From NCBI GenBank assembly GCA_022819985.1, contig JAJEGH010000004.1:62001-126000 (forward strand): DNA of 64,000 bases, in the 5' to 3' direction. The DNA is from Alphaproteobacteria bacterium. GTDB taxonomy: Bacteria > Pseudomonadota > Alphaproteobacteria > Bin65. The notes beneath the pieces are model-generated. The model saw only the letters and a list, made by a program, of their open reading frames with translations. It was not told the DNA's origin and did not search any database. This document shows, piece by piece, positions 1-64,000 of the stretch (its first letter is position 1; every line of letters starts with the position of its first letter). The translations under genes and the position numbers were made by a program.

Positions 1-199
1 AACCGCCGTCACGCCGGGCAAACGCTACCGCCCGTTCGCGATCGGCGAGCTCCGACCGTCGGACGGCCGGCGCGGACTGGACGTGCCGGTGGTGAGCGCG
101 GACCCGGTCGACGACTGGCTGCCGGCGGCGCCGGAATCCGGGAACCGGAGCGGCGGCGCGGGGCAGGGCGGCCCTTCCGGTTCGACCGGCCGGCCCTAG
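1..199 (+). CDS. C-terminal fragment of an unidentified protein
   Basis: An open frame enters from the left edge (first full codon at base 2) and ends at TAG 197-199, giving the last 65 residues. The visible part has a short folded-looking segment containing TPGKRYRPFAIGEL and VPVVSADPVDDWL, then a Gly/Ser/Pro-rich tail that looks disordered. Base use is like the neighbouring genes. I do not recognise the family. The stop codon is immediately followed by the first copy of the intergenic repeat, which may therefore have shaped this C-terminus. Confidence 0.5.
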   Translation, partial: TAVTPGKRYRPFAIGELRPSDGRRGLDVPVVSADPVDDWLPAAPESGNRSGGAGQGGPSGSTGRP

Positions 200-486
200 A
201 GCGCGTCTGTCTTACTTTGAACCGCCGACGCGGCAGAGGCTCGCCCTTCGATACGCCCCGGCCTGGCGGCCGGGGCTACTCAGGATGAGGAAGAGAGGGT
301 GTTGAGGCGTTTGGACCCCCAACACTCCCCTCATCCCGAGTAGGCGCGTCAGCGCCGTATCGAGGGGGCCGTATCGAGAGCCTGCCCTGAGCGAAGCCGA
401 AGGGGGGCCGTATCGAGAGCCTGTCCTGAGCCTGTCGAAGGGGACGGCATGCCGATACGGTTCCGTCCGAAACGGACAAGCCTTAG
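200..486. repeat. MITE/REP-like intergenic repeat, copy 1
   Basis: This stretch holds no gene. It matches 11706-11960 closely from end to end, and its core recurs at 27903-28087. It starts AGAGCGCGTCTGTCTTAC and ends near GTCCGAAACGGACAAGCC. The ends are imperfect inverted relatives of each other. Inside are palindromic arms (CTCAGGATGAGG at 279-290, CCTCATCCCGAG at 328-341) and two copies of a GTATCGAGAGCCTG unit. The pattern suggests a non-autonomous palindromic element. Confidence 0.75.
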
Positions 487-526
487 AAGCCGCGCGGCAG
501 GCCGCATACCGGCCGGGGCGTTTGCC

Positions 527-967
527 CTATTTCACCGTGATCGTAATGACCTTCGATACGACCGGCGGCGAATGCGGGACATGGGCGTGGTCGCCCAGGA
601 CAAGCTGGAGCGTATGCGTGCCGGCGTCCAGCTTCAGTGTCGTCTCCGTCTGGCCGTTCCCGAAATGCAGGTGGTTCTCGTCCGTCGGAAGGCTGAGCTC
701 CAGTTCGTCTTCGCCGTCCTCGCCCTTGCCGAGCGGCGGCCGGTCGATCAGCAGATGGTGGTGGCCGGTGCCCTTTTTCTCGATTCCGGACGGCGCCACG
801 CCCATGCCGGACAGGCCGAAAATCACCTTGAAGGGAGCGGTGACCGTGTCGCCGTCCGAAAGGTTGACGAAATACACTTTGGCGCCGGGACTGGACGGCG
901 TCTCCTGCGCCGCGGCGTTGCCGATCGCGGCAACCGAAAGCAGTAAGGTCAAGAGTATTATTTTCAC
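527..967 (-). CDS. Exported DUF4399-family protein
   Basis: This gene encodes a 146-residue protein with a clear Sec signal peptide (about residues 1-21, hydrophobic stretch then AAAQ). The rest is a single small domain rich in paired histidines (GHHHLLID, ENHLHF, GDHAHVPH), which is the pattern of DUF4399. The molecular function of that family is not established; the His-rich pattern could suit metal binding, but that is inference. The start is GTG 967, preceded by GAGGGAG, and it places the signal peptide at the N-terminus. It is divergent from the oxygenase cluster at 1112. The much longer minus-strand reading frame that runs through this position is only a shadow of the genes opposite. 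Confidence 0.8.
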   Translation of the reverse strand: MKIILLTLLLSVAAIGNAAAQETPSSPGAKVYFVNLSDGDTVTAPFKVIFGLSGMGVAPSGIEKKGTGHHHLLIDRPPLGKGEDGEDELELSLPTDENHLHFGNGQTETTLKLDAGTHTLQLVLGDHAHVPHSPPVVSKVITITVK

Positions 968-1111
968 GGGTCTCGCTCCCTCGCGTTCGCTACGGACGTT
1001 CACAAATATCCGAATACGGCGCAGGGTTGAACGCTTCCCGCCGCACGCCGGGCGTTCGAATAGCCGCAATACGGTACCCAAGCCAATCCCTAATCGCTTA
1101 ATCTCCCGGTT

Positions 1112-2620
1112 ATGACCGACCGAACCGATCCGGGCGGCTTCATCGCCCGCCACGGCCTGTGGACCGACGCGCAGGCGCGCTGCGCCCGGGAGATCGCCGC
1201 GCGGGCGCGGGCCGAAAATCTGCAACTGGTGCGACTGGCATGGTCCGACAGCCACGGCCATGTCCGCGCCAAGGCGCTGACCCTGCCGGCCTTCGAGGCG
1301 GCGCTCGCCGACGGCCACAACATCAACGTCGCGCTGTGGACGCTGGACGCCTCGGGTAGCCGCGTCTTCGCCTCCTTCACGCCCGGCGGCGGCATGGACC
1401 TGCCGGAGATGACCGGCTCGCCCAACCTGGTCGCCGTGCCCGATCCGGCGACTTTCCGGGTTCTGCCCTGGGCGCCGGGAGTCGGCTGGGTCCTGTGCGA
1501 TGAATATTTCCGCGACGGCACGCCGTTTCACTTCTCGGCCCGCCGGGTGCTGCGCCGGACGCTCGACGCGCTCGCGGCGCGCGGCCTGGGCGCCTTCGTC
1601 GGCGTCGAGGTCGAGTGGTATCTCCTCAAGCTGCTCGACGACACGCTCGGCGAGGAGAATATCGGCATCCTGGGGCAGCGCGGCAGCCCGCTGCCGGTTG
1701 CGCCGCACGATTCGGGCTTCTCCTACCACAGCGAGAGCAACCTCGATCTGATGCAGCCGATGCTGAGCGCGCTCGCCGGGCACTACGAGACGCTGGATCT
1801 GGGCCTGCGCTCGGTCGAGAACGAGTGGGGCGCGGGGCAGGTCGAATGCACCTTCGAGGCGAGGGAGGCCATGCGCGCCGCGGACGACTATGTCCTGTTC
1901 CGCACCGCGACCCGGCAGATCTGCCGCCGGATGGGCCATATGGCGAGTTTCATGGCGGCGCCCGGCCGGCGCGGCCTGTATCCGAGCGGCTGGCATCTGC
2001 ATCTTTCCCTGTGCGACGGCAGCGGCGCCAACGCCCTGGCGCCCGTGGCCGGCGCCGATTCCCGAACGGGGCCGCTGTCCGATCCGGGCCTGCATTTCCT
2101 CGCCGGGCTGCTGGAACATGCGCTGGAGGGTGTCGTGTTCGGCTCGCCCACGGTCAACGGCTACCGCCGGTTCCGGCCGTTTTCGCTCGCCCCCGACCGC
2201 GTGACCTGGGGCTTCGACCATCGCGGCACGATGGTGCGGGTGCTCGGCGGCCCCGGCGATCCGGCGACGCGCTACGAGAACCGGGTCGGCGAGCCGGCGG
2301 CCAATCCGTACCTGTTCATCGCCGCGCAGGTCGCCGCCGGGCTGGACGGACTGGCGCGCGGGGCCGAACCCTGGCCGGCCGACGACGCGCCCTATACCGC
2401 CGACCGTCCGATGCTGCCGACCGGCCTGCCGGCGGCGCTCGAAGCCCTGGAACGGTCGCCGCTCTACCGCGAGGCTTTCGGCGATGCCTATATCGGCTAT
2501 TATCTGGCCCTGAAACGGGCCGAGATGGCCCGCTTCGACGCCTTCCTCTCCGAAACCGGCGCCGATCCCGCCGCCGGCGTCACGGAGTGGGAGGTCAACG
2601 AGTATTTCGATGCGTTCTGA
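1112..2620 (+). CDS. Glutamine-synthetase-family gamma-glutamyl ligase
   Basis: This 502-residue protein has the glutamine synthetase catalytic fold: the metal/glutamate segment EVEWYL (about 165), GQVE (about 240), the substrate loop SGWHLH (about 291), and the C-terminal stretch with WGFDHRGTMVR and YENRVGEPAANPYL. It is not a plausible housekeeping GlnA: the adenylylated Tyr loop is not evident and it sits 21 bp before a ring-hydroxylating oxygenase. In aniline-degrading bacteria a GS-like gamma-glutamylanilide synthase (AtdA1/TdnQ) precedes the dioxygenase genes, so ligation of glutamate to an amine substrate is a reasonable inference. Gamma-glutamyl-polyamine synthetase (PuuA) is the main alternative. 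Start ATG 1112 has only a weak ribosome site. Confidence 0.85.
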   Translation: MTDRTDPGGFIARHGLWTDAQARCAREIAARARAENLQLVRLAWSDSHGHVRAKALTLPAFEAALADGHNINVALWTLDASGSRVFASFTPGGGMDLPEMTGSPNLVAVPDPATFRVLPWAPGVGWVLCDEYFRDGTPFHFSARRVLRRTLDALAARGLGAFVGVEVEWYLLKLLDDTLGEENIGILGQRGSPLPVAPHDSGFSYHSESNLDLMQPMLSALAGHYETLDLGLRSVENEWGAGQVECTFEAREAMRAADDYVLFRTATRQICRRMGHMASFMAAPGRRGLYPSGWHLHLSLCDGSGANALAPVAGADSRTGPLSDPGLHFLAGLLEHALEGVVFGSPTVNGYRRFRPFSLAPDRVTWGFDHRGTMVRVLGGPGDPATRYENRVGEPAANPYLFIAAQVAAGLDGLARGAEPWPADDAPYTADRPMLPTGLPAALEALERSPLYREAFGDAYIGYYLALKRAEMARFDAFLSETGADPAAGVTEWEVNEYFDAF

Positions 2621-2641
2621 CGGACAGCCCGGGAGGCGCCG

Positions 2642-4021
2642 ATGACGACGCAGCAGAAGCCGCTCCCGCTCGAACCGATTCTGTCCGGCCGGGTCCACGA
2701 TTTCGACGCCCTTGTGCACGAGGACAAGGTACACCGGTCGCTCTATACCGACCCGGCGATCTTCGACCTGGAGATGACGCGCATCTTCGGCGCGGTCTGG
2801 GTCTTTCTGGCCCACGAAAGCCAGGTGCCCCGGCCGAACGATTTCGTGCGCGCCCGGCTCGGCCTGCGGCCGCTCATCGTGGTGCGCGATTCGAACGGCG
2901 TCCTGCGCGCGCTCTACAACCGCTGCACCCACCGCGGCGCCACCGTCTGCCGGCAGGACCGGGGGTCCGCCAAAGCGTTCCAGTGCCCGTATCACGGCTG
3001 GACCTACCTCAACACCGGCAAGCTCTCCGGCGTGCCCTGGCCGGAAGGCTACAGTTGCGATTTCTCCCGGCCGGAATTCAACCTGATGCAGGTGCCGCGG
3101 GTCGAAAGCTACCGCGGCTTCGTCTTCGGCACGTTGAACGCCGATGCGCCGGCGCTGACCGACTATCTCGGCCCGGTGCGGCGGCCGCTCGACGAATGGC
3201 TCGACCGGCATCCCGGCGGCGCGCTCGAGGTGCGCGAGGCCAACCGGCTGAAATTCAACGGCAACTGGAAGCTGCTCTACGACAACTCCTGCGACGGCTA
3301 TCACGTCGTCTTCTCGCACCGCTCGCTGCTGATGATGGAAAACCGCTTCCAGGAGGGCGACGGCAAGGGCATGTCCTATTACAAGGACAGTCCGGACACC
3401 GGCCCGGTGAAGCTCTACTCCTTCCCGAACGCGCATCATTTCAAGGACAAGCGCGACGCGATTCCGAAGCGCCCCGGCGCCCTGTGGGAGATCGAGGGAC
3501 TGCACCCCGGCATGGAGCATTACGAGGCGGCCTTGCGCCGCGACTTCCCGGACCGGGCCGACGCATTGCTCGACCTGGCGTCCTCGGAGCCGGTCAACAT
3601 CAACGTGTTTCCCAATCTCCACATCCTGGGCAACCATATCCAGGTCAGCGAGCCCCTGTCGGTGGCGGAGACCGCGACGACCTGGTACGGCACCGCCGTG
3701 GTCGATCCGGACGGCGAGATCGGCGAGGCGCTCGGCCCGATCAACGCCCTGCGCATGCGCACACAGGAGCAGTTCCCGACCTTCGGCGAAGTCGACGACC
3801 TGGCCAATTTCGAGCAGATCCAGGCCGGTCTCGCCGCCGAGGAGGACGCGTGGATCTACATGCATCGCGGCCTCGGCCTGCCGGAGCGCTACAGCGCGGC
3901 CGGCGACGGCACGACGGTCGGCCCGGCGACCGACGAGGTGTTCATGCGCGACTATATGCGGGTCTACCGGCGGCTGATGCAGACCGAGCCGGCCATCGCG
4001 CCGACGCGGGAAACCGCGTGA
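2642..4021 (+). CDS. Rieske ring-hydroxylating oxygenase, large (alpha) subunit
   Basis: This 459-residue protein is the catalytic subunit of a two-component aromatic ring-hydroxylating dioxygenase. The Rieske [2Fe-2S] ligands are in CTHRGA (about residue 93) and CPYHGW (about 114). The mononuclear iron site is DGYHVVFSH (about 217-225), His-x4-His with the bridging Asp that links Rieske centre and active site. GGGAGGCGCCG just before ATG 2642 is a strong ribosome site. The gene overlaps the small-subunit gene by one base (TGATG), so translation is probably coupled. The substrate cannot be read from sequence; the upstream GS-like ligase points towards an amine such as an aniline. No ferredoxin reductase is visible nearby. 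Confidence 0.93.
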   Translation: MTTQQKPLPLEPILSGRVHDFDALVHEDKVHRSLYTDPAIFDLEMTRIFGAVWVFLAHESQVPRPNDFVRARLGLRPLIVVRDSNGVLRALYNRCTHRGATVCRQDRGSAKAFQCPYHGWTYLNTGKLSGVPWPEGYSCDFSRPEFNLMQVPRVESYRGFVFGTLNADAPALTDYLGPVRRPLDEWLDRHPGGALEVREANRLKFNGNWKLLYDNSCDGYHVVFSHRSLLMMENRFQEGDGKGMSYYKDSPDTGPVKLYSFPNAHHFKDKRDAIPKRPGALWEIEGLHPGMEHYEAALRRDFPDRADALLDLASSEPVNINVFPNLHILGNHIQVSEPLSVAETATTWYGTAVVDPDGEIGEALGPINALRMRTQEQFPTFGEVDDLANFEQIQAGLAAEEDAWIYMHRGLGLPERYSAAGDGTTVGPATDEVFMRDYMRVYRRLMQTEPAIAPTRETA

Positions 4022-4614
4022 TGGGCGCGCCGGCAGCGCAGGACCCGTCGGCAAGTTCGTATTATGTCGGCGATGCCTTCTACCGGGAGTTGATCGAAGC
4101 GTTCGCCGACTGGGACCGGGACGACCTCGCGATCGCCGAGCCGGCCCGGCGCGACGCCGTCCGCGCGTTTCTGGAACGGGAAGCAAGGCTGCTGGACCAG
4201 GCGCGATACGAGGACTGGCTGGCGCTCTACGCGCCCGAATGCGCCTACTGGATTCCCGGCACCCCGGAGCGGGGCGATCCGCGGCGGGAGATCACCTTCG
4301 CGTTCCACGACCGCCGCCAGCTCGAAGACCGGATTTTCCGGCTGCGCACCGGCTATGCCTGGTCGCAGCATCCGGCGAGCCGGACCGTGCGCTCGGTCTC
4401 CAACGTCGAGCTTTTCGCGACGGAAAGCGCCCATATCGTTATGGCGCGCTCGAATTTCCTGATCGCCGAACTGCTCGACGGCGACCTGCGCCACTGGGCC
4501 GGCTGGGCGGGCCACCGCCTGCAAATTACCGCGGACGGCTATTCGATCCTCGCCAAGCAGGTCAACCTGATCGACTGCGACCGCAACGTCCGGAACCCGA
4601 GTATTGCGTTTTAA
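4021..4614 (+). CDS. Ring-hydroxylating oxygenase, small (beta) subunit
   Basis: This 197-residue protein belongs to the SnoaL/NTF2-like beta-subunit family, with LEREARLLDQARYEDWLALYAPECAYWIP in the first third and the typical RSVSNVE and NFLI strands after it. Beta subunits are structural and sometimes tune substrate choice. It starts at ATG 4021, whose A is the last base of the alpha-subunit stop codon. It completes a GS-like ligase / alpha / beta operon (1112-4614). The downstream flank is a repeat-filled spacer, so the amidotransferase and reductase genes found in classical aniline loci are absent here. Confidence 0.9.
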   Translation: MGAPAAQDPSASSYYVGDAFYRELIEAFADWDRDDLAIAEPARRDAVRAFLEREARLLDQARYEDWLALYAPECAYWIPGTPERGDPRREITFAFHDRRQLEDRIFRLRTGYAWSQHPASRTVRSVSNVELFATESAHIVMARSNFLIAELLDGDLRHWAGWAGHRLQITADGYSILAKQVNLIDCDRNVRNPSIAF

Positions 4615-4710
4615 GGGAGGGCCTCAAACGGGGTTCATATCTTTTACCTATGCGTTTGCGGTCCACCGCCGCTCCGATAGCCGATTTCGCAAATTATCCC
4701 CCCATTGTCG

Positions 4711-4874
4711 CCCCGGACGGAGCGCAGCGGAGATCCGGGGCCCAGGAGCCTGCCCTGAGCCTGTCGAAGGGGCCACAGGCAAAGGCCTTTCGGGTCGCCG
4801 CTTCGACTTCGCTCAGAGCCTGCCCTGAGCCTGCGAAGGAGCAGACTACTGGGCCCCGGATCAAGTCCGGGGCG
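4711..4874. repeat. Palindromic REP-type repeat
   Basis: The 4615-4965 spacer carries no gene but contains a large palindrome. Perfect 13-bp arms ATCCGGGGCCCAG (4733-4745) and CTGGGCCCCGGAT (4849-4861) enclose two opposed copies of the GCCTGCCCTGAGCCTG unit. Units of the same kind occur at 200-486, 11706-11960, 22723-22882 and 27903-28087. A transcript would fold into a long hairpin between the oxygenase operon and the convergent cytochrome gene. Confidence 0.7.
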
Positions 4875-4965
4875 GCATTATCGATAGTCTTTGGGCATTG
4901 GCGAACGAACGGCGTTTGCAGGCATCGCCTGAAGCTCCACCGAATTCGCCGGCGCTCGCCCGTCG

Positions 4966-5448
4966 CTAGTTCTTCGGCGCGCGGAAGGGGCGGTGGCAGG
5001 CGCCGCAGCCGGCCCGCGCCATCTTGCCGAACTGGGCGGCGAGCATGGCCATGTCGTCGAATTCCGCAACCTCGGCCAGTTCGACGGCCGTCTCCTGGAG
5101 CGCCTTTGTCGTGGCGACGAACGTGTCCCACTGCTGCCAGATTTCCGCCTTCGCCCGGGTTTCTCCGGCTTCGGGGCCGCTTCCCTTTGGGAAAAGGCCG
5201 GGCAGGACGGGCGCCAGTGCCGCGATTGCGCCGGCGTGTCCGGCGACGAGCTTGGCGTTCTTTGCGCCGAGGCCGGCCTTGATGCCGTTCATGTGGGCGC
5301 CGATCGAGGCCATGACCGCCTTGCGGGTCTGGATCGCGTCGCCCGGATCGAGGGCCTGGGCGGGCGCGGACAGGAGCGCGCCGGACATGATCGCGCCGGC
5401 GAGCGCGATTCCGGCAATCGCTCGTTTCGTAGGGGACAGTTTCGCCAT
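4966..5448 (-). CDS. Cytochrome c' (class II c-type cytochrome)
   Basis: This 160-residue exported haem protein has a Sec signal peptide (residues 1-32, ending AQA) and a four-helix-bundle body. A single haem-binding motif, CGACH, lies about ten residues from the C-terminus, where cytochromes c' and c-556 carry it. The family binds NO or acts as a periplasmic electron carrier; which applies here is not clear. ATG 5448 is preceded by CTGGAG at good spacing. The gene stands alone, convergent with the oxygenase operon. Confidence 0.88.
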   Translation of the reverse strand: MAKLSPTKRAIAGIALAGAIMSGALLSAPAQALDPGDAIQTRKAVMASIGAHMNGIKAGLGAKNAKLVAGHAGAIAALAPVLPGLFPKGSGPEAGETRAKAEIWQQWDTFVATTKALQETAVELAEVAEFDDMAMLAAQFGKMARAGCGACHRPFRAPKN

Positions 5449-5672
5449 CGTCGTCTCCAGGGTCAGTCCGTTGTGCCGAAAGGCCGATGCGCCGCTACTA
5501 TAGGCGCAACGGCGGCGGAGCGCACGGTCGCCGGAGAAAAAAGACCGGGGCTTTGCCCGCGCGGCGAAACCCCACGGCGAAACCGGCGCGGCTGCGGGAC
5601 ATTGACAGGATGGCAGGCGGCGTGTGAATCGGGCGCGCGCGCCGTCTTCCCGTTCTTTGCGCCGAAAGGAAC

Positions 5673-6266
5673 ATGCCCGTGAGCCGCTATCCCCGCGCCG
5701 TCTGCGTCTATTGCGGCTCCCGCAGCGGTGGCAATCCGGCGTGGCAGGCCGCGGCGGTCGAGCTGGGCGCCGGCCTGGCCGCGCGCGGCATCGGCCTGGT
5801 CTACGGCGGCGGCAATATCGGCCTGATGCGCGCGACTGCCGATGCCGCCATGGCCGCCGGCGGCCGGGTGGTCGGCATCATCCCGCGCGACCTGGAGGCG
5901 CGCGAACAGGGCCACCGGGCGGTGTCCGAACTGCATGTCGTGGAGTCGATGCACGAGCGCAAACTGCTGATGGCCAAACTGTCCGACGCCTTCGTCGCGC
6001 TGCCGGGCGGCCTCGGCACCCTCGACGAGACCTTCGAAATCCTGACCTGGCGGCAGTTGCGGTTCCACGACAAGCCGATCGTCCTGGCGGACATCGAAGG
6101 ATACTGGCAGCCGCTGCTCGACCTGGTCGAAGCCCAGATCGCCTGCGGCTTCGTCGACCCGGCACACCGCGCGCTGATGACGGTCGCCCGCTCGGTGGAC
6201 GGGGTTTTCGCGGCGCTGGAGGGCGCCGGAGACTCCGCCGCGGGCTTTGTCGCCGACAAGGCCTGA
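5673..6266 (+). CDS. LOG-family Rossmann protein (TIGR00730)
   Basis: This 197-residue protein has the LOG hallmarks: VYCGSRSG at the N-terminus, the nucleotide loop VYGGGNIGLM, and the PGGLGTLDE motif (about residue 110), which is the family PGGxGTxxE catalytic signature. Characterised members release free cytokinin bases from their ribotides or act as AMP/IMP nucleosidases, so a purine-ribotide phosphoribohydrolase activity is likely. ATG 5673 follows GAAAGGA. The upstream cytochrome c' gene is divergent, and the next gene (nitroreductase) follows after about 90 bp. Confidence 0.9.
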   Translation: MPVSRYPRAVCVYCGSRSGGNPAWQAAAVELGAGLAARGIGLVYGGGNIGLMRATADAAMAAGGRVVGIIPRDLEAREQGHRAVSELHVVESMHERKLLMAKLSDAFVALPGGLGTLDETFEILTWRQLRFHDKPIVLADIEGYWQPLLDLVEAQIACGFVDPAHRALMTVARSVDGVFAALEGAGDSAAGFVADKA

Positions 6267-6356
6267 GCCGCGCCGAACCGCCCCTCGAAAATGCCGGCCC
6301 CGAGGCCGATATACGCCGGTATACGTTCCTCCGAATCCCCCGATCGCCGAGACGCC

Positions 6357-7022
6357 ATGCCTTCCTTTCCCGTCGCCGACATCCTGACCGCCCGCAAGAC
6401 CACCAAGGTCATGTTCGATCCCGACAATCCGGCGGCGCCGGACACCGACCGGGACACCATCGAATCCCTGATCGCGGTGGCCGGCTGGGCGCCGTTCCAC
6501 AAGCCGGCGCACCGGGTTCACTGGCGCGGCACCCGGACCATCGAGCCCTGGCGCTTCTATCTCGCCGACGCCCGGACCTGCCGGCGCCTGATCGGCTTCG
6601 TCCTGGCCGGCGCGGAAAAGCCCGGCCGGGTGCCGCAGATGCTGGCGGCCGCCGAGGCGCTGGTGCTGGCGACCTGGCTGCCCAACCCGCCCGAACGGGA
6701 AGGGGAAGGGGCGGGCGCGGCCGGCTCCGACGGCCTGTTCGAGCCGACGATGGCCAATATGGAGCATATCGCGGCGGCGAGCGCGGCCGTGCAGTCCTTC
6801 CTGCTGGCGGCGACGGAACGCGGGCTCACGACCTACTGGTCGAGCGGCGGCTATCTGCGCGACGCCGCCACGTTCGACCATCTCGGCATTCCGGCCGAAC
6901 AGATTCTGCTCGGCGCCGTGTTCGTGTTTCCGAACGACGGCGGCGAGCGCATTTCCGGCGGCCTGCGCGACAAGCGCAGCGAGCGCGCCGCCTGGTCCCG
7001 CTGGGTCGAGCCGCAGGAGTGA
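6357..7022 (+). CDS. Nitroreductase-family flavoprotein
   Basis: This 221-residue protein fits the FMN-dependent nitroreductase family: an N-terminal [11 protein letters not shown] segment (family RRSxRxF position), a central IEPWRFYL and a C-terminal TYWSSGGYL / [15 protein letters not shown] region for flavin binding. These enzymes use NAD(P)H to reduce nitro groups, quinones or enones. An in-frame ATG at 6291 would add 22 residues, but the added stretch is Pro/Arg-rich and lacks a ribosome site, so 6357 is preferred. The substrate is unknown. Confidence 0.83.
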
Positions 7023-7158
7023 ACCGCGCGCCGGCCGGCCCGGCCATGCGCGCGCGCCGTTCGCGCCCCCATATGCGCCGCCGTGCGGCACCGCCATCCT
7101 TGCACGGGCGCCGCAACCTTCCGATAAACCCGAATCCCCCGCTTCCGGATACTATGAC

Positions 7159-8373
7159 ATGAGCAAAATCAAGGTCGCGAAACCGGTCATCGAGATCGAC
7201 GGCGATGAAATGACCCGGATCATCTGGCAGTTCATCAAGGACAAGCTGATCCTGCCCTATCTCGATATCGACCTGCACTATTACGACCTGAGCATCCAGA
7301 AACGCGACGAGACCGACGACCGGATCACCGTCGACGCCGCCAACGCGATCCGGGAGCACGGCGTCGGCGTCAAATGCGCGACCATCACGCCGGACGAGGC
7401 GCGGGTCGAGGAGTTCGGCCTCAAGCAGATGTGGAAGTCGCCCAACGGCACGATCCGCAACATCCTGGGCGGCACCGTGTTCCGCGAGCCGATCGTCTGC
7501 CGCAACGTGCCGCGCCTGGTGCCGGGCTGGACCGAGCCGATCATCATCGGCCGCCACGCCTTCGGCGACCAGTATCGCGCGACGGATTTCGTCGTGCCGG
7601 GCCGCGGAAAGCTGACCCTTCGCTTCGACGGCGACGACGGCACGACCATCGAGCGCGAGGTCTACGAGTTCCCCGGCGGCGGCGTGACGATGGCGATGTA
7701 CAATCTGGACGCCTCGATCCGGGATTTCGCCCGCGCCTCGCTCACCTACGGGCTGAACCGGAACTGCGACGTCTACCTGTCGACCAAGAACACGATCATG
7801 AAAGCCTATGACGGCCGTTTCAAAGACCTGTTCCAGGAGGTCTTCGAGGCCGAATTCGCCGACAGGTTCAAGGAGGCCGGGATCGGCTACGAGCACCGGC
7901 TGATCGACGACATGGTGGCCCAGGCGCTCAAATGGTCCGGCGGCTTCGTCTGGGCCTGCAAGAATTACGACGGCGACGTGCAGTCCGACACCGTGGCCCA
8001 GGGCTTCGGCTCGCTCGGCCTGATGACCTCGGTGCTGATGACCGCCGACGGCAGGACGGTGGAGGCCGAGGCGGCGCACGGCACGGTGACGCGGCACTAT
8101 CGCCAGCACCAGCAGGGCAGGGAGACCTCGACCAACCCGATCGCCTCGATCTTCGCCTGGACGCGCGGCCTGAAATTCCGCGGACAGATGGACGGGACGC
8201 CGGCGGTCTCGGAGTTTGCGGAGACGCTGGAAAAGGTCTGCATCGAGACCGTCGAGAGCGGCCACATGACCAAGGATCTCGCCCTGCTGATCGGGCCGGA
8301 GCAGGCGTGGCTGACCACCAGCGGCTTCCTCGAGAAGCTGGACGACGGCCTGCAGGCGCGCATGGGCGCCTAG
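7159..8373 (+). CDS. icd: NADP-dependent isocitrate dehydrogenase
   Basis: This 404-residue protein is the dimeric, eukaryote-like isocitrate dehydrogenase typical of alphaproteobacteria. Visible signatures are [12 protein letters not shown] at the N-terminus, the substrate segment [28 protein letters not shown], and the Mg/cofactor region [30 protein letters not shown]. It oxidatively decarboxylates isocitrate to 2-oxoglutarate in the TCA cycle and supplies NADPH. The length is normal and start ATG 7159 matches the conserved N-terminus. It is followed after 30 bp by an unrelated Rieske oxygenase gene. Confidence 0.97.
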
Positions 8374-8403
8374 GCCGGGCCGCGTCCGGAAGCGGGGACC
8401 GGG

Positions 8404-9495
8404 ATGGCGGAAGCGCAGGCGGGCGGCGTTCCGGCCGCGCCGCGCGGCCTGTGGTATCTCGCCATGCCGGGCACGCGGCTCAGGCGCGGCACGGCGGTTC
8501 ACCGGACGCTGCTGGACGAGCCGGTCCTGATCGGCCGCGACAGGGCCGGCAAGGTCTTCGCCCTGCGCGATATCTGCCCGCACCGGGCCATGCCGCTCTC
8601 GGCCGGCCGGTTCGACGGCGAGACGGTGACCTGCGCCTATCACGGCTGGCAGTTCGGCACCGACGGCGTGTGCCGCGCCATTCCCTCGCTGGTCGAGGAC
8701 GCCCGCGATTCGGTCCGGCTCGACCGGATCGGGGCGGGGCCCTATCCCTGCCGCGAGGCCCAGCACCTGGTCTGGGTCTATATGGGCAACGACCATTTGG
8801 GCGACGGCGCGGGCGCCGGCGGCGGAGACGGCGACGGGGATTTGCCCGCGGTTCCGGAAATCCCGGCGCGCGGCCGGCCCGGCATCGCCGAGACCCTGTA
8901 TCTGGACTGCCACTACGACGACGCGGTGATCGGGCTGATCGATCCGGCCCACGGCGCGTACGTCCACCGCAACTGGTGGTGGCGGTCGTCGAAGACGCTG
9001 ACGGAGAAGGCCAAGCGCTACGCGCCGTCGGACCTAGGCTTCACGATGGTGCGCCATGCGCCGAGCGCCAACAGCCGCATCATCCGCATGCTGCGCGGCG
9101 AGAAGACGGTGGAGATCGGCTTCCGGCTGCCCGGCGTCCGGGTCGAGCATATGACCCTGGGCGACCGGCACACTTATGTCGGCGTGACCGCGATGACGCC
9201 GATTTCGGAATACCGCACGGCGATGCACCACGTCATGTACTGGTCGCACCCGCTGATGACGCTGGCGAAACCGCTGGTCGTCCCGGTGACGCGCAACTTC
9301 CTGAACCAGGACCGCACGGCGATGAACCGGCAGCGCGAAGGCCGCAAGAAATCCGACGCCGCCATGCTGCTGCCGGACGCCGACACGCCGGCGAAATGGT
9401 ACCTGGCGCTGAAGAAGGAGCTGGCCGCCGCCCGCGCCGAGGGCCGCGCCTTCCGCAACCCGGTGCCGGAAACGGTCCTGCGCTGGCGGAGCTAG
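8404..9495 (+). CDS. Rieske non-haem iron oxygenase (vanillate demethylase-like)
   Basis: This 363-residue protein carries Rieske ligands in ICPHRAMPL (about residue 58) and CAYHGWQF (about 78). The iron site is DPAHGAYVH (about 180-188). Length and single-subunit layout fit the VanA/dicamba O-demethylase branch, which removes O-methyl groups or hydroxylates aromatic acids and steroids. A glycine/aspartate-rich insert at about 138-150 is unusual but could be a surface loop. No partner reductase is adjacent, so electrons must come from elsewhere. Its downstream neighbour is convergent. Confidence 0.9.
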   Translation: MAEAQAGGVPAAPRGLWYLAMPGTRLRRGTAVHRTLLDEPVLIGRDRAGKVFALRDICPHRAMPLSAGRFDGETVTCAYHGWQFGTDGVCRAIPSLVEDARDSVRLDRIGAGPYPCREAQHLVWVYMGNDHLGDGAGAGGGDGDGDLPAVPEIPARGRPGIAETLYLDCHYDDAVIGLIDPAHGAYVHRNWWWRSSKTLTEKAKRYAPSDLGFTMVRHAPSANSRIIRMLRGEKTVEIGFRLPGVRVEHMTLGDRHTYVGVTAMTPISEYRTAMHHVMYWSHPLMTLAKPLVVPVTRNFLNQDRTAMNRQREGRKKSDAAMLLPDADTPAKWYLALKKELAAARAEGRAFRNPVPETVLRWRS

Positions 9496-9543
9496 GGCGG
9501 ATTGCGCCCGGCCGACAGGAACCGCCGCCCGCCGGGCGCCGGT

Positions 9544-10008
9544 TCAGCGGGTCCGTTCCGGGCCCTTGCGCGCGCCGGCGCGGGCGACCGGGGCGCGGAT
9601 CGCGATCCTGCCGGCGTTGCCGAAGGTCAGGGTCAGTTCGATGCGGTCGCCGGGCGCCAGCTTCCGTTTCAGTCCCATCAGCATGATATGCAGCCCGCCG
9701 GGTTGCAGCACGGCCGCTTTGCCGGGCGCGATCTCGACGGCATCGACCCGCTCCATGCCGACCATGCCGTCCCGCTCCACGACGGTATGGATTTCGACCC
9801 GGGCGGCGGCCGGCGAGGCGGCGGCGACCAGCCGGTCCGGCTTCCTGCCGAGATTGCGCAGGGTGGCATAGGCCGCGCCGACATTGACGCTCGACGCCCG
9901 CGCCCAGGCGTTCTCCACAACGATGTCGCCGATACTCGCGGTGTCCGCCGCCGCCGGCGCGCCCGCCAGGACGGCAATCGAGAGCGCGACCGGAATCGCA
10001 AGGCGCAT
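9544..10008 (-). CDS. Periplasmic copper chaperone PCu(A)C
   Basis: This 154-residue protein has a signal peptide (about residues 1-21, AAADT) and one PCu(A)C domain. The copper ligands are visible as EIHTVVERDGMVGM followed by GLHIMLMGL, matching the family H/M-x10-M-x21-H-x-M pattern. Such proteins carry Cu(I) to the CuA centre of cytochrome oxidase. The tail is Arg/Lys-rich. ATG 10008 has GGAG at good spacing; an upstream in-frame start would bury the signal peptide and is rejected. Confidence 0.92.
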   Translation of the reverse strand: MRLAIPVALSIAVLAGAPAAADTASIGDIVVENAWARASSVNVGAAYATLRNLGRKPDRLVAAASPAAARVEIHTVVERDGMVGMERVDAVEIAPGKAAVLQPGGLHIMLMGLKRKLAPGDRIELTLTFGNAGRIAIRAPVARAGARKGPERTR

Positions 10009-10215
10009 GAGGGTATCTCCGGATTTCAACTGCCCCGATCCGGGCAGGCCGGAAACGGCCGTTCGCCCCGGCCGCCGCACTTGGGAAGGTTCTCGTTGTA
10101 CCGGCTCCTATTGTATCGGCTTCTATTGTATCGGCGCGGGGCCTGACAATATTCTGACATACCAGAGAGGCGCGGTCCCCGGCGGAAGACGGACCGCTAT
10201 CGGGAGTTCCCTGAA

Positions 10216-11214
10216 ATGCTCGATCCCTTCTCGATTTTCGTCGTTGTCGTCATCGTCCTGGCGATCGCGCTCGTCTTCATGGGCGTCAAGACGGTCCCGC
10301 AGGGGTTCGAGTACACCGTGGAGCGGTTCGGCCGCTATACGCGCACCCTGTCGCCCGGCCTGGCGCTGATCGTGCCGCTGATCGACCGGATCGGGCGGCG
10401 GCAGAACGTGATGGAGCAGGTTACGGACGTGCCGTCCCAGGAGATCATCACCCGGGACAACGCCATGGTGACGGTGGACGGGGTGGTGTTCTACCAGGTG
10501 CTCGATGCGGTCAAGGCGTCCTACGAGGTCCGGCGCCTCGAAATCTCCATCCTCAATCTCACCATGACCAACATCCGGACGGTCATGGGCTCCATGGACC
10601 TCGACGAGCTGCTGTCCCAGCGCGACAAGATCAACGCCGACCTGCTGCGCGTCGTCGACGAGGCGACCTCGCCCTGGGGCGTGAAGATCACGCGCATCGA
10701 GATCAAGGATATCACGCCGCCCACCGAACTGGTCGACGCGATGGCGCGCCAGATGAAGGCGGAACGGGAGAAGCGGGCGGCGATTCTCGAAGCCGAAGGC
10801 GTCCGCCAGTCCGAGATCCTGCGCGCCGAGGGCCAGAAGCAGGCCCAGATCCTCGACGCCGAGGGGCGCCGGGAAGCCGCCTTCCGCGACGCCGAGGCCC
10901 GGGAACGCGAGGCGGAGGCCGAAGCCCGGGCGACCGAAATGGTCTCCAAGGCGATCGGCGAGGGCAATATCCAGGCGGTCAACTATTTCGTCGCCCAGAA
11001 ATATGTCGGCGCGCTGGAGACCATCGGCAGCGCGCGCAACCAGAAGGTGATCCTGATGCCGCTGGAGGCGTCCGGCGTGATCGGCGCGGTCGGCGGCCTG
11101 ACCGAAATCGCGCGCCAGGCTTTCGGCGACGGGGGCGGCGACGGCGGGTCCGGAAAACCGGATCGTCATCCCGGGGGATCGGTGCCGCCGTCCGGCCCGG
11201 CCGGCAAGGATTAG
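10216..11214 (+). CDS. qmcA: SPFH/stomatin-family membrane protein (QmcA-like)
   Basis: This 332-residue protein has one N-terminal membrane anchor (residues 5-24), then the SPFH domain beginning VPQGFEYTVERFGRYTRTLSPGL, then a long Glu/Arg/Ala coiled coil (about 180-250). It fits the paraslipin/QmcA branch. SPFH proteins form oligomeric rings in membrane microdomains and are nearly always paired with an NfeD protein, as here (27 bp downstream). ATG 10216 is preceded by GGGAG. Confidence 0.93.
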   Translation: MLDPFSIFVVVVIVLAIALVFMGVKTVPQGFEYTVERFGRYTRTLSPGLALIVPLIDRIGRRQNVMEQVTDVPSQEIITRDNAMVTVDGVVFYQVLDAVKASYEVRRLEISILNLTMTNIRTVMGSMDLDELLSQRDKINADLLRVVDEATSPWGVKITRIEIKDITPPTELVDAMARQMKAEREKRAAILEAEGVRQSEILRAEGQKQAQILDAEGRREAAFRDAEAREREAEAEARATEMVSKAIGEGNIQAVNYFVAQKYVGALETIGSARNQKVILMPLEASGVIGAVGGLTEIARQAFGDGGGDGGSGKPDRHPGGSVPPSGPAGKD

Positions 11215-11240
11215 CGCGCGGGCCGGGGGGAGGACGACCG

Positions 11241-11708
11241 ATGATCGAATGGCCGGAGAGCCTTTCCTACTGGCACTGGCTGGCTTTCGGCGTGCTCGTG
11301 ATGCTGGTCGAGGTTCTGGTGCCGGGCGTCATTTTCCTCTGGCTCGGCATCGCCGCGGTCCTGACCGGCCTCGCCTTCGCCGCGATCCCCTCGATGAGCT
11401 GGGAGATCCAGGCGGTCCTGTTCGCCGTCCTCTCGGTGCTGGCGATCTTCGTCGGCCGGCGCGTCGTTTCGGCCCGCCAGGCGCCGACCGACCATCCGAC
11501 GCTCAACCGGCGCGGGCGGACCCTGCTCGGCTCGCAGCATACGCTGGAGGCGGCGACCTCGGGCGGGCGCGGCCGGGTCCGGATCGGCGACGGCGTGTGG
11601 CGCTTCGCCGTAAGGCCCCAGGGGCGCGACCTTGCCGCGGGAACCCGGATCACGGTCGTCGACGTCGACGGGACGACGCTGATCGTCGAAGCCGCCGCGG
11701 AGGGGTAG
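11241..11708 (+). CDS. nfeD: NfeD-family membrane protein
   Basis: This 155-residue protein has three closely spaced hydrophobic segments (about 12-75) followed by a cytoplasmic OB-fold domain (about 90-153, with RRGRTLLGSQHTLEAAT and GTRITVVDVDGTTLIV). This is the short NfeD (YbbK) type that partners SPFH proteins. ATG 11241 follows GGGGGGAGGACGACCG. Its stop codon TAG is the first triplet of the next intergenic repeat copy, the same junction as at 197-200. Confidence 0.92.
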   Translation: MIEWPESLSYWHWLAFGVLVMLVEVLVPGVIFLWLGIAAVLTGLAFAAIPSMSWEIQAVLFAVLSVLAIFVGRRVVSARQAPTDHPTLNRRGRTLLGSQHTLEAATSGGRGRVRIGDGVWRFAVRPQGRDLAAGTRITVVDVDGTTLIVEAAAEG

Positions 11709-11960
11709 AGCGCGTCTGTCTTACTTTGAACCGCCGACGCGGCGGAGGCTCGCCCTCCGATACGCCCCGGCCTGGCGGCCGGGGCTACTCAGGATGAGGA
11801 AGAGAATGGGATGTTGAGGCATTTGAATCCCCACCAACCCCCTCATCCCGAGTAGGCGCGTCAGCGCCGTATCGAGGGGGCCGTATCGAGAGCCTGCCCT
11901 GAGCCTGTCGAAGGGGACGGCATGCCGACGCAGTTCCGTGCGAAACGGATAAGCTCTAGC
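11706..11960. repeat. MITE/REP-like intergenic repeat, copy 2
   Basis: This copy is near-identical to 200-486 over both ends and most of the middle, but has only one of the two GTATCGAGAGCCTGCCCTGAG units. It starts right at the nfeD stop codon (TAGAGCGCGTCTGTC) and ends CGAAACGGATAAGCTCTAG. The two ends read as imperfect inverted repeats (TAGAGCGCGTCTGT against TAGAGCTTATCCGT on the other strand). It fills the otherwise empty spacer before hpt. Confidence 0.75.
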
Positions 11961-12006
11961 GGCCGCCACCTATAGCGGCAGCGGCGGCATGCCGGGAGCC
12001 TCGCCG

Positions 12007-12579
12007 CTACCCCGAAATATGCGCTAGGTCGGGCAGGTAACGGAATTTCTCGGCGTAATCGATGCCGTAGCCGACCACGAACACGTCGTCGATGGCGAAG
12101 CCGACATAGTCGGCCTCCACCGGCGCCTCGCGGCGCGCCGGCTTGTCGAGCAGCACGCAGGTCGCGACCGTTTCCGCCCCGGCGTCCTCGACCATCATGC
12201 GTGCGGTCAGCAGGGTCCGGCCGGTATCGAGGATATCGTCGACCAGGAGGACCCGTTCGCCGGCCAGGTTGCCGGGAAACTCGCCGACCAGCCGGACCCG
12301 GCCGGAGCTTTCGGTCGAACTGCCATAGCTCTTGAAGCTGGCGAACTCGATGCGCGGCCGGCAGCCGCGCGCCGCCAGGGCGCGGGCGAGGTCGGCGGTG
12401 AAGATGAACGCGCCGTTCAGGACGCAGAGCAGGACGAATTCCGGCCCCATGGCTTTGGCTATGTTGTCCGCCAGCGATTCGATCCGTTTGGAGATGTCGC
12501 CGGCGGCGAACAGCGCGGTCGGCGGTCTGTCGCCGCCGTCCTTGGCGCCGTCTCCGGCGCTGTTTGCGGGAGCCGCCAC
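12007..12579 (-). CDS. hpt: Hypoxanthine phosphoribosyltransferase
   Basis: This 190-residue enzyme converts hypoxanthine or guanine plus PRPP into IMP or GMP for purine salvage. The PRPP-binding loop VLLVDDILDTGRTL is at about residue 111, and the C-terminal VGYGIDYAEKFRYLPDL is typical of bacterial Hpt. The only suitable start is GTG 12579, two bases after the stop codon of the acyl-CoA ligase gene, so the two are cotranscribed. The N-terminal 20 residues are low complexity and may not be part of the fold. Confidence 0.92.
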   Translation of the reverse strand: MAAPANSAGDGAKDGGDRPPTALFAAGDISKRIESLADNIAKAMGPEFVLLCVLNGAFIFTADLARALAARGCRPRIEFASFKSYGSSTESSGRVRLVGEFPGNLAGERVLLVDDILDTGRTLLTARMMVEDAGAETVATCVLLDKPARREAPVEADYVGFAIDDVFVVGYGIDYAEKFRYLPDLAHISG

Positions 12580-12581
12580 GG

Positions 12582-14225
<1,644 letters not shown>

Positions 14226-14444
14226 GGCGTTTACCTCCCGAACTGCCTGGAGCCGTCGCCGGATGTTTACACCAGCGCCGCGCCGGTTTGCCAGTAGCCA
14301 CCCGCCGCGGCGCTCCGAAGCGCCCCGAAGCGCGATCCGCGCGATGGCGCGAACGTGAAAAGCTGCGAACTTGCGCCGGCTTGTTTTCGCCCTATTGGCG
14401 TACCCATATTGCGCCGACGGTCCGGCTTTCGGTAACGCGCTGGA

Positions 14445-16688
14445 ATGATTGGCAAAATCGTTCGACTGTTGACATGCCTTGCCGTGCCGGCCGGTCTTGC
14501 GCTGGCGGGCCAGGCCGTGGCGCAGACGTCGCAGCCGGGTACTTTGCGCGGTCTCGACCTGCCCGGCCTCGCGACTGAGAAGAGCGCGCAGCAATCCGCG
14601 CCCGCCGGCCCGGTCTTCCGGACGAAGCATGTGACGGCCGAACTGTTGAGCGAGCATGTCACGCTCCGGCCCGGCACGACCGCATGGGTCGCGCTCGTCT
14701 TCGAGATCGTTCCGAACTGGCACACCTACTGGCGCAACGCCGGCGATTCGGGCGAGGCGACGCGGATCGACTGGGAGTTGCCGCCGGGCTACAGCGCCGG
14801 CGATATCGTCTGGCCGCCGCCGGAGCGGCTTCCGGTCGGGCCGCTGCTCAACTACGGCTACAGCGGCGAGGCGATCCACCTGGTCCCGATATCGGTGCCG
14901 GAGGATGCCCGGCCGGGCGAGGACGTAACCCTCACGGCAAACGCCTCCTGGCTGGTCTGCGAGGAGGTCTGCATTCCGGAAGAGGGGGTGCTGAAGATCG
15001 GCCTGCCCGTCGCCGCCGGGCCGCCGGTCGCCGGTTTCCGCGCCGGCCCGATCTTCGCGAAGGCGCGCGCCGCGCTCCCGAAACCGTCGCCCTGGACCGC
15101 AAAATACCGCTTTAACGGCAACGGGTTCCGGCTCGATGTTGCGGCGGCGGGGCTGAAGCGCGAGGTCATCGAGGACGCCTGGTTCTATCCCTACGGCCAC
15201 GGCGTCGTGAAATATGCCGCGCCGCAGAAGCTGACGGTGACGGACCGCGCGCTCACCCTGGAGACGCAACGCGGCAAGGCGGCCAAGCCGATTACCGGGG
15301 TCGGCGGCCTGCTGGTCCTGAAAGAGCGGCTGGGCGACGGCCGGATCGCCACCCAGGCTTTCCGGCTGACCGCGGCCGAGGCCGCGCCGGTCTTTTCGAT
15401 CGGCTTCTGGGAGGCCGTCGTCCTCGCCCTGCTCGGCGGCCTGATCCTGAACCTGATGCCCTGCGTCCTGCCCGTGCTCGCGGTGAAGGCTTTGAGTTTC
15501 GCCCGCCATGCCGCTGAGGGGAGGGGCATGGCCCGGCACGGCGCCGCCTACACCGTCGGCGTCCTGGCGAGCTTCGCCGTCGTCGGCGCGGTGCTGCTGG
15601 CGGTGCGCAGCGCCGGGGAGGCGGCCGGCTGGGGCTTCCAGCTCCAGGAGCCGGTGTTCGTCCTGCTCATGGCCTATCTCATGGTGCTGATCGGGCTGAA
15701 TTTCGCCGGCCTGTTCGAGATCGGCGGCCGTTTCGCCGGGATCGGCGGCGCGCTGGCCGGGCGGTCCGGCCTCTCCGGCTCCTTCTTCACCGGCGTGCTC
15801 GCCGTGATCGTCGCCACGCCCTGCACGGCGCCCTTCATGGGCGCGGCGGTCGGCTTCGCGCTCGGCCAGACGGCCGCCGTCGCCATGGCGGTAATGCTGG
15901 CGCTCGGCCTCGGCCTCGCCCTGCCGTTCCTGCTGCTCAGCATGGCGCCGCGGCTGCTCCGCCTGATCCCGAAGCCGGGGCCGTGGATGGTCCGCTTCAA
16001 GCAGTTCCTCGCCTTCCCGATGTTCGCGACCGCGGCCTGGCTGGTCTGGGTATTGTCGTTGCAGGCGGGCGACGCGGCCGTACTCGGGGCGCTCGCCGGC
16101 GCCGTCCTGCTCGCTTTTGCGGCCTGGCTCTGGCAGGCCAGCGCCGGCGCTTCCGGCCGCTGGCGGCTGACCGGCCTCAGCGCCGCCGCGATAGCGGTTA
16201 TCGTCGCCTTTGCCATGGTCCGGTACGCTGACAGCGGCGCGTCGGGTACGGCGAATGCCGGGCCGGAGGCAGGTGCGACCGCGACGACGACGACGGGCGA
16301 GGGAATCGTCTGGCAGCCGTTCAGCGAAGCCCGGCTGGCGGCGCTGCGCGCGGAAGGCCGGCCGGTCTTCATCAATTTCACGGCGGCTTGGTGCATCACC
16401 TGCATCGCCAACGAACAGGTGGTGCTGCGCCTCGAAAGCGTCCGGAAGGCGGTCGACTCGGCGCGCATGGCGATGCTCAAGGGCGACTGGACCCGCCGCG
16501 ATCCGGTCATCACGGCGCATCTGGCCGCTTTCGGCCGCTCCGGCGTGCCGCTTTATGTTATCTATCCGCCGGAGGGATCGCCGAAAAAGCCGATGGTGCT
16601 GCCCCAGATCCTGACCGAAGGCGGCACGGTCGCGGCGATCCGCAGCATGGCCGCGGAGACGAGACGGGCCGAGAGGCCGCGCGACTAG
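14445..16688 (+). CDS. DsbD/ScsB-like thiol:disulphide interchange protein
   Basis: This 747-residue protein passes reducing power from cytoplasmic thioredoxin to the periplasm. It has a signal peptide (1-26), a periplasmic DsbD alpha domain with Cys pair in LVCEEVCIPEEG, and a membrane domain with eight or so segments. The redox cysteines of that domain lie in MPCVLPV (about 338) and TPCTAPFMG (about 458). The C-terminal thioredoxin domain carries CITC (about 648). The long periplasmic first domain fits the ScsB-like DsbD type. A redoxin gene follows after 56 bp and may be a client. Start ATG 14445 has a weak ribosome site. Confidence 0.92.
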   Translation: MIGKIVRLLTCLAVPAGLALAGQAVAQTSQPGTLRGLDLPGLATEKSAQQSAPAGPVFRTKHVTAELLSEHVTLRPGTTAWVALVFEIVPNWHTYWRNAGDSGEATRIDWELPPGYSAGDIVWPPPERLPVGPLLNYGYSGEAIHLVPISVPEDARPGEDVTLTANASWLVCEEVCIPEEGVLKIGLPVAAGPPVAGFRAGPIFAKARAALPKPSPWTAKYRFNGNGFRLDVAAAGLKREVIEDAWFYPYGHGVVKYAAPQKLTVTDRALTLETQRGKAAKPITGVGGLLVLKERLGDGRIATQAFRLTAAEAAPVFSIGFWEAVVLALLGGLILNLMPCVLPVLAVKALSFARHAAEGRGMARHGAAYTVGVLASFAVVGAVLLAVRSAGEAAGWGFQLQEPVFVLLMAYLMVLIGLNFAGLFEIGGRFAGIGGALAGRSGLSGSFFTGVLAVIVATPCTAPFMGAAVGFALGQTAAVAMAVMLALGLGLALPFLLLSMAPRLLRLIPKPGPWMVRFKQFLAFPMFATAAWLVWVLSLQAGDAAVLGALAGAVLLAFAAWLWQASAGASGRWRLTGLSAAAIAVIVAFAMVRYADSGASGTANAGPEAGATATTTTGEGIVWQPFSEARLAALRAEGRPVFINFTAAWCITCIANEQVVLRLESVRKAVDSARMAMLKGDWTRRDPVITAHLAAFGRSGVPLYVIYPPEGSPKKPMVLPQILTEGGTVAAIRSMAAETRRAERPRD

Positions 16689-16744
16689 GGCTCGGGCGAC
16701 GGCCGCCGGGGTCCGGCAACCGTTACCGATCGAAGGGAAGAAGG

Positions 16745-17356
16745 ATGTTCAAGCGCCTGAAATATCTCGCCGCCGCTGCCTCGATCGCCCTGGCGGCCCC
16801 GGCAATCGCGTCGCCGCAGGTCGGCAAGACGGCGCCGGACTTCACCGGCGTCGACAGCAACGGCGCGCGCGTGACGCTCTCCGCGTTACGCGGCAGGCTG
16901 GTCGTGCTGGAATGGACCAACCACGGCTGCCCCTATGTGTCCAAGCATTACGGCGCCGGCAACATGCAGAAGACCCAGAAGGCGGCGCGCGCCATGGGCG
17001 CGATCTGGCTGAGCATCATCTCGTCGGCGCCCGGCCGGCAGGGCCATGTCGACGGCGCGGGCGCGAACCGACTGACCGAGACGCGGGATGCCGCGCCCAG
17101 CCACGTCATCCTCGACCCGAAGGGCGTCATCGGCCGCAAGTACGAAGCGACCAACACGCCGCACATGTTCGTCGTCGGCAAGGACGGCACGCTGCTCTAC
17201 ATGGGCGCCATCGACAGCATCCGCACGGCCAACCCGGCCGACATTCCGCGGGCGAAGAACTATGTGACCGCGGCGCTGGACGAAATCGCCGCCGGAAAAG
17301 AGGTCAGCGAACCGGTAACGCGCCAGTACGGCTGTTCGGTGAAATACGCGTATTGA
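16745..17356 (+). CDS. Exported thioredoxin-fold redoxin
   Basis: This 203-residue protein has a signal peptide (1-22, ending IASP) and an AhpC/TSA-redoxin domain (VGKTAPDFTG, LRGRLVVLEWTNHGCPYV, NTPHMFVV). The active-site segment is GCPYVSK, with one cysteine where thioredoxins have two, plus a C-terminal cysteine in YGCSVKY that could act as resolving residue. It therefore looks more like a peroxiredoxin or single-Cys redoxin than a TlpA oxidoreductase. Its place after the DsbD-like gene suggests it is recycled by that protein. ATG 16745 follows GAAGGGAAGAAGG. Confidence 0.85.
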   Translation: MFKRLKYLAAAASIALAAPAIASPQVGKTAPDFTGVDSNGARVTLSALRGRLVVLEWTNHGCPYVSKHYGAGNMQKTQKAARAMGAIWLSIISSAPGRQGHVDGAGANRLTETRDAAPSHVILDPKGVIGRKYEATNTPHMFVVGKDGTLLYMGAIDSIRTANPADIPRAKNYVTAALDEIAAGKEVSEPVTRQYGCSVKYAY

Positions 17357-17635
17357 GGGGCGGCTTCGCTTCGGCCGTCATTTCGACTGGAGCGACGCAA
17401 GCCGCGAAGCGGAGAACCCTTTGCCGCGAAACGGAATACTCGCTCCCCTCTCCATCGCTTCCGCCTGACGGCGGCAGGACCCCTCAGCAGGGCTGGCGGG
17501 GGAAACCGCTGGACGAGCCAGCCGAAGAAAGGGGGCCGCTCCCCCGTTGTGCACTTCGCCAGTAGGGCAGGTTCGGGCGGGAGACTCGCTGAACTACGGG
17601 ACTTTCCCGCCCGGACCCGCTAGAAGAAAAGAACG
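17357..17635. other. Gene-free spacer with REP arm and hairpin
   Basis: I see no gene here. It contains one arm of the CCGTCATTTCGA-type repeat (17376 onward) that is complete at 22723-22882. It also holds a stem of nine perfect base pairs (CGGGCGGGA 17574-17582 with TCCCGCCCG 17605-17613). It marks the change from the redox operon to the repeat-rich island. Confidence 0.5.
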
Positions 17636-17704
17636 CGGCAAGGCTGGGCATCGCTAGGCTCGGCGTGGCTTGACAGGGCCCGGCTAGGCATGGCGTGGCA
17701 AGGA
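17636..17704. repeat. Array of 5-bp repeats, block A (NGGCN)
   Basis: Read in steps of five from 17636, almost every pentamer matches NGGCN: CGGCA, AGGCT, GGGCA, TCGCT, AGGCT, CGGCG, TGGCT, then after one mismatch GGGCC, CGGCT, AGGCA, TGGCG, TGGCA. Two pentamers deviate (TCGCT and TGACA). The phase is held throughout, so this is not just G+C bias. Block B at 17866-18050 carries the reverse-complementary pattern. Confidence 0.8.
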
Positions 17705-17711
17705 AAAAACA

Positions 17712-17846
17712 CAGGACAAGAGCGGTCGCCGGGGACCACGTCGGCATCGCGACGGAGAGACCGTGGCTAAACTGGAGCCGACCGGCAGATTGAATGGCGA
17801 TATAGTCTAATCAAAGGACGAGCCGAACTAGGGCCAGGACAAGAGC
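17712..17846. repeat. 12-bp direct repeat between the pentamer arrays
   Basis: CAGGACAAGAGC occurs at 17712-17723, eight bases after block A, and again at 17835-17846, twenty bases before block B. The 111 bases between them contain an A+T-richer stretch (GATATAGTCTAATCAAAGG) that could include a promoter, and no convincing reading frame. Confidence 0.6.
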
Positions 17847-17865
17847 CGCCAAGCCGCGACTGTCC

Positions 17866-18050
17866 CAGCCATGCTCAACCTTGCCGCACCACGCCATGTA
17901 TGCCTTGCAGAGCTTGGCCGTGCTGCGTTTTCCCTGCCATGCCGAACCGCACCACGCCTAGCACTGCCGAGCTCTGCCATGCCGAGCCTTGCCGCGCCAA
18001 GCCGCGCCTGACTCTGCCTTGCCATGCCACGACGATGCGCAGCATGCCAC
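17866..18050. repeat. Array of 5-bp repeats, block B (GCCNN)
   Basis: About 37 pentamers with a GCC core, clearest from 17936 on: GCCAT, GCCGA, then GCCTA, GCCGA, GCCAT, GCCGA, GCCTT, GCCGC, GCCAA, GCCGC, GCCTG, GCCTT, GCCAT, GCCAC. The phase slips once or twice before 17936. It is the inverted counterpart of block A; CCTTGCC...ACGCCATG at 17879-17899 is complementary to the end of block A apart from one extra pentamer. Reading frames through it encode only Cys/Ala/Pro/Met repeats and are not genes. Confidence 0.8.
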
Positions 18051-18170
18051 AGGTGAATTCGAAGCACCAATCAAACCCTGAATTTGTGTCTAAAATGATT
18101 CTTGATGGTCGGGTTGTGTTCCCCATATCCTTTGAACGGCAAAAGCAGCGTTCTGTGAAAACTAGAACTC

Positions 18171-18698
18171 GTGACCCAACGTCGTTATTCCACGAAGGCA
18201 TACTTGCAAGCAAAAGAGCAGGCGTTCGCCCGAACCGGCGGGTGTTGCGTCGGATGCGGGGAGCCGGCCGAGGAAGCGCACCATTGGGCGAAGAAATATC
18301 CGCCCATCGGTAGCGAGACGGTCGATGATCTGGTCCCAGTCTGCAAGGTTTGCCACTACTGGTTCAACTCTTGGCGCCGCACCATTCGGTTCGGCTTCGC
18401 GCGCGAAGCCAACGCACGCAAGGCAATCGATGAGGTAATCGCTCAATGCTATTCGCAGTCGAACTCGTCGGGGACAGCCCCATCATCATGCACTCAGCCG
18501 CCGGACTCGATACCGCCTCGGACATCAGCCGAGAAATCAATGAGATCGCGAAGAAGCGCGGAACGAACCGAACCGAGGCCGACGAACTTCGGCTCAGGGA
18601 ATTGGAATGCCAACGATCCCTCTGGCTCGAAAACGGAAAGCCAACCGTTCCGCACTCGGCGCTACGGTCGTGCATCGAAACCGGAGCCAGAAAGCTGA
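18171..18698 (+). CDS. HNH-like zinc-finger protein (3' half doubtful)
   Basis: The first 90 residues contain an HNH-type zinc scaffold: CVGCG, then EEAHHWA, then LVPVCKVCHYW, with the His-His pair typical of HNH nucleases. The remaining 85 residues are Ser/Arg/Pro-rich, resemble no domain, and overlap the next gene by 253 bases in another frame. The two alternative frames both stop just before the next ATG (TGA 18431, TAA 18436), so a frameshift may have extended an ORF that once ended there. Start is GTG 18171 with no ribosome site. Base use is A+T-richer than the chromosome, suggesting transfer. Confidence 0.5.
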   Translation: MTQRRYSTKAYLQAKEQAFARTGGCCVGCGEPAEEAHHWAKKYPPIGSETVDDLVPVCKVCHYWFNSWRRTIRFGFAREANARKAIDEVIAQCYSQSNSSGTAPSSCTQPPDSIPPRTSAEKSMRSRRSAERTEPRPTNFGSGNWNANDPSGSKTESQPFRTRRYGRASKPEPES

Positions 18699-19045
18699 AG
18701 CAAGGACCCCAAGTCCGCGAGGGCATGGTCGTGCAGGAAACGGTGTTCGTCTTCGATAGCGAACGATACGGTAAATCCGTTAAGGAATGGGGTGAGAATT
18801 GCCAATTCACAGTGCCGGTTGTCGTTCAGCGAAACCGGATTCTGCGTACGCGGGCCAAGTTCGATCAACCGTGGTCGGTGAATGCGATCATCTACGGTGA
18901 CGACGAGTTGGTTGACAGCACCAAGCTGAAGACTTGGCTGGATATCGCTGGCCAACGGATTGGCCTGGGCGATTGGCGACCGGAAAAATCCGGCGCATAT
19001 GGCCGATTTTCGGTGAATTCTGTCGAGATCACCGATGTGCAATGA
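18446..19045 (+). CDS. Phage-type hypothetical protein with GLGDWRP motif
   Basis: This 199-residue protein resembles a family of phage and prophage hypotheticals: N-terminal VELVGDSPIIMHSA, a charged helix, VPHSALRSCIETGARKL (about 70-90), RTRAKF, and the diagnostic C-terminal IGLGDWRPEKSGAYGRF (about 172-190). The function of the family is unknown to me. Several positions recall RAMP/Cas7-like proteins (an IPGSSLRG-like segment and a Gly-rich loop), but that is only a motif impression. GAGG lies ten bases before ATG 18446. Lower G+C and isolation point to a horizontally acquired remnant. It lies between the pentamer arrays and the 10-bp repeat clusters. Confidence 0.75.
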   Translation: MLFAVELVGDSPIIMHSAAGLDTASDISREINEIAKKRGTNRTEADELRLRELECQRSLWLENGKPTVPHSALRSCIETGARKLKQGPQVREGMVVQETVFVFDSERYGKSVKEWGENCQFTVPVVVQRNRILRTRAKFDQPWSVNAIIYGDDELVDSTKLKTWLDIAGQRIGLGDWRPEKSGAYGRFSVNSVEITDVQ

Positions 19046-19148
19046 CGGTCTGTCCCGCGATCCTTCCCTTGCTCGCCGCTTGACGGAAGCGATGAGAACA
19101 TTACATAAACTTTGAATTTGGCAGCACCGGCGGGCTGCGACGGCGAAT

Positions 19149-19168
19149 CCTGACATTCCATGACACAT
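19149..19168. repeat. Phased 10-bp repeat cluster 1
   Basis: Two adjacent decamers, CCTGACATTC and CATGACACAT, match the consensus CATGACANNN of the two larger clusters downstream. It lies about 100 bp after the phage-type gene. Confidence 0.5.
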
Positions 19169-19193
19169 CCGAAGCCTCTCCCTTGTCACCCCG

Positions 19194-19281
19194 GATGGAG
19201 CGAAGCGGAAATCCGGAGTCCAAGGCCGGCCGCAAAGATCGTGCGGGCGACTCTGGGCCCCGGATCGGGGTCCGGGGCGAC
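19194..19281. repeat. REP-type palindrome
   Basis: ACCCCGGATGGAGCGAAGCGGAAATCCGG and a matching CCCCGGATCGGGGTCCGGGG form imperfect inverted arms of the same type as those at 4711-4874. It lies between phased-repeat clusters 1 and 2 in a gene-free spacer (19046-19615). Confidence 0.55.
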
Positions 19282-19313
19282 ACGGTGTTGCGTTCGGTGT
19301 GAGTCCGAAACGC

Positions 19314-19353
19314 CATAACAGATCATGACGAAACCTGACATTTCGTGACATCG
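19314..19353. repeat. Phased 10-bp repeat cluster 2
   Basis: Four decamers follow each other without gaps: CATAACAGAT, CATGACGAAA, CCTGACATTT, CGTGACATCG. The TGAC core is conserved in three of the four at exact 10-bp spacing, i.e. one turn of the helix, which suits side-by-side protein binding. Confidence 0.6.
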
Positions 19354-19516
19354 GTTGCCGTCGCCCCATCCGTCATCCCTGCCGACCGAAGTGGCCGGAA
19401 GTACCCCGGCTCAATCTTGGAAAAACAGAAACGGAATCCGGCGACAGGATTCCTCCGCTCCGCGGTTCTGCGAACCGCTCCGGTCGGAATGAAGGAAAGG
19501 GCGAAGAAAAGAGCGC

Positions 19517-19556
19517 CATGACAAAACATGACGGATCATGACATACCATGACATCC
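19517..19556. repeat. Phased 10-bp repeat cluster 3
   Basis: Four perfect CATGAC cores at exact 10-bp spacing: CATGACAAAA, CATGACGGAT, CATGACATAC, CATGACATCC. This is the best-preserved cluster. It ends 60 bp downstream of the P450 gene on the other strand, so it is not in that gene's promoter. Confidence 0.75.
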
Positions 19557-19615
19557 CGGAGCCCGGCGGTTTCATCGAGCCGGGCGGTCGGCGGTCCTTT
19601 GTGCGAACCGCCGGG

Positions 19616-20935
19616 CTACACCCGCACCTGCATGTGCAGCATGCCGCGGGTAAGGATGCTGTCGGACCAGGGCGGGTCGTCCTCCGCCATGGCGAGTCCG
19701 GGCCAGCGCCGCAGCAGGAGCGGGAAGGCGATTTCCGCCTCGAGCCGGGCGAGCGGCGCACCGAGGCAGAAATGGATGCCGTAGCCGAAGGCGAAATTCT
19801 TCTTCGCCTCCTCGCGGCGGATGTCGAAGCGGTGCGGCTCCGGGAACACCCGCGGATCGCGGTTGCCGGCGCACATCATCAGGAACAGCCGGTCGCCCTT
19901 CGCGATGCGCCGGCCGCGCCAGCGGAAATCCTCCGTGGCGACGCGGACCATGGACAGCGACGGCCCGTCGAAGCGCAGCATCTCCTCGACTGCATTGCGC
20001 ACCAGGCCGAGGTCGTCGAGGTTGTTGCAAAGATCCTCGAGCTGGTCCGGAGCCTCCAGCAGGGCGCGCATGCCGTTGGCGAGGAGCTGGGTCGTCGTCT
20101 CGTGGCCGGCGAACAGCAGCAGGACGCAGCAGGCGACCAGCTCGTCGGTGGTCAGCCGGTCGCCCTCGTCGCGGGCGTCGAGCAACCCGGTTGTCACGTC
20201 CCCCTTCACATCCGGGGCGCCGCGTGCCCGGTGTTCTTCCAGAAAGCGGCGGAACCAGGCCTCCATCTCGACGATGCCGTCCGACGCCATGCGGTATTTC
20301 TGCGGATCGCTCCGCGAGGTCAGGACGAATTTCGCCAGCAGGTCCGACCAGCGCTTGAGCTTGTCGATATCCTTTTCCGGCACGCCGAGCATGTGGCCGA
20401 TCACCAGGGCGGGCAGGGGATAGGCGAATTCGTGGATCAGGTCGAACTCCCGATTGCCGGTCCGTTCGATTTCAGCATCTATATCGTCCAGCAACCTGTT
20501 GACAATCCGCGCTATTTCCGGGCGAAGCGCCTGGACCGCGCGGGTCGTGAACGCGCGGTTCATCAGGCCGCGCAGGCGGGTGTGGTCCGGCGGGTCGGTG
20601 AACACGGCCCACAGGTTGAGATGGTCGCCCAGCGGCTTGAGCATGTCCTGCATCGGCGCCGGCGCCCGCGCGATGAATGGCCGGATGCGGTCGGACGACA
20701 GGCGCGGGTCGCGGAAGGCCGCGCGGATGTCGTCGTAGCGCGTCACCACCCAGGCGCCCAGAATGTCCGACCGGTAGACCGGCGCCTCGGCCTGCAGCGG
20801 CGCCATCGCCGTATAGGGATCGCGGATCGCCTCGGCCGACAGCGGATCGAAGATTATGGCGCGCTGGGCGGTGTCCGGCATGTCGGAACCGTCCGGCCGG
20901 GTCGGACTGTGGTTGTCGCCAGACACCGCCGACAC
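19616..20935 (-). CDS. Cytochrome P450 (bacterial class I type)
   Basis: This 439-residue soluble P450 has all core motifs: the oxygen-binding I helix LLLFAGHETTT (about 275), the ExxR pair in EEMLR, and the haem-cysteine loop FGYGIHFCLG (about 385-394). Such enzymes hydroxylate small hydrophobic compounds using a separate ferredoxin and reductase, neither of which is nearby. The start is GTG 20935, four bases after the stop of the secreted-protein gene, so the two are probably cotranscribed. An in-frame ATG at 20881 is an alternative start that removes a low-complexity leader of 18 residues. Confidence 0.93.
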   Translation of the reverse strand: MSAVSGDNHSPTRPDGSDMPDTAQRAIIFDPLSAEAIRDPYTAMAPLQAEAPVYRSDILGAWVVTRYDDIRAAFRDPRLSSDRIRPFIARAPAPMQDMLKPLGDHLNLWAVFTDPPDHTRLRGLMNRAFTTRAVQALRPEIARIVNRLLDDIDAEIERTGNREFDLIHEFAYPLPALVIGHMLGVPEKDIDKLKRWSDLLAKFVLTSRSDPQKYRMASDGIVEMEAWFRRFLEEHRARGAPDVKGDVTTGLLDARDEGDRLTTDELVACCVLLLFAGHETTTQLLANGMRALLEAPDQLEDLCNNLDDLGLVRNAVEEMLRFDGPSLSMVRVATEDFRWRGRRIAKGDRLFLMMCAGNRDPRVFPEPHRFDIRREEAKKNFAFGYGIHFCLGAPLARLEAEIAFPLLLRRWPGLAMAEDDPPWSDSILTRGMLHMQVRV

Positions 20936-20939
20936 CGGC

Positions 20940-21566
20940 CTAAAGCCGTTCGACCTTTCGCGCCGGCAGTTCAGGCGCCGGCTGTTCGGGCGTCGGCGCG
21001 CGCGGCGTCGGCTGCGGCTGAGGCGGTCGCTGGCGCAGGCTTCGCCGGAGAGCCCGCGTGACGCATAGTTCGAGCCGTTCGAGAGCCACGGCGGTTCCCG
21101 TCAGATTGAACCCGTATTTTCGGCCGGACAGCAAGAGCCGCATAATTCGCCCCCGGCGCAGCAGCTCCCGGACGCGCCGGTTGTTTCCCAGGTTCAGCCA
21201 TAAGGCATGGCGATAATATGGGAGCACAACCCCGCTGGCGGAACCGATCAATCGACCGTCGACCGCAAGAGTCATCCGGTATTTTCCGCTCGGGTCCAGC
21301 GACCAGCCCTTCGCAGCCATGCCTACCGACAGTTTGTAGCTGGGAAACTGTAGAAAGAGCAGGGAAATACCGCTCTTGTATTTCGCCTCCATGACGCAGA
21401 AATGCAAATTGCCGGCCTTGTCCGTGGAAGACGCTCCTTTCCAGCCGCCGGCGGACCAGCGTGTTTCCGAACTTGCATACGCCGGCGAGGACCATGTCCA
21501 GCCGGTCAGGCCGCCCAGAAAAACGGCCAAAATCAGCGTCGAAATGCGGCTCGCGGGCGGATGCAT
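20940..21566 (-). CDS. Exported protein of unknown function with Pro-rich tail
   Basis: This 208-residue protein has a signal peptide (residues 1-32, hydrophobic core LILAVFLGGLTGW, cut after AYA). A globular domain of about 130 residues follows (KGASSTDKAGNLHFCVMEAKY to ERLELCV), with a cysteine near each end that may pair. The last 40 residues are Arg/Gln/Pro-rich. The domain vaguely recalls invasion-associated locus B proteins, but I cannot assign it. ATG 21566 places the signal peptide at the N-terminus; a longer frame to 21614 adds a non-hydrophobic leader. It precedes the P450 by four bases. Confidence 0.65.
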   Translation of the reverse strand: MHPPASRISTLILAVFLGGLTGWTWSSPAYASSETRWSAGGWKGASSTDKAGNLHFCVMEAKYKSGISLLFLQFPSYKLSVGMAAKGWSLDPSGKYRMTLAVDGRLIGSASGVVLPYYRHALWLNLGNNRRVRELLRRGRIMRLLLSGRKYGFNLTGTAVALERLELCVTRALRRSLRQRPPQPQPTPRAPTPEQPAPELPARKVERL

Positions 21567-21842
21567 ATGGCTGAACCCCGTTCTATTGTCGCCGCTGCCC
21601 GAAAGGCGAGCCACACTCGAAACCGATCGACAAATTATCCCTTCGATTACCGCGAAATCAAGCGGTCACCATGGAAGGCGACGCCCGGTGAAAGGCATAG
21701 ACTGCGCGTTGCGCGCCCGGGCGGCTGGAAACCGGAATGCAAGGACATTCTCGGTTTGCCGCGTTGACAGGCCGGGGTGCGGGCGATAGCCCCAACCGAG
21801 AACAGTTCCGGACAACGAAGCCCGAAGACGAAGGAAACGCGG

Positions 21843-22292
21843 ATGCCCAGGCTGGACCGGAATCTCATCGGCACGGTGCTCGAACCGGTGGTGGCCGAGG
21901 TCGAGAAGGGCGAAATCCGCCAGTTCGCCGACGCCATCGGCGCGACCGACCCGATCCATACCGACCTCGCCGCGGCGCAGGCCGCCGGCTATCCGAACCT
22001 CGTCGCGCCGCCGACCCTGGTCTTCTGCCTGGCCCAGCGCAATTCGGAACCCACCGAAAAGCTGATCGAGCTCGGCTTCGACGTGGCGAAGCTGCTGCAC
22101 GGCGAGCAGCATTTCGAATATTTCCATCCGGTCTGCGCCGGCGACACGATAACGCTGACGACGCGGATCGAGGACATCTACGAAAAGAAGGGCGGCCTGC
22201 TCGAATTCATGGTGCAGAAGACCGACGCCGTGAACCGGGACGGCGCCCTGTGCGCCCGGATGACCGCCGTCGTCGTCCAGCGCCACGGCTAG
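21843..22292 (+). CDS. MaoC-like dehydratase (FAS1-type half)
   Basis: This 149-residue single hot-dog protein has ADAIGATDPIHTD (about 22-34) containing the hydratase Asp/His pair, followed by AAPPTLVFCLAQ and an HGEQHFEYFHPVCAGDTI strand pair typical of FAS1-like MaoC dehydratases. It is normally the partner of a second MaoC protein, which follows 11 bp downstream; together they would form a heterodimeric enoyl-CoA hydratase. ATG 21843 follows GAAGGA. Earlier in-frame ATG 21777 lies in a stretch unlike the family. Confidence 0.88.
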   Translation: MPRLDRNLIGTVLEPVVAEVEKGEIRQFADAIGATDPIHTDLAAAQAAGYPNLVAPPTLVFCLAQRNSEPTEKLIELGFDVAKLLHGEQHFEYFHPVCAGDTITLTTRIEDIYEKKGGLLEFMVQKTDAVNRDGALCARMTAVVVQRHG

Positions 22293-22303
22293 AGGAGAGC
22301 GCG

Positions 22304-22714
22304 ATGAAAGCGGCAGCCCTGAAGGTCGGCGACGCCATCCCCGACCTGACGATCGACCGGGTCTCCCGCCAGACGCTGGCGCTCTATGCCGGCGCGTCCG
22401 GCGACCACAACCCGATCCATATCGACACGGACTTCACCCGCGAGGCCGGGGTCGGGGACGTGTTCGCCCACGGCATGCTGGTGATGGCCTGGCTCGGCCG
22501 GGCATTGACCGGTTTCGCGCCGCAATCGGCGCTGCGCAGCTGGGGCGTGCGCTTCGCGTCGATCACCCAGGTCGGGGCCCGGATCCGCTGCACCGGCACC
22601 GTGACGGAGCGGTTCGAGCAGGGCGGCGAACAGCGCCTGCGGCTCGATATCGCCGCCACGGACGAGCATGGCGACGTCAAGCTGAAAGGCGAGGCCGTCG
22701 TCGCGGTCGGCTGA
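22304..22714 (+). CDS. MaoC-like hydratase (R-specific type half)
   Basis: This 136-residue hot-dog protein has the hydratase motif YAGASGDHNPIHID (about 30-43), with Asp and His at catalytic positions, and FAHGMLVMAWLGRAL after it. It hydrates 2-enoyl-CoA to (R)-3-hydroxyacyl-CoA. Pairing with the upstream MaoC gene suggests a two-subunit hydratase like those of actinobacterial sterol side-chain degradation; the substrate here is unknown. AGAGGAGAGCGCG before ATG 22304 is a strong ribosome site. Confidence 0.9.
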   Translation: MKAAALKVGDAIPDLTIDRVSRQTLALYAGASGDHNPIHIDTDFTREAGVGDVFAHGMLVMAWLGRALTGFAPQSALRSWGVRFASITQVGARIRCTGTVTERFEQGGEQRLRLDIAATDEHGDVKLKGEAVVAVG

Positions 22715-22722
22715 ACCCCTCC

Positions 22723-22882
22723 CCGTCATTTCGACCGGAGCGGCGCAGCCGCGTAGTGGAGAAATCTTTCCGGAACAGTGCTTTGTACGAAGCTCCGCAG
22801 GTGAAAGATTTCTCCCCTTCGACTTCGCTCAGGGCAGGCTGCTCCGCCCCGGATGAATCCGGGGCTCCGGTCGAAATGACGG
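22723..22882. repeat. Long palindromic repeat with perfect 19-bp arms
   Basis: CCGTCATTTCGACCGGAGC (22723-22741) is exactly complementary to 22864-22882. Inside are a second inverted pair (GGAGAAATCTTTCC and GAAAGATTTCTCC) and a CGACTTCGCTCAGGGCAGG unit shared with the other intergenic repeats. It fills the spacer between the MaoC pair and the SDR gene and would form a long stem in RNA. A single arm of it recurs at 17376 onward. Confidence 0.75.
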
Positions 22883-22951
22883 ATAAGGGGTAAGCTCCGG
22901 TCGACGTTGAATTTCAAACTGACGCACAACCCAAAGGAAAGCGAAAACCGC

Positions 22952-23782
22952 ATGGCTAAACTCGACGGCAAGGTCGCGCTGGTCTCCGGCTCGGGGCGCG
23001 GCATCGGCAGGGCATTGGCGCTCAAGCTGGCGGGGGAGGGCGCCCGGGTGGTCGTCAACGACCTGGACCCCGATCCCGCCAACGAAACCGCCGAAGAGAT
23101 CCGGGCGCTGGGCGCGGAGGCGGCGGTCTGCGCCGGCGACGTGGCGGCCGACGACTTCGCCGACCGGTTCGTCGGCGCGGCGATGGACGCCTGGGGCGGC
23201 ATCGACATCGTCGTCAACAATGCCGGCTACACCTGGGACAGCGTCATCCAGAAGATGACCGACGAACAGTGGGACGCGGTCATGGACGTTCACGTCAAGG
23301 CGCCGTTCCGCATCCTGCGCGCCGCCGCCGAGCCGATCCGCATCGCCGCCAAGAAGGAGGCGATGGAGGGCCGCGAAGTCATCCGCAAGGTGGTCAACAT
23401 CTCGTCGATCGCCGGGCTCTACGGCAACGCCGGCCAGATCAACTATTCGGCCGGCAAGTCCGCCATGATCGGCATGACGCGGACGATGGCGAAGGAGTGG
23501 GGCCGCTACAGGGTCTGCGTGAACTGCGTCGCCTTCGGCTATATCAAGACGCGGATGACCCAGCCGATGGACAAGGACGATCCGCCGGTCCTCGACATCG
23601 GCGGCCGGGATATCCGCGTCGGCGTCCAGCCGCACATGATCCGGATGATGGAGGCGATCATCCCGATGGGCCGCGGCGGCACGCCGGAGGAGGCCGCAAA
23701 CGCGGTCTACCTCTTCTGCACGCCGGAGAGCGACTATATCAGCGGCCAGGTGATCGTCGCCGGCGGCGGCCTGCTGATCTGA
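22952..23782 (+). CDS. SDR-family 3-hydroxyacyl-CoA dehydrogenase-like enzyme
   Basis: This 276-residue short-chain dehydrogenase has the cofactor loop SGSGRGIGRAL, NNAG (about 90), the catalytic Ser in NISSIAG and YSAGK (about 168-172). The acidic residue in VVNDLD after the second strand favours NAD. It resembles the dehydrogenase part of multifunctional enzyme 2, which oxidises (R)-3-hydroxyacyl-CoA, fitting the MaoC hydratases upstream. An insertion around RIAAKKEAMEGREVIRK is larger than usual. Start ATG 22952 is chosen on family length. Confidence 0.9.
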   Translation: MAKLDGKVALVSGSGRGIGRALALKLAGEGARVVVNDLDPDPANETAEEIRALGAEAAVCAGDVAADDFADRFVGAAMDAWGGIDIVVNNAGYTWDSVIQKMTDEQWDAVMDVHVKAPFRILRAAAEPIRIAAKKEAMEGREVIRKVVNISSIAGLYGNAGQINYSAGKSAMIGMTRTMAKEWGRYRVCVNCVAFGYIKTRMTQPMDKDDPPVLDIGGRDIRVGVQPHMIRMMEAIIPMGRGGTPEEAANAVYLFCTPESDYISGQVIVAGGGLLI

Positions 23783-23847
23783 TCTCTTGCGCGCGGAAGA
23801 ACGTTCGGAAACGCCCGCAGCCGTTTGATATGTAAAGGAATTTTCCC

Positions 23848-24996
23848 ATGGGCGATTACGTCTCCCCCTGGATGACCGAAGAGCTGTCCCTGTTGCAGGA
23901 CGCGGCCGGCCGCTTCTTCGAGCGCGAGTTCGTGCCCCACGAAGAGCAGTGGGCGAAGGACGGGATCATGCCGCGGGAGATGTGGAACAAGGCGGGCGAC
24001 GCCGGCCTGCTGCTCGCCAGCATCCCGGAGGAATACGGCGGCGCCGGCGGCAGCTTCGCCCACGAAAGCGTCATCCTCTACGAGCAGGGCCGGGCCAACG
24101 TGCGCAGCCTGGGCAACGCCGTGCACAGCGGCATCGTCGCCCACTACATCCTGGCCTACGGCTCGGAGGAGCAGAAACGCCGCTGGCTGGCGAAGATGGC
24201 GACCGGCGAACTGGTCGGCGCCATCGCCATGACCGAGCCGGGCACCGGCTCCGACCTCCAGGCCGTCCGCACGACCGCGCGCATGACCGGCAACCAGTAT
24301 GTCGTCAACGGCCAGAAGACCTTCATCACCAACGGCCAGCACGCCGACCTGGTGATCGTCGTCGCCAAGACCGACCCGGACGAAAAGGCGCGCGGCGTCT
24401 CGCTGATCGTCGTCGAGACCGAAGACGCCGAGGGCTTCGGCCGCGGCCGCAACCTCGAAAAGCTCGGCCTCAAGGCCCAGGACACGTCGGAACTGTTCTT
24501 CGACGATGTGAGCGTGCCGACCGCCAACCTGCTCGGCGCCGAGGAGGGGCAGGGCTTCTTCCAGCTGATGAACCAGCTGCCCCAGGAGCGGCTGATTATC
24601 GGCGTCGGCGCCTGCGCGGCGATGGACCTCGCGATCGAACTGACGACCGATTATGTCAAGCAGCGCAAGGCGTTCGGCAAGCGCATCCTCGATTTCCAGA
24701 ACACCCGCTTCAAGCTCGCCGAATGCAAGACCGAGGCGCATATCGCCCGGGTCTTCGTCGACAACTGCCTGCAGCGCCATCTCGCCGGCGAACTCGACGT
24801 CACGACCGCCGCGATGGTCAAATGGTGGTGCGCCCAGAAGCAGAACGAGGTGATCGACGAGTGCCTGCAACTGTTCGGCGGCTACGGCTTCATGGACGAA
24901 TTCCCGATCTCGCGCATGTATGCCGACGCCCGCGTCCAGAAAATCTACGGCGGCACCAACGAGATCATGAAGGAACTGATCGCGCGGACGCTGTAA
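23848..24996 (+). CDS. Acyl-CoA dehydrogenase
   Basis: This 382-residue flavoprotein has the standard acyl-CoA dehydrogenase layout: N-terminal helices (FFEREFVPHEEQW), the middle strand domain with AMTEPGTGSDLQ (FAD contact) and the C-terminal helices ending in LFGGYGFMDEFPISRMYADARVQKIYGGTNEIMKELIAR. That C-terminal segment contains the conserved Arg and GGTNEI of the family. It oxidises an acyl-CoA to the 2-enoyl-CoA, the step before the MaoC hydratase. The gene follows the SDR gene by 65 bp in the same direction. Confidence 0.94.
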   Translation: MGDYVSPWMTEELSLLQDAAGRFFEREFVPHEEQWAKDGIMPREMWNKAGDAGLLLASIPEEYGGAGGSFAHESVILYEQGRANVRSLGNAVHSGIVAHYILAYGSEEQKRRWLAKMATGELVGAIAMTEPGTGSDLQAVRTTARMTGNQYVVNGQKTFITNGQHADLVIVVAKTDPDEKARGVSLIVVETEDAEGFGRGRNLEKLGLKAQDTSELFFDDVSVPTANLLGAEEGQGFFQLMNQLPQERLIIGVGACAAMDLAIELTTDYVKQRKAFGKRILDFQNTRFKLAECKTEAHIARVFVDNCLQRHLAGELDVTTAAMVKWWCAQKQNEVIDECLQLFGGYGFMDEFPISRMYADARVQKIYGGTNEIMKELIARTL

Positions 24997-25038
24997 GCCG
25001 CCAACCGGCGCGCCGCGGCGCGGCAGGGAGGAGGGCGC

Positions 25039-26439
25039 ATGAAGACCTACCGGGACCTCGACGGTCCGCCCGCGCTGCCGGTCATCGGCAACCTGCACCA
25101 GATCCGCCTGGACCGGCTGCACACCACCCTTGAGCGCTGGGCCGACCGCTACGGCCCGCTCTACCGGGCGAGATTGGGCCCCATCCGTGTGGCGGTGGTG
25201 TCGGATGCCGCCGCCGTCCGGCAGGTGCACCGCGAGCGGCCCGGGCGGTTCCGGCGCTGGCGGGCAATCGAGGCGGTGGCGCGGGAAATCGGCATGCTGG
25301 GCGTGTTCGCCGCCGAAGGCCGGGACTGGCGGCGGCACCGCGGCCTGGTCGCCGCCGGGCTGAACGCGGCGCGGGTCCGGCCGTTCTTTCCGAAACTCGC
25401 AGTCATCGTCGGCCGCCTGCAACGGAAATGGGAGAGCGCCGCCGATGCCGGCGAAACCACGGACCTGTGCCGCGATCTGATGCGCCTGACTGTGGATGTG
25501 ACGGCGGAGCTTGCCTTCGGCATCGATTTCAACACGGTCGAGACCGAGGGGCCGGTCATCCAGCGCCATCTCGATAGAGTATTCCCGATGGTGCATCGGC
25601 GCATCAATGCGCCGCTCGCCTACTGGCGGTATTTCCGTCTGCCGGCCGACCGCGCGCTCGACCGCGCCCTCGCCGATCTCCGGACCGAGGTGAACGGGAT
25701 CATCCGCGAAGCCCGGGAGCGCCTGCGCGCGAACCCGGCGCTCCGCGACTCGCCGTCGAACTTCCTGGAGGCGATCGTCGCCGCCGGCGAGGACGGCCGC
25801 GGCCGGTTTTCCGACACCGACATTTTCGCCAACGTCTGCACCCTGCTGCTCGCGGGCGAGGATACCACCGCTCACACCATCGCCTGGACCGTGCACTGCT
25901 TCATGCGGCATCCGGAGCATTTTGCCCGCGCCCGCGCCGAGGTCGACGGCGCGCTCGCGCCGGCTGCGGCCGTCGGGGAGCCGGAGCAGCTCGAGCGGTT
26001 TCCGTTCCTCGACGCCTGCTGCAACGAATCGATGCGCCTCAAGCCGGTCGCGCCGGTGAACTCGCTGGAGCCGGTCGAGGATGCCGAGATCCTCGGCCAC
26101 ACGATCCCGCGCGGCACCATGGTCATGGCGCTGAACCGCCATATCGCGATGCAGGACGGCAATTTCGGCGACGGCGCCCGCTTCGATCCCGAGCGGTGGC
26201 TGGCGGGCGATGCGCGGGGATGCCCGCACGACGTCGACGCCTTCATTCCGTTCGGCTCCGGGCCGCGTTTCTGTCCGGGCCGCAGCCTCGCCCTGCTCCA
26301 GATCCGAACGGTGCTCGCGATGTTCTGCCGCAATTTCGATGTCGAGCCGGCATTCCCGGCGCGCCCGGTCGAGGAAAAACACGCCTTCACCATGATGCCC
26401 GAAAACCTGCTCGTCAGGCTCAGCCGCCGCGCTTCGTGA
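25039..26439 (+). CDS. Cytochrome P450 (CYP102/eukaryote-like type)
   Basis: This 466-residue P450 begins with PPALPVIGNLHQI, a Pro-rich hinge typical of class II P450s, but has no membrane anchor. The I helix is LLLAGEDTTAH (about 270), ExxR is in NESMRLK, and the haem loop is FGSGPRFCPG (about 404-413). This form is unrelated in detail to the first P450 in the window. It probably hydroxylates a fatty acid, terpenoid or steroid-like compound. It starts 42 bp after the acyl-CoA dehydrogenase with GGGAGGAGGGCGC before ATG 25039, implying the same operon. Confidence 0.93.
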   Translation: MKTYRDLDGPPALPVIGNLHQIRLDRLHTTLERWADRYGPLYRARLGPIRVAVVSDAAAVRQVHRERPGRFRRWRAIEAVAREIGMLGVFAAEGRDWRRHRGLVAAGLNAARVRPFFPKLAVIVGRLQRKWESAADAGETTDLCRDLMRLTVDVTAELAFGIDFNTVETEGPVIQRHLDRVFPMVHRRINAPLAYWRYFRLPADRALDRALADLRTEVNGIIREARERLRANPALRDSPSNFLEAIVAAGEDGRGRFSDTDIFANVCTLLLAGEDTTAHTIAWTVHCFMRHPEHFARARAEVDGALAPAAAVGEPEQLERFPFLDACCNESMRLKPVAPVNSLEPVEDAEILGHTIPRGTMVMALNRHIAMQDGNFGDGARFDPERWLAGDARGCPHDVDAFIPFGSGPRFCPGRSLALLQIRTVLAMFCRNFDVEPAFPARPVEEKHAFTMMPENLLVRLSRRAS

Positions 26440-26697
26440 CCGGACAGGACGGAAGGCGGATGCCGGGACGCAGGGCCGTTCCGCCGTCCGCGCCGGGCTC
26501 CGGCGGGCTGTCCCGGCCGCTGCGGTTGACGTCGACCGGCAGCCCCTCGGCCCTCTCCGGCAAGCGGCGGCGCACAGGTCTTGCCGCCGTCATTCCCCCG
26601 GCGTAACACACGCGGCGTAACGCACAGGCGCTCCCGCCTGCCGGCGCCGGAGCGCCGAAGCGGCGCATACGCACAGGCCCGCAGACCGAAGAAAGGC

Positions 26698-27528
26698 ATG
26701 ACGATGACCCTCCCGACCCCCGATTTCTCCCGCCTGGCGCCGCCCGCCGGCTACCGCCTTGCCGTCACCGGCGGCTGCGGCGGCATCGGCCGGCGGCTGA
26801 CCGAAGTGGCGGTCGCCGAAGGATTGCGGGTCGCGGTCATCGACCTGCCGGGCTCGCTGGAGCGCCACACGCTGCCCGCGGGGGTCGTCACGCTGCCCTA
26901 CGACGCCCGCGACGACGACGGCGCCGCGCAGGCCTTCGCCGGCCTCGCCGACGCCTGGGGCGGCGCGCTCGACGGGCTGGTCCATCTGCCGGGCTACATG
27001 TCGCCGCCCAAGCCGGTCGAGGAGTTGACGGCGGCCGAGATCGACGAGGCCCTGTCGGTCAACCTCCGCTCGGCCTTCCTGGCGGTCAAGGCGGCCCTGC
27101 CGATGCTGCGCAAGGGCGCCGGCGAAACCGGCAACGCGTCGGGCATGGTCTTCGCGGCCTCGGGCCTCGCCACCCTGGTGGAGAAGACGACCGGCACCTA
27201 TTCGGCGGCCAAGGCGGGCATCATCGCGCTCGCCAAAGGGCTGGCGAAGGAGAACGCGCCCGCTGTCCGCGCCAACTGCATCGCGCCCGGCGCGGTCGAC
27301 ACGGCCTTCCTGCGCGGCGGCACCGGGCGCGGCGGCGACACGACGCCGAAGAACGAGCAGGACTTCCCGGCCGGCATGGACAATTCGGCCATGCTGGCGA
27401 CGATCCCGCTCGGCCGCATCGCCGTCACCGACGATATCGTCGGGCCGGTCCTGTTCCTGCTGTCGGAAAAGGCCCGCTTCATGACCGGCCAGACGCTCTA
27501 CATCAACGGCGGCCGGCTGATGGTGTGA
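26698..27528 (+). CDS. SDR-family oxidoreductase
   Basis: This 276-residue short-chain dehydrogenase has the cofactor loop TGGCGGIGRRL, an acidic VIDLPG after strand two (NAD preference) and catalytic Ser-Tyr-Lys in ASGLATL and YSAAKAG. The usual NNAG is replaced by HLPGY, which is uncommon. The end, FMTGQTLYINGGRLMV, is typical. The conserved domain begins at about residue 20, so ATG 26698 is preferred over 26581, whose added leader is Arg-rich. It may continue the P450/acyl-CoA gene set, though a 258-bp gene-free gap lies between. Confidence 0.88.
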   Translation: MTMTLPTPDFSRLAPPAGYRLAVTGGCGGIGRRLTEVAVAEGLRVAVIDLPGSLERHTLPAGVVTLPYDARDDDGAAQAFAGLADAWGGALDGLVHLPGYMSPPKPVEELTAAEIDEALSVNLRSAFLAVKAALPMLRKGAGETGNASGMVFAASGLATLVEKTTGTYSAAKAGIIALAKGLAKENAPAVRANCIAPGAVDTAFLRGGTGRGGDTTPKNEQDFPAGMDNSAMLATIPLGRIAVTDDIVGPVLFLLSEKARFMTGQTLYINGGRLMV

Positions 27529-27546
27529 GGGCGGGCGGGAGGCCGC

Positions 27547-27840
27547 TCAGCGGTTCTCCAGCAGTTCGATCTCGATGAAGGCGAATTCGTAGTCGTTGGC
27601 GTTGATCACGTCGTGGGCGACGCCGCGCGGCCGGTTATAGGGGACGCCGACGGCGAGTTCGGTGTCGCGCGTGCCGTCGGGCTCGACCAGGCGCAGGGTT
27701 CCGGCGGTAATCGGGACGACGACGTAATCGTGTTCGTGGACATGGTAGCCGGTCGCCGCGCCGGGGGCGAAGCGCCACTCGGTCACGCGCACCCGCTCGT
27801 CCTCGATCATCACGGTCGGCACTGCCTTGATTTCGCTCAT
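27547..27840 (-). CDS. Small cupin-domain protein
   Basis: This 97-residue protein is a single cupin: VTEWRFAPGAATGYHVHEHDYVVVP carries the first motif's metal histidines (HVHEHD) and RGVAHDVIN the second. Metal-binding cupins of this size include dioxygenases and isomerases as well as pure binding proteins, so function stays open. GGAGGGAACC before ATG 27840 is a very strong ribosome site. It is convergent with the SDR gene. Confidence 0.85.
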   Translation of the reverse strand: MSEIKAVPTVMIEDERVRVTEWRFAPGAATGYHVHEHDYVVVPITAGTLRLVEPDGTRDTELAVGVPYNRPRGVAHDVINANDYEFAFIEIELLENR

Positions 27841-27902
27841 GGTTCCCTCCGGTCGGCCCCTGTCTCTTCTACAGCCTGTCCGGCGCCGGCGAAACCGCTG
27901 TC

Positions 27903-28087
27903 GCACCCTTCGATACGCCCCGTCCTTCGATACGCCCCGGCCCCGGGGGGGCCGGGGCTACTCAGGATGAGGAAGAGGGGAGTGTTGAGGCTATTGAACC
28001 TCCAACCTCCTCATCCCGAGTAGGCGCTTCAGCGCCGTATCGAGAGCCTGCCCTGAGCGAAGTCGAAGGGGGGCCGTATCGAGGCGC
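27903..28087. repeat. MITE/REP-like intergenic repeat, core copy 3
   Basis: The core of the element at 200-486 and 11706-11960 recurs here (GATACGCCCCGG, CTACTCAGGATGAGGAAGAG, CTCATCCCGAGTAGGCG, GTATCGAGAGCCTGCCCTGAG), without the outer ends. It has an additional partial duplication at 27908-27932. It ends one base before the phaC stop codon. Confidence 0.75.
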
Positions 28088-28088
28088 C

Positions 28089-29912
28089 CTAGTCCGTCGC
28101 GCGGACCTTGACGTAGCGGCCGGGGGCCGGCTCGATGACGTCCAGTGCGCCATCGCCGGGCTGGCGCGCGTCGACCTTCCCGCCGGTTTTGCGGGACATC
28201 CAGCGCTGCAATTCCGGCCACCAGGAGCCCTCGTGCTGTTTCGCGCAGGCGAGCCATTCTTCCGGGTCCGCCGGGTTCTTCGGGTTCGTCCAGTAGCCGT
28301 ATTTCTCCGAGCCTTCCGGATTGACCACGCCGGCGATGTGGCCCGAGCCGCTGAGGCAGAACTTGATCGGCCCGCCATAGAGCTGCGTGCCCGAATAGGT
28401 CGCCTTCCAGGGCGCGATATGGTCGTCCTTCGTCGACAGGATGAAGGTCGGCGTCTCGACCGCGCCGAGGTCGATCGGCGTGCCCAGCAGGTCGATGGCG
28501 CCCGGTTCGACCAGCAGGTTCCGCTGGTACATGTTGCGCAGATAGAACATGTGCATCGCCGCCGGCATGCGCGTGGCGTCGGAATTCCAGTAGAGGAGGT
28601 CGAAGGGGAAGGGGTCCTTGCCGAGCAGGTAGTTGTTGATGACGAAGGACCAGATCAGGTCGTTGGCGCGCAGCATGTTGAAGGTATTCGCCATGTCCTT
28701 GCCTTCGAGATAGCCGCGTTTGGCCATCCGCTCCTCAAGGCCCTTCAGCTGCTCGTCGTCGATAAAGACGCACAGGTCGCCGGCATTCTCGAAATCGACC
28801 AGGGTGGTGAAATAGGTCACGCTCTTCACCCGGTCGGCCCGGCCGCTGTTGGCCAAATGCGCCATCGCGCAGGCGGTCAGCGTGCCGCCCAGGCAATAGC
28901 CGATCGCGTTGACCTGGGTTTCGCCGGTCGCCCGCTCGATGGCGTCCATCGCGGCGAGCGGGCCCTCGACCAGGTAATCCTCGAAGGTCTTGTCCGCGAG
29001 GCGAGAATCCGGATTGACCCAGGAAATCACGAAGACCGTGTGGCCCTTCGAGACCGCCCAGCGGATGAAGGAGTTCGAGTCGCGCAGGTCAAGGATGTAG
29101 AATTTGTTGATCCAGGGCGGGACGATCAGCAGCGGCGTCCTGTAGGCCTTTTCGGTCAGCGGGGCGTACTGGATGAGTTGCATCAGGTCGTTCTCGAACA
29201 CGACCGCGCCCTGCGAGGCGGCGACATTCTCGCCGACCTCGAATTTGGTGTCGTCGGTCATGCGGATGGCGAGCTTGCCCTTGCCGCGCTCCAGGTCGGT
29301 CAGCAGGTTGTTCAGCCCGTTGACCAGGTTTTCGCCCTTCGTCTCGACGGTCGCGCGCAGGACTTCGGGGTTGGTCGCCGCGAAATTGGTCGGCGCCATC
29401 GCGTCGATCCACTGTTTGGTGAAGAACTCCACCTTGTGGGCGGTGTGGTCGTCCAGGCCCTCGGTCTCGGCGACCGATTTCTGGATGTGCTGCGACGCCA
29501 GCAGGTAGGACTGCTTGATGAATTCGAAGGCGGCGTTGTCGGTCCAGGCGGCGTCCTTGAAACGCCGGTCGCCCGGCTCCGGCGCAATTTTCGGCCCGGC
29601 CGCCCCACTATCCGCTTCGCCGGCCGCCGCGCCGCCGGCCATGCGCCGCGCCGTATCGGTCCACAGCGCGGCATAGTCCGACCAGAACCGGGTCTGCATC
29701 TCCCACAGCCGGGCCGGGTCGGCCATCATCTGCCGGGTCAGCTCCATGAACGCGCCGCCGATCTTCAGCGGATCGGGGTCCTGCAGGCCCTCCTCTTTCC
29801 GGGACGCCAGAAAATCCTCGACGATCTTCTGGCTGCGTTCGGCGATCGACGCGAACTGTTCGGCGGCGGCGGCCATTTCCCGGGTTGCGGCGTCGGTCTG
29901 CGGTTCGGTCAT
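28089..29912 (-). CDS. phaC: Class I poly(3-hydroxyalkanoate) synthase
   Basis: This 607-residue enzyme polymerises 3-hydroxyacyl-CoA into storage polyester. The lipase-like box GYCLGG with the catalytic cysteine is at about 339; the Asp and His of the triad lie in KDDHIAPW (about 499) and GSGHIAG (about 527). The N-terminal 90 residues match the variable region of class I synthases. ATG 29912 has AAAGGA. No phaA, phaB or phasin is next to it, but the MaoC hydratase and acyl-CoA genes 4-8 kb away could supply (R)-3-hydroxyacyl-CoA. It is divergent from the lipoprotein gene. Confidence 0.96.
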   Translation of the reverse strand: MTEPQTDAATREMAAAAEQFASIAERSQKIVEDFLASRKEEGLQDPDPLKIGGAFMELTRQMMADPARLWEMQTRFWSDYAALWTDTARRMAGGAAAGEADSGAAGPKIAPEPGDRRFKDAAWTDNAAFEFIKQSYLLASQHIQKSVAETEGLDDHTAHKVEFFTKQWIDAMAPTNFAATNPEVLRATVETKGENLVNGLNNLLTDLERGKGKLAIRMTDDTKFEVGENVAASQGAVVFENDLMQLIQYAPLTEKAYRTPLLIVPPWINKFYILDLRDSNSFIRWAVSKGHTVFVISWVNPDSRLADKTFEDYLVEGPLAAMDAIERATGETQVNAIGYCLGGTLTACAMAHLANSGRADRVKSVTYFTTLVDFENAGDLCVFIDDEQLKGLEERMAKRGYLEGKDMANTFNMLRANDLIWSFVINNYLLGKDPFPFDLLYWNSDATRMPAAMHMFYLRNMYQRNLLVEPGAIDLLGTPIDLGAVETPTFILSTKDDHIAPWKATYSGTQLYGGPIKFCLSGSGHIAGVVNPEGSEKYGYWTNPKNPADPEEWLACAKQHEGSWWPELQRWMSRKTGGKVDARQPGDGALDVIEPAPGRYVKVRATD

Positions 29913-30099
29913 GGCGTCGGTCCTTTCCCCGCGGCGCCGGGTGGGTGCGTTTCAGACGGGCGCAGGCCGGGCGCGGCCGCGCGCGGGCATTTTCCCAAGG
30001 CGGTCGATCCGGTTAGGTATACCCGGCAACGCCTCCGGCACGATGACCGGTTGTCCGCCCGGCGGCGACGGGTTGACGCACAATGGCGCGGACCGGGCG

Positions 30100-30134
30100 A
30101 TATCCTGCCCGTTGGCTTGCAGCGGGCAGGATAT
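30100..30134. promoter_or_regulatory. Perfect 12-bp inverted repeat in the divergent phaC promoter region
   Basis: ATATCCTGCCCG (30100-30111) and CGGGCAGGATAT (30123-30134) are exact complements around an 11-base loop. The site lies 188 bp upstream of phaC and 68 bp before the lipoprotein start. No T-run follows on either strand, so an operator for a dimeric regulator is more likely than a terminator. Confidence 0.5.
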
Positions 30135-30201
30135 GCTACCAGTTTTGTGTCGCCGGGCCGGCCTGCGGACGATCGGGCGGCCTGCATTGGGAGTTTCGAT
30201 A

Positions 30202-30891
30202 ATGAGAGTCGCCGAGCCCAGGATGTCCGTCCCGCGCAGCCCGCGCAGAATAACGCTGGCCGCGCCGATCGTCGCGCTGGCCGTTCTGGGCGCCTGCTCG
30301 AGCCCGGAAAAGGCGGACGCTCCCGGCGCTCCCGGCGCCGACAAGCCGTTCCCGAACCTGGCGACGGTGCCCGACCGGCCCGCGGGGCAGGACCCGCGCC
30401 AGCGCATGCAAATCCAGGAAGGGCTGTTCGCCGACCGGCGCAACGCCCGCTATCTCGAAGGCGGCGGCCCCCGGGCCGGCTACGGCGGGGCGCCGGACAG
30501 GGTGACCGCCGGCGACGTGCGCGCCGAGATCATCCGCCCCGGCAGCGCGCAGCGGAAGGCCGAGGTCAAGACGGTCGACGGCGTCCGGATCGTCCGCTCC
30601 GGCTTCATCGCCGCCGTCACCTTCGCCGGCAAGAGCACCGCCCTGCCGCCGGGCAGCGGCCGCAAGATCGTGCGCATCGCGCAAATCCAGAACATGCTCA
30701 AAAGCACACTGACGCTGATCGGCCGGGCCGGCCGGGGCGAAGCGGCGGACGCGGCGCTCGCCCGCGCCCGGGCCGTCGCAACCGGCCTGACGACCATGGG
30801 CGTGCCGGCCGGCAAGATCCGCGTCCGCAAGGGCAAGGGGCGGGCCTCGCGGGTCGACGTCTATATGTCCGGCGGCCAGGTGCCGAAGTAA
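30202..30891 (+). CDS. Lipoprotein with OmpA-like C-terminal region
   Basis: This 229-residue protein has an Arg-rich N-terminus, a hydrophobic stretch and a lipobox LGAC at about 32-35, so it is probably lipid-anchored. A Pro/Gly-rich linker leads to a C-terminal region (about 155-228) where TLTLIGRAGRGEAADAALARARAVATGLTTMGVPAGKIRV has the spacing of OmpA peptidoglycan-binding domains, though the usual Asn and Asp anchors are not obvious. A cell-envelope role is likely but unproven. ATG 30202 is the first start giving a lipobox. Confidence 0.7.
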   Translation: MRVAEPRMSVPRSPRRITLAAPIVALAVLGACSSPEKADAPGAPGADKPFPNLATVPDRPAGQDPRQRMQIQEGLFADRRNARYLEGGGPRAGYGGAPDRVTAGDVRAEIIRPGSAQRKAEVKTVDGVRIVRSGFIAAVTFAGKSTALPPGSGRKIVRIAQIQNMLKSTLTLIGRAGRGEAADAALARARAVATGLTTMGVPAGKIRVRKGKGRASRVDVYMSGGQVPK

Positions 30892-30928
30892 CAGTCCGCC
30901 CTTCCGCGCCGCAACGGGACAGCAACCG

Positions 30929-32125
30929 GTGACGCACGCCGAGCCGTTCTACCGCCTCAAGCGCCTGCCGCCCTACCTGTTCGCCGAAGTCAACGCGATG
31001 AAGCACCGGGCGCGCGCGGCGGGCGAGGACATCATCGACTTCGGCATGGGCAACCCGGACAGCGCGACGCCGGACCATATCGTCGACAAGCTGGTCGAGA
31101 CCGTCCGCAACCCCCGGACCCACCGCTATTCGACGTCGCGCGGCATTCCCGGCCTGCGCCGGGCGATCGCCGCCTACTACGAGCGGCGCCACAATGTGAC
31201 CGTCGATCCGGAGCGCGAGGTCGTGGTCAACCTCGGCTCCAAGGAAGGCTTCGTCAATCTGGCCCAGGCCATCGTGGCGCCGGGCGACATGATTATCGCG
31301 CCGAACCCGACCTATCCGATCCACAGCTACGCCTTCATCATCGCCGGGGCCTCGATCCGCCATCTGCCGCTGACCCCGGCGCACGACTATCTGCGCGAAC
31401 TGGACCGGGCGGTGCGCCATTCGGTGCCGCCGCCGACGGCGCTGATCCTGAATTTTCCGTCGAACCCGACGGCACAGATCGTCGATCTCGATTTCTACCG
31501 GGAAGTCGTCGATTTCTGCCGCCGCAACGATCTGCTCATCGTCTCCGACCTCGCCTATGCCGAGATCTATTTCGACGGCAATCCGCCGCCGTCGATCCTC
31601 GAAGTGCCCGGCGCGCGGGACATCGCCATCGAGTTCCAGTCGCTGAGCAAGACCTATTCGATGCCGGGCTGGCGGGTCGGCTTCGCCGTCGGCAACGAAC
31701 GGCTGGTCCAGGCGCTCGCCCATGTCAAATCCTACGTCGATTACGGCGCTTTCACGCCGGTCCAGGTGGCGGCGACGGCGGCGCTGAACGGCCCGCAGGA
31801 GTGCGTGGCGGAGTTCCGCAAGCTGTACCGAAGGCGGCGCGACGTGCTGGTCGAAGGGCTGGCGGCGGCCGGGTGGGACGTTCCCAGCCCGCCGGCGACC
31901 ATGTTCGCCTGGGTGCCGCTGCCGCCGCGCTTCGCGAACATGGGCTCGATGGAATTTGCCAAGCTTCTGCTCGGCGAGGCAAAAGTCGCGGTATCGCCGG
32001 GCATCGGTTTCGGCGAATATGGCGAGGGTCATTTGCGGGTTGCGCTGGTCGAGAACACGCAGCGCATCCGGCAGGCGACCCGCAATATCAAAGCCTTTCT
32101 TTCCGGCGATGCGGCGGCCGCCTGA
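30929..32125 (+). CDS. alaC: Class I/II aminotransferase (alanine/diaminopimelate type)
   Basis: This 398-residue PLP enzyme has DFGMGNPD at the N-terminus, NPTYPIHSY, NFPSNPTAQ (about 175), DLAYAEIYFDG and the PLP-lysine segment SLSKTYSMPGWRVGF (about 235-249). It best matches the branch annotated as alanine transaminase AlaC or LL-diaminopimelate aminotransferase. GTG 30929 is the start. The gene begins the run aminotransferase - hom - glpX - recJ, a conserved order in Rhodospirillales-like genomes. The symbol is by family and could be wrong in detail. Confidence 0.88.
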   Translation: MTHAEPFYRLKRLPPYLFAEVNAMKHRARAAGEDIIDFGMGNPDSATPDHIVDKLVETVRNPRTHRYSTSRGIPGLRRAIAAYYERRHNVTVDPEREVVVNLGSKEGFVNLAQAIVAPGDMIIAPNPTYPIHSYAFIIAGASIRHLPLTPAHDYLRELDRAVRHSVPPPTALILNFPSNPTAQIVDLDFYREVVDFCRRNDLLIVSDLAYAEIYFDGNPPPSILEVPGARDIAIEFQSLSKTYSMPGWRVGFAVGNERLVQALAHVKSYVDYGAFTPVQVAATAALNGPQECVAEFRKLYRRRRDVLVEGLAAAGWDVPSPPATMFAWVPLPPRFANMGSMEFAKLLLGEAKVAVSPGIGFGEYGEGHLRVALVENTQRIRQATRNIKAFLSGDAAAA

Positions 32126-32167
32126 CCGGCCGCGCCTTCCGGGCGGCAATCCTCCGGACGGGGTGAC

Positions 32168-33460
32168 GTGAGCGACGAGATCAGACTTGCCGTGGCCGGC
32201 CTCGGGACGGTCGGCGCCGGCGTCGTGGACCTGCTGGACCGTAACGGCGGCCCGATCGCCGCCCGGGCCGGCCGCCGCCTGTCCGTCGCGGCGGTGTGCG
32301 CGCGCGACCGGGCGAAGGACCGGGGCGTCGATCTCGCCGGCGCGGACTGGCACGACGATCCGGTCGCCATGGCCGGCGCCGGCGGCCACGACATTTTCGT
32401 CGAGCTGATCGGCGGCGCCGGCGGGCCGGCGAAAGCGGCGGTCGAGGCCGCGCTCGCCGCGGGCAAACATGTCGTGACCGCCAACAAGGCGCTGATCGCC
32501 GAACACGGCGCGGCGCTCGCCGCACAGGCCGACGCCGCGGGCGTCGCGCTGGCCTTCGAGGCCGGCGTCGCCGGCGGCATCCCGATCGTCAAGGCGATGC
32601 GCGAAGGGCTGGCCGGCAACCGGATCGGCCGGGTCGTCGGCATCCTGAACGGCACCTGCAACTACATCCTCACCGACATGCGCCACAGCGGCCGGCGGTT
32701 CGAGGAGGTGCTCACAGAGGCGCAGGACCTGGGCTACGCCGAGGCCGATCCCCGCTTCGATGTCGACGGGATCGACGCGGCCCACAAGCTCGCCATCCTG
32801 ACCAGCCTGGCCTTCGGCGTTGCCGTCGACTTTGCCGGCGTATCGATCGCCGGCATCCGCAAGGTCACGCCGGTCGATATCGCCTTCGCCGAGGAACTCG
32901 ACTATCGCATCAAACTGCTCGGCATCGGCGCCCTGACGGACTCCGGGATCGAGCAATGCGTCGAGCCCTGCATGGTCCGGCGCGATTCGCCGCTCGGCGC
33001 GGTCGACGGGGTCTACAACGCCGTCACGGTGCAGGCCGACGCCGCGGAGGACACGACCTACGAGGGCCGGGGCGCCGGCGCGGGGCCGACCGCGTCGGCC
33101 GTGGTCGCCGACATCGTCGATATCGCGCGCGGGCGCGTTCTGCCGGCCTTCGGCATTCCGGCCGGGGCGCTGGAACCGCTGCAGCGCGCCGACGTCGAGG
33201 CCAGGCGCGGTGCCTTCTATGTCCGGCTGATCGTGCGCGACCGTCCCGGCGTGATGGCCGACATCGCGGCCGCGCTGCGCGACGAGCGGGTGTCGCTGGA
33301 GAACGTGTTCCAACGCGGCCGGGCGCCGGACGATGCGGTGCCGGTCGTGCTGACGACCCACGAGGGCGGCGAGGCCGCGCTGAAGCGCGCGCTGGTCCGG
33401 ATCGGCGGGCTGGAGACGGTTCTGGAGGAACCGTGCCTGATCCGCATCGAGGACTCCTGA
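32168..33460 (+). CDS. hom: Homoserine dehydrogenase
   Basis: This 430-residue enzyme reduces aspartate semialdehyde to homoserine for threonine and methionine synthesis. It has a Rossmann loop GLGTVGAGVV, the catalytic core with TANKALIAEHG, GVAGGIPIVKAMREGL, GILNGTCNYIL and the catalytic YAEADPRFDVDGIDAAHKL, and a C-terminal ACT domain (about 350-425) for feedback control by threonine. Start GTG 32168 follows the aminotransferase by 42 bp. Length and domain order are standard. Confidence 0.97.
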   Translation: MSDEIRLAVAGLGTVGAGVVDLLDRNGGPIAARAGRRLSVAAVCARDRAKDRGVDLAGADWHDDPVAMAGAGGHDIFVELIGGAGGPAKAAVEAALAAGKHVVTANKALIAEHGAALAAQADAAGVALAFEAGVAGGIPIVKAMREGLAGNRIGRVVGILNGTCNYILTDMRHSGRRFEEVLTEAQDLGYAEADPRFDVDGIDAAHKLAILTSLAFGVAVDFAGVSIAGIRKVTPVDIAFAEELDYRIKLLGIGALTDSGIEQCVEPCMVRRDSPLGAVDGVYNAVTVQADAAEDTTYEGRGAGAGPTASAVVADIVDIARGRVLPAFGIPAGALEPLQRADVEARRGAFYVRLIVRDRPGVMADIAAALRDERVSLENVFQRGRAPDDAVPVVLTTHEGGEAALKRALVRIGGLETVLEEPCLIRIEDS

Positions 33461-33486
33461 ACGGCGGCGAGAGGACAACGGCGGGC

Positions 33487-34464
33487 ATGGCTGAAGGCGA
33501 CGTACTGGAGCGCAATCTGGCGCTCGAAGCGGTCCGGGTTACCGAAGCGGCGGCGCTGGCGGCCTCGCGCCTGATGGGCCGGGGCGACGAAAAGGCCGCG
33601 GACCAGGCCGCGGTCGATGCCATGCGCACGGCGCTCAACGTGCTGTCGATCGACGGCATCGTCGTGATCGGCGAGGGCGAGCGCGACGAGGCGCCGATGC
33701 TGTACATCGGCGAGAAGGTCGGCGCCGGCGGCCCGAAGGTCGATATCGCGCTCGATCCGCTCGAAGGCACGACGATCACCGCCAAGGGAACCGAGAACGC
33801 GCTCGCCGTCATCGCCATGGCGGAGGAGGGCGGCTTTCTCCACGCGCCCGACGTGTATATGGACAAGATCGCGGTCGGCGGCGGGCTGCCGGACGGTCTG
33901 ATCGACATCGACGCCGAGCCGGCGGCAAACCTGAAGGCGCTCGCCGGCGCCCGGGGCGTCGAGGTCCAGGACCTCGTCGCCTGCATCCTGGATCGGCCGC
34001 GCCATGCCGAACTGATCGCGAAGGTCCGGGAGGCCGGCGCGCGCATCAAGCTGATCTCCGACGGCGACGTGAGCGGCGTCATCGCCACCTCGAAGCCAGA
34101 CAGCGGCACCGACATCTATATCGGCACCGGCGGCGCGCCCGAAGGCGTTCTGGCGGCGGCGGCGCTCCGCTGCATCGGCGGGCAGATGCAGGGGCGGCTG
34201 CTGTTCCGCAACGACGACGAGCGCCGCCGGGCGCACGCGGCCGGGATCGAGGACATGAACCGGGTCTACGGCCTGGACGACATGGCGCACGGCGATGTCA
34301 TGTTCGCCGCCACCGGCGTCACCGACGGCTCCATGGTGCGCGGGGTGCGCCGCTGGGGCACCGGCGCGGCGACCCATTCGATCGTCATGCGCTCGAAATC
34401 CGGCACGATCCGGACCATCGAGGCGACCCACAATTTCCAGCGCAAGGCCGCCCCCGATCTGTAG
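33487..34464 (+). CDS. glpX: Class II fructose-1,6-bisphosphatase
   Basis: This 325-residue GlpX-type enzyme dephosphorylates fructose-1,6-bisphosphate in gluconeogenesis. Metal-binding motifs are IGEGERDEAPM (about 58-68) and DPLEGTT (about 88-94), then KLISDGDVSG and IGTGGAPEGVLAAAALRC. ATG 33487 is 26 bp after hom. The length is normal. Its neighbours hom and recJ recur beside glpX in many alphaproteobacteria although the three work in different pathways. Confidence 0.96.
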   Translation: MAEGDVLERNLALEAVRVTEAAALAASRLMGRGDEKAADQAAVDAMRTALNVLSIDGIVVIGEGERDEAPMLYIGEKVGAGGPKVDIALDPLEGTTITAKGTENALAVIAMAEEGGFLHAPDVYMDKIAVGGGLPDGLIDIDAEPAANLKALAGARGVEVQDLVACILDRPRHAELIAKVREAGARIKLISDGDVSGVIATSKPDSGTDIYIGTGGAPEGVLAAAALRCIGGQMQGRLLFRNDDERRRAHAAGIEDMNRVYGLDDMAHGDVMFAATGVTDGSMVRGVRRWGTGAATHSIVMRSKSGTIRTIEATHNFQRKAAPDL

Positions 34465-34487
34465 ACCGGCAGCGAGATTGACCGGCG

Positions 34488-36302
34488 ATGACTGAGGGCC
34501 CGGCCCCGCCGGCCGTCCTGCCCGCGATTTTGGGAGTCGAGCGGTCGTTCGGCGACCGGCGCTGGCAGGCGCGCAGCGCGGGCGACCCGGCGGCCGACGA
34601 GCGGCTCGGCATGGCGATGGCGCAGCGGTTCGGCCTGCCGGAAATCGTCGGCCGCCTGCTTGCGAACCGCGGCGAGACGCCGGACAGCGCCGGGGACTTT
34701 CTCGAGCCGAGCCTGAAACGCGCGCTGCCCGACCCGTCCCATCTCAAGGACATGGACGCCGCTGTTGAGCGGATCGCCGCCGCCCTGGAGAAGGGCGAGC
34801 CGATGGCCGTGTTCGGCGATTACGACGTCGACGGCGCAACCTCCGCCGCCCTGCTGCACCGCTATTTCGCCGATCTGGGCGTACCCCTGCGCCTCTATGT
34901 GCCCGACCGGATCGCCGAAGGGTACGGCCCCAATGCCGAAGCCTTGCTGCGCCTGCAGGGCGAGGGCATCCGCCTGGTGCTGACGGTCGATTGCGGCATC
35001 TCGGCCCACGAACCGCTGGCGGCTGCGCAGGCCGCGGGCCTCGATGTCGTGGTGCTCGACCACCATGTCGCCGAACCGGCGCTGCCGCCGGCGGTCGCCG
35101 TGGTGAACCCGAACCGGCTGGACGAGGACAGCCCGCACAAGACGCTTGCCGCCGTCGGCGTGACCTTCCTGCTGCTGGTCGCGCTCAACCGGGCGCTGCG
35201 CGGGCGGGGCCGGTTCGAGAACCGGCCGGAGCCCGACCTGATGGCGCTGCTCGACCTCGTGGCGCTGGGTACGGTGTGCGATGTCGTGCCGCTGACCGGC
35301 CTCAACCGGGCGCTGGTCGCCCGCGGCCTCGCGGTCATGGCGCGCCGGCGTAACATCGGCCTGGCGGCGCTGGCCGACGTGGCGCGGCTGTCCGCGCCGC
35401 CGGGCGCCTACCATGCCGGCTTCGTGCTGGGGCCGCGGGTCAATGCGGGCGGGCGTGTCGGCCGGGCCGATCTCGGCGCCCGGCTACTAACGGCGGACAG
35501 TCCGGCCGAAGCGCGCCGGCTCGCCGAACGGCTCGACGGCTTCAACGCCGAACGCAAGGCCATCGAGCGGACGGTGCTGGCCGCCGCGCTGGAGAAGGCG
35601 GAGGCGCAGGCGGCCGAAGGGCTGCCGCTGGTGCTCGTCGCCGGCGAGGGCTGGCATCCCGGCGTCATCGGCATCGTCGCATCCCGCATCGTCGAGCGGA
35701 CCGCCCGGCCGGCCTGCGTGGTCGCGCTGACGGACGGCGTCGGCAAGGGCTCCTGCCGCTCGATCCCCGGCGTCGACCTGGGCGCTGCCGTGATCGCCGC
35801 GCGCCAGGCCGGCCTGCTGCGGAACGGCGGCGGCCACAGGATGGCGGCCGGGCTGACCGTGGAGGCGGGCAGGGTCGACGCGCTGCACCGCTACCTGTGC
35901 GAACGGGTCGAGGGCGCGGTCGCCGCGGCCGGCGCGGTCCGCACCCTGGGGATCGACGCGGTGCTGACGCCGTCCGGCGCCACCCGCGCGCTCCAGGAAC
36001 AGATCGAGCGGGTCGGGCCGTTCGGCGCCGGCAACCCGGAGCCGCGCTTCGCGCTGTCGGGCGCCCGGATCGCGAAGGCCGATGTCGTCGGCGACAGCCA
36101 CGTCCGCTGTTTCCTGGCGGACGCGCAGGGCAGGCGGCTCAAGGCCATCGCCTTCCGCAGCCTCGGCGAGCCGCTGGGCGACGCCCTGCTCAACGCCGGC
36201 GGCGGCGCGCTCAACCTCGCCGGCAAGCTGCGCGCCGACGACTGGAAAGGCCGCGAGGACGTCCAGTTCCTGATCGACGACGGGGCGGCGGTCGCAAGGT
36301 GA
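34488..36302 (+). CDS. recJ: Single-stranded-DNA exonuclease RecJ
   Basis: This 604-residue 5'-3' exonuclease acts in recombinational and mismatch repair. DHH-family motifs are FGDYDVDGATSAALL (about 106-120), TVDCGIS, VLDHHVAEPALP (about 188) and the second-domain GGGHRMAAGLTVE (about 448). The C-terminal OB fold (about 480-604) is present. The start ATG 34488 is 23 bp after glpX. Length is typical for alphaproteobacterial RecJ. Confidence 0.96.
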   Translation: MTEGPAPPAVLPAILGVERSFGDRRWQARSAGDPAADERLGMAMAQRFGLPEIVGRLLANRGETPDSAGDFLEPSLKRALPDPSHLKDMDAAVERIAAALEKGEPMAVFGDYDVDGATSAALLHRYFADLGVPLRLYVPDRIAEGYGPNAEALLRLQGEGIRLVLTVDCGISAHEPLAAAQAAGLDVVVLDHHVAEPALPPAVAVVNPNRLDEDSPHKTLAAVGVTFLLLVALNRALRGRGRFENRPEPDLMALLDLVALGTVCDVVPLTGLNRALVARGLAVMARRRNIGLAALADVARLSAPPGAYHAGFVLGPRVNAGGRVGRADLGARLLTADSPAEARRLAERLDGFNAERKAIERTVLAAALEKAEAQAAEGLPLVLVAGEGWHPGVIGIVASRIVERTARPACVVALTDGVGKGSCRSIPGVDLGAAVIAARQAGLLRNGGGHRMAAGLTVEAGRVDALHRYLCERVEGAVAAAGAVRTLGIDAVLTPSGATRALQEQIERVGPFGAGNPEPRFALSGARIAKADVVGDSHVRCFLADAQGRRLKAIAFRSLGEPLGDALLNAGGGALNLAGKLRADDWKGREDVQFLIDDGAAVAR

Positions 36303-36437
36303 CGCCGCCGCCGGGCGCTGTGCGGTTCTCCGCCCGGAGGTACGTTGCTCGCGCTATCTCTGTTGCGGCGAGGATGGACGCCGAATGCCCGTAAGAACAT
36401 CTATGGGCGCCTGTACTTGGGATTGCGGGAGTTCGGT

Positions 36438-36683
36438 ATGAAAACCACGGTAGAAATTTCCGACAGTCTCGCCGAAGAGGTGAAAGCCTACACGGCGCGG
36501 GAGGGCGTCACCTTCCGTTCGCTCGTCGAGCGGGGCCTGATCGAGGTGCTGCGCGCCGGACACGCGCCGGCGCCGCTCACCCTGCGCGACGCCAGCGTCG
36601 GCGGCCGGGGCTTGCAAGCTGCGTTTCGCGACGCCGGCTGGGACCGGATCCGCGACGCCGCCTATACCGGACGCGGAAGTTGA
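36438..36683 (+). CDS. VapB-type antitoxin
   Basis: This 81-residue protein begins KTTVEISDSLAEEVKAYTAREGVTFRSLVERGL, a ribbon-helix-helix DNA-binding domain as in VapB/DUF2191 antitoxins, followed by a flexible toxin-binding tail. ATG 36438 is chosen because the RHH domain starts there. Its stop overlaps the TTG start of a PIN-domain toxin remnant (36680), the usual layout of a vapBC operon. Confidence 0.85.
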   Translation: MKTTVEISDSLAEEVKAYTAREGVTFRSLVERGLIEVLRAGHAPAPLTLRDASVGGRGLQAAFRDAGWDRIRDAAYTGRGS

Positions 36684-36859
36684 TCGCGGTCGACACCAAT
36701 ATTCCGGTCTACGCTCACCGCGCCGACCCGGACCGGCACGGCCCCAATACACCGATGGCTGCGCTTTGCCGCTCCCACGGGATATCGGAGCTTTGGACCG
36801 CAGACCGGGACTTCGGCCGTTTTCCCGGCCTCGCCACCCGCAACCCGTTGTTCGATTGA
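36680..36859 (+). pseudogene. VapC toxin remnant with internal in-frame deletion
   Basis: From TTG 36680 a 59-residue frame reads LIAVDTNIPVYAHRADPDRHG, the PIN-domain N-terminus with its first catalytic Asp. It then jumps to MAALCRSHGISELWTADRDFGRFPGLATRNPLFD, which is a PIN C-terminus with the TADRDF motif. Some 70 central residues, including the middle acidic residues, are missing, while both ends stay in one frame. The product cannot be an active ribonuclease, so the antitoxin upstream is probably a relic or a decoy. Confidence 0.8.
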
Positions 36860-37080
36860 AGCCGCCGCATTCGCCGGCGAGGGCGCCGGCCTTGTCTCCG
36901 GTGCGCTGTGCCGCCCCGCGGTTCATGCGGGTGCGCTCATTGAGCTATCAAAAAAATCATCTTGCGGCGCTCGATTTTCGATTTGCCTAAATTGAAGCTG
37001 AGCCGTTTCGTCCCCAAATTTCCTCTATCCGGCACGGACATCGCCGTAGTCGGGTAAAGCGCAAGCGACAGGAGGCGACC

Positions 37081-37254
37081 ATGCGCAATCTTGCGGATAC
37101 CGGAGCCGGCAGAGGCGGGCGCAACGCTCCCGGTACGGAACGGAAGCGCTCTTTCTTCCGTGCGGCAATGACGGGGCTCGCGGCAACCGTCCTCACAGCC
37201 GCTCACGCCGCGTCGACACAGGCCTGCGGCTTCAACATTTGTTTCATTCCGTAA
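37081..37254 (+). CDS. Small ORF: exported peptide candidate ending in CGFNICFIP
   Basis: A 57-codon ORF from ATG 37081 to TAA 37252-37254 is preceded by ACAGGAGGCGACC, one of the strongest ribosome sites in the window. The protein has a basic leader (GTERKRSFFRAA, Tat-like but with Lys-Arg rather than a twin Arg), a hydrophobic stretch MTGLAATVLTA and AHA|AS as a possible signal-peptidase site. That would leave a mature peptide of about 14 residues, ASTQACGFNICFIP, whose two cysteines could pair. I recognise no family. It stands alone in a gene-free spacer. Confidence 0.5.
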   Translation: MRNLADTGAGRGGRNAPGTERKRSFFRAAMTGLAATVLTAAHAASTQACGFNICFIP

Positions 37255-37427
37255 CCACAACCGAAGGCCGGGCCGACGGAGTTTCCGGGGCGCGTTGTCC
37301 GGGCCCGGCTGCCGGCCGCGGTAGCGAGCCGTAGGGGGTTCAAGCCCTCTCTTGCGCGGTTGCCGGTCGCAACGGCGGTTGAGGCCTGGGCAGAAGTCGC
37401 CGCGCCTGCTTTCCCGTTGCTCACGCG

Positions 37428-38717
37428 CTACCGGTTGTCCTGAAACCGCGGCGCTTTCACCGCGCCTTCGAATTCCCTCGCCAGCGTGCCGAGGTCGAGC
37501 TGCACCAGTTCGGGGCGCAGTTCGAAGACATTGCGGATTTTCTCCGCCAGCTCGGCGGCCAGTGCACTGGTATCCGCGCTCTGCCGCGCCTCGTAGGACA
37601 CGCGCAGCACGTCGAGCGCGTCCGGGCCCGCCAGCGCCTCGCATTTGAAATCCTGCACGCCGGCCATGCCGAACATGAAATCCTCGAAATCGGCGTGGGT
37701 GACGTTGATGCCGCGGACCTTGAAGAAACCGGCGGTGCGGTGGGCGTGTTTCAGGCGCGGAAAGATGCCGAAGCCGTCGCCTTCCGGCTCCGTCGAGCGC
37801 CAGACCACCAGGTCGCCGGAATTCCAGCGGATGAACGGCGTCGCGTTAACGTTCCACAGGGCCGTGGAGACCAGCACGCCTTCCTCGCCGGGCGCGACGG
37901 GCTCATAGCTCTCCCGGTCGAGGACTTCGAGATGGAACATGTCGGTCCACATGCGGAAGCCGTCGTGCAGCTCGTCCTCGGCGCCCATCATGCACATCTC
38001 GGTCATGCCGAAGCCGTCATACAGGGTGGCGCCCCACATGGCCTCGATCTTGGCCCGCTTGGCGTCGGAGAGCGGCTCGGCGCAGCACAGGACTTTCGTC
38101 ACCGAGGAATTCTTCAGGTCGAAGCCCGTGGCCTCGGCCAGATTGGCGAGATGAAGCGCGTAGCCCGGCATGCCCATCCAGACCGTCGGCCGCATCTGGT
38201 CGATCAGTTCGACCTGGATCGCCGACGGCGTGTTGGCGCCGGCGCCGGCCCAGTTCACGCCGACGCCCATGCGCTGGCACACCCGGGCGCTGACATGGCC
38301 GACCGGGTGGATGCCGAGCGGGTAGGAGATATGCGCCGTATCGCCCGGCCCGACGCCCGCCAGATGGATGCCGCGGCGGAAGCCCTCGAACATGAACTCC
38401 ATGTCGCGGAAGGTGCGGGGATAGAACAGCGGCTTGCCGGTCGAGCCGCCGGAACGCCAGTATTCCTGGATGTCCTCGCGCGGCGCGATGTTGAAATCGG
38501 TCATGAACTCGCGCGGCGACAGGGCGCGCAACTCCTCCTTGTCGAGCACCGGAATGCGCCGCCATTCGTCCGGCTCGTGGATGCGGTCCAGGTCCAGGTC
38601 GGCCGGCAGCCGCCGGCGGTGGATCGGCGCGTTGAGTGCGGCTTCGGCGGCGGCGCGCATCCGCTCCCGCCGGACGGCGTCGATTTCGGCCTGCGATTCC
38701 GGGAGGGCGAGGGTCAT
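37428..38717 (-). CDS. PaaK-like adenylate-forming enzyme
   Basis: This 429-residue protein belongs to the phenylacetate-CoA ligase (PaaK) group of adenylate-forming enzymes. It has YWRSGGSTGKPLFYPRT (about 88-104, the ATP loop), LYDGFGMTEMCMMG (about 240), and C-terminal hinge region RTAGFFKVRGINVTHADFEDFMF. It activates an organic acid, probably aromatic, to an acyl-adenylate and CoA thioester. Start ATG 38717 overlaps the stop of the iron-sulphur gene upstream (ATGA), so it is the last gene of the five-gene operon starting at 42044. Confidence 0.88.
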   Translation of the reverse strand: MTLALPESQAEIDAVRRERMRAAAEAALNAPIHRRRLPADLDLDRIHEPDEWRRIPVLDKEELRALSPREFMTDFNIAPREDIQEYWRSGGSTGKPLFYPRTFRDMEFMFEGFRRGIHLAGVGPGDTAHISYPLGIHPVGHVSARVCQRMGVGVNWAGAGANTPSAIQVELIDQMRPTVWMGMPGYALHLANLAEATGFDLKNSSVTKVLCCAEPLSDAKRAKIEAMWGATLYDGFGMTEMCMMGAEDELHDGFRMWTDMFHLEVLDRESYEPVAPGEEGVLVSTALWNVNATPFIRWNSGDLVVWRSTEPEGDGFGIFPRLKHAHRTAGFFKVRGINVTHADFEDFMFGMAGVQDFKCEALAGPDALDVLRVSYEARQSADTSALAAELAEKIRNVFELRPELVQLDLGTLAREFEGAVKAPRFQDNR

Positions 38718-39700
38718 GCGACCCGGCCGATCCAGCGCTTCTGCGCCTCGTAGCCCTCCGGCATGTCGCCCGCCGCCTCGGTTTCGGCATAGCCGGTCAG
38801 CCGCGCCCGCTTCTCTTCGCTGTCCTCGGGCATGTCGTCGAGCGCATCGCCGATCAGGCGCTCGAAATCCGCGCCGACCGGGCAGACGTCCTGGCAGCGG
38901 CGGCAGCCGGTGATCGCGCCGGCGCCGCGCAGGATCGACTGCCAGAGGTCGAAAGTGTCTTCCGAGCGCAGCATGGTCTTCTGCTGCGCCGGCTCGGCCT
39001 CCAGCATCCGGTCCATGAAGTCGGTCAGATGGTGGAAGCCGTGGGGCGCCCGGAACTTGTCGCAGCCCGCCCAGTCGCGGTCCCAGTGGCCGACCACGTC
39101 GCCCGGGCAGGTGCGCAGGCAGCGCCCGCATTCCGGCCCCTTGCACAGCGCGGTTTCCATCCGGCTGTCGCATTCGACCGGGGCCGAACAGAGCACGCCG
39201 GCGAGCATGACCCGCGGGCCGTATTCCGGCGTCAGCAGTTGCAGGTTCAGGCCCAGCGTGCCGAGGCCGGCCTCGACGGCGCAATGGTCGAGGGACAGGA
39301 GCGGCTTCATCGGCTCGTCCGGGTCGCCCCGGTAGCGCCACGGGTCGACATGGGTCGGCGGCACGATCAGCGCCGGCCAGCCCTTGCCTTCCAGCCACAG
39401 CACCAGCTCGAGGGCGATCTCCTCGAGCGTCGTCATGGTCAGTTCGTCGTTATAGTATTTGTGCCGCTCGTCCCAGCGCGGGATCTTGGTGACGCCGGCC
39501 GACAGCCGCTTGGCGAGCACGATGACCCGGTCGGCGTCGTAGTCCGAGATGTCGGCCGGAATCCGCGGATCGGCCGGATCGGGCGGGTTGGCGTTGATCT
39601 CCGCGCTGTCGGCGATGCCGGCCAAGTCGGCGCCGAGTTCGCGCGCCTTCGCCTTGATATCGGCGGCGGTCAGCGTTTCCTGGAAGACGGCAATCGCCAT
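38714..39700 (-). CDS. QueG/reductive-dehalogenase-like 4Fe-4S protein 1
   Basis: This 328-residue protein has an N-terminal cobalamin-type domain like QueG and reductive dehalogenases (LGADLAGIADSAE, AVEAGLGTLGLNLQLLTPEYGPRVMLAGVLCSAP). Two ferredoxin clusters follow, CGRCLRTCPGD (about 191-201) and CRRCQDVCPVG (about 272-282). There is no Tat signal, unlike respiratory dehalogenases. It is a paralogue of the protein at 40180-41226. Together they could reduce a substrate made by the neighbouring ligase; queuosine synthesis is unlikely given the neighbours. ATG 39700 begins three bases after the previous stop. Confidence 0.82.
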   Translation of the reverse strand: MAIAVFQETLTAADIKAKARELGADLAGIADSAEINANPPDPADPRIPADISDYDADRVIVLAKRLSAGVTKIPRWDERHKYYNDELTMTTLEEIALELVLWLEGKGWPALIVPPTHVDPWRYRGDPDEPMKPLLSLDHCAVEAGLGTLGLNLQLLTPEYGPRVMLAGVLCSAPVECDSRMETALCKGPECGRCLRTCPGDVVGHWDRDWAGCDKFRAPHGFHHLTDFMDRMLEAEPAQQKTMLRSEDTFDLWQSILRGAGAITGCRRCQDVCPVGADFERLIGDALDDMPEDSEEKRARLTGYAETEAAGDMPEGYEAQKRWIGRVA

Positions 39701-39703
39701 GAA

Positions 39704-40180
39704 TTACTGCCCAATTGAATTGGCGTTTGACGGAACATATCCCGCTTGATCCAAACGCTTTCTGGCTGCTTCTACCACATGTTCTTCAAATTTCTCTGCA
39801 TGGCGAAGAACTATCACCTCTCCTGATAGGTCAAGCATGTTCCTTTCTTTTAACATCCGGAATCCTTCTGTTTCTTTTTTGTCAACCGCCCATTTGGCGA
39901 GGATTTCATAAGCACTCTTTCGTTTCATAAGGTCTCGAGTTCTTTGAAGACGAATTGTTTTTCCTGCCTCCTCAGTCCTCACCGCTTCTAGAGCATGAAC
40001 CGCTGTCCAAAGGTCAGCAACAAGGGGGTCGTCATATGCGCGACCTTCGAGAATTGCGCGACGCCGAAGGCATCGATTCGTCAATTTCTGGTTCCTTTCC
40101 GCCTTCGCTCTCTTTAGAATTGCTTCGACTGTCTTTATGCTATCTATTGCTTCAACATTCGGACCTTTTATAATTTTCAT
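39704..40180 (-). CDS. Unknown A+T-rich gene inside the QueG-like operon
   Basis: This 158-residue soluble, highly charged, helical protein has many Lys, Glu and Arg residues and no visible catalytic motif or membrane segment (e.g. TEEAGKTIRLQRTRDLMKRKSAYEILAKWAV, AEKFEEHVVEAARKRL). Its codons are strikingly A+T-rich beside neighbours that favour G/C at third positions. Yet it is fitted exactly: start ATG 40180 shares a base with the upstream stop (TAATG) and the stop is three bases before the next start. I do not recognise the family. It looks recently acquired but translationally coupled. Confidence 0.75.
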   Translation of the reverse strand: MKIIKGPNVEAIDSIKTVEAILKRAKAERNQKLTNRCLRRRAILEGRAYDDPLVADLWTAVHALEAVRTEEAGKTIRLQRTRDLMKRKSAYEILAKWAVDKKETEGFRMLKERNMLDLSGEVIVLRHAEKFEEHVVEAARKRLDQAGYVPSNANSIGQ

Positions 40181-41226
40181 TACAAAATCTCCTCATTAAC
40201 CCGCGAATTACTTTCGCTTGCTAGTTCCGCCTCGCGCTCGCGCTGCGCCTGCTTGAAGGCCTGGACCTGGCGCGCGACCATGCCCTGGTAGCCCTCCGGG
40301 CCGACCCAGCGTTCGTTCCAGTCGTTGAGCCCGTCGATCTCCGCGCCTTCCTTGCGCGCCTGCTTGAAGGCCTTGGCCTTCTCGACCTTTTGCGGCGTCT
40401 TCTCCGGGATGAACTTCTGCACGTCGGCGAGATAGGCGTGATAGTCGTTGCCGACCGGGCAGACCGCGAGGCAGCGCGGGCAGTCGCCGAACGAGCCGAC
40501 GACGCGCAGCAGGCCCTGCCAGAAGCCGAACACGCCGCGGCTCCTGTTGAAGTCGCGCTTCCGGTCCCGGTCGAGGCCGATATAGCGGTCGAAGAAGCCG
40601 GTGATCTGGGCGTAGCCGAATTCCTGGGCCTCGGTGGCGCAGCCGCGCTTGTCGATGCCGAAATGGCGCACCGCGTCGGACGGGCAGGAATAGAGGCAGC
40701 GCGAACAGCTTTCGCCGATGCAGACCTGCTCGGTCAGGATCTCGTCCGGCTCCAGTTCGGCTTCGGTGAGGATGCCGGTGAGATAGACCCGCGGCCCGTA
40801 TTCCGGCGTCAGGATGTTGACTTCGAGCCCGAAGGTGCCGAGCCCGGCCTCGATGCCGAGATGGCGGGTCGAGAGCCGGCCGTAGCTGGCGCGCTTGAGG
40901 TTCCAGTCGGTCTCCTGCGCTGCGGTGACGAAGGAGGGATGGCCGGCGTCCTCCAGCGCCTCGGCGATCCGGAACGCGATCCGGTCCATCCGGCGCAGCA
41001 CCAGCATGTCGATATACTGCACGGCGATGTTGGTCTTGGCCCGGAAGGCGGCGACCGGGATATGCTGGACGATCGCGACCACGGATTTGACATGAGGCGA
41101 GACCCGGTCCGGCGTCTGGGGCCAGCGCGGGTCGGGCGGGAAGGCGTTGAGCGTTTCGGCGCTGGCGATGCCGACGAGATCGGCGCCCAGGTCCGCGGCG
41201 AGGGCCTTGACCCGTTCGGCCGTCAT
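40180..41226 (-). CDS. QueG/reductive-dehalogenase-like 4Fe-4S protein 2
   Basis: This 348-residue paralogue of the product at 38714-39700 has LGADLVGIASAETLNAFPPDPRWP, IEAGLGTFGLEVNILTPEYGPRVYLTGIL, and iron-sulphur motifs CSRCLYSCPSD (about 179-189) and CPRCLAVCPVG (about 258-268). An extra Cys in CIGESC precedes the first cluster. The C-terminal 70 residues are a charged helix absent from the other copy; its last residues fall in the A+T-rich stretch. ATG 41226 is chosen; GTG 41253, two bases after the upstream stop, is a serious alternative. Confidence 0.82.
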   Translation of the reverse strand: MTAERVKALAADLGADLVGIASAETLNAFPPDPRWPQTPDRVSPHVKSVVAIVQHIPVAAFRAKTNIAVQYIDMLVLRRMDRIAFRIAEALEDAGHPSFVTAAQETDWNLKRASYGRLSTRHLGIEAGLGTFGLEVNILTPEYGPRVYLTGILTEAELEPDEILTEQVCIGESCSRCLYSCPSDAVRHFGIDKRGCATEAQEFGYAQITGFFDRYIGLDRDRKRDFNRSRGVFGFWQGLLRVVGSFGDCPRCLAVCPVGNDYHAYLADVQKFIPEKTPQKVEKAKAFKQARKEGAEIDGLNDWNERWVGPEGYQGMVARQVQAFKQAQREREAELASESNSRVNEEIL

Positions 41227-41255
41227 TACCGGAGCGGCGGCGCCGTCCGGCACGG

Positions 41256-42044
41256 TCAGGCCGCCTTGCCGGCGCCGGTCTCCGGCCCGGTCTCCGGTTC
41301 GGTCTCGGGCTGGGCGTGGCCGGCGGCGTCCTCGGCGAAGCTCTCGGGGTCGGAGCCGCCGAGATTCCACTGCTCTTCCTTGTATTTCGGATAGCGCCAG
41401 GCGAAATCGGTCATGATTTCGTGGAAGGGGATGTCGCTGTAGATGCCCCGGTCCCGGAGATATTCCATGTGTCGGCGGCCGGCCGCGTCGTATTCCTGGA
41501 ACAGGGCGTCGCCCCGGCCGTCGAACTCCTGGGGCTTGACTTTCGCCTTCTCGCACAGCGTGCGGTTGAACACCGGCGTCGCCTTCACCCACTGGCCTTC
41601 CAGCCAGATATCGGCATAGCCGTGATAGGAGAAGATGTCGGTGCCCATGGCGTCGCGCAGCTTGGGCGTCGTCAGGTGGTTCTTGACGTCGGCATAGCCG
41701 ACCCGGGCCGGGATGCCGAGATGCCGGCAGCAGGCGGCCATCGCCAGGGACTTCTGCACGCACCAGCCGCTGCCGCGCCCGATCAGGGCGCTGGCCTTGT
41801 ATTCCGCCCGGTCGATCGGGATGGAGTAGGGCGAATAGAGGAAATCGTCCCGGATGGCGTAGAACAGGTTGACCGCCTTGCCGAGATCGTCGGTGGCGTC
41901 GCCGGCGTTGCGCTCCGCATAATCCTGCACGGCGGGATCGCCGAAATCCATGTACCAGGTCGGCGCCAGAAAGGCCGACGGCTCGCCGTCGGCGACCGGC
42001 ACGCCGTCCTGCGGCTCTTTGTCGAAGACAAGCGGTTCGCTCAC
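41256..42044 (-). CDS. Transglutaminase-like cysteine protein
   Basis: This 262-residue protein has a transglutaminase core: the cysteine nucleophile in GRGSGWCVQKSLAMAACCRHLGIPARVG (about 92-118), the His in SYHGYADIWLEG (about 140) and a following acidic/Asn position in KATPVFN. Bacterial members act as peptidases, amidases or ligases rather than as crosslinkers. The last 25 residues are a Glu/Thr/Pro repeat. GTG 42044 has a very strong GGGAGGGAGAGC. It is the first gene of the operon that continues with the QueG-like proteins and the PaaK-like ligase, and is divergent from mtnA. Confidence 0.85.
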   Translation of the reverse strand: MSEPLVFDKEPQDGVPVADGEPSAFLAPTWYMDFGDPAVQDYAERNAGDATDDLGKAVNLFYAIRDDFLYSPYSIPIDRAEYKASALIGRGSGWCVQKSLAMAACCRHLGIPARVGYADVKNHLTTPKLRDAMGTDIFSYHGYADIWLEGQWVKATPVFNRTLCEKAKVKPQEFDGRGDALFQEYDAAGRRHMEYLRDRGIYSDIPFHEIMTDFAWRYPKYKEEQWNLGGSDPESFAEDAAGHAQPETEPETGPETGAGKAA

Positions 42045-42236
42045 GCTCTCCCTCCCGTATCTGTCGGGCCCGGCGGAACCTAACCCGGTTTTCGCGCCCC
42101 TGTCACGGCCCGGATGTCCGGCCTGCACGAAGCGCAGAGCGCGAATGGCCCGGCCTGCGCCGGCGCCGCATCGAACCACCGTCTTTGCCCGGCCGGGCAG
42201 ACGGGATAGCATCGCGCAGGCCCGGGAGTTCCTGCC

Positions 42237-43334
42237 ATGCGCGTTGACGGCACGCCCTATCGCTCGATCTGGCTCGACGACGGCGGCGCGGTCACGATCG
42301 TCGACCAGACGCTGCTGCCCTTCGAGTTCGCGACCCGGCCGCTGCATACGCTGGAGGACGCCGCGGAAGCCATTGCGGCGATGCGGGTGCGCGGCGCGCC
42401 GCTGATCGGTGCCACGGCGGCCTACGGCCTGTGCCTCGCCTTGCGCGCCGACCCGTCCGACGCCGCACTCGACGCCGCCTGCGAACGGCTGCTGGAAACC
42501 CGGCCGACCGCCGTCAACCTGCGCTGGGCGCTCGACGACGTGCGCAGCCATGTCGTCGGCCGGCCGCCGGACGAGCGGATGCAGGCCGCCTACGCCCGTG
42601 CCGCGCGCCTCTGCGACGAGGATGTCGCCACGAACCGGGCGATCGGCGAACACGCGCTCGGCCTGTTCGAGAAGCACTGGAAGGAGAAGGGCGGGAAAGG
42701 GCGGCTCAACGTGCTGACCCATTGCAACGCCGGCTGGCTCGCGACGGTCGACTGGGGCACGGCGCTCTCGCCCGTCTTCCAGGCCAGCGACGCCGGCCTG
42801 CCGGTCCATGTCTGGGTCGACGAGACGCGGCCGCGCAACCAGGGCGCCGCGCTCACCGCCTGGGAACTGCGCAGCCACGGCGTGCCCCACACGGTGATCG
42901 TCGACAATGCCGGCGGCCACCTGATGCAGCGGGGCGAGGTCGATCTCTGCATCGTCGGCACCGACCGGACGACGGCGGGCGGCGACGTCTGCAACAAGAT
43001 CGGTACCTATCTCAAGGCGCTGGCGGCGCACGACAACGGCGTGCCCTTCTACGTCGCGCTTCCCGGCCCGACCATCGACTGGAGCCTGGAGGACGGGAGC
43101 GGCATCCCGATCGAGGAGCGCGCCGCCGAGGAAGTGACGACCCTGCGCGGCGTCGCCGAGGACGGCAGGGTCGGCACCTTCCGCATCGTGCCGGACGGCA
43201 GCGGCGCGGCAAACCACGCCTTCGACGTGACGCCGCGCCGGCTGGTGACCGCACTGGTCACAGAACGCGGCGTCTGCAAGGCGAGCCGGGCGGGCCTCGA
43301 AGGGCTGTATCCGGAGCGGGCGGATGGGGACTGA
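42237..43334 (+). CDS. mtnA: S-methyl-5-thioribose-1-phosphate isomerase
   Basis: This 365-residue enzyme of the methionine salvage pathway isomerises methylthioribose-1-phosphate to the ribulose form. Key segments are VRGAPLIGATAAYG (about 50), the catalytic cysteine in THCNAGWLA (about 160), ETRPRNQGA and the catalytic Asp in GTDRTTAGGDVCNKIGTY (about 242). These separate it from related eIF2B-type proteins. Other salvage genes are not adjacent. A 192-bp spacer separates it from the divergent transglutaminase operon, and I see no riboswitch in that spacer. Confidence 0.95.
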   Translation: MRVDGTPYRSIWLDDGGAVTIVDQTLLPFEFATRPLHTLEDAAEAIAAMRVRGAPLIGATAAYGLCLALRADPSDAALDAACERLLETRPTAVNLRWALDDVRSHVVGRPPDERMQAAYARAARLCDEDVATNRAIGEHALGLFEKHWKEKGGKGRLNVLTHCNAGWLATVDWGTALSPVFQASDAGLPVHVWVDETRPRNQGAALTAWELRSHGVPHTVIVDNAGGHLMQRGEVDLCIVGTDRTTAGGDVCNKIGTYLKALAAHDNGVPFYVALPGPTIDWSLEDGSGIPIEERAAEEVTTLRGVAEDGRVGTFRIVPDGSGAANHAFDVTPRRLVTALVTERGVCKASRAGLEGLYPERADGD

Positions 43335-43391
43335 GTGCAGTCGCCAGATTCGATGGCCCGCACCGGCTGTGGAAGGACTGGGAGGTAGTCG

Positions 43392-43646
43392 CTAGTAGGC
43401 GCGATCGCGGCGTAGAACGCGCAATATGTGGATTTCGCGGAGTTCGCTCTGGAATCGGAAGAAAATCCGCCGGTTACCCAATCTCAGCCGCCATTCCGGC
43501 GGATTTGAACCCTTAAGTTTGACAATGTCGCCTCGGCCGGTGTCGGCCATTTCGACCATGGCGTCGCGGACCCTGCGTGCCATATCCGGGTCAAGCCTTT
43601 TCATATCCTTTAGGGCCGGACGGGTCCAAACCGGCGTCCATGTCAT
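43392..43646 (-). CDS. RelE/ParE-family toxin
   Basis: This 84-residue protein fits the RelE/HigB-like toxin fold: WTRPALKDMKRLDPDMARRVRDAM, then VKLKGSNPPEWRLRLGNRRIFFRF and a C-terminal IHILRVLRRDRAY. Such toxins cut mRNA at the ribosome or inhibit gyrase. Its ATG overlaps the stop of the upstream antitoxin gene (ATGA at 43643-43646), the standard antitoxin-first operon. Confidence 0.87.
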   Translation of the reverse strand: MTWTPVWTRPALKDMKRLDPDMARRVRDAMVEMADTGRGDIVKLKGSNPPEWRLRLGNRRIFFRFQSELREIHILRVLRRDRAY

Positions 43647-43921
43647 ATTCCGAGCTCATCGCACAGCTCACGGTCGGAAACTGTATCGCCCTCGTCCAGG
43701 GCGCTGCGCCCTTCCTCAAGAGCGTTGCGTTCCTGCTTGCTCAGAGGCTCGTCCGCCTCGGGAGCATTGCTGAGCGTTTGAACGAATGGATGTCCATGCC
43801 CGGACAGGAACTCAAGATAACGTTCAGCCGCCAGGTGCTCGCCCGCAGGAAGGGCATCGACCAGACGATGCAATCTATCTTTGGGGCCGGTTTCCACGGC
43901 GGTCGATCCATCAGCAGTCAT
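43643..43921 (-). CDS. Antitoxin of the RelE-type pair
   Basis: This 92-residue acidic protein has an N-terminal helical part (DRLHRLVDALPAGEHLAAERYLEFL) and a C-terminal segment EADEPLSKQERNALEEGRSALDEGDTVSDRELCDELGI, typical of antitoxins that wrap a RelE toxin. A DNA-binding domain is not obvious. ATG 43921 is chosen; TTG 43930 would sit too close to the GGGAG ribosome site. The stop overlaps the toxin start. Confidence 0.82.
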   Translation of the reverse strand: MTADGSTAVETGPKDRLHRLVDALPAGEHLAAERYLEFLSGHGHPFVQTLSNAPEADEPLSKQERNALEEGRSALDEGDTVSDRELCDELGI

Positions 43922-44029
43922 CTTGCACAAAGCTCCCGAAATCTAAATTGCCTGCCGGTTTCCGTCCAGACGCGGGCCAACGGAAAGTTCTCCTTCGGAG
44001 AAGGTATCGAAATTCGGTTCCGACAAAAG

Positions 44030-44059
44030 AAAGGCCGGTCGTATTACTGACCGGCCTTT
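44030..44059 (-). terminator. Rho-independent terminator after tRNA-Asn
   Basis: An 11-bp perfect stem, AAAGGCCGGTC (44030-44040) with GACCGGCCTTT (44049-44059), has an 8-base loop. Read on the minus strand it is followed by TTTCTTTTG, and it begins just beyond the tRNA-Asn 3' end at 44067. Confidence 0.88.
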
Positions 44060-44066
44060 CCCGATT

Positions 44067-44141
44067 TGGCTCCGGAGGAGGGATTCGAACCCCCGACAGG
44101 GTGGTTAACAGCCACCTGCTCTACCGCTGAGCTACTCCGGA
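44067..44141 (-). tRNA. tRNA-Asn (GTT)
   Basis: The minus strand folds as a 75-base cloverleaf. The acceptor stem TCCGGAG pairs with CTCCGGA, followed by discriminator G and an encoded CCA. The anticodon arm GGTGG-CTGTTAA-CCACC gives anticodon GTT, and the T arm contains GGTTCGAATCC. Confidence 0.95.
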
Positions 44142-44268
44142 TCGGATGGGTTGCGCCGCCTGCGGTCCCGGCGGTGCGGACGGGTTTTCCCCCGTTCCTG
44201 GGCTTTCCCGGATTTCTAATTCATGGGCGTCAAAGGTCAAGCGCAACGGCGGCGGGGCAGGCGCAATC

Positions 44269-44342
44269 TGGAGGCCCGGGCCGGAATCGAACCGACGTGA
44301 AAGGATTTGCAGTCCTCTGCATCACCACTCTGCCACCGGGCC
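44269..44342 (-). tRNA. tRNA-Cys (GCA)
   Basis: The minus strand folds as a 74-base cloverleaf. Acceptor stem GGCCCGG pairs with CCGGGCC, followed by discriminator T and an encoded CCA. The anticodon arm AGGA-CTGCAAA-TCCT gives anticodon GCA, and the T loop is TTCGATT. It is upstream of tRNA-Asn on the same strand with 127 bp between them. Confidence 0.95.
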
Positions 44343-44523
44343 GCCCTCCGTCGGGCGGCGACATATAGGGGGCGGCCGGTAGCCGGTCAAGAATCGGGCC
44401 GGCGCGGCAGGCGGGCGCGAAGAGGCCGTTGTCACCCGGCAGCGTGCAACCTATAAATCCGCTTCGGCCGCGATGTCCCGGCACTGTCGCGGAAAGTTCC
44501 GTGTTCGCCGTCTTCGGAGCGGA

Positions 44524-45195
44524 ATGACAGACTTCGCAGCAGCCCGGGCGAACATGGTGGAAAGCCAGATTCGCCCCAACAAGGTGACCGATCCGGCACT
44601 GATCCGCGCGCTCGCCGCCCTGCCGCGCGAGCAGTTCGTCCCGGTCGGGCGGCGGCCGCTGGCCTATATCGATGAAGACCTGCCGATCGGCGGCGGCCGC
44701 TACCTGATGGAGCCGATGGTCCTGGCGCGGCTGATCCAGACGGCGGCGCCGGACCCCGACGGAATCGCCCTCGTGGTCGGTTGCGGCACCGGCTATGCCG
44801 CGGCCGTCCTGGCGCGCCTGTGCGAAACGGTGATCGGCGTCGAATCGGACAGCGCGCTGGCCGCCCGCGCCGCCGCCACGTTGACCGACCTCGGCATCGA
44901 CAACGCGCTGGTCGTCGAAGGCCCGGCCGGTGCCGGCTATCCGAAGCAGGCGCCTTACGATACGATCCTGTTCGACGGCGCGATTCCGGAATTTCCGGAT
45001 ACGCTGGCCGCCCAGTGCGCCGAAGGCGGTCGGATGGTCGGCGTTCTGACCGGCACCGTAGCGGGTGTCGAAGCCGGAGTCGGCCGGGCGACGGTCGGAA
45101 TCGCGTATGGCGGGATCGTATCGAAACGGCCGGTGTTCGACGCCGGGGTGCCGCCGTTGCCGGAATTCGCCGAGACCCGCGTATTCAGATTTTAG
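44524..45195 (+). CDS. pcm: Protein-L-isoaspartate O-methyltransferase family protein
   Basis: This 223-residue protein has ARANMVESQIRPNKVTDPALIRALAALPREQFVP, the N-terminus typical of alphaproteobacterial PCMT proteins, and the SAM loop LVVGCGTGYAAAVLARL (about 81-97). It would methylate isoaspartyl residues in damaged proteins using SAM. The usual acidic residue before the SAM loop is replaced by Val, so activity is not certain. It lies 58 bp before the tolC-like gene, a common alphaproteobacterial arrangement. ATG 44524 follows CGGA and matches the family start better than 44473. Confidence 0.88.
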   Translation: MTDFAAARANMVESQIRPNKVTDPALIRALAALPREQFVPVGRRPLAYIDEDLPIGGGRYLMEPMVLARLIQTAAPDPDGIALVVGCGTGYAAAVLARLCETVIGVESDSALAARAAATLTDLGIDNALVVEGPAGAGYPKQAPYDTILFDGAIPEFPDTLAAQCAEGGRMVGVLTGTVAGVEAGVGRATVGIAYGGIVSKRPVFDAGVPPLPEFAETRVFRF

Positions 45196-45253
45196 GCGGG
45201 CGACAGGTTTAAGGCGGACAACGGGGCCGGCTCGAACGGGAAGGGGTGGAGCG

Positions 45254-46726
45254 ATGGAGATGCAGCGCAACACGCAGCGTAAACCGCCGGTATTCCGGCG
45301 AAGGTTGCGCCGGGTCGGGCGGAAAGCCCTTCCTGGGCCGGCAGGCGCGGCGACGGCCGCGATTGCTGCGCTGCTGGCGCTCGGCGCCGGCGCGCCCGAA
45401 GCACGGGCGGAGACCCTGGCGCAGGCCCTGGCGCGCGCCTACCAGCACAATCCGCAGCTGCTCGCGGCGCGGGCCGCCCTGCGCGCGGTCGACGAGCAGG
45501 CGGCGCAGGCTTATGCGAACTGGCGGCCGGGCGTTTCGTTCTCGGCCGACGCCGGATTGACGGCGAGCCGGAACAAGAACGCCATGGGACGTTCCCAGAG
45601 CACCGACCGCGTTCCCGCCGGCGCGTCGCTGAACGTGACCCAGAACCTCTACCGCGGCGGGCGGAACGAGCACCAGCTGCGCCAGGCGACCCACAACATT
45701 TCCGCGCAGCGGGCCCGGCTCGCCGGCGTCGAACAGACCGTGCTGCTGAGCGCGGTCCGCGCCTACATGAACGTGGTTCGGGACCTTGCCGTCGTGCGGC
45801 TGAACAGGAACAACGAGCAGGTGCTGGCGCGCCAGCTCCAGGCGACCCGCGACCGGTTCAGCGTCGGCGAGGTGACCCGGACCGACGTATCCCAGGCGCA
45901 GGCGCGCCTCGCCCAGGCCCGCGCCGCGACCATTCAGTCCCAGGGCGTCCTGCAGGCGTCGCGCGCGAACTATGCCAACGTGGTCGGCGTCCTGCCCGGG
46001 GCCGTTGAGGCGCCCCGGCCGCCGACCGGCCTGCCGCGCGATCCGTCAGACATCGCCGAACGGGCCCAGCGCGACAATCCCGCGGTTGTTGCGGCGCGGT
46101 GGGACGAACGCTCGGCGCAGGCCACCGTCGACCTGGTGCGCAGCGAGTTGATGCCGACCCTGTCGATCAGGGGCCAGCTTCAGCGGCGCTATAACGCCCA
46201 GACGCCGGATACGCTCAGCGATTCCGCCAGCGTCACGGCAAATCTCTCGATTCCGCTCTACCGGTCGGGCGCCGTGGCGTCGCGCGTGCGGGCGGCGAAA
46301 CAGATCGTGCTCCGCCGGCGCGACGACCTGCACCAGGCCCAGCGGGCCGCCGCCGAGAACGCGGCGCGGGCGAACGCCATCCTGCGGACCGCGCGCTCGA
46401 GCGTCACGGCGTTCGAGGCGCAGCTCGAAGCCAGCCGGATCGCGCTCAACGGCGTGCGCCAGGAAGCGGCGGCCGGCCTGCGCACGGTGCTCGATACCCT
46501 GGACGCCCAGCAGGAGCTGTTGAACGCCCAGGTCAATCTGGTGCGGGCGCGGCGCGACCTGATCGTCGCGACCTACGAGCTTCTCGCCGCCGTCGGCCGA
46601 ATGAATGCGAAGAATCTCGAACTCAAGGTGACGGTTTACGATCCGAAGGAACACTACCGGAAAGTACGCCAGAAGGCCTTCGGCTTCGGCGAATCGATCG
46701 AAAAAGTCCCGGCGTCGGCGCAATAG
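45254..46726 (+). CDS. tolC: TolC-family outer-membrane efflux protein
   Basis: This 490-residue protein has a signal peptide (about residues 20-52, ending ARA) and two TolC repeats of long helices broken by strand segments (WRPGVSFSADAGLTAS and MPTLSIRGQLQRRYNA). It forms the outer-membrane channel of type I secretion or RND efflux; the family branch fits the type I secretion TolC. ATG 45254 gives a long Arg-rich n-region (RRRLRRVGRK) before the hydrophobic core. It is preceded by pcm and followed by popZ. Confidence 0.93.
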   Translation: MEMQRNTQRKPPVFRRRLRRVGRKALPGPAGAATAAIAALLALGAGAPEARAETLAQALARAYQHNPQLLAARAALRAVDEQAAQAYANWRPGVSFSADAGLTASRNKNAMGRSQSTDRVPAGASLNVTQNLYRGGRNEHQLRQATHNISAQRARLAGVEQTVLLSAVRAYMNVVRDLAVVRLNRNNEQVLARQLQATRDRFSVGEVTRTDVSQAQARLAQARAATIQSQGVLQASRANYANVVGVLPGAVEAPRPPTGLPRDPSDIAERAQRDNPAVVAARWDERSAQATVDLVRSELMPTLSIRGQLQRRYNAQTPDTLSDSASVTANLSIPLYRSGAVASRVRAAKQIVLRRRDDLHQAQRAAAENAARANAILRTARSSVTAFEAQLEASRIALNGVRQEAAAGLRTVLDTLDAQQELLNAQVNLVRARRDLIVATYELLAAVGRMNAKNLELKVTVYDPKEHYRKVRQKAFGFGESIEKVPASAQ

Positions 46727-46767
46727 GCATTCCGGGCAGGCCGTAACTTCCACCGAGGCGACCGGCG

Positions 46768-47538
46768 ATGACCGATCCCGAGCGAAACGGACCTCAGCGA
46801 AACGAATCGCAGCGAAACGGACCGCAACAGACCGAACCGTCGATGGAAGAAATCCTGGCGTCGATCCGCCGGATCGTCTTCGAATCCGACGATGGGACGG
46901 TGGCGTCCGGCCCGGGCGTCCCCGAGACTGCTTCCGAGACCGCCCCCGAAGCCGCCAGGGTCCGCCCGCGCACCGGGCGCCCGCCGGCCGGCCGGCCGGC
47001 TGCGGGGGACACCGCCGTGGCAGAGGCGCCGCAGCCTGCCGAAACCATGGCGCCGGCGGCCGGGCCGCCGCAGGCCGAAACAGGGATCGCCGGCGAGACT
47101 TCCGGTGCGGCCCGGCCCGGTCCGCCGGTCCCGCCGGAAGCGCCGGCGCCCGATCCCCGAATCCCGCAGTTTGCCGGCCGGCCGGCCCTTGAGGACGCTG
47201 CGGTCGCCGGGGACGCCGATTACTCCGGCCCCGCCCCGGACGCCGAAATCGCCCCGGATGCGGAAATCGGCCCCGAAACCGACGCCGCGCCCGGCGACGA
47301 GGTGCTCCTGCTCACCGAAATGATCGCGCCCGACGGCTCGGTCGTCCGCCTCGATCCGCGTCCGGCCGGGACGGGTCGGGACGCCGCAGGCGGCGGGCCG
47401 GGCGAGGCGGGGCTCGAACCGGCGGCGCAGGGCGAACTTGCGGCGGCGGTCCGCGAATGGCTCGACCGCAACGCGCCCGATCTGATCGACCGGGCGGCCC
47501 GGCGCGAATTGCAGAAGCTGGCCGAACGGCAGGCGTAG
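46768..47538 (+). CDS. popZ: PopZ-like pole-organising protein (DUF2497)
   Basis: This 256-residue protein has the three-part PopZ layout: a conserved N-terminal helix PSMEEILASIRRIVF (about 25-39), a long Pro/Glu/Ala-rich disordered middle and a C-terminal helical domain, VREWLDRNAPDLIDRAARRELQKLAER. PopZ polymerises at the cell pole and tethers the chromosome origin and regulators in alphaproteobacteria. Its position after tolC is typical; the valS gene that often follows is absent here. The middle region is longer than in Caulobacter. Confidence 0.9.
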   Translation: MTDPERNGPQRNESQRNGPQQTEPSMEEILASIRRIVFESDDGTVASGPGVPETASETAPEAARVRPRTGRPPAGRPAAGDTAVAEAPQPAETMAPAAGPPQAETGIAGETSGAARPGPPVPPEAPAPDPRIPQFAGRPALEDAAVAGDADYSGPAPDAEIAPDAEIGPETDAAPGDEVLLLTEMIAPDGSVVRLDPRPAGTGRDAAGGGPGEAGLEPAAQGELAAAVREWLDRNAPDLIDRAARRELQKLAERQA

Positions 47539-47563
47539 GCCGCCTGGCGGCTGGGCGGGGCCG

Positions 47564-48040
47564 CTACTCCGCCCCCGCGCCGTTAGCGTCGCTGGCGCCG
47601 CCGGGCGAGACATGCTCGGCGAAATTGCCGAAAAACTGATCCGCCAGCTTGCGCGCCGTTCCGGCGATCAGGCGCGATCCGATCTGGGCGAGTTTGCCGC
47701 CGACCTTGGCGTCGGCATCGTAGGTCAGGACGGTTTCGCCGCCGTCCTCGGCCAGCCGCACGGTGGCGCCGCCCTTGGCGAAGCCGGCCACGCCGCCCTT
47801 GCCTTCGCCCTGGATGCGGTAGCCGGCCGGCGGGTCGATATCCTCCAACTGGACTTCGCCCGTGAAGGTTGCCGATACCGGCCCGACCTTCGCCTTGACC
47901 GTTGCGGCGAAGCTCGTATCGGAGGTCCGTTCGAGTTCCCGGCAGCCGGGAATGCAGGCACGCAGCACATCCGGATCGTTCAGGGCCTGCCAGACGGTTT
48001 CCCGACTGGCGGGGATGCGGTACTCGCCGTTCATTTCCAT
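47564..48040 (-). CDS. CoxG-family (SRPBCC) protein
   Basis: This 158-residue protein is a single START/SRPBCC domain of the CO-dehydrogenase subunit G type: MNGEYRIPASRETVWQALNDPDVLRACIPGCRELER at the N-terminus and KVGGKLAQIGSRLIAGTARKLADQFFGNF near the end. CoxG tethers or matures molybdenum CO dehydrogenase and related hydroxylases. No such enzyme lies in the window, so the partner is unknown. ATG 48040 is used; ATG 48034 is possible. It is convergent with popZ and divergent from the ABC transporter operon. Confidence 0.88.
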   Translation of the reverse strand: MEMNGEYRIPASRETVWQALNDPDVLRACIPGCRELERTSDTSFAATVKAKVGPVSATFTGEVQLEDIDPPAGYRIQGEGKGGVAGFAKGGATVRLAEDGGETVLTYDADAKVGGKLAQIGSRLIAGTARKLADQFFGNFAEHVSPGGASDANGAGAE

Positions 48041-48298
48041 GGCAGGGGCGCTCCGGTACGCAGGGCAGGGAAGACCGGGGCGTTAGTAGACGTGCTCCGG
48101 GAGTCCTGCAAGCCGCGACCTGCCGGCCCGCCGCTTGCCTACGGCAAAATGCCGTTTGGCAATCGCTTTAAGTCTGTTACACCACGCAACCGGCGCGCGT
48201 CCGGCGATGCGCGTCGCAATGTCAGGGGAAGCGGGTGATCCGTGCCCGACACCGTCGGCCGGCCCGTTTCCGTTCGGCAACACTCAGGGAGAGACGAC

Positions 48299-49534
48299 AT
48301 GCTCAAACATTGCAGCCCGGCTACGGCCGTGGCGGCTGCCGCCATCGCGGCGGTCATCGCGGCGCCGGCCTCGGCGAAGGTCGAAGGCGATACCATCGTC
48401 CTCGGTTCGGCCCTGTCCGAAACCGGCAAATATTCAACCAACGGCATCCACGCCAAGAACGGCTACAACATCGCCATCGACCTCATCAACAAGACCGGCG
48501 GCGTCAAGGTCGGCGGCAAGTCCTACAAGCTCCGGGTCATCTACTACGACGATGAATCGACCCCGGCGCGCGGCGCCCAGCTCGCCGAACGCCTGATCCG
48601 GCAGGATGGCGTGAAATATATGTTGGGACCGTACAGTTCGGGCCTGACCAAGGCGATCGCGCCGGTCACCGAGAAATACCGCATCCCGATGGTCGAGGCC
48701 GAAGGCGCGTCGCGCTCGCTGTTCACCAAGGGCTACAAATACCTGTTCGCCGTGCTGTCCACCTCCGAGCAGTATCTCGCCAGTGCGATCCAGCTGGCGG
48801 CCGAGATTGCCGACAAGGCGGGCAAGAAGCGCAAGGACGTCAAGATCGCCATGGCGTTCGAGAACGATCCCTTCTCGCTTGACGTGCGCGCCGGCGTGAT
48901 CGACGACATCAAGCGCCTCGGCATGACGGTCGTGATCGACGACCGGCTGCCGCGCGACCTGTCGGACATGACGGCGACGCTCACCAAGGTGCGGGCGCTC
49001 AAGCCCGATCTGCTGGTCGTCTCCGGCCATTCGAAGGGCGCCGCGACGGCCGCCCGCCAGATCAAGGAGCTCAAGATCGCCACGCCGATGATCGCGATGA
49101 CCCATTGCGAATCGGCCAAGGTGGTCTCGAAGTTCGGCGCGTCGGTCGACGGCTTCCTGTGCCCGACCCAGTGGGCCGAGACCCTGTCCTACAAGGGCAA
49201 GTATTTCGGCAGCGCCGCCGACTTCGACAAGAAGTTCAAAGCGACGTTCAGCGGCTACAAGACCGTGCCCTACCAGTCGGCCCAGGCTGCAGCCGCGGTG
49301 CTGGTCTGGAAAGAGGCGTTCGAGCGCGCCAACAGCTTCGACAAGGAGAAAGTCCGCGAGGCGATCGCCAGCACCGAGATGACGACCTTCTACGGCCGGA
49401 TCAAATTCTCCAAGGCCGGCAACAACATCGCCAAGCCGATGGTGCTGCGCCAGATCCAGGACGGCAACTATGTCGTGGTGGCACCCTCGAAATGGGCGTC
49501 GCACAAGGTCCAGCATCCGCGCAAGGTGCAGTAG
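48299..49534 (+). CDS. Branched-chain-amino-acid-type ABC substrate-binding protein
   Basis: This 411-residue periplasmic binding protein has a signal peptide (residues 1-27, ASA-K) and the Leu/Ile/Val-binding fold: IVLGSALSETGKYSTNG at the first strand, DDESTPARGAQLAERLI and later SVDGFLCPTQW. The Ser/Thr of SETG normally contacts the ligand's carboxylate. Amide-binding (AmiC/UrtA-like) ligands are equally possible. ATG 48299 follows AGGGAGAG. It heads the transporter operon and is separated from livH by a strong hairpin. Confidence 0.92.
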   Translation: MLKHCSPATAVAAAAIAAVIAAPASAKVEGDTIVLGSALSETGKYSTNGIHAKNGYNIAIDLINKTGGVKVGGKSYKLRVIYYDDESTPARGAQLAERLIRQDGVKYMLGPYSSGLTKAIAPVTEKYRIPMVEAEGASRSLFTKGYKYLFAVLSTSEQYLASAIQLAAEIADKAGKKRKDVKIAMAFENDPFSLDVRAGVIDDIKRLGMTVVIDDRLPRDLSDMTATLTKVRALKPDLLVVSGHSKGAATAARQIKELKIATPMIAMTHCESAKVVSKFGASVDGFLCPTQWAETLSYKGKYFGSAADFDKKFKATFSGYKTVPYQSAQAAAAVLVWKEAFERANSFDKEKVREAIASTEMTTFYGRIKFSKAGNNIAKPMVLRQIQDGNYVVVAPSKWASHKVQHPRKVQ

Positions 49535-49559
49535 TCCCGCAAAGGGCAGACGGCAGTCG

Positions 49560-49603
49560 AACGCAGTGCGCCCGGTTCCTTCGGGAGCCGGGCCGCTGCG
49601 TTT
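49560..49603 (+). terminator. Intercistronic hairpin between binding protein and livH
   Basis: The stem combines AACGCAG/CTGCGTT with CCCGGTTCC/GGAGCCGGG around a TTCG tetraloop, followed by only TTT. It lies 25 bp after the binding-protein gene and 47 bp before livH. It probably acts as an attenuator or 3'-end stabiliser that keeps binding-protein mRNA in excess over the membrane components. Confidence 0.8.
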
Positions 49604-49649
49604 CCGTCCGCCGGTGCCGCACCGCACGATCCGAAGCATGGCCTGAATC

Positions 49650-50696
49650 ATGGCGAGCCCGAAACCCGCAGCCCCCGCCCGGACGGGGTTCCTGTCGCCG
49701 GCCTGGCTGAAATCGTCCGGCGAGGGCTGGACCCTGCTGGCGATGATCGCGCTGGTCTGCGTCGTGCTGGTGCTGATCAGCGGTCAGGCCCAGACCAACC
49801 TCACCATCCTCCAGGTCGCCTGGCAGCAGAATATCCAGCTGCTGCTCGACGGCCTGTTCATCGGCGCGATCTTCGCCCTTGCCGCCTACGGCCTGGCCCT
49901 GGTCTGGGGCGTGATGAACGTCAAGAATCTGTGCCAGGGCGAATATGTCATCATGGGCGGCTATATCGCCTATTACCTCTACGCCAACGATATCCACCCG
50001 TTTTTCGGCCTGCCCATCGCGATCGTCTTCATGTTCGGCTTCGGCTGGGCCGTCTATGTCCTGGTCATCCGGCGCGTGATCGACCGCGACCTGTTCACCT
50101 CGCTGCTGGCGACCTTCGGCATCGCCATCGTCCTGCAGCAGGGCCTGAACCTGATCTTCGGGCCGGAGGTCCAGACCGCGCGCTCCGGCCTGCCGACCGC
50201 GACTGTCACCGTCGGCGGCGGCGCCTTCACCTTCGCCTGGATCAAGCTAACCGCCTTCCTGATGTGCGGCGCGCTCGCCCTGGCGGTCGTGATCTTCATG
50301 AAACGCAGCCGCATGGGGCAGGCGATCCGCGCCACGGCGCAGGACGCGCGCGCCGCCCGGGTCATGGGCATCGACACCGACCGGGTCTACGCCTTCACCT
50401 ATTCGCTGAACGCCGCGATCTGCGGCGCCGCCGGCGTGCTGATCGCCATGATCTGGGTGATCCAGCCCTTCTACGGCATCACCCATTCGATCCGCTCCTT
50501 CGTCATCGTCACCGCGGCCGGCTTCGGCAACCTGCCCGGCGTCATCATGGCCGGCCTCGGCCTCGGCGTGGCCGAGCAGTACAGCGGCTTCGTCCTCGGC
50601 GCGGATTTCCAGCAGGCGACGGTGGTCGGCCTGCTGCTGCTGGTCCTGATCTGGCGCCAGATCATCGAGAACCGGCACCGCCGGGTGGTGGAGTAG
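49650..50696 (+). CDS. livH: LivH-type ABC permease
   Basis: This 348-residue inner-membrane protein has about nine hydrophobic segments and the LivH family pattern (LFIGAIFALAAYGLALVWGVMNVKNLCQGEYVIMGGY near 70-105, and MGIDTDRVYAFTYSLNAAICGAAGVLIAMIW). With LivM it forms the transmembrane channel of the importer. The N-terminal 45 residues form an extra hydrophobic segment. ATG 49650 is preceded by a weak ribosome site after the intercistronic hairpin. Confidence 0.92.
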   Translation: MASPKPAAPARTGFLSPAWLKSSGEGWTLLAMIALVCVVLVLISGQAQTNLTILQVAWQQNIQLLLDGLFIGAIFALAAYGLALVWGVMNVKNLCQGEYVIMGGYIAYYLYANDIHPFFGLPIAIVFMFGFGWAVYVLVIRRVIDRDLFTSLLATFGIAIVLQQGLNLIFGPEVQTARSGLPTATVTVGGGAFTFAWIKLTAFLMCGALALAVVIFMKRSRMGQAIRATAQDARAARVMGIDTDRVYAFTYSLNAAICGAAGVLIAMIWVIQPFYGITHSIRSFVIVTAAGFGNLPGVIMAGLGLGVAEQYSGFVLGADFQQATVVGLLLLVLIWRQIIENRHRRVVE

Positions 50697-50702
50697 GCCC
50701 CG

Positions 50703-51866
50703 ATGACCGGGAAACGGCTCGAACTGCCCGGCTACCTTCTGCTCGCTGTCTTCGGCGTCATCGCTCCGCTGGTCTTCCCCGCCTATGTCCAGCAGATCGC
50801 GATGCTCTGGATCATGATCGTGTTCGCGCTCACCTGGGACACGATGGGCGGCCAGATGGGCTACAACTCACTGGGCAACATCTTCTTTTTCGGCGCCGGC
50901 ATGTATATCGCCGCGGTCTGCCAGATCTGGCCCTGGTACGATGTCGGCGAATACACCGACCCGTCGGGTTCGCTGACCACCTCCTTCACGACCGACCAGT
51001 ATTTCCTCGGCCTCGCCCTCGGCGTCGTCCTGGCCGCGATCGGATCGGTTGTGCTTGCGGCCCTGTTCGGCCTGATCGTGTTCGGCCTGCGCGGGCCGTA
51101 TTTCGCCATCGGCACGCTGGGCATGGCGATCGCGGCGGGCGAATTGATCGGCGCCTGGGACTGGATCGGCGGCGGCGGCGGCATCCGGCTGCCGGTCTTC
51201 CCGTCGGGCACCGACGCCGAGCCGCTGTTCCGCGTGCCGTTCGGCGATATCCAGTCCGCCGATCTCCAGGGCGTCTTCTTCTACTGGACCTGCTTCGTCC
51301 TGGCGGTGCTGACCTTCCTGTTCCTGCGCTGGCTCTACCGCACGCGCTTCGGCCTGATGCTGAACGCGATCCGGGACGACGAGACCAAGGCCGAGGCGCT
51401 CGGCGTGCGCACCCAGCTCTACAAGACGGTCGCCTGGTCGATTTCCGCCTTCTTCCTCGGCATTTCCGGCGCCCTGTTCGGCAATATCATCGGCTTCATG
51501 GAGCCGCTGGAGGTCGCCTTTCCGACCGTCACCTTCGGCATTTTCATGGTGCTGATGGCCCTGCTCGGCGGCAAGGGCACGCTCTGGGGGCCGGTGATCG
51601 GCGCCACCCTGTTCCACATCATCAAGGAAGTCACCTGGACCCATCTGCTGGGCTGGCAGTGGGTCGTACTCGGCCTGCTGATCGTCGTGACGGTCGTGTT
51701 CTTCCAGCAGGGCATCGTCGGCTGGCTGCAGGAGCGGCGGCCGGAATGGTTCGGCATCGAGGTCGACCGGGGAACGGCGGGCCAGCGCGCCGACGCCGAA
51801 GCGGCCGAAGCGCTCGAAGCCGCCCTGGACGACGCCGGCGGACCCGCCCGGGAGCCGGTCCGATGA
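50703..51866 (+). CDS. livM: LivM-type ABC permease
   Basis: This 387-residue second permease has about ten hydrophobic segments and typical LivM segments GQMGYNSLGNIFFFGAGMYIAAV, LRGPYFAIGTLGMAIAAGE and RDDETKAEALGVRTQLYKTVAWSISAFFLGISGALFG, the last being the ATPase-coupling loop. A charged C-terminal tail (about 355-387) faces the cytoplasm. It begins 6 bp after livH and its stop overlaps the livG start (ATGA). Confidence 0.92.
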   Translation: MTGKRLELPGYLLLAVFGVIAPLVFPAYVQQIAMLWIMIVFALTWDTMGGQMGYNSLGNIFFFGAGMYIAAVCQIWPWYDVGEYTDPSGSLTTSFTTDQYFLGLALGVVLAAIGSVVLAALFGLIVFGLRGPYFAIGTLGMAIAAGELIGAWDWIGGGGGIRLPVFPSGTDAEPLFRVPFGDIQSADLQGVFFYWTCFVLAVLTFLFLRWLYRTRFGLMLNAIRDDETKAEALGVRTQLYKTVAWSISAFFLGISGALFGNIIGFMEPLEVAFPTVTFGIFMVLMALLGGKGTLWGPVIGATLFHIIKEVTWTHLLGWQWVVLGLLIVVTVVFFQQGIVGWLQERRPEWFGIEVDRGTAGQRADAEAAEALEAALDDAGGPAREPVR

Positions 51867-52606
51867 CGGCGTTGATCGAGGTCGACAACGTCTCCAAGTC
51901 GTTCGGCGGCGTCGTGGCGAACAACGCCATCGGGCTCAACGTCGAACAGGGCAGCATCACCGGGCTGATCGGCCCCAACGGCTCGGGCAAGACGACCCTG
52001 TTCAACTCCATCGTCGGCTTCCACCCGATCGATTCGGGCAGCATCCGCTTCGAGGGAAGGGAAATCTCGAATCTGCGCGTGCCGCAGATCGCCCGGCTCG
52101 GCATGCTGCGCACCTTCCAGCAGACGCGGATCTTCCGCAAGCTGAACTGCGTCGAGAACATGCACGCCGCGCTGTCCCACCGCGGCGGCACCTTCCGCAG
52201 CATGTTCGCGAAGAAATCCGGCCAGGCCGAGGAGCGGGCGGAAGGGTTACTGGACTTCGTCGGCCTGTACCAGAAGCGCAAGCTGCGCGCCGGCGACCTG
52301 TCCTTCGGCCAGCAGAAGCTGCTCGAATTCGCCATGGCGCTGATGAACGAGCCCAAGGTCCTGCTGCTCGACGAGCCGACCGCCGGCATCAACCCGACGC
52401 TGATCAACGGCCTGATCGACCGGCTGCGCCTGGCCAACGACCGGTTCGGCGTCACCCTGTTCGTGATCGAGCACAACATGCGGGTCATCATGAACCTGGC
52501 TGAGCACATCTACTGCCTCGCCCACGGGGAACTGCTCGCCGACGGCCCGCCGGACGCGCTGCGCAACGACCAGCGCGTCATCGACGCCTATCTGGGGGCC
52601 CACTGA
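51863..52606 (+). CDS. livG: LivG-type ABC transporter ATPase
   Basis: This 247-residue ATPase has Walker A GPNGSGKTT (about 36-44), Q-loop RTFQQTRIF, signature LSFGQQK (about 148), Walker B VLLLDEPTAGINP and the switch His in VIEHNM. The signature has Phe in place of the usual Gly-Gly context, which is common in this transporter group. ATG 51863 overlaps the livM stop. Confidence 0.94.
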   Translation: MTALIEVDNVSKSFGGVVANNAIGLNVEQGSITGLIGPNGSGKTTLFNSIVGFHPIDSGSIRFEGREISNLRVPQIARLGMLRTFQQTRIFRKLNCVENMHAALSHRGGTFRSMFAKKSGQAEERAEGLLDFVGLYQKRKLRAGDLSFGQQKLLEFAMALMNEPKVLLLDEPTAGINPTLINGLIDRLRLANDRFGVTLFVIEHNMRVIMNLAEHIYCLAHGELLADGPPDALRNDQRVIDAYLGAH

Positions 52607-53490
52607 TGGCTGCGGGCGCGAACGATCCGGGCGGCAAACCGACCACCGGCTACGGCGCCGGCTCGGTCGATACCGTCATCTCGGTCGAGGATGTCGTCCG
52701 CGAAGTCCAGAAGATCGCGGAGGAAGGGCCGAAGGTCGAGGAGCTGGCGGCGCTCGCCAACGACGACCCGTTCCTGTCCATCGACACGCTGTGCGCCGGC
52801 TACGGCAAGATGGAGATCCTGCACGATTTCCACCTCCATGTCGGCAAGGGCCAGTCGCTGTGCCTGATCGGGCCGAACGGCGCCGGCAAATCGACCGTGC
52901 TCCATTCCATCTTCGGCTTCACCAACATCTTCTCCGGCGCGATCACCACCGACGGCGCGGCGAAGCGCGACGTCACCCGGCTCAGTTCGAGCGACAAGCT
53001 GAAGAGCGCCGGCATCGCCTACATCCTGCAGGACAAGTCGGTTTTCCCGGACATGACGGTCGAGGAAAACCTCTGGATGGGCGGCTACCTCATGCCCGAC
53101 CCGGCCGACGCGCGGCGCGCCGCCGAACGGGTGTTCGAGAAATACGACCGGCTGGCCGCCCGGCGCAGGCATCCGGCCAAGGTGCTCTCCGGCGGCGAGC
53201 GGCGGCTGCTGGAAATCTCCCGCGCCCTGGTGATGAACCCGGAGGTCCTGCTGGTCGACGAGCCGTCGATCGGCCTGGAGCCGCGCTTCATCGACATGGT
53301 GTTCGAAATCCTCGACGATCTCCAGCGCGGCGAGGGCAAGACCATCGTCATGGTCGAGCAGAACGCCAAGAAGGGGCTGGAATTCGCCGATATCGGCTAT
53401 GTCCTGGTCTCCGGCCGCCTCGCTATGGCCGGGCCGGGCAAGACGCTGCTGGAAAACCCGGAAGTCGGCCGCCTGTTCCTCGGCGGGTGA
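52606..53490 (+). CDS. livF: LivF-type ABC transporter ATPase with N-terminal extension
   Basis: This 294-residue ATPase has Walker A GPNGAGKST (about 87-95), signature LSGGERR (about 194), Walker B VLLVDEPSIGLEP and the H-loop position occupied by Gln in MVEQNAK. The ABC domain begins only at about residue 50 (FLSIDTLCAGYGKMEIL). The preceding segment (SVDTVISVEDVVREVQKIAEEGPKVEELAALAN) is helical, acidic and absent from ordinary LivF. The ATG at 52606 overlaps the livG stop (TGATG), so the extension seems genuine. Confidence 0.9.
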   Translation: MAAGANDPGGKPTTGYGAGSVDTVISVEDVVREVQKIAEEGPKVEELAALANDDPFLSIDTLCAGYGKMEILHDFHLHVGKGQSLCLIGPNGAGKSTVLHSIFGFTNIFSGAITTDGAAKRDVTRLSSSDKLKSAGIAYILQDKSVFPDMTVEENLWMGGYLMPDPADARRAAERVFEKYDRLAARRRHPAKVLSGGERRLLEISRALVMNPEVLLVDEPSIGLEPRFIDMVFEILDDLQRGEGKTIVMVEQNAKKGLEFADIGYVLVSGRLAMAGPGKTLLENPEVGRLFLGG

Positions 53491-53541
53491 CGGCCCGCCC
53501 GCCGCGCGGGCGGTTCAGGAGCGTGGCGGGCGAACGGGCGT

Positions 53542-53778
53542 TCACTTGCGGTCCGCGTCCCGGCCCCCCGGAATGGCCGACCGCGGCACAGGAGCGCCGG
53601 CCGCCGCCTTGCGCCGGCGCACGTCCCGGAGCCAGAGATCGACGGACGGACGGGAGGCGATCCGCTCCAGCTCGCCGCGCAGGAACTCCTGCATGGACTG
53701 GCGGCGCGCCGCCGCGCGCAACGCCAACTCGTCGCGAACCTCTTCGGCAACGCCCCGTATCGTGATCTGAACCGGCAT
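53542..53778 (-). CDS. FitA/VapB-like antitoxin without partner
   Basis: This 78-residue protein begins MPVQITIRGVAEEVRDELALRAAARRQSMQEFLRGEL, an RHH-type DNA-binding domain like FitA, then a Ser/Arg-rich tail. Normally a PIN toxin gene follows immediately, but here the next sequence on the minus strand is the 3' end of livF. It is therefore an orphan, or its toxin has been lost. ATG 53778 fits the RHH start. Confidence 0.75.
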   Translation of the reverse strand: MPVQITIRGVAEEVRDELALRAAARRQSMQEFLRGELERIASRPSVDLWLRDVRRRKAAAGAPVPRSAIPGGRDADRK

Positions 53779-53862
53779 GGACGCATTATGCAGTCGCAGA
53801 CAGCATGATGTAAGCGATTCCCGAGGCCCATCGGTTGCGGTCGTGCGGTGCCCGCCAGGCGG

Positions 53863-55554
53863 TCACACCAGCGCCAGGACCAGGTAGACCGCCATCACGA
53901 TGAGGATCAGGCCGACCATGCCGGCGGTCTGCCAGGTGCGGGCCATGCGGCTTTGCGGACCGGCGAGGCGAATCATGCGGTCGAAGAAGCCGAGAGCGGT
54001 CTGGGCGCCGGCAAAGGCGAGGGCGTTGCGCAGCGGAACCGAGGCGCGCGCCAGCATCCGGCCGGCTGCAGGCAACCCCCGGCGGTAGATCCAGTCGATA
54101 TCGAGATTGACCGAGCGCAGTTCGGGCGGATACAGGCCGGTCCGCATCAGCACGGCGAAGGCCAGCGCCGAGAACAGCAGAAGCTGCAACTGGGTCACCA
54201 CATGCGCGGTCGTATAGGGGACGTAATCGACCGGATGGGGCAGCAGCGCATAAAGCGGCTCCGGCCAGACGCCGATCCCGACGCACAGGACGGCCGTCGC
54301 GCCCATCGCCAGCAGCATCGGCAGCGGCGCTTCCTTGCAGCGCTTGCCCGAATCGTGCGCGAAAAAAGCGAAATAGGGAATCTTGATCCCCGAATGGTGG
54401 AAAACGCCCGCCGATGCGAACAACAGCACGAACCAGATAAAGAGCAGTCCGTCGCCGGCAGCGGCGCTCATGATGAGCGACTTCGAGACGAACCCGCTGA
54501 ACAGCGGAAAGGCCGAAATCGACGCCGCGCCGACGATGCAGAAGGCCGCGGTCCACGGCATGGACTTGTAGAGCCCGCCCAGTTCCGATCCCTTGACGGT
54601 GCCGACCCGGTACAGGACTGCGCCCATCGACATGAACAGGAGTGCCTTGTAGAGGATATGGGCGAAGGCGTGGGCAACGGTGCCGTTCAGCGCCAGTTCC
54701 GTGCCGATGCCGATGCCGACGACCATGAAGCCGAGCTGGTTGTTCAGGCTGTAGGCGAGAACGCGCCGGAGGTCGTTCTCGATTACCGCATAGAAGATCG
54801 GGAAGGCCGTCATCAGCGCGCCGATCCAGATCAGGATATCCTCGCCGGCAAAACCCCGGGCCAGGCCGTAGACCGCCAGTTTGGTGGTAAAGGCGCTCAG
54901 GAAGACGGTGCCGGTCGGCGATGCCTCCGGGTAGGCGTCCTGCAGCCAGTTGTGCAGGAACGGAAAGGCGCATTTGATGCCGAAAGCGAGAAAGATGAGC
55001 AGGCCGGCGAGGCTCTGAAGCCCGGTCTGCCCGAACGCGATCGAGCCGGTCTCGGCTATCTGCAGCAGCGCGCCGGACAGCAGCAGCACGCCCGAGACGA
55101 CCTGGATCGCCAGGTAGCGCATGCCGGCGCGGTAGGACGCTTCGGTATTGCCTGCCCAGACGATGAAGGCCGAAGCGACCGCCGTGATCTCCCAGTAGAG
55201 GAACAGGGTGATGAGGTCGCCGGCGAACAGCGCGCCGATCGCGCTGCCCATATAGACCAGCGCGGCCACCTGCTCGGCGGTCCGGTTGAGCGCGACCGCG
55301 TAGAGGATGCCGAGGAACGCCGCGATGTGGAAGATATAGCCGAAGGCGAGGCTCAGCCTGTCGACCCGGACCGGCTGGAGTTCGTAGTCGAACAGGGCGA
55401 CGGTGACGCGGACGCCGTGCTCCAGCCCGAACAGATCGGCGAAACCGACGACGGGCAGCGCCAGCATCCAGGCCCAGCGCAGCCAGCCGCGCAGGAACGG
55501 CACGACAAGCGCGCCGCCGATCAGGAGCAGGCCGGGCGGCAGGCTAGCGATCAT
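53863..55554 (-). CDS. Antiporter subunit D-like proton channel (third copy)
   Basis: This 563-residue membrane protein of the NuoL/M/N-MrpD family has about 14-16 hydrophobic segments. The conserved TM5 Glu is in LFLYWEITAVASAF (about 118-130) and the TM7 Lys in FGIKCAFPFLHNWLQDAYPEAS. A second pair (FTTKLAVYGLAR) follows. It is the last gene of the antiporter operon and has a longer C-terminal part than the other copies, ending in an extra helix that may run along the membrane. It overlaps the small upstream gene by 11 bp. Confidence 0.88.
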   Translation of the reverse strand: MIASLPPGLLLIGGALVVPFLRGWLRWAWMLALPVVGFADLFGLEHGVRVTVALFDYELQPVRVDRLSLAFGYIFHIAAFLGILYAVALNRTAEQVAALVYMGSAIGALFAGDLITLFLYWEITAVASAFIVWAGNTEASYRAGMRYLAIQVVSGVLLLSGALLQIAETGSIAFGQTGLQSLAGLLIFLAFGIKCAFPFLHNWLQDAYPEASPTGTVFLSAFTTKLAVYGLARGFAGEDILIWIGALMTAFPIFYAVIENDLRRVLAYSLNNQLGFMVVGIGIGTELALNGTVAHAFAHILYKALLFMSMGAVLYRVGTVKGSELGGLYKSMPWTAAFCIVGAASISAFPLFSGFVSKSLIMSAAAGDGLLFIWFVLLFASAGVFHHSGIKIPYFAFFAHDSGKRCKEAPLPMLLAMGATAVLCVGIGVWPEPLYALLPHPVDYVPYTTAHVVTQLQLLLFSALAFAVLMRTGLYPPELRSVNLDIDWIYRRGLPAAGRMLARASVPLRNALAFAGAQTALGFFDRMIRLAGPQSRMARTWQTAGMVGLILIVMAVYLVLALV

Positions 55555-55819
55555 AATAGTCTTCGGACCGCATCAGCAGCTTGCGGAGCTGCTTGGCCGC
55601 CAGGACGAGGAATACGCACGCGACGAAGCCGTACAGGCCGTAGAACCCGAACCATTCCTCGACGGCGAATTTGGCGTGTTTGTCGTACAGCAGGTCCGCG
55701 GCGAACAGGCCGGCGCAAACGACCAGGAGCCCCCGGTAGATTTTCGTGACATTGCGCTTGTCGTCGAGCCAATAGCGCCGCTCCGGCGGGTTCTCTTTCC
55801 TGGAGGCGTTTTCGGTCAT
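55544..55819 (-). CDS. Small two-helix membrane protein of the antiporter operon
   Basis: This 91-residue protein has a charged N-terminus (KENPPERRYWLDDKRNVTK) and two hydrophobic segments (IYRGLLVVCAGLFAADLLY and FYGLYGFVACVFLVLAA), then a short charged tail. Small proteins like it occupy the same slot between D-type subunits in similar operons. It probably is an assembly or accessory subunit. ATG 55819 starts three bases from the previous gene. Confidence 0.8.
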   Translation of the reverse strand: MTENASRKENPPERRYWLDDKRNVTKIYRGLLVVCAGLFAADLLYDKHAKFAVEEWFGFYGLYGFVACVFLVLAAKQLRKLLMRSEDYYDR

Positions 55820-55821
55820 GG

Positions 55822-57336
55822 CTATCGGCCCCTTGTCGAAAGTCCGTCGATCATCGGCGCCAGGAAGGTCTCCAGATCTCCGGCGAAAACGAACAGCGCG
55901 ATACACCCCAATGCGGTCAGGGACAGGGGTATCAGGCAGAACAGGGGCGCCTCCTGCAGCCCGCCGCTCTCGCGGGGCGCCGCCATGGCGCCGACCGAAC
56001 GCGCCGGGCGCGCCGCTTGGGGCGCGAACCAGGCACGCGCAACGATCGGCATGAAATAGGCGACGTTCAGCAGCGTGCTGAGCATCAATGCGCCGACGAC
56101 GATCAGATGCCCGGTCCCGGCGGCCGCCAGCGCGATATACCATTTGCTCCAGGTGCCGCCGCCGGGCGGCAGGCCGGCGACGCTGAGAGCCCCGACCAGA
56201 AAGGCGAGCATGGTGACGGGCATGGCGCGGCCGATGCCGCCCATTTCGCTGACTTCGGTCTTGTGGAGTGCCGTGTAGATCGCGCCGGCGCAGAAAAAGA
56301 GGGTGATCTTGCCGAAGGCGTGCATGGCAATGTGCATGCCGCCGCCCAGAACGCCCCACTGCGTCGCGAGCGCGCCGGCCAGCACGACATAGGCGAGCTG
56401 GCTCACGGTGGAATAGGCGAGCCGGGCCTTGAGATTGTCCTTCGTCAGCGCGACGACCGAGGCGAGCACCAGGGTGATCGTTGCGATCCCGATCAGCCAC
56501 GAACCGGCCCCGCTGCTGTTCAGCAGATCGATGCCGAACACATAGACGATGACCTTGAGGACGACGAAGACGCCGGCCTTGACCACGGCAACCGCGTGCA
56601 GCAACGCCGAAACCGGCGTCGGGGCGACCATCGCCGCAGGCAGCCAGCGGTGAATCGGCATCAGGGCGGCCTTGCCGATGCCGAACATGTAGAGGCCAAG
56701 AAGCAGAAGGACGACGCCGTCGGACGCCGTGCCCGAAACAATGCCGCCGGCGCGGAAGTCGAGGGTGCCGGCGAGCATCCAGGTTGCGACGATGGCCGGA
56801 AGCAGCAGGGCGATCGAGGTGCCGAGAAGAATGCCGAGATAGGTCCGCCCGGCGCGCACGGACTTCGCGTCGCTGTGGTGCGTGACCAGCGGATAGGTGG
56901 TGAGCGTCAGCGCTTCGTAGCCGATGAAGGTCGTCAGCAGGTTGCCCGAGAAGGCGACGGCCATCGTGGCGCCGAGCGCCAGCGCGAAACAGGCATAGAA
57001 GCGCGTCTGGCGCGCCTCCCCGTTCGCCCGCATATATCCGATCGAATAGAAGGAGGTGACGATCCACAGGAACGAGGCCACGAGCCCGAACAGCATGCCG
57101 AGCGGCTCGATGGAAAAGGCGATGGGAACGCCCTCGACCGGTTCGAGGACGCGGAGGGCCGGCGTTTCGCCGTCCAGGACCCCGACCGCCAACCGGACGT
57201 TCACCGCGAACAGCAGCAGCGCCGTGGCGATCGTCACGGATTCGCGCAGGTTCGGCCGGCGCCCCGCAAGGGCGATCAGGCCGGCGCCGGCGAGCGGGAT
57301 CAGGAGCGCGAGCGCAATCAGTTCACCGCCGCTCAT
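55822..57336 (-). CDS. Antiporter subunit D-like proton channel (second copy)
   Basis: This 504-residue NuoL/M/N-MrpD-family protein has TM5 Glu in FIGYEALTLTTYPL (about 135), TM7 Lys in FGIGKAALMPIHRWLP (about 220) and AVVKAGVFVVLK downstream; these residues carry protons in the family. Its ATG 57336 overlaps the stop of the preceding D gene (ATGA). A Pro/Ala-rich loop near residue 440 is unusual. It differs clearly from the copies on either side, so the three channels are old duplicates. Confidence 0.9.
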   Translation of the reverse strand: MSGGELIALALLIPLAGAGLIALAGRRPNLRESVTIATALLLFAVNVRLAVGVLDGETPALRVLEPVEGVPIAFSIEPLGMLFGLVASFLWIVTSFYSIGYMRANGEARQTRFYACFALALGATMAVAFSGNLLTTFIGYEALTLTTYPLVTHHSDAKSVRAGRTYLGILLGTSIALLLPAIVATWMLAGTLDFRAGGIVSGTASDGVVLLLLGLYMFGIGKAALMPIHRWLPAAMVAPTPVSALLHAVAVVKAGVFVVLKVIVYVFGIDLLNSSGAGSWLIGIATITLVLASVVALTKDNLKARLAYSTVSQLAYVVLAGALATQWGVLGGGMHIAMHAFGKITLFFCAGAIYTALHKTEVSEMGGIGRAMPVTMLAFLVGALSVAGLPPGGGTWSKWYIALAAAGTGHLIVVGALMLSTLLNVAYFMPIVARAWFAPQAARPARSVGAMAAPRESGGLQEAPLFCLIPLSLTALGCIALFVFAGDLETFLAPMIDGLSTRGR

Positions 57337-58811
57337 TCGACGGCCCCCATCAGCGCCAGGGCGGCGGCTTTCGCGACATCGACGCTGCCGCTGGTCTCGA
57401 ATCCGAACCAGATATTCGCAGCGACGACGATCCAGAGCGGGACGAGCATGACGAGCGGCGCCTCGCCGACCCGGCCGGCGGTGCCGGGCGGTTCGCGGAA
57501 CCACGCCGCCTCCACGACCTTCCAGACATAGACGACCGCGAGCAGCGAGGTGAGCACGATCAGCGCGGCGACCGGCCACCAGCCCTTTTCCAGCGCCGCG
57601 AGCACCAGATACCATTTGCTCACGAAGCCGGCGGTCAGCGGCACGCCGATCAGGCTGAGCCCGCACAGCAGGAAGCCCGCCATCGTCCAGGGCATCTGCC
57701 GGCCGACCCCCGCGATGGCCTCGAGCCGGCAACTGCCGAGGCGCAGGAACACGCAGCCCATGGCCAGAAACAGGCCGGCTTTCATGATCGCATGGTTGAA
57801 GATGTGCAGCAGGCCGGCCTGCAACCCGAGCGCCGTGGCGAAGGACAGGCCGAGCAGCATGTAGCCGATCTGCGCCACCGACGACCAGGCGAGCAGCCGT
57901 TTGACATCGTCCTGGTAGATCGCGACCAGCGAGCAGACGACGATGCCGGCGATGGCGAGGATCAGCAGGGCCGGGCCGAACGGCTGGCCGGCGAAGCTGA
58001 ACTCGAAGCCGAAGACGGTGAAGATGAAGCGGAGCACGACATAGAGCGACACCTTGGTCGCCGTGCCGGCGAGGAAGACGCTGACCGCCGAGGGCGCGTG
58101 GGCGTAGGCGTTCGGCAGCCACAGATGCAGCGGGAATACGGCCAGCTTCAGGCCCATGCCGACGACGATGAAGCCGAAGGCCGCCAATACGATGCGCGAG
58201 CCGGCGAGCGGCTTAAGCTGCTCCGCCAGGTCGGCCATGTTGAGGGTGCCGGTCATCAGGTAGAGCAGGCCGACGCCGATCAGGAAGAAGGTCGCGCCGA
58301 TGGTGCCCATGACCAGATACTGGTAGGCGGCGTGCAGCGCCTTGCGGTGCCGCCCCATGCTGATCAGCGCATAGGACGACAGCGACGAGATTTCAAGGAA
58401 TACGAAGACGTTGAACGCGTCGCCGGTGATCGTAATGCCGAGCAGTCCGGACAGGCACAGCAGGTACAAGACATAGAACAGGCCGATCTGCCGCTCCGGC
58501 AGCTCCTCGGCCACGCTGCGCAGGGCGTAGGGCGCGACGACCGCGCCGACGGCGGCGACGATGACCAGGATAAAGCCGTTCAGCCGGTCGACGACATATT
58601 CGATGCCCCAGGGCGCCACCCAGCTTCCGAGCTGGTATCGGATCGTGCCGCCGTCGAGCGCCTGCATCAGCAGCAGCACGGCGATGGCGAGGCACAGCCA
58701 GCTCACCAGAGTTGCGATCAGCCAGCAGACCGCGCCATGGCGGACCAGCAGGCAGACCGGCGCGGCGATCAACGGCAGGATCACCTGCAATATGGGCAGA
58801 TGTTCGCCCAT
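57333..58811 (-). CDS. mnhD: Cation/H+ antiporter subunit D
   Basis: This 492-residue protein of the MrpD/MnhD family has FVFLEISSLSSYALISMGRH (TM5 Glu, about 135), VGMGLKLAVFPLHLWLPNAYAHAPSAVS (TM7 Lys) and TATKVSLYVVLRF. It is the most MrpD-like of the three D-type proteins in this operon. ATG 58811 overlaps the stop of the mnhC-like gene, and its own stop overlaps the next start, so all are translationally coupled. Confidence 0.92.
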   Translation of the reverse strand: MGEHLPILQVILPLIAAPVCLLVRHGAVCWLIATLVSWLCLAIAVLLLMQALDGGTIRYQLGSWVAPWGIEYVVDRLNGFILVIVAAVGAVVAPYALRSVAEELPERQIGLFYVLYLLCLSGLLGITITGDAFNVFVFLEISSLSSYALISMGRHRKALHAAYQYLVMGTIGATFFLIGVGLLYLMTGTLNMADLAEQLKPLAGSRIVLAAFGFIVVGMGLKLAVFPLHLWLPNAYAHAPSAVSVFLAGTATKVSLYVVLRFIFTVFGFEFSFAGQPFGPALLILAIAGIVVCSLVAIYQDDVKRLLAWSSVAQIGYMLLGLSFATALGLQAGLLHIFNHAIMKAGLFLAMGCVFLRLGSCRLEAIAGVGRQMPWTMAGFLLCGLSLIGVPLTAGFVSKWYLVLAALEKGWWPVAALIVLTSLLAVVYVWKVVEAAWFREPPGTAGRVGEAPLVMLVPLWIVVAANIWFGFETSGSVDVAKAAALALMGAVE

Positions 58812-59170
58812 CAGCCGGCGGCATCCATCTCGTTGATTTCGTCTTCCTCGATGGTGCCGTAGGCCTCCTTGAGCCGGACGACCAGCGCCAGACCGAGGGA
58901 CACGGTGGCGACGCCGACGACGATGGCCGTGAGGATAAGAACGTGCGGCAACGGATTGGAATAACTGGTTATTCCTTCCTCGACGATCGGCGCCGTGCCG
59001 CCCCTGACCTTGCCGACGCTGATGTAGAACAGGAACACGGCGGACTGGAAGATGTTCAGGCCGATCAGCTTCTTCACCAGATTGTGCCGCGACATCACGA
59101 TGTAGAAGCCGGCCATCATCAGCAGGATGACGATCCAGTAGTTGTACAGGCCGAGGAAGGTCTGCCACAT
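58811..59170 (-). CDS. mnhC: Cation/H+ antiporter subunit C (NuoK-like)
   Basis: This 119-residue NuoK/MrpC-type protein has three transmembrane helices (YWIVILLMMAGFYIVMS, KKLIGLNIFQSAVFLFYISVG, VLILTAIVVGVATVSLGLALVV) and the GLNIFQSAVFLFYI signature. It links the D-type channels in the complex. It is followed by mnhD with overlap and preceded by the mnhB-like gene with a 9-bp gap. Confidence 0.92.
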   Translation of the reverse strand: MWQTFLGLYNYWIVILLMMAGFYIVMSRHNLVKKLIGLNIFQSAVFLFYISVGKVRGGTAPIVEEGITSYSNPLPHVLILTAIVVGVATVSLGLALVVRLKEAYGTIEEDEINEMDAAG

Positions 59171-59179
59171 GGGCGCCGG

Positions 59180-59650
59180 CTACCGCTCTTCGTCGCCGTC
59201 GGGCGGCAGGACGGCTTCCTCGCGCTCTTCGAGGACGCCGCGCCGGCCGGCAAAGGTGAAGAAGACCGTGATCATCACCGCGGCCACCGTCACGCCCACG
59301 CCGAACTCGACGATCAGGATGCCGTAATGCTGGCCGTGCCCGGCATCGTGGGCCAGGACGGAGTAGTCCAGATACTTGCCGCCGAGCAGCATCCCGGCCA
59401 CGCCGGTTCCGGCGTAGAGCAGCACGCCCAGGCCGATCGCCGCGCGGGCGACGGCCGGCGGCGCGATCTGCCGGGCGTGTTCGATGCCGTAGATCAGGGC
59501 GAACAGGATAAAGGCCGAGGCGAAGATCACGCCGGCCTGGAAGCCGCCGCCCGGCCCGAAATCGCCATGGAACTGGACGTAGAGGGCGAACAGCACGATG
59601 AACGGCGCCAACAGCCGGGCGATCACCCGCAGGACGACATGCTCGATCAT
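59180..59650 (-). CDS. mnhB: Cation/H+ antiporter subunit B (MnhB domain)
   Basis: This 156-residue protein has four hydrophobic segments and the MnhB signature ALYVQFHGDFGPGGGFQAGVIFASAFIL (about 22-49). A charged C-terminal tail (REEREEAVLPPDGDEER-like) is cytoplasmic. It overlaps the upstream DUF4040 gene by four bases. Confidence 0.92.
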   Translation of the reverse strand: MIEHVVLRVIARLLAPFIVLFALYVQFHGDFGPGGGFQAGVIFASAFILFALIYGIEHARQIAPPAVARAAIGLGVLLYAGTGVAGMLLGGKYLDYSVLAHDAGHGQHYGILIVEFGVGVTVAAVMITVFFTFAGRRGVLEEREEAVLPPDGDEER

Positions 59651-60300
59651 GCGTCCGCTCCGTCGGTCGTCGAACCACGGCCGGAGACCGTGCCGCCGTC
59701 CTTCCGCGCCGAACGGCGCCGTCGGCCGCCGGCCCCCGCTCCGATAGCGCCGCCGCCGAGCAGGGCCAGCACGCCGACGCCCGCAGTGAAGATCACGACG
59801 ACTTCGCCCAGGGTATCGAAGCCGCGGTAACTCGCCAGGGTCGTGGTCACGACATTCGGGATATGGGTCGCCGTCGGCCCGTCCCGGCCGACCTGGCGCA
59901 CCGAATCGGCGAGGAATTCCGGCGCCAGCCGCCCCTGGGCCGGCGCTCCGGCGTCGCCGAAATGCGGCATCAGCGGATCGAGCGTGGTGTAGACCAGCGC
60001 CGCGCCGAGCAACACGACCAGCAGCATCGGGCCGTAGGTTCCGAAGCGGTGCTTGTGGGGTTTGGCATGCCGGTCCGTGAGCAGCAGGGCGCCGAGGAAC
60101 AGCACCGTGGTGATGCCGGCGCCGACCGCCGCTTCGGTAAAGGCGACGTCGACCGCATCGAGCAGCACGAAGACGGTGGCGATCAGCAGGCTGTAGATGC
60201 CGGCCAGCATTGTGGCGACGAACAGGTTTAGGGTGCGCGCGATGGCCCAGGCCGTGATCGCCATGAAAGCGAGCAGCGCCAGATTGGTGACGGTAATCAA
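59647..60300 (-). CDS. DUF4040/MbhD-MbhE-type antiporter subunit
   Basis: This 217-residue membrane protein corresponds to the C-terminal part of MrpA or to MbhD plus MbhE: LDAVDVAFTEAAVGAGITTVLFLGALLL (about 48-75), then a loop with DPLMPHFGD, and TLASYRGFDTLGEVVVIFTAGVGVLALL. It indicates an operon with a split MrpA. The only reading-frame start fitting the neighbour is TTG 60300, overlapping the mnhG stop (TTGA). The tail is Arg/Gly-rich. Confidence 0.88.
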   Translation of the reverse strand: MITVTNLALLAFMAITAWAIARTLNLFVATMLAGIYSLLIATVFVLLDAVDVAFTEAAVGAGITTVLFLGALLLTDRHAKPHKHRFGTYGPMLLVVLLGAALVYTTLDPLMPHFGDAGAPAQGRLAPEFLADSVRQVGRDGPTATHIPNVVTTTLASYRGFDTLGEVVVIFTAGVGVLALLGGGAIGAGAGGRRRRSARKDGGTVSGRGSTTDGADA

Positions 60301-60647
60301 GGCGCGGCCTCGTCCGCCATTTCGGCGGTCTCGTCGGCGCCGAGTTCGCGGCACAGCGGCTCGAGGCCGCCGGCAAGCGCGGCCTTGACCAGGGCGTGGG
60401 TCGCCGTCGGGCTGGTGAAGAACAGCAGCAGCCCGATCAGCACCAGCTTCACCGTGACCAGCGAAAACCCGGCCTGGAGCGCAAGGCCCGCGAGGATCAG
60501 ATAGGCGCCGCCGGTATCGATGACCCCGGCGGCGTGGCTGCGCGCATAGACGTCCGGAAAGCGGATCATCCCGATGCCGCCGGAAAGGCAGAACAGCGCC
60601 CCGGCGACCAGGCAGAGCCAGCTTGCGATATCGACCGCCAGCGTCAT
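60297..60647 (-). CDS. mnhG: Cation/H+ antiporter subunit G
   Basis: This 116-residue three-helix protein has the MnhG/PhaG signature GGIGMIRFPDVYARSHAAGVIDTGGAYLILAGLAL (about 23-57) and a final helix VLIGLLLFFTSPTATHALVKAAL. It is an accessory subunit of the antiporter. Its start overlaps mnhF and its stop overlaps the next gene. Confidence 0.93.
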   Translation of the reverse strand: MTLAVDIASWLCLVAGALFCLSGGIGMIRFPDVYARSHAAGVIDTGGAYLILAGLALQAGFSLVTVKLVLIGLLLFFTSPTATHALVKAALAGGLEPLCRELGADETAEMADEAAP

Positions 60648-60961
60648 GGCCGGCCGCCGTCCCCGCCGGTGTCAGCGTTGTCTGCGTCGGACTTCCGGCC
60701 CGAGACGCCGAGATCGCCGTATTGCAGATATTTCAGGATCGCGATGGTGCCGACGAAGTTGATCAGCGCATAGAGCAGGGCGATATCGAGGAATTGCGGC
60801 CGGCCCATCAGGAAGCCGAGCACCGCGATCGCCAGCACCGTCACGGTGCCGAAGGTGTTGAGCGCGAGAACCCGGTCGAACACCGTCGGGCCGAGCAGGC
60901 CGCGGACCAGCGTCAGGGTCATGGCCGCCAGCACGCCGGCCATCGCCGCGGCGAACATCAT
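60644..60961 (-). CDS. mnhF: Cation/H+ antiporter subunit F
   Basis: This 105-residue three-helix MnhF/PhaF protein has VRGLLGPTVFDRVLALNTFGTVTVLAIAVLGF and FLDIALLYALINFVGTIAILKYLQYG, the family's core. The C-terminal tail is Asp/Gly-rich. ATG 60961 overlaps the mnhE stop by four bases. Confidence 0.93.
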   Translation of the reverse strand: MMFAAAMAGVLAAMTLTLVRGLLGPTVFDRVLALNTFGTVTVLAIAVLGFLMGRPQFLDIALLYALINFVGTIAILKYLQYGDLGVSGRKSDADNADTGGDGGRP

Positions 60962-61455
60962 GGCCCGCCCCCGTTCCCGGTCTTCGAAGGGCCCTCCACC
61001 CGGCAGATCCGCCCGTCCATTTCGCCGCCGAGGATATCCCGGGCGCCGTGGCGGGTCAGCGCATGGACGCGGATTTCATGGTCCCAGGTCTGCAGGGAGA
61101 CGGTGCCGGGCGTCAGCGTGATCGAGTTGGCATAGGTCGCGACGCCGACGCCGGTGTCCTGGTTCGCCGGCGCGCGGAAGATGCAGGGGTCGATCCGGGC
61201 GCCGGGCAGGACGCAGCGCTTCGCGACGTCGAGGTTGGATTTCAGGATCTGCCCGAGCAGCCACAGCCAGTAGAGCGGCAGCGTCGGTTTGACGTACCAG
61301 GAGAGGGTTGCGTAATCGACGAAATCCTTGCGCCGGGCGATATAGACCGTCGCGGCGCAGGATGCGACGCCGAAGCCGACGATCAGCGGCTCGTAATGGC
61401 CGGACATCAGCAGCCAGAAGGCGAACAGGGCAAGATACAGGCCGACCAGCCGCAC
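60958..61455 (-). CDS. mnhE: Cation/H+ antiporter subunit E
   Basis: This about 165-residue MnhE protein has two N-terminal transmembrane helices (RLVGLYLALFAFWLLMSGHYEPLIVGFGVASCAATVYIARR) and a cytoplasmic domain with ANSITLTPGTVSLQTWDHEIRVHALT, the family signature. GTG 61455, preceded by GGAGAGG, puts the first helix at the N-terminus as in relatives; a TTG at 61524 would add 23 residues without a ribosome site. It is the first gene of the ten-gene antiporter operon. Confidence 0.87.
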   Translation of the reverse strand: MRLVGLYLALFAFWLLMSGHYEPLIVGFGVASCAATVYIARRKDFVDYATLSWYVKPTLPLYWLWLLGQILKSNLDVAKRCVLPGARIDPCIFRAPANQDTGVGVATYANSITLTPGTVSLQTWDHEIRVHALTRHGARDILGGEMDGRICRVEGPSKTGNGGGP

Positions 61456-61656
61456 GGCGTTCCAATCCTCTCCAAGGCGCGTTCGGGCGCCGCGAACCCT
61501 AGTGAGCGCCGTCAACCGTGACAAGGCCGCCGGAGGGTCGGCAGTGTCTCAGTTCGATACTTAAATGGGGCCTAGGCGCCCGAAGCCTCGCGGCTCGTTT
61601 TGGTGCCACAGTCCGAACCGGGTTCCCGACGCCGAACCGGAGCGCCGCACGGACCG

Positions 61657-62622
61657 TCACTTCAATTCCGTCGCATAGTCCGCGACCGGCAGGATTTTCC
61701 CGATGATCCCCTGGGCCTTCAGGAAGGCCGCAAAATTCGCATAGCGCGCGGTGTCGAGCGCAGCCGGCCGGAGCGCGAACCGGGGCAGGGTGTCCCGCCA
61801 CGCCCGGCGGAAAAGCTCGCTGTCCAGTTCCTTCTCGCGGCCCCTGATAAACAGTTTCCAACTGCGCCCCGGATAGTTCACCAGATATTGAACGCCGCGT
61901 TCCACCGCATTGATAAACCTGCGTATCTTCGGATCGGAAATCCGATCCTTGTGGGTGACGTAGATCAATTCGTCATAGGGCGGCACGCCCTCTTCCTCGA
62001 CGAAGAAGGCGGTGCCGGGCCGCTTCTCGATATCCATCTGATTGAGTTCGAAATTGCGGTAAGCGCCGATCACCGCGCTCACCTTGCCCGCCATCAGGCT
62101 GGACGACAGGTCGAAGTTCACATTCACCAGCGTGATGTCTTCGATCGTCAGCCCGTGCTTGCCCAGCATGGCCTTGAGCAGGGCGGTCTCGAAGCCGCCG
62201 ACCGAATAGCCGACCTTGCGGCCCTTGAGATCGGCGATCCGCTTCACCGGGCCGTCGCGCAGCACGACCAGCGAATTGAGCGGCGTCGCGACCAGCGTCC
62301 CGATCCTCACCAGCGGCAGGCCCTTGCTGGTCTGGATGTGGAGCTGCGGCTGGTAGGAGATGGCGACGTCGCCGCGCCGGGCCGCGACCAGCCGCGGCGG
62401 ATCGTTCGGGTCGGACGGCGCGATCAGTTCGACGTCCAACCCGGCCTCCCGGAAGTAGCCGCGCTCCTGTGCCACGAACAACGGCCCGTGGTCCGGGTTG
62501 ACGAACCAGTCGAGCAGGACGGTGAATTTGTCCGCGGCGCCGGCCGCAGGAGCGGCGGTGGCGAAGATTGCGCCGGCCAGGCAGGCGGTGCGGAACAGGC
62601 GGAGTGAGGGCGGCAGAAGCAT
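61657..62622 (-). CDS. thiY: ThiY-like substrate-binding protein (thiamine precursor type)
   Basis: This 321-residue periplasmic protein has a signal peptide (1-29, AGAAD) and the NMT1/THI5-like fold: DKFTVLLDWFVNPDHGPLFVAQERGYFREAGLDVELI. WFVNPDHG is the segment that grips the pyrimidine (HMP/FAMP) in ThiY. It follows the permease gene by 15 bp, under a TPP riboswitch, which strongly supports a thiamine-precursor transport role. No ATPase gene is adjacent. Confidence 0.88.
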   Translation of the reverse strand: MLLPPSLRLFRTACLAGAIFATAAPAAGAADKFTVLLDWFVNPDHGPLFVAQERGYFREAGLDVELIAPSDPNDPPRLVAARRGDVAISYQPQLHIQTSKGLPLVRIGTLVATPLNSLVVLRDGPVKRIADLKGRKVGYSVGGFETALLKAMLGKHGLTIEDITLVNVNFDLSSSLMAGKVSAVIGAYRNFELNQMDIEKRPGTAFFVEEEGVPPYDELIYVTHKDRISDPKIRRFINAVERGVQYLVNYPGRSWKLFIRGREKELDSELFRRAWRDTLPRFALRPAALDTARYANFAAFLKAQGIIGKILPVADYATELK

Positions 62623-62637
62623 GGGATACCTCGATGT

Positions 62638-63492
62638 TCAGGCGGATTCGGCGCGCCAGGGCACGGCGAGACGGAGCAGCCGGTCGACGGTGAAATAGAG
62701 GCCGACCGCGATGACCGCGATCACGACCAGGGCGGCGAACATGCGCGGCTCCTCGGCCTGGGCCTTGGACTGGTTCATGACATGGGCGAGGCCGGCGCTG
62801 GCGCCGATCCATTCGCCGACGATGGCGCCGATCGGCGCGGTTGCCGCGGCGATGCGGATGCCGGAGGCGAGCGAGGGCAGGGCGGCAGGCAGGCGGACCA
62901 GCCGCAGCACGTCGCCGCGCGACGCGCCCATCGAGCGCGCCAGGTCGATCCATTGCCGGTCGGCCCGGCGTAATCCGTCGAAGAAAGCGGCGGTGACCGG
63001 GAAATAGATGATCAGGGTCGCCATCACGACCTTGGGCCAGATGCCGAAGCCGAACCACAGCACCAGCACCGGCGCCAGCGCGTAGACCGGCACGGCCTGG
63101 CTGGCGACCAGCACCGGCAGCATCCAGCGCCGGACCGGCGCGCTCGCCGCCATCGTCAGCGCCGTGGCGCAGCCGATGGTCAGGCCGAACAGCATACCGA
63201 GCAGGATTTCGCTGATCGTGGTGAGCGCATTGGCGGCGAGCAGGCCGGCATCGTCGATCAGCGAGACCAGCACCGCGTCCGGCGGCGGCAGGATGAATCG
63301 CGGTGCGCCGGTCAGCAGGATCGCGGCATACCAGAAGGCGACGACGCCGAGCAGCACGACGCCGATGCGGACGGCCCGTTCGAGTGCGCCCGCCTCGTCC
63401 GGCCCAAAGGGGTCGTCCGGCGCAAAGGAATCCTGCGTCGTGCTCGCGGAGGGGAGCGGGATGGTTCGGCTGGTATTCCGGCGCTCGGCCAT
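62638..63492 (-). CDS. thiX: ThiX-like ABC permease
   Basis: This 284-residue BPD-type permease has about six hydrophobic segments and the EAA loop in DLARSMGASRGDVLRLVRLPAALPSLASGIRIAAATAPIGAIVGEWIG (about 190-238). The N-terminal 35 residues are polar and presumably cytoplasmic. ATG 63492 starts eight bases after the riboswitch region, so the expression platform likely hides its ribosome site. It belongs to the same transporter as the ThiY-like gene downstream. Confidence 0.88.
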   Translation of the reverse strand: MAERRNTSRTIPLPSASTTQDSFAPDDPFGPDEAGALERAVRIGVVLLGVVAFWYAAILLTGAPRFILPPPDAVLVSLIDDAGLLAANALTTISEILLGMLFGLTIGCATALTMAASAPVRRWMLPVLVASQAVPVYALAPVLVLWFGFGIWPKVVMATLIIYFPVTAAFFDGLRRADRQWIDLARSMGASRGDVLRLVRLPAALPSLASGIRIAAATAPIGAIVGEWIGASAGLAHVMNQSKAQAEEPRMFAALVVIAVIAVGLYFTVDRLLRLAVPWRAESA

Positions 63493-63499
63493 GTCACTG

Positions 63500-63617
63500 T
63501 TCCCTACGCCGGTGCGAACCGGATCAGGTTCCAGGGGTCGTTCGCTGCGCCGTCCGGCGGTCTGTTACAGGCCGGGCGGGGCAGGGAACCTCTCAGCCGG
63601 GCTAGGGCTCCCCCAAG
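63500..63617 (-). promoter_or_regulatory. TPP (THI-box) riboswitch
   Basis: On the minus strand this has the two conserved blocks of the thiamine pyrophosphate aptamer: CTTGGGGGAGCCC...GGCTGAGAGG near the 5' side and ACCTGATCCGGTTCGCACCGGCGTAGGGAA at the 3' side. Between them is the variable P3 arm (CCGCCCGGC...GCCGGACGGCG). Its 3' end touches the start region of the ThiX-like gene, suggesting translational control: thiamine pyrophosphate would shut off the transporter. Confidence 0.95.
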
Positions 63618-63743
63618 TGATGCGGACAGGATACTGACAAGCGGCGCGCCGATGCAAGGCCGGGCGTTCGCGCCCGGCCCCGCCGATGCAGCGGTCCCTC
63701 GGGGCTGGAACGGTCGGCCTGCCGCGCTATTTCCGGAGCATCA

Positions 63744-64000
63744 TGGCCGAACCGCGCCTCATCGCCAGCGAGATTTACCGGAAATCCCGCTATGGCGGCA
63801 AACACCCGCTCGCGATCCCGCGGGTATCGCTCGCCGTCGACCTGTGCCGGGCGCTGGGCTGGCTGCCGGCGGAACAATATATCGACAGCCCGGTCGCCAC
63901 CGACGAACAGCTGACCCGGTTCCACGATCCGGACTATGTCGCCGCGGTCCGGCAATGCGAGCGCGACGGCAGGGCGACGGCGGAACAGCGCACGCGCTTC
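63744..64000 (+). CDS. Histone deacetylase-family protein (N-terminal part)
   Basis: The first 85 residues of a larger protein run off the right edge. The sequence RKSRYGGKHPLAIPRVSLAVDLCRALGWLPAEQY and ATDEQLTRFHDPDYVAAVRQCE matches the N-terminus of bacterial histone deacetylase/acetoin utilisation proteins, zinc-dependent deacetylases of amines or acetylated lysines. The catalytic His and metal ligands lie beyond the window. ATG 63744 follows CCGGAG. It is divergent from the riboswitch-controlled genes. Confidence 0.82.

What the first reader, a model, noticed from the sequence alone, without database searches (positions are those of the whole stretch)
17636..18050. Inverted pair of helix-independent 5-bp repeat arrays upstream of a phage-like gene pair
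Block A (17636-17704) follows an NGGCN pattern in strict 5-bp phase; block B (17866-18050) shows the reverse-complementary GCCNN pattern over about 37 units. Only the core is fixed while the other two positions vary, which is neither a simple microsatellite nor a known CRISPR or iteron layout. The end of A is complementary to the start of B, so a transcript would fold into a long hairpin around a 160-base centre. It immediately precedes an HNH-like and a phage-type gene. This may be a regulatory RNA, an origin or a packaging/recombination signal of an undescribed element.
Basis: partly seen in the sequence, partly recalled or inferred. Interest (0 to 1): 0.62.

Follow-up and report, generated by a model that had tools for sequence, protein, structure and literature searches.

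The report
Chromosomal VIPR guide-RNA locus with HNH nuclease
The odd five-letter repeats are guide-RNA genes of a recently reported CRISPR-like system (VIPR), placed beside the gene for the protein that uses them and a gene for a likely DNA-cutting partner; the system is known, but this copy lies in a bacterial chromosome and its guides point in two directions.

Summary
GGCNN units in 5-bp phase occupy 17637-17699 (+). The reverse-complement arrays occupy about 18030-17863 (-). Both exceed shuffled sequence. The B count of 37 is too high: there are about 20 + 7 units, in two phases. The hairpin is only what any two inverted GGC arrays give.

The arrays are guide-RNA (vrRNA) genes of a VIPR system, described in a 2026 preprint (PMC13142463): a RAMP protein, Vipr, uses RNAs of alternating GGY/NN to bind double-stranded DNA. 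The ORF at 18446-19045 is a Vipr: homologous to the solved SUSP1 Vipr (36pp, E 3e-11 alone, 7.5e-47 by profile), with a model (pLDDT 93) matching only Cas7/Csm3/gRAMP proteins in the top 50. Arrays and Vipr go together both ways: 85 of 120 array-bearing viral loci have Vipr; 57 of 72 Vipr loci have a same-strand array.

The HNH gene overlapping the vipr start is conserved in relatives. Its closest solved relative is the HNH domain of Cas5-HNH Cascade, so target cutting is the likely output (inferred).

Unusual here: arrays lie upstream, on both strands, none downstream. The roughly 1.7-kb cassette is missing at the same site in congeners. No target was found.

The parts
17637..17703 (+). vrRNA array A: 13 variable dinucleotides (AA TG AT TA TC GT TT AG CC TA AT GT AA) between GGC cores (CGC and GAC once each), ending AAGGA
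   Evidence: length within the 9-16 repeats given for vrRNAs in PMC13142463
17704..17765 (+). possible 3' tail of vrRNA A; only weakly structured
   Evidence: fold z -1.7
17931..18030 (-). vrRNA array B1: 20 five-base units read 18030 to 17931, 16 with GGY, ending AGGGA
   Evidence: longer than 16 units, so possibly two overlapping vrRNAs
17863..17897 (-). array B2: 7 units (5 GGY), out of phase with B1, ending TGGGA
17820..17880 (-). strong hairpin at the 3' end of the B arrays, likely vrRNA tail
   Evidence: z -3.9; tails of relatives L140, L147, L134 give z -3.6 to -5.1
17712..17723 (+). first copy of the 12-bp direct repeat CAGGACAAGAGC (second copy 17835-17846)
18171..18698 (+). HNH-type protein, probable VIPR accessory (vap) nuclease; HNH part 18171-18470; frame runs about 250 nt into vipr
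18446..19045 (+). vipr gene, 199 aa, RAMP fold, phrog_4652
17365..19076 (.). extent of the cassette relative to congener G185, where 47 bp stand in its place

Best explanation
This is a chromosomal VIPR system. The arrays are transcribed into small guide RNAs (vrRNAs) in which a fixed GGY alternates with a variable NN. Several Vipr (RAMP) subunits coat each RNA, presumably one per five-base unit. The NN pairs together select double-stranded DNA of the form NNxNNx, leaving one target base unread between pairs (rule taken from PMC13142463). The HNH protein made from the overlapping upstream gene probably joins the complex and nicks or cuts the bound DNA, as the HNH domain does in Cas5-HNH Cascade, so the locus most likely acts as targeted defence against phages or other mobile DNA. 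Shown here: array statistics, Vipr homology and RAMP fold, linkage of arrays and Vipr, linkage of HNH and Vipr in relatives, absence of the cassette in congeners. Inferred: transcription, RNP assembly, cutting, and the defence role.
For: Vipr identity: phmmer of the window protein alone against all PDB sequences gives one hit, SUSP1 Vipr 36pp_D, E 3.4e-11; the family profile gives E 7.5e-47. Fold: model pLDDT 93.4; Foldseek and VIA top 50 are all CRISPR Cas7/Csm3/gRAMP-type effector chains, Z up to 12.2. Linkage: 85 of 120 array-selected viral loci carry the family, 83 on the array strand, median gap 24 nt. Of loci selected by Vipr alone, 36 of 50 viral and 21 of 22 genomic have a same-strand GGY array within 2 kb, 0 of 72 an opposite one. 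In low-GC felixounaviruses the same gene has GGT-rich arrays, so GC content is not the cause. HNH: upstream and overlapping in 11 of 19 close relatives, from Chloroflexota and Alphaproteobacteria; best PDB sequence and fold match is Cas5-HNH Cascade, which cuts DNA (PMC10910872). Code: among 571 unique arrays and 3.6 Mb of fetched DNA, the only full-length match outside low-complexity sequence and the arrays themselves is under the 1-nt skip rule, 9 of 9 NN with the skipped base at the wobble position.
Against: No target of arrays A or B was found in the own genome, and viral matches are at chance level. The B arrays contain degenerate units and a phase break, and A lacks a strong tail hairpin, so some guides may be dead. 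Arrays upstream and on both strands were not seen in any of the 72 loci fetched by Vipr alone. No sigma-70-like promoter was found. The HNH motif has D where classical HNH proteins have N.
Confidence: 0.92

Rival explanations
1. The locus is a decaying VIPR remnant: vipr and HNH are still open, but the arrays have been inverted, moved and partly mutated and no longer make working guides.
For: Array layout differs from all close relatives; B has a phase break and degenerate units; no targets found; congener G185 has only 47 bp with a 5-unit GCCNN stretch at the same site (a few in a thousand by chance from the genome-wide rate).
Against: Vipr and HNH frames are intact; degenerate units occur at a similar rate (57 of 492) and are of similar kind (AGY, CGC, GAC, TGC) in relatives' arrays; the B end keeps a strong hairpin.
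Confidence: 0.3
2. The Vipr-HNH complex represses transcription only, and HNH serves as a structural or DNA-binding part.
For: The characterised VIPRs (type II) repress rather than cut (PMC13142463). HNH has an N to D substitution; the Foldseek neighbours include the T4 endonuclease VII N62D mutant.
Against: Cas5-HNH, which cuts DNA, has D at the aligned position too; the H residues and the zinc cysteines are conserved in 11 or 12 of 12.
Confidence: 0.3
3. The inverted arrays form a hairpin or double-stranded RNA with a regulatory, origin or packaging role.
For: z -3.9 against dinucleotide shuffles.
Against: Excess vanishes when cores are kept; relatives have no inverted arrays; no phage genes around.
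Confidence: 0.03

Closest known systems
VIPR systems (PMC13142463; SUSP1 Vipr, PDB 36pp)
   Same: Vipr/RAMP protein of about 20 kDa, GGY/NN arrays of similar length beside it, an accessory gene, found in phages and in chromosomes
   Different: Accessory is HNH rather than SUSP1 vap1; arrays upstream and on both strands; single cassette in a chromosome; type not assigned because the supplement could not be read
Cas5-HNH Cascade (type I-E variant, PMC10910872; PDB 8yb6, 8zp7)
   Same: A RAMP-based RNA-guided complex coupled to an HNH domain; this HNH is the closest solved relative by sequence and fold
   Different: There the HNH is fused to Cas5 and the guide is a contiguous crRNA; no CRISPR array or other cas gene here
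Type III Csm3 / Cas7
   Same: RAMP fold, Z about 12 over about 158 residues
   Different: About 10% identity, no CRISPR array

Membership tests
VIPR | Vipr protein: homologue of SUSP1 Vipr with RAMP fold and G-loop | tested here: met
   C-terminal IGLGDWRP..GRF conserved
VIPR | GGY/NN tandem arrays of 9-16 units next to vipr | tested here: met
   A: 13 NN; B1: 20 units (longer), B2: 7 (shorter)
VIPR | Arrays in intergenic DNA next to vipr; same strand as vipr in the loci examined here | tested here: inconclusive
   A yes, B no; loci fetched by Vipr always same strand
VIPR | Conserved structured 3' tail on the vrRNA | tested here: inconclusive
   B ends in a strong hairpin, A does not; covariation not tested
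VIPR | Accessory vap gene acting on DNA | tested here: met
   HNH gene conserved next to vipr in 11 of 19 close relatives; its activity not tested
VIPR | vrRNA transcribed and bound by Vipr | not testable with these tools
   needs RNA sequencing and pull-down
VIPR | 1-nt skip targets in mobile elements | tested here: inconclusive
   none for window arrays; rule supported for another fetched locus
CRISPR-Cas class 1 | CRISPR array and cas operon beside the RAMP gene | tested here: not met
   no Rfam match, direct repeats are the 5-bp arrays, CATGAC repeats and short pairs, neighbours DsbD, redoxin, P450, no PADLOC match for the two proteins
Prophage | surrounding phage genes | tested here: not met
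   flanks are chromosomal genes in the same order in congeners

The most novel reading that the evidence does not exclude
A host-owned, HNH-armed VIPR with convergent vrRNA arrays on both strands, in which Vipr guides an HNH nuclease (of the kind that arms Cas5-HNH Cascade) to cut DNA under the gapped NNxNN code; its Vipr clade is shared by Chloroflexota, Binatota and Alphaproteobacteria.
Probability: 0.35. Interest if true: 0.65.

Novelty: new member of a known kind. Interest (0 to 1): 0.5.

Why it matters
VIPR is proposed as the ancestor of CRISPR effectors and was described only in 2026. This locus adds a compact chromosomal example that pairs Vipr with an HNH protein resembling the HNH of Cas5-HNH Cascade, so it makes a direct test possible of whether a RAMP with a gapped guide can direct DNA cutting. 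It also gives a congener set with and without the cassette, useful for asking how such loci move and decay.

Tried and rejected
Pfam had no model for Vipr and Rfam none for the arrays or spacers. PADLOC gave nothing. Targets of A: none in the own genome up to 3 mismatches; two viral contigs share 9 of 13 NN but the other four all fail, and the seed search expects about that many by chance. Target of B1: one contig with 10 consecutive NN, again about what the 9-NN seed gives by chance. Special complementarity of A and B rejected by core-preserving shuffles. The overlapping HNH/vipr frame was considered as a second coding layer, but its conserved stop seems to come from vipr's own KLK codons (read by eye), so it is not evidence. 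The tree of close relatives left the window protein's place open, so no donor is named.

Full report
What is in the sequence. Block A (17637-17703, +) reads GGC AA GGC TG GGC AT CGC TA GGC TC GGC GT GGC TT GAC AG GGC CC GGC TA GGC AT GGC GT GGC AA GGA. Block B read on the minus strand starts at 18030 with 20 units (16 GGY) and, after a phase break, has 7 more (17897-17863). The 5-bp excess is far beyond dinucleotide shuffles in both blocks, and block B holds the only perfect 6-unit GGC matches in the assembly. The claim of about 37 units in B is too high. The fold of the whole region (z -3.9) is explained by the inverted cores.

What travels with such arrays. Within each locus the arrays lie almost purely on one strand, also in contigs of 39-45% GC. 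In those low-GC contigs the arrays are intergenic and flank a gene related to the window ORF 18446-19045. An HMM seeded with that ORF and one such relative finds the family in 85 of the 120 loci, 83 on the array strand, at a median gap of 24 nt; in 18 of the 35 others the array is near the end of the stretch held. The reverse test uses loci fetched by the protein alone: 36 of 50 viral and 21 of 22 genomic loci have a same-strand GGY array within 2 kb and none has an opposite-strand one. For scale, 126 of 50,697 phage records hold a protein similar to the window's. In felixounaviruses the gene has GGT-rich arrays.

Identity. A paper search found PMC13142463, a 2026 preprint describing VIPR systems: Vipr, a RAMP protein proposed to be older than CRISPR, and vrRNAs of 9-16 YNNGG repeats with a 3' tail, reading double-stranded DNA by NN pairs with one skipped base. 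The window protein was then tested independently. Against all PDB sequences it has one match, SUSP1 Vipr 36pp (E 3.4e-11; family profile 7.5e-47). Its AlphaFold model (pLDDT 93.4) matches CRISPR Cas7/Csm3/gRAMP-type chains throughout the top 50. It is a Vipr.

The partner gene. Upstream and overlapping vipr lies an HNH protein. Close relatives of this Vipr (50-62% identity) occur in Chloroflexota, Binatota and Alphaproteobacteria bins; 11 of 19 have the HNH gene in the same place, and arrays follow vipr on its own strand. The HNH family keeps the CxxC, HHW, DDL and CxxCH motifs. Its best PDB sequence match is the HNH domain of Cas5-HNH Cascade (E 4e-5), which is also the top fold match (E 7e-3) and cuts target DNA (PMC10910872; PMC11822464). 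Both have D at the usual N position. The preprint states that its types III-V encode enzymes such as nucleases or helicases and that types III and V, the nuclease-bearing ones, look like host defence; its main text does not mention HNH, and the supplement could not be read, so the type is open.

What is unusual. In the window the arrays are upstream of HNH, on both strands and converging, and nothing follows vipr. Of the loci fetched by Vipr none shows this; among array-selected viral loci two have the array opposite to Vipr. B, read on the minus strand, ends in a strong hairpin like the tails of relatives; A does not.

The cassette. Flanking genes are DsbD, redoxin and P450. In congeners G279 and G745 the matching flanks are only about 100 bp apart, and in G185 the stretch 17365-19076 is replaced by 47 bp that hold five GCCNN units. 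Such 5-unit matches number about 6-28 per genome in five of the six congeners and none in the sixth, so the coincidence has a chance of a few in a thousand: suggestive of a remnant, not proof. Whether the other congeners never had the cassette or lost it is open.

The code. All 571 unique arrays in the fetched loci were tested against 3.6 Mb of fetched DNA (both strands) with skips of 0-3 bases. Outside low-complexity sequence and the arrays themselves, the only full match was at skip 1: a 9-NN vrRNA in L209 against a gene near Vipr in L214, L216 and L217, with the skipped base at the third codon position. The expected number is about 0.03 (own estimate), so this is modest independent support for the published rule. 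No target was found for A or B.

Mechanism. Shown: homology, fold, linkage. Inferred from the preprint and from Cas5-HNH: transcription of A and B, coating by Vipr, gapped recognition of double-stranded DNA, recruitment of HNH and cutting.

Noticed in passing
L123 4665-6450, L124 5560-5760, L128 1640-1790 and 2880-3240: In the actinobacteriophages LittleE, Trine and MakoManhole the GGC arrays are separated by minihelices resembling a tRNA acceptor stem plus T-arm (GGTTCGANTCC loop); three of four tested fold as such, though not significantly better than shuffles. They could be processed by tRNA enzymes; the preprint's main text mentions hammerhead ribozymes but not tRNA.
   Followed up: partly
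L139 2936-3931, L141 2939-3931: In Boseongicola relatives of this Vipr the upstream gene looks by eye like a tyrosine recombinase instead of HNH, hinting at mobility.
   Followed up: no
window 19144-19554: CATGACNNNN-like repeats at about 10-bp spacing downstream of the cassette, also in congener G185 (L245); unrelated to the GGC arrays.
   Followed up: no
L209 array at 1088 and L214/L216/L217: A vrRNA with a perfect 9-NN, 1-nt-skip match in a 195-aa ORF near the Vipr gene of other genomes, skipped base at the wobble position.
   Followed up: partly
window 18446-18698: The HNH frame stays open about 250 nt into vipr in the window and in most relatives; probably a by-product of vipr codons.
   Followed up: partly
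window 17712-17723 and 17835-17846: Exact 12-bp direct repeat CAGGACAAGAGC bordering the centre between the arrays (0.24 matches expected in the window with one mismatch).
   Followed up: no
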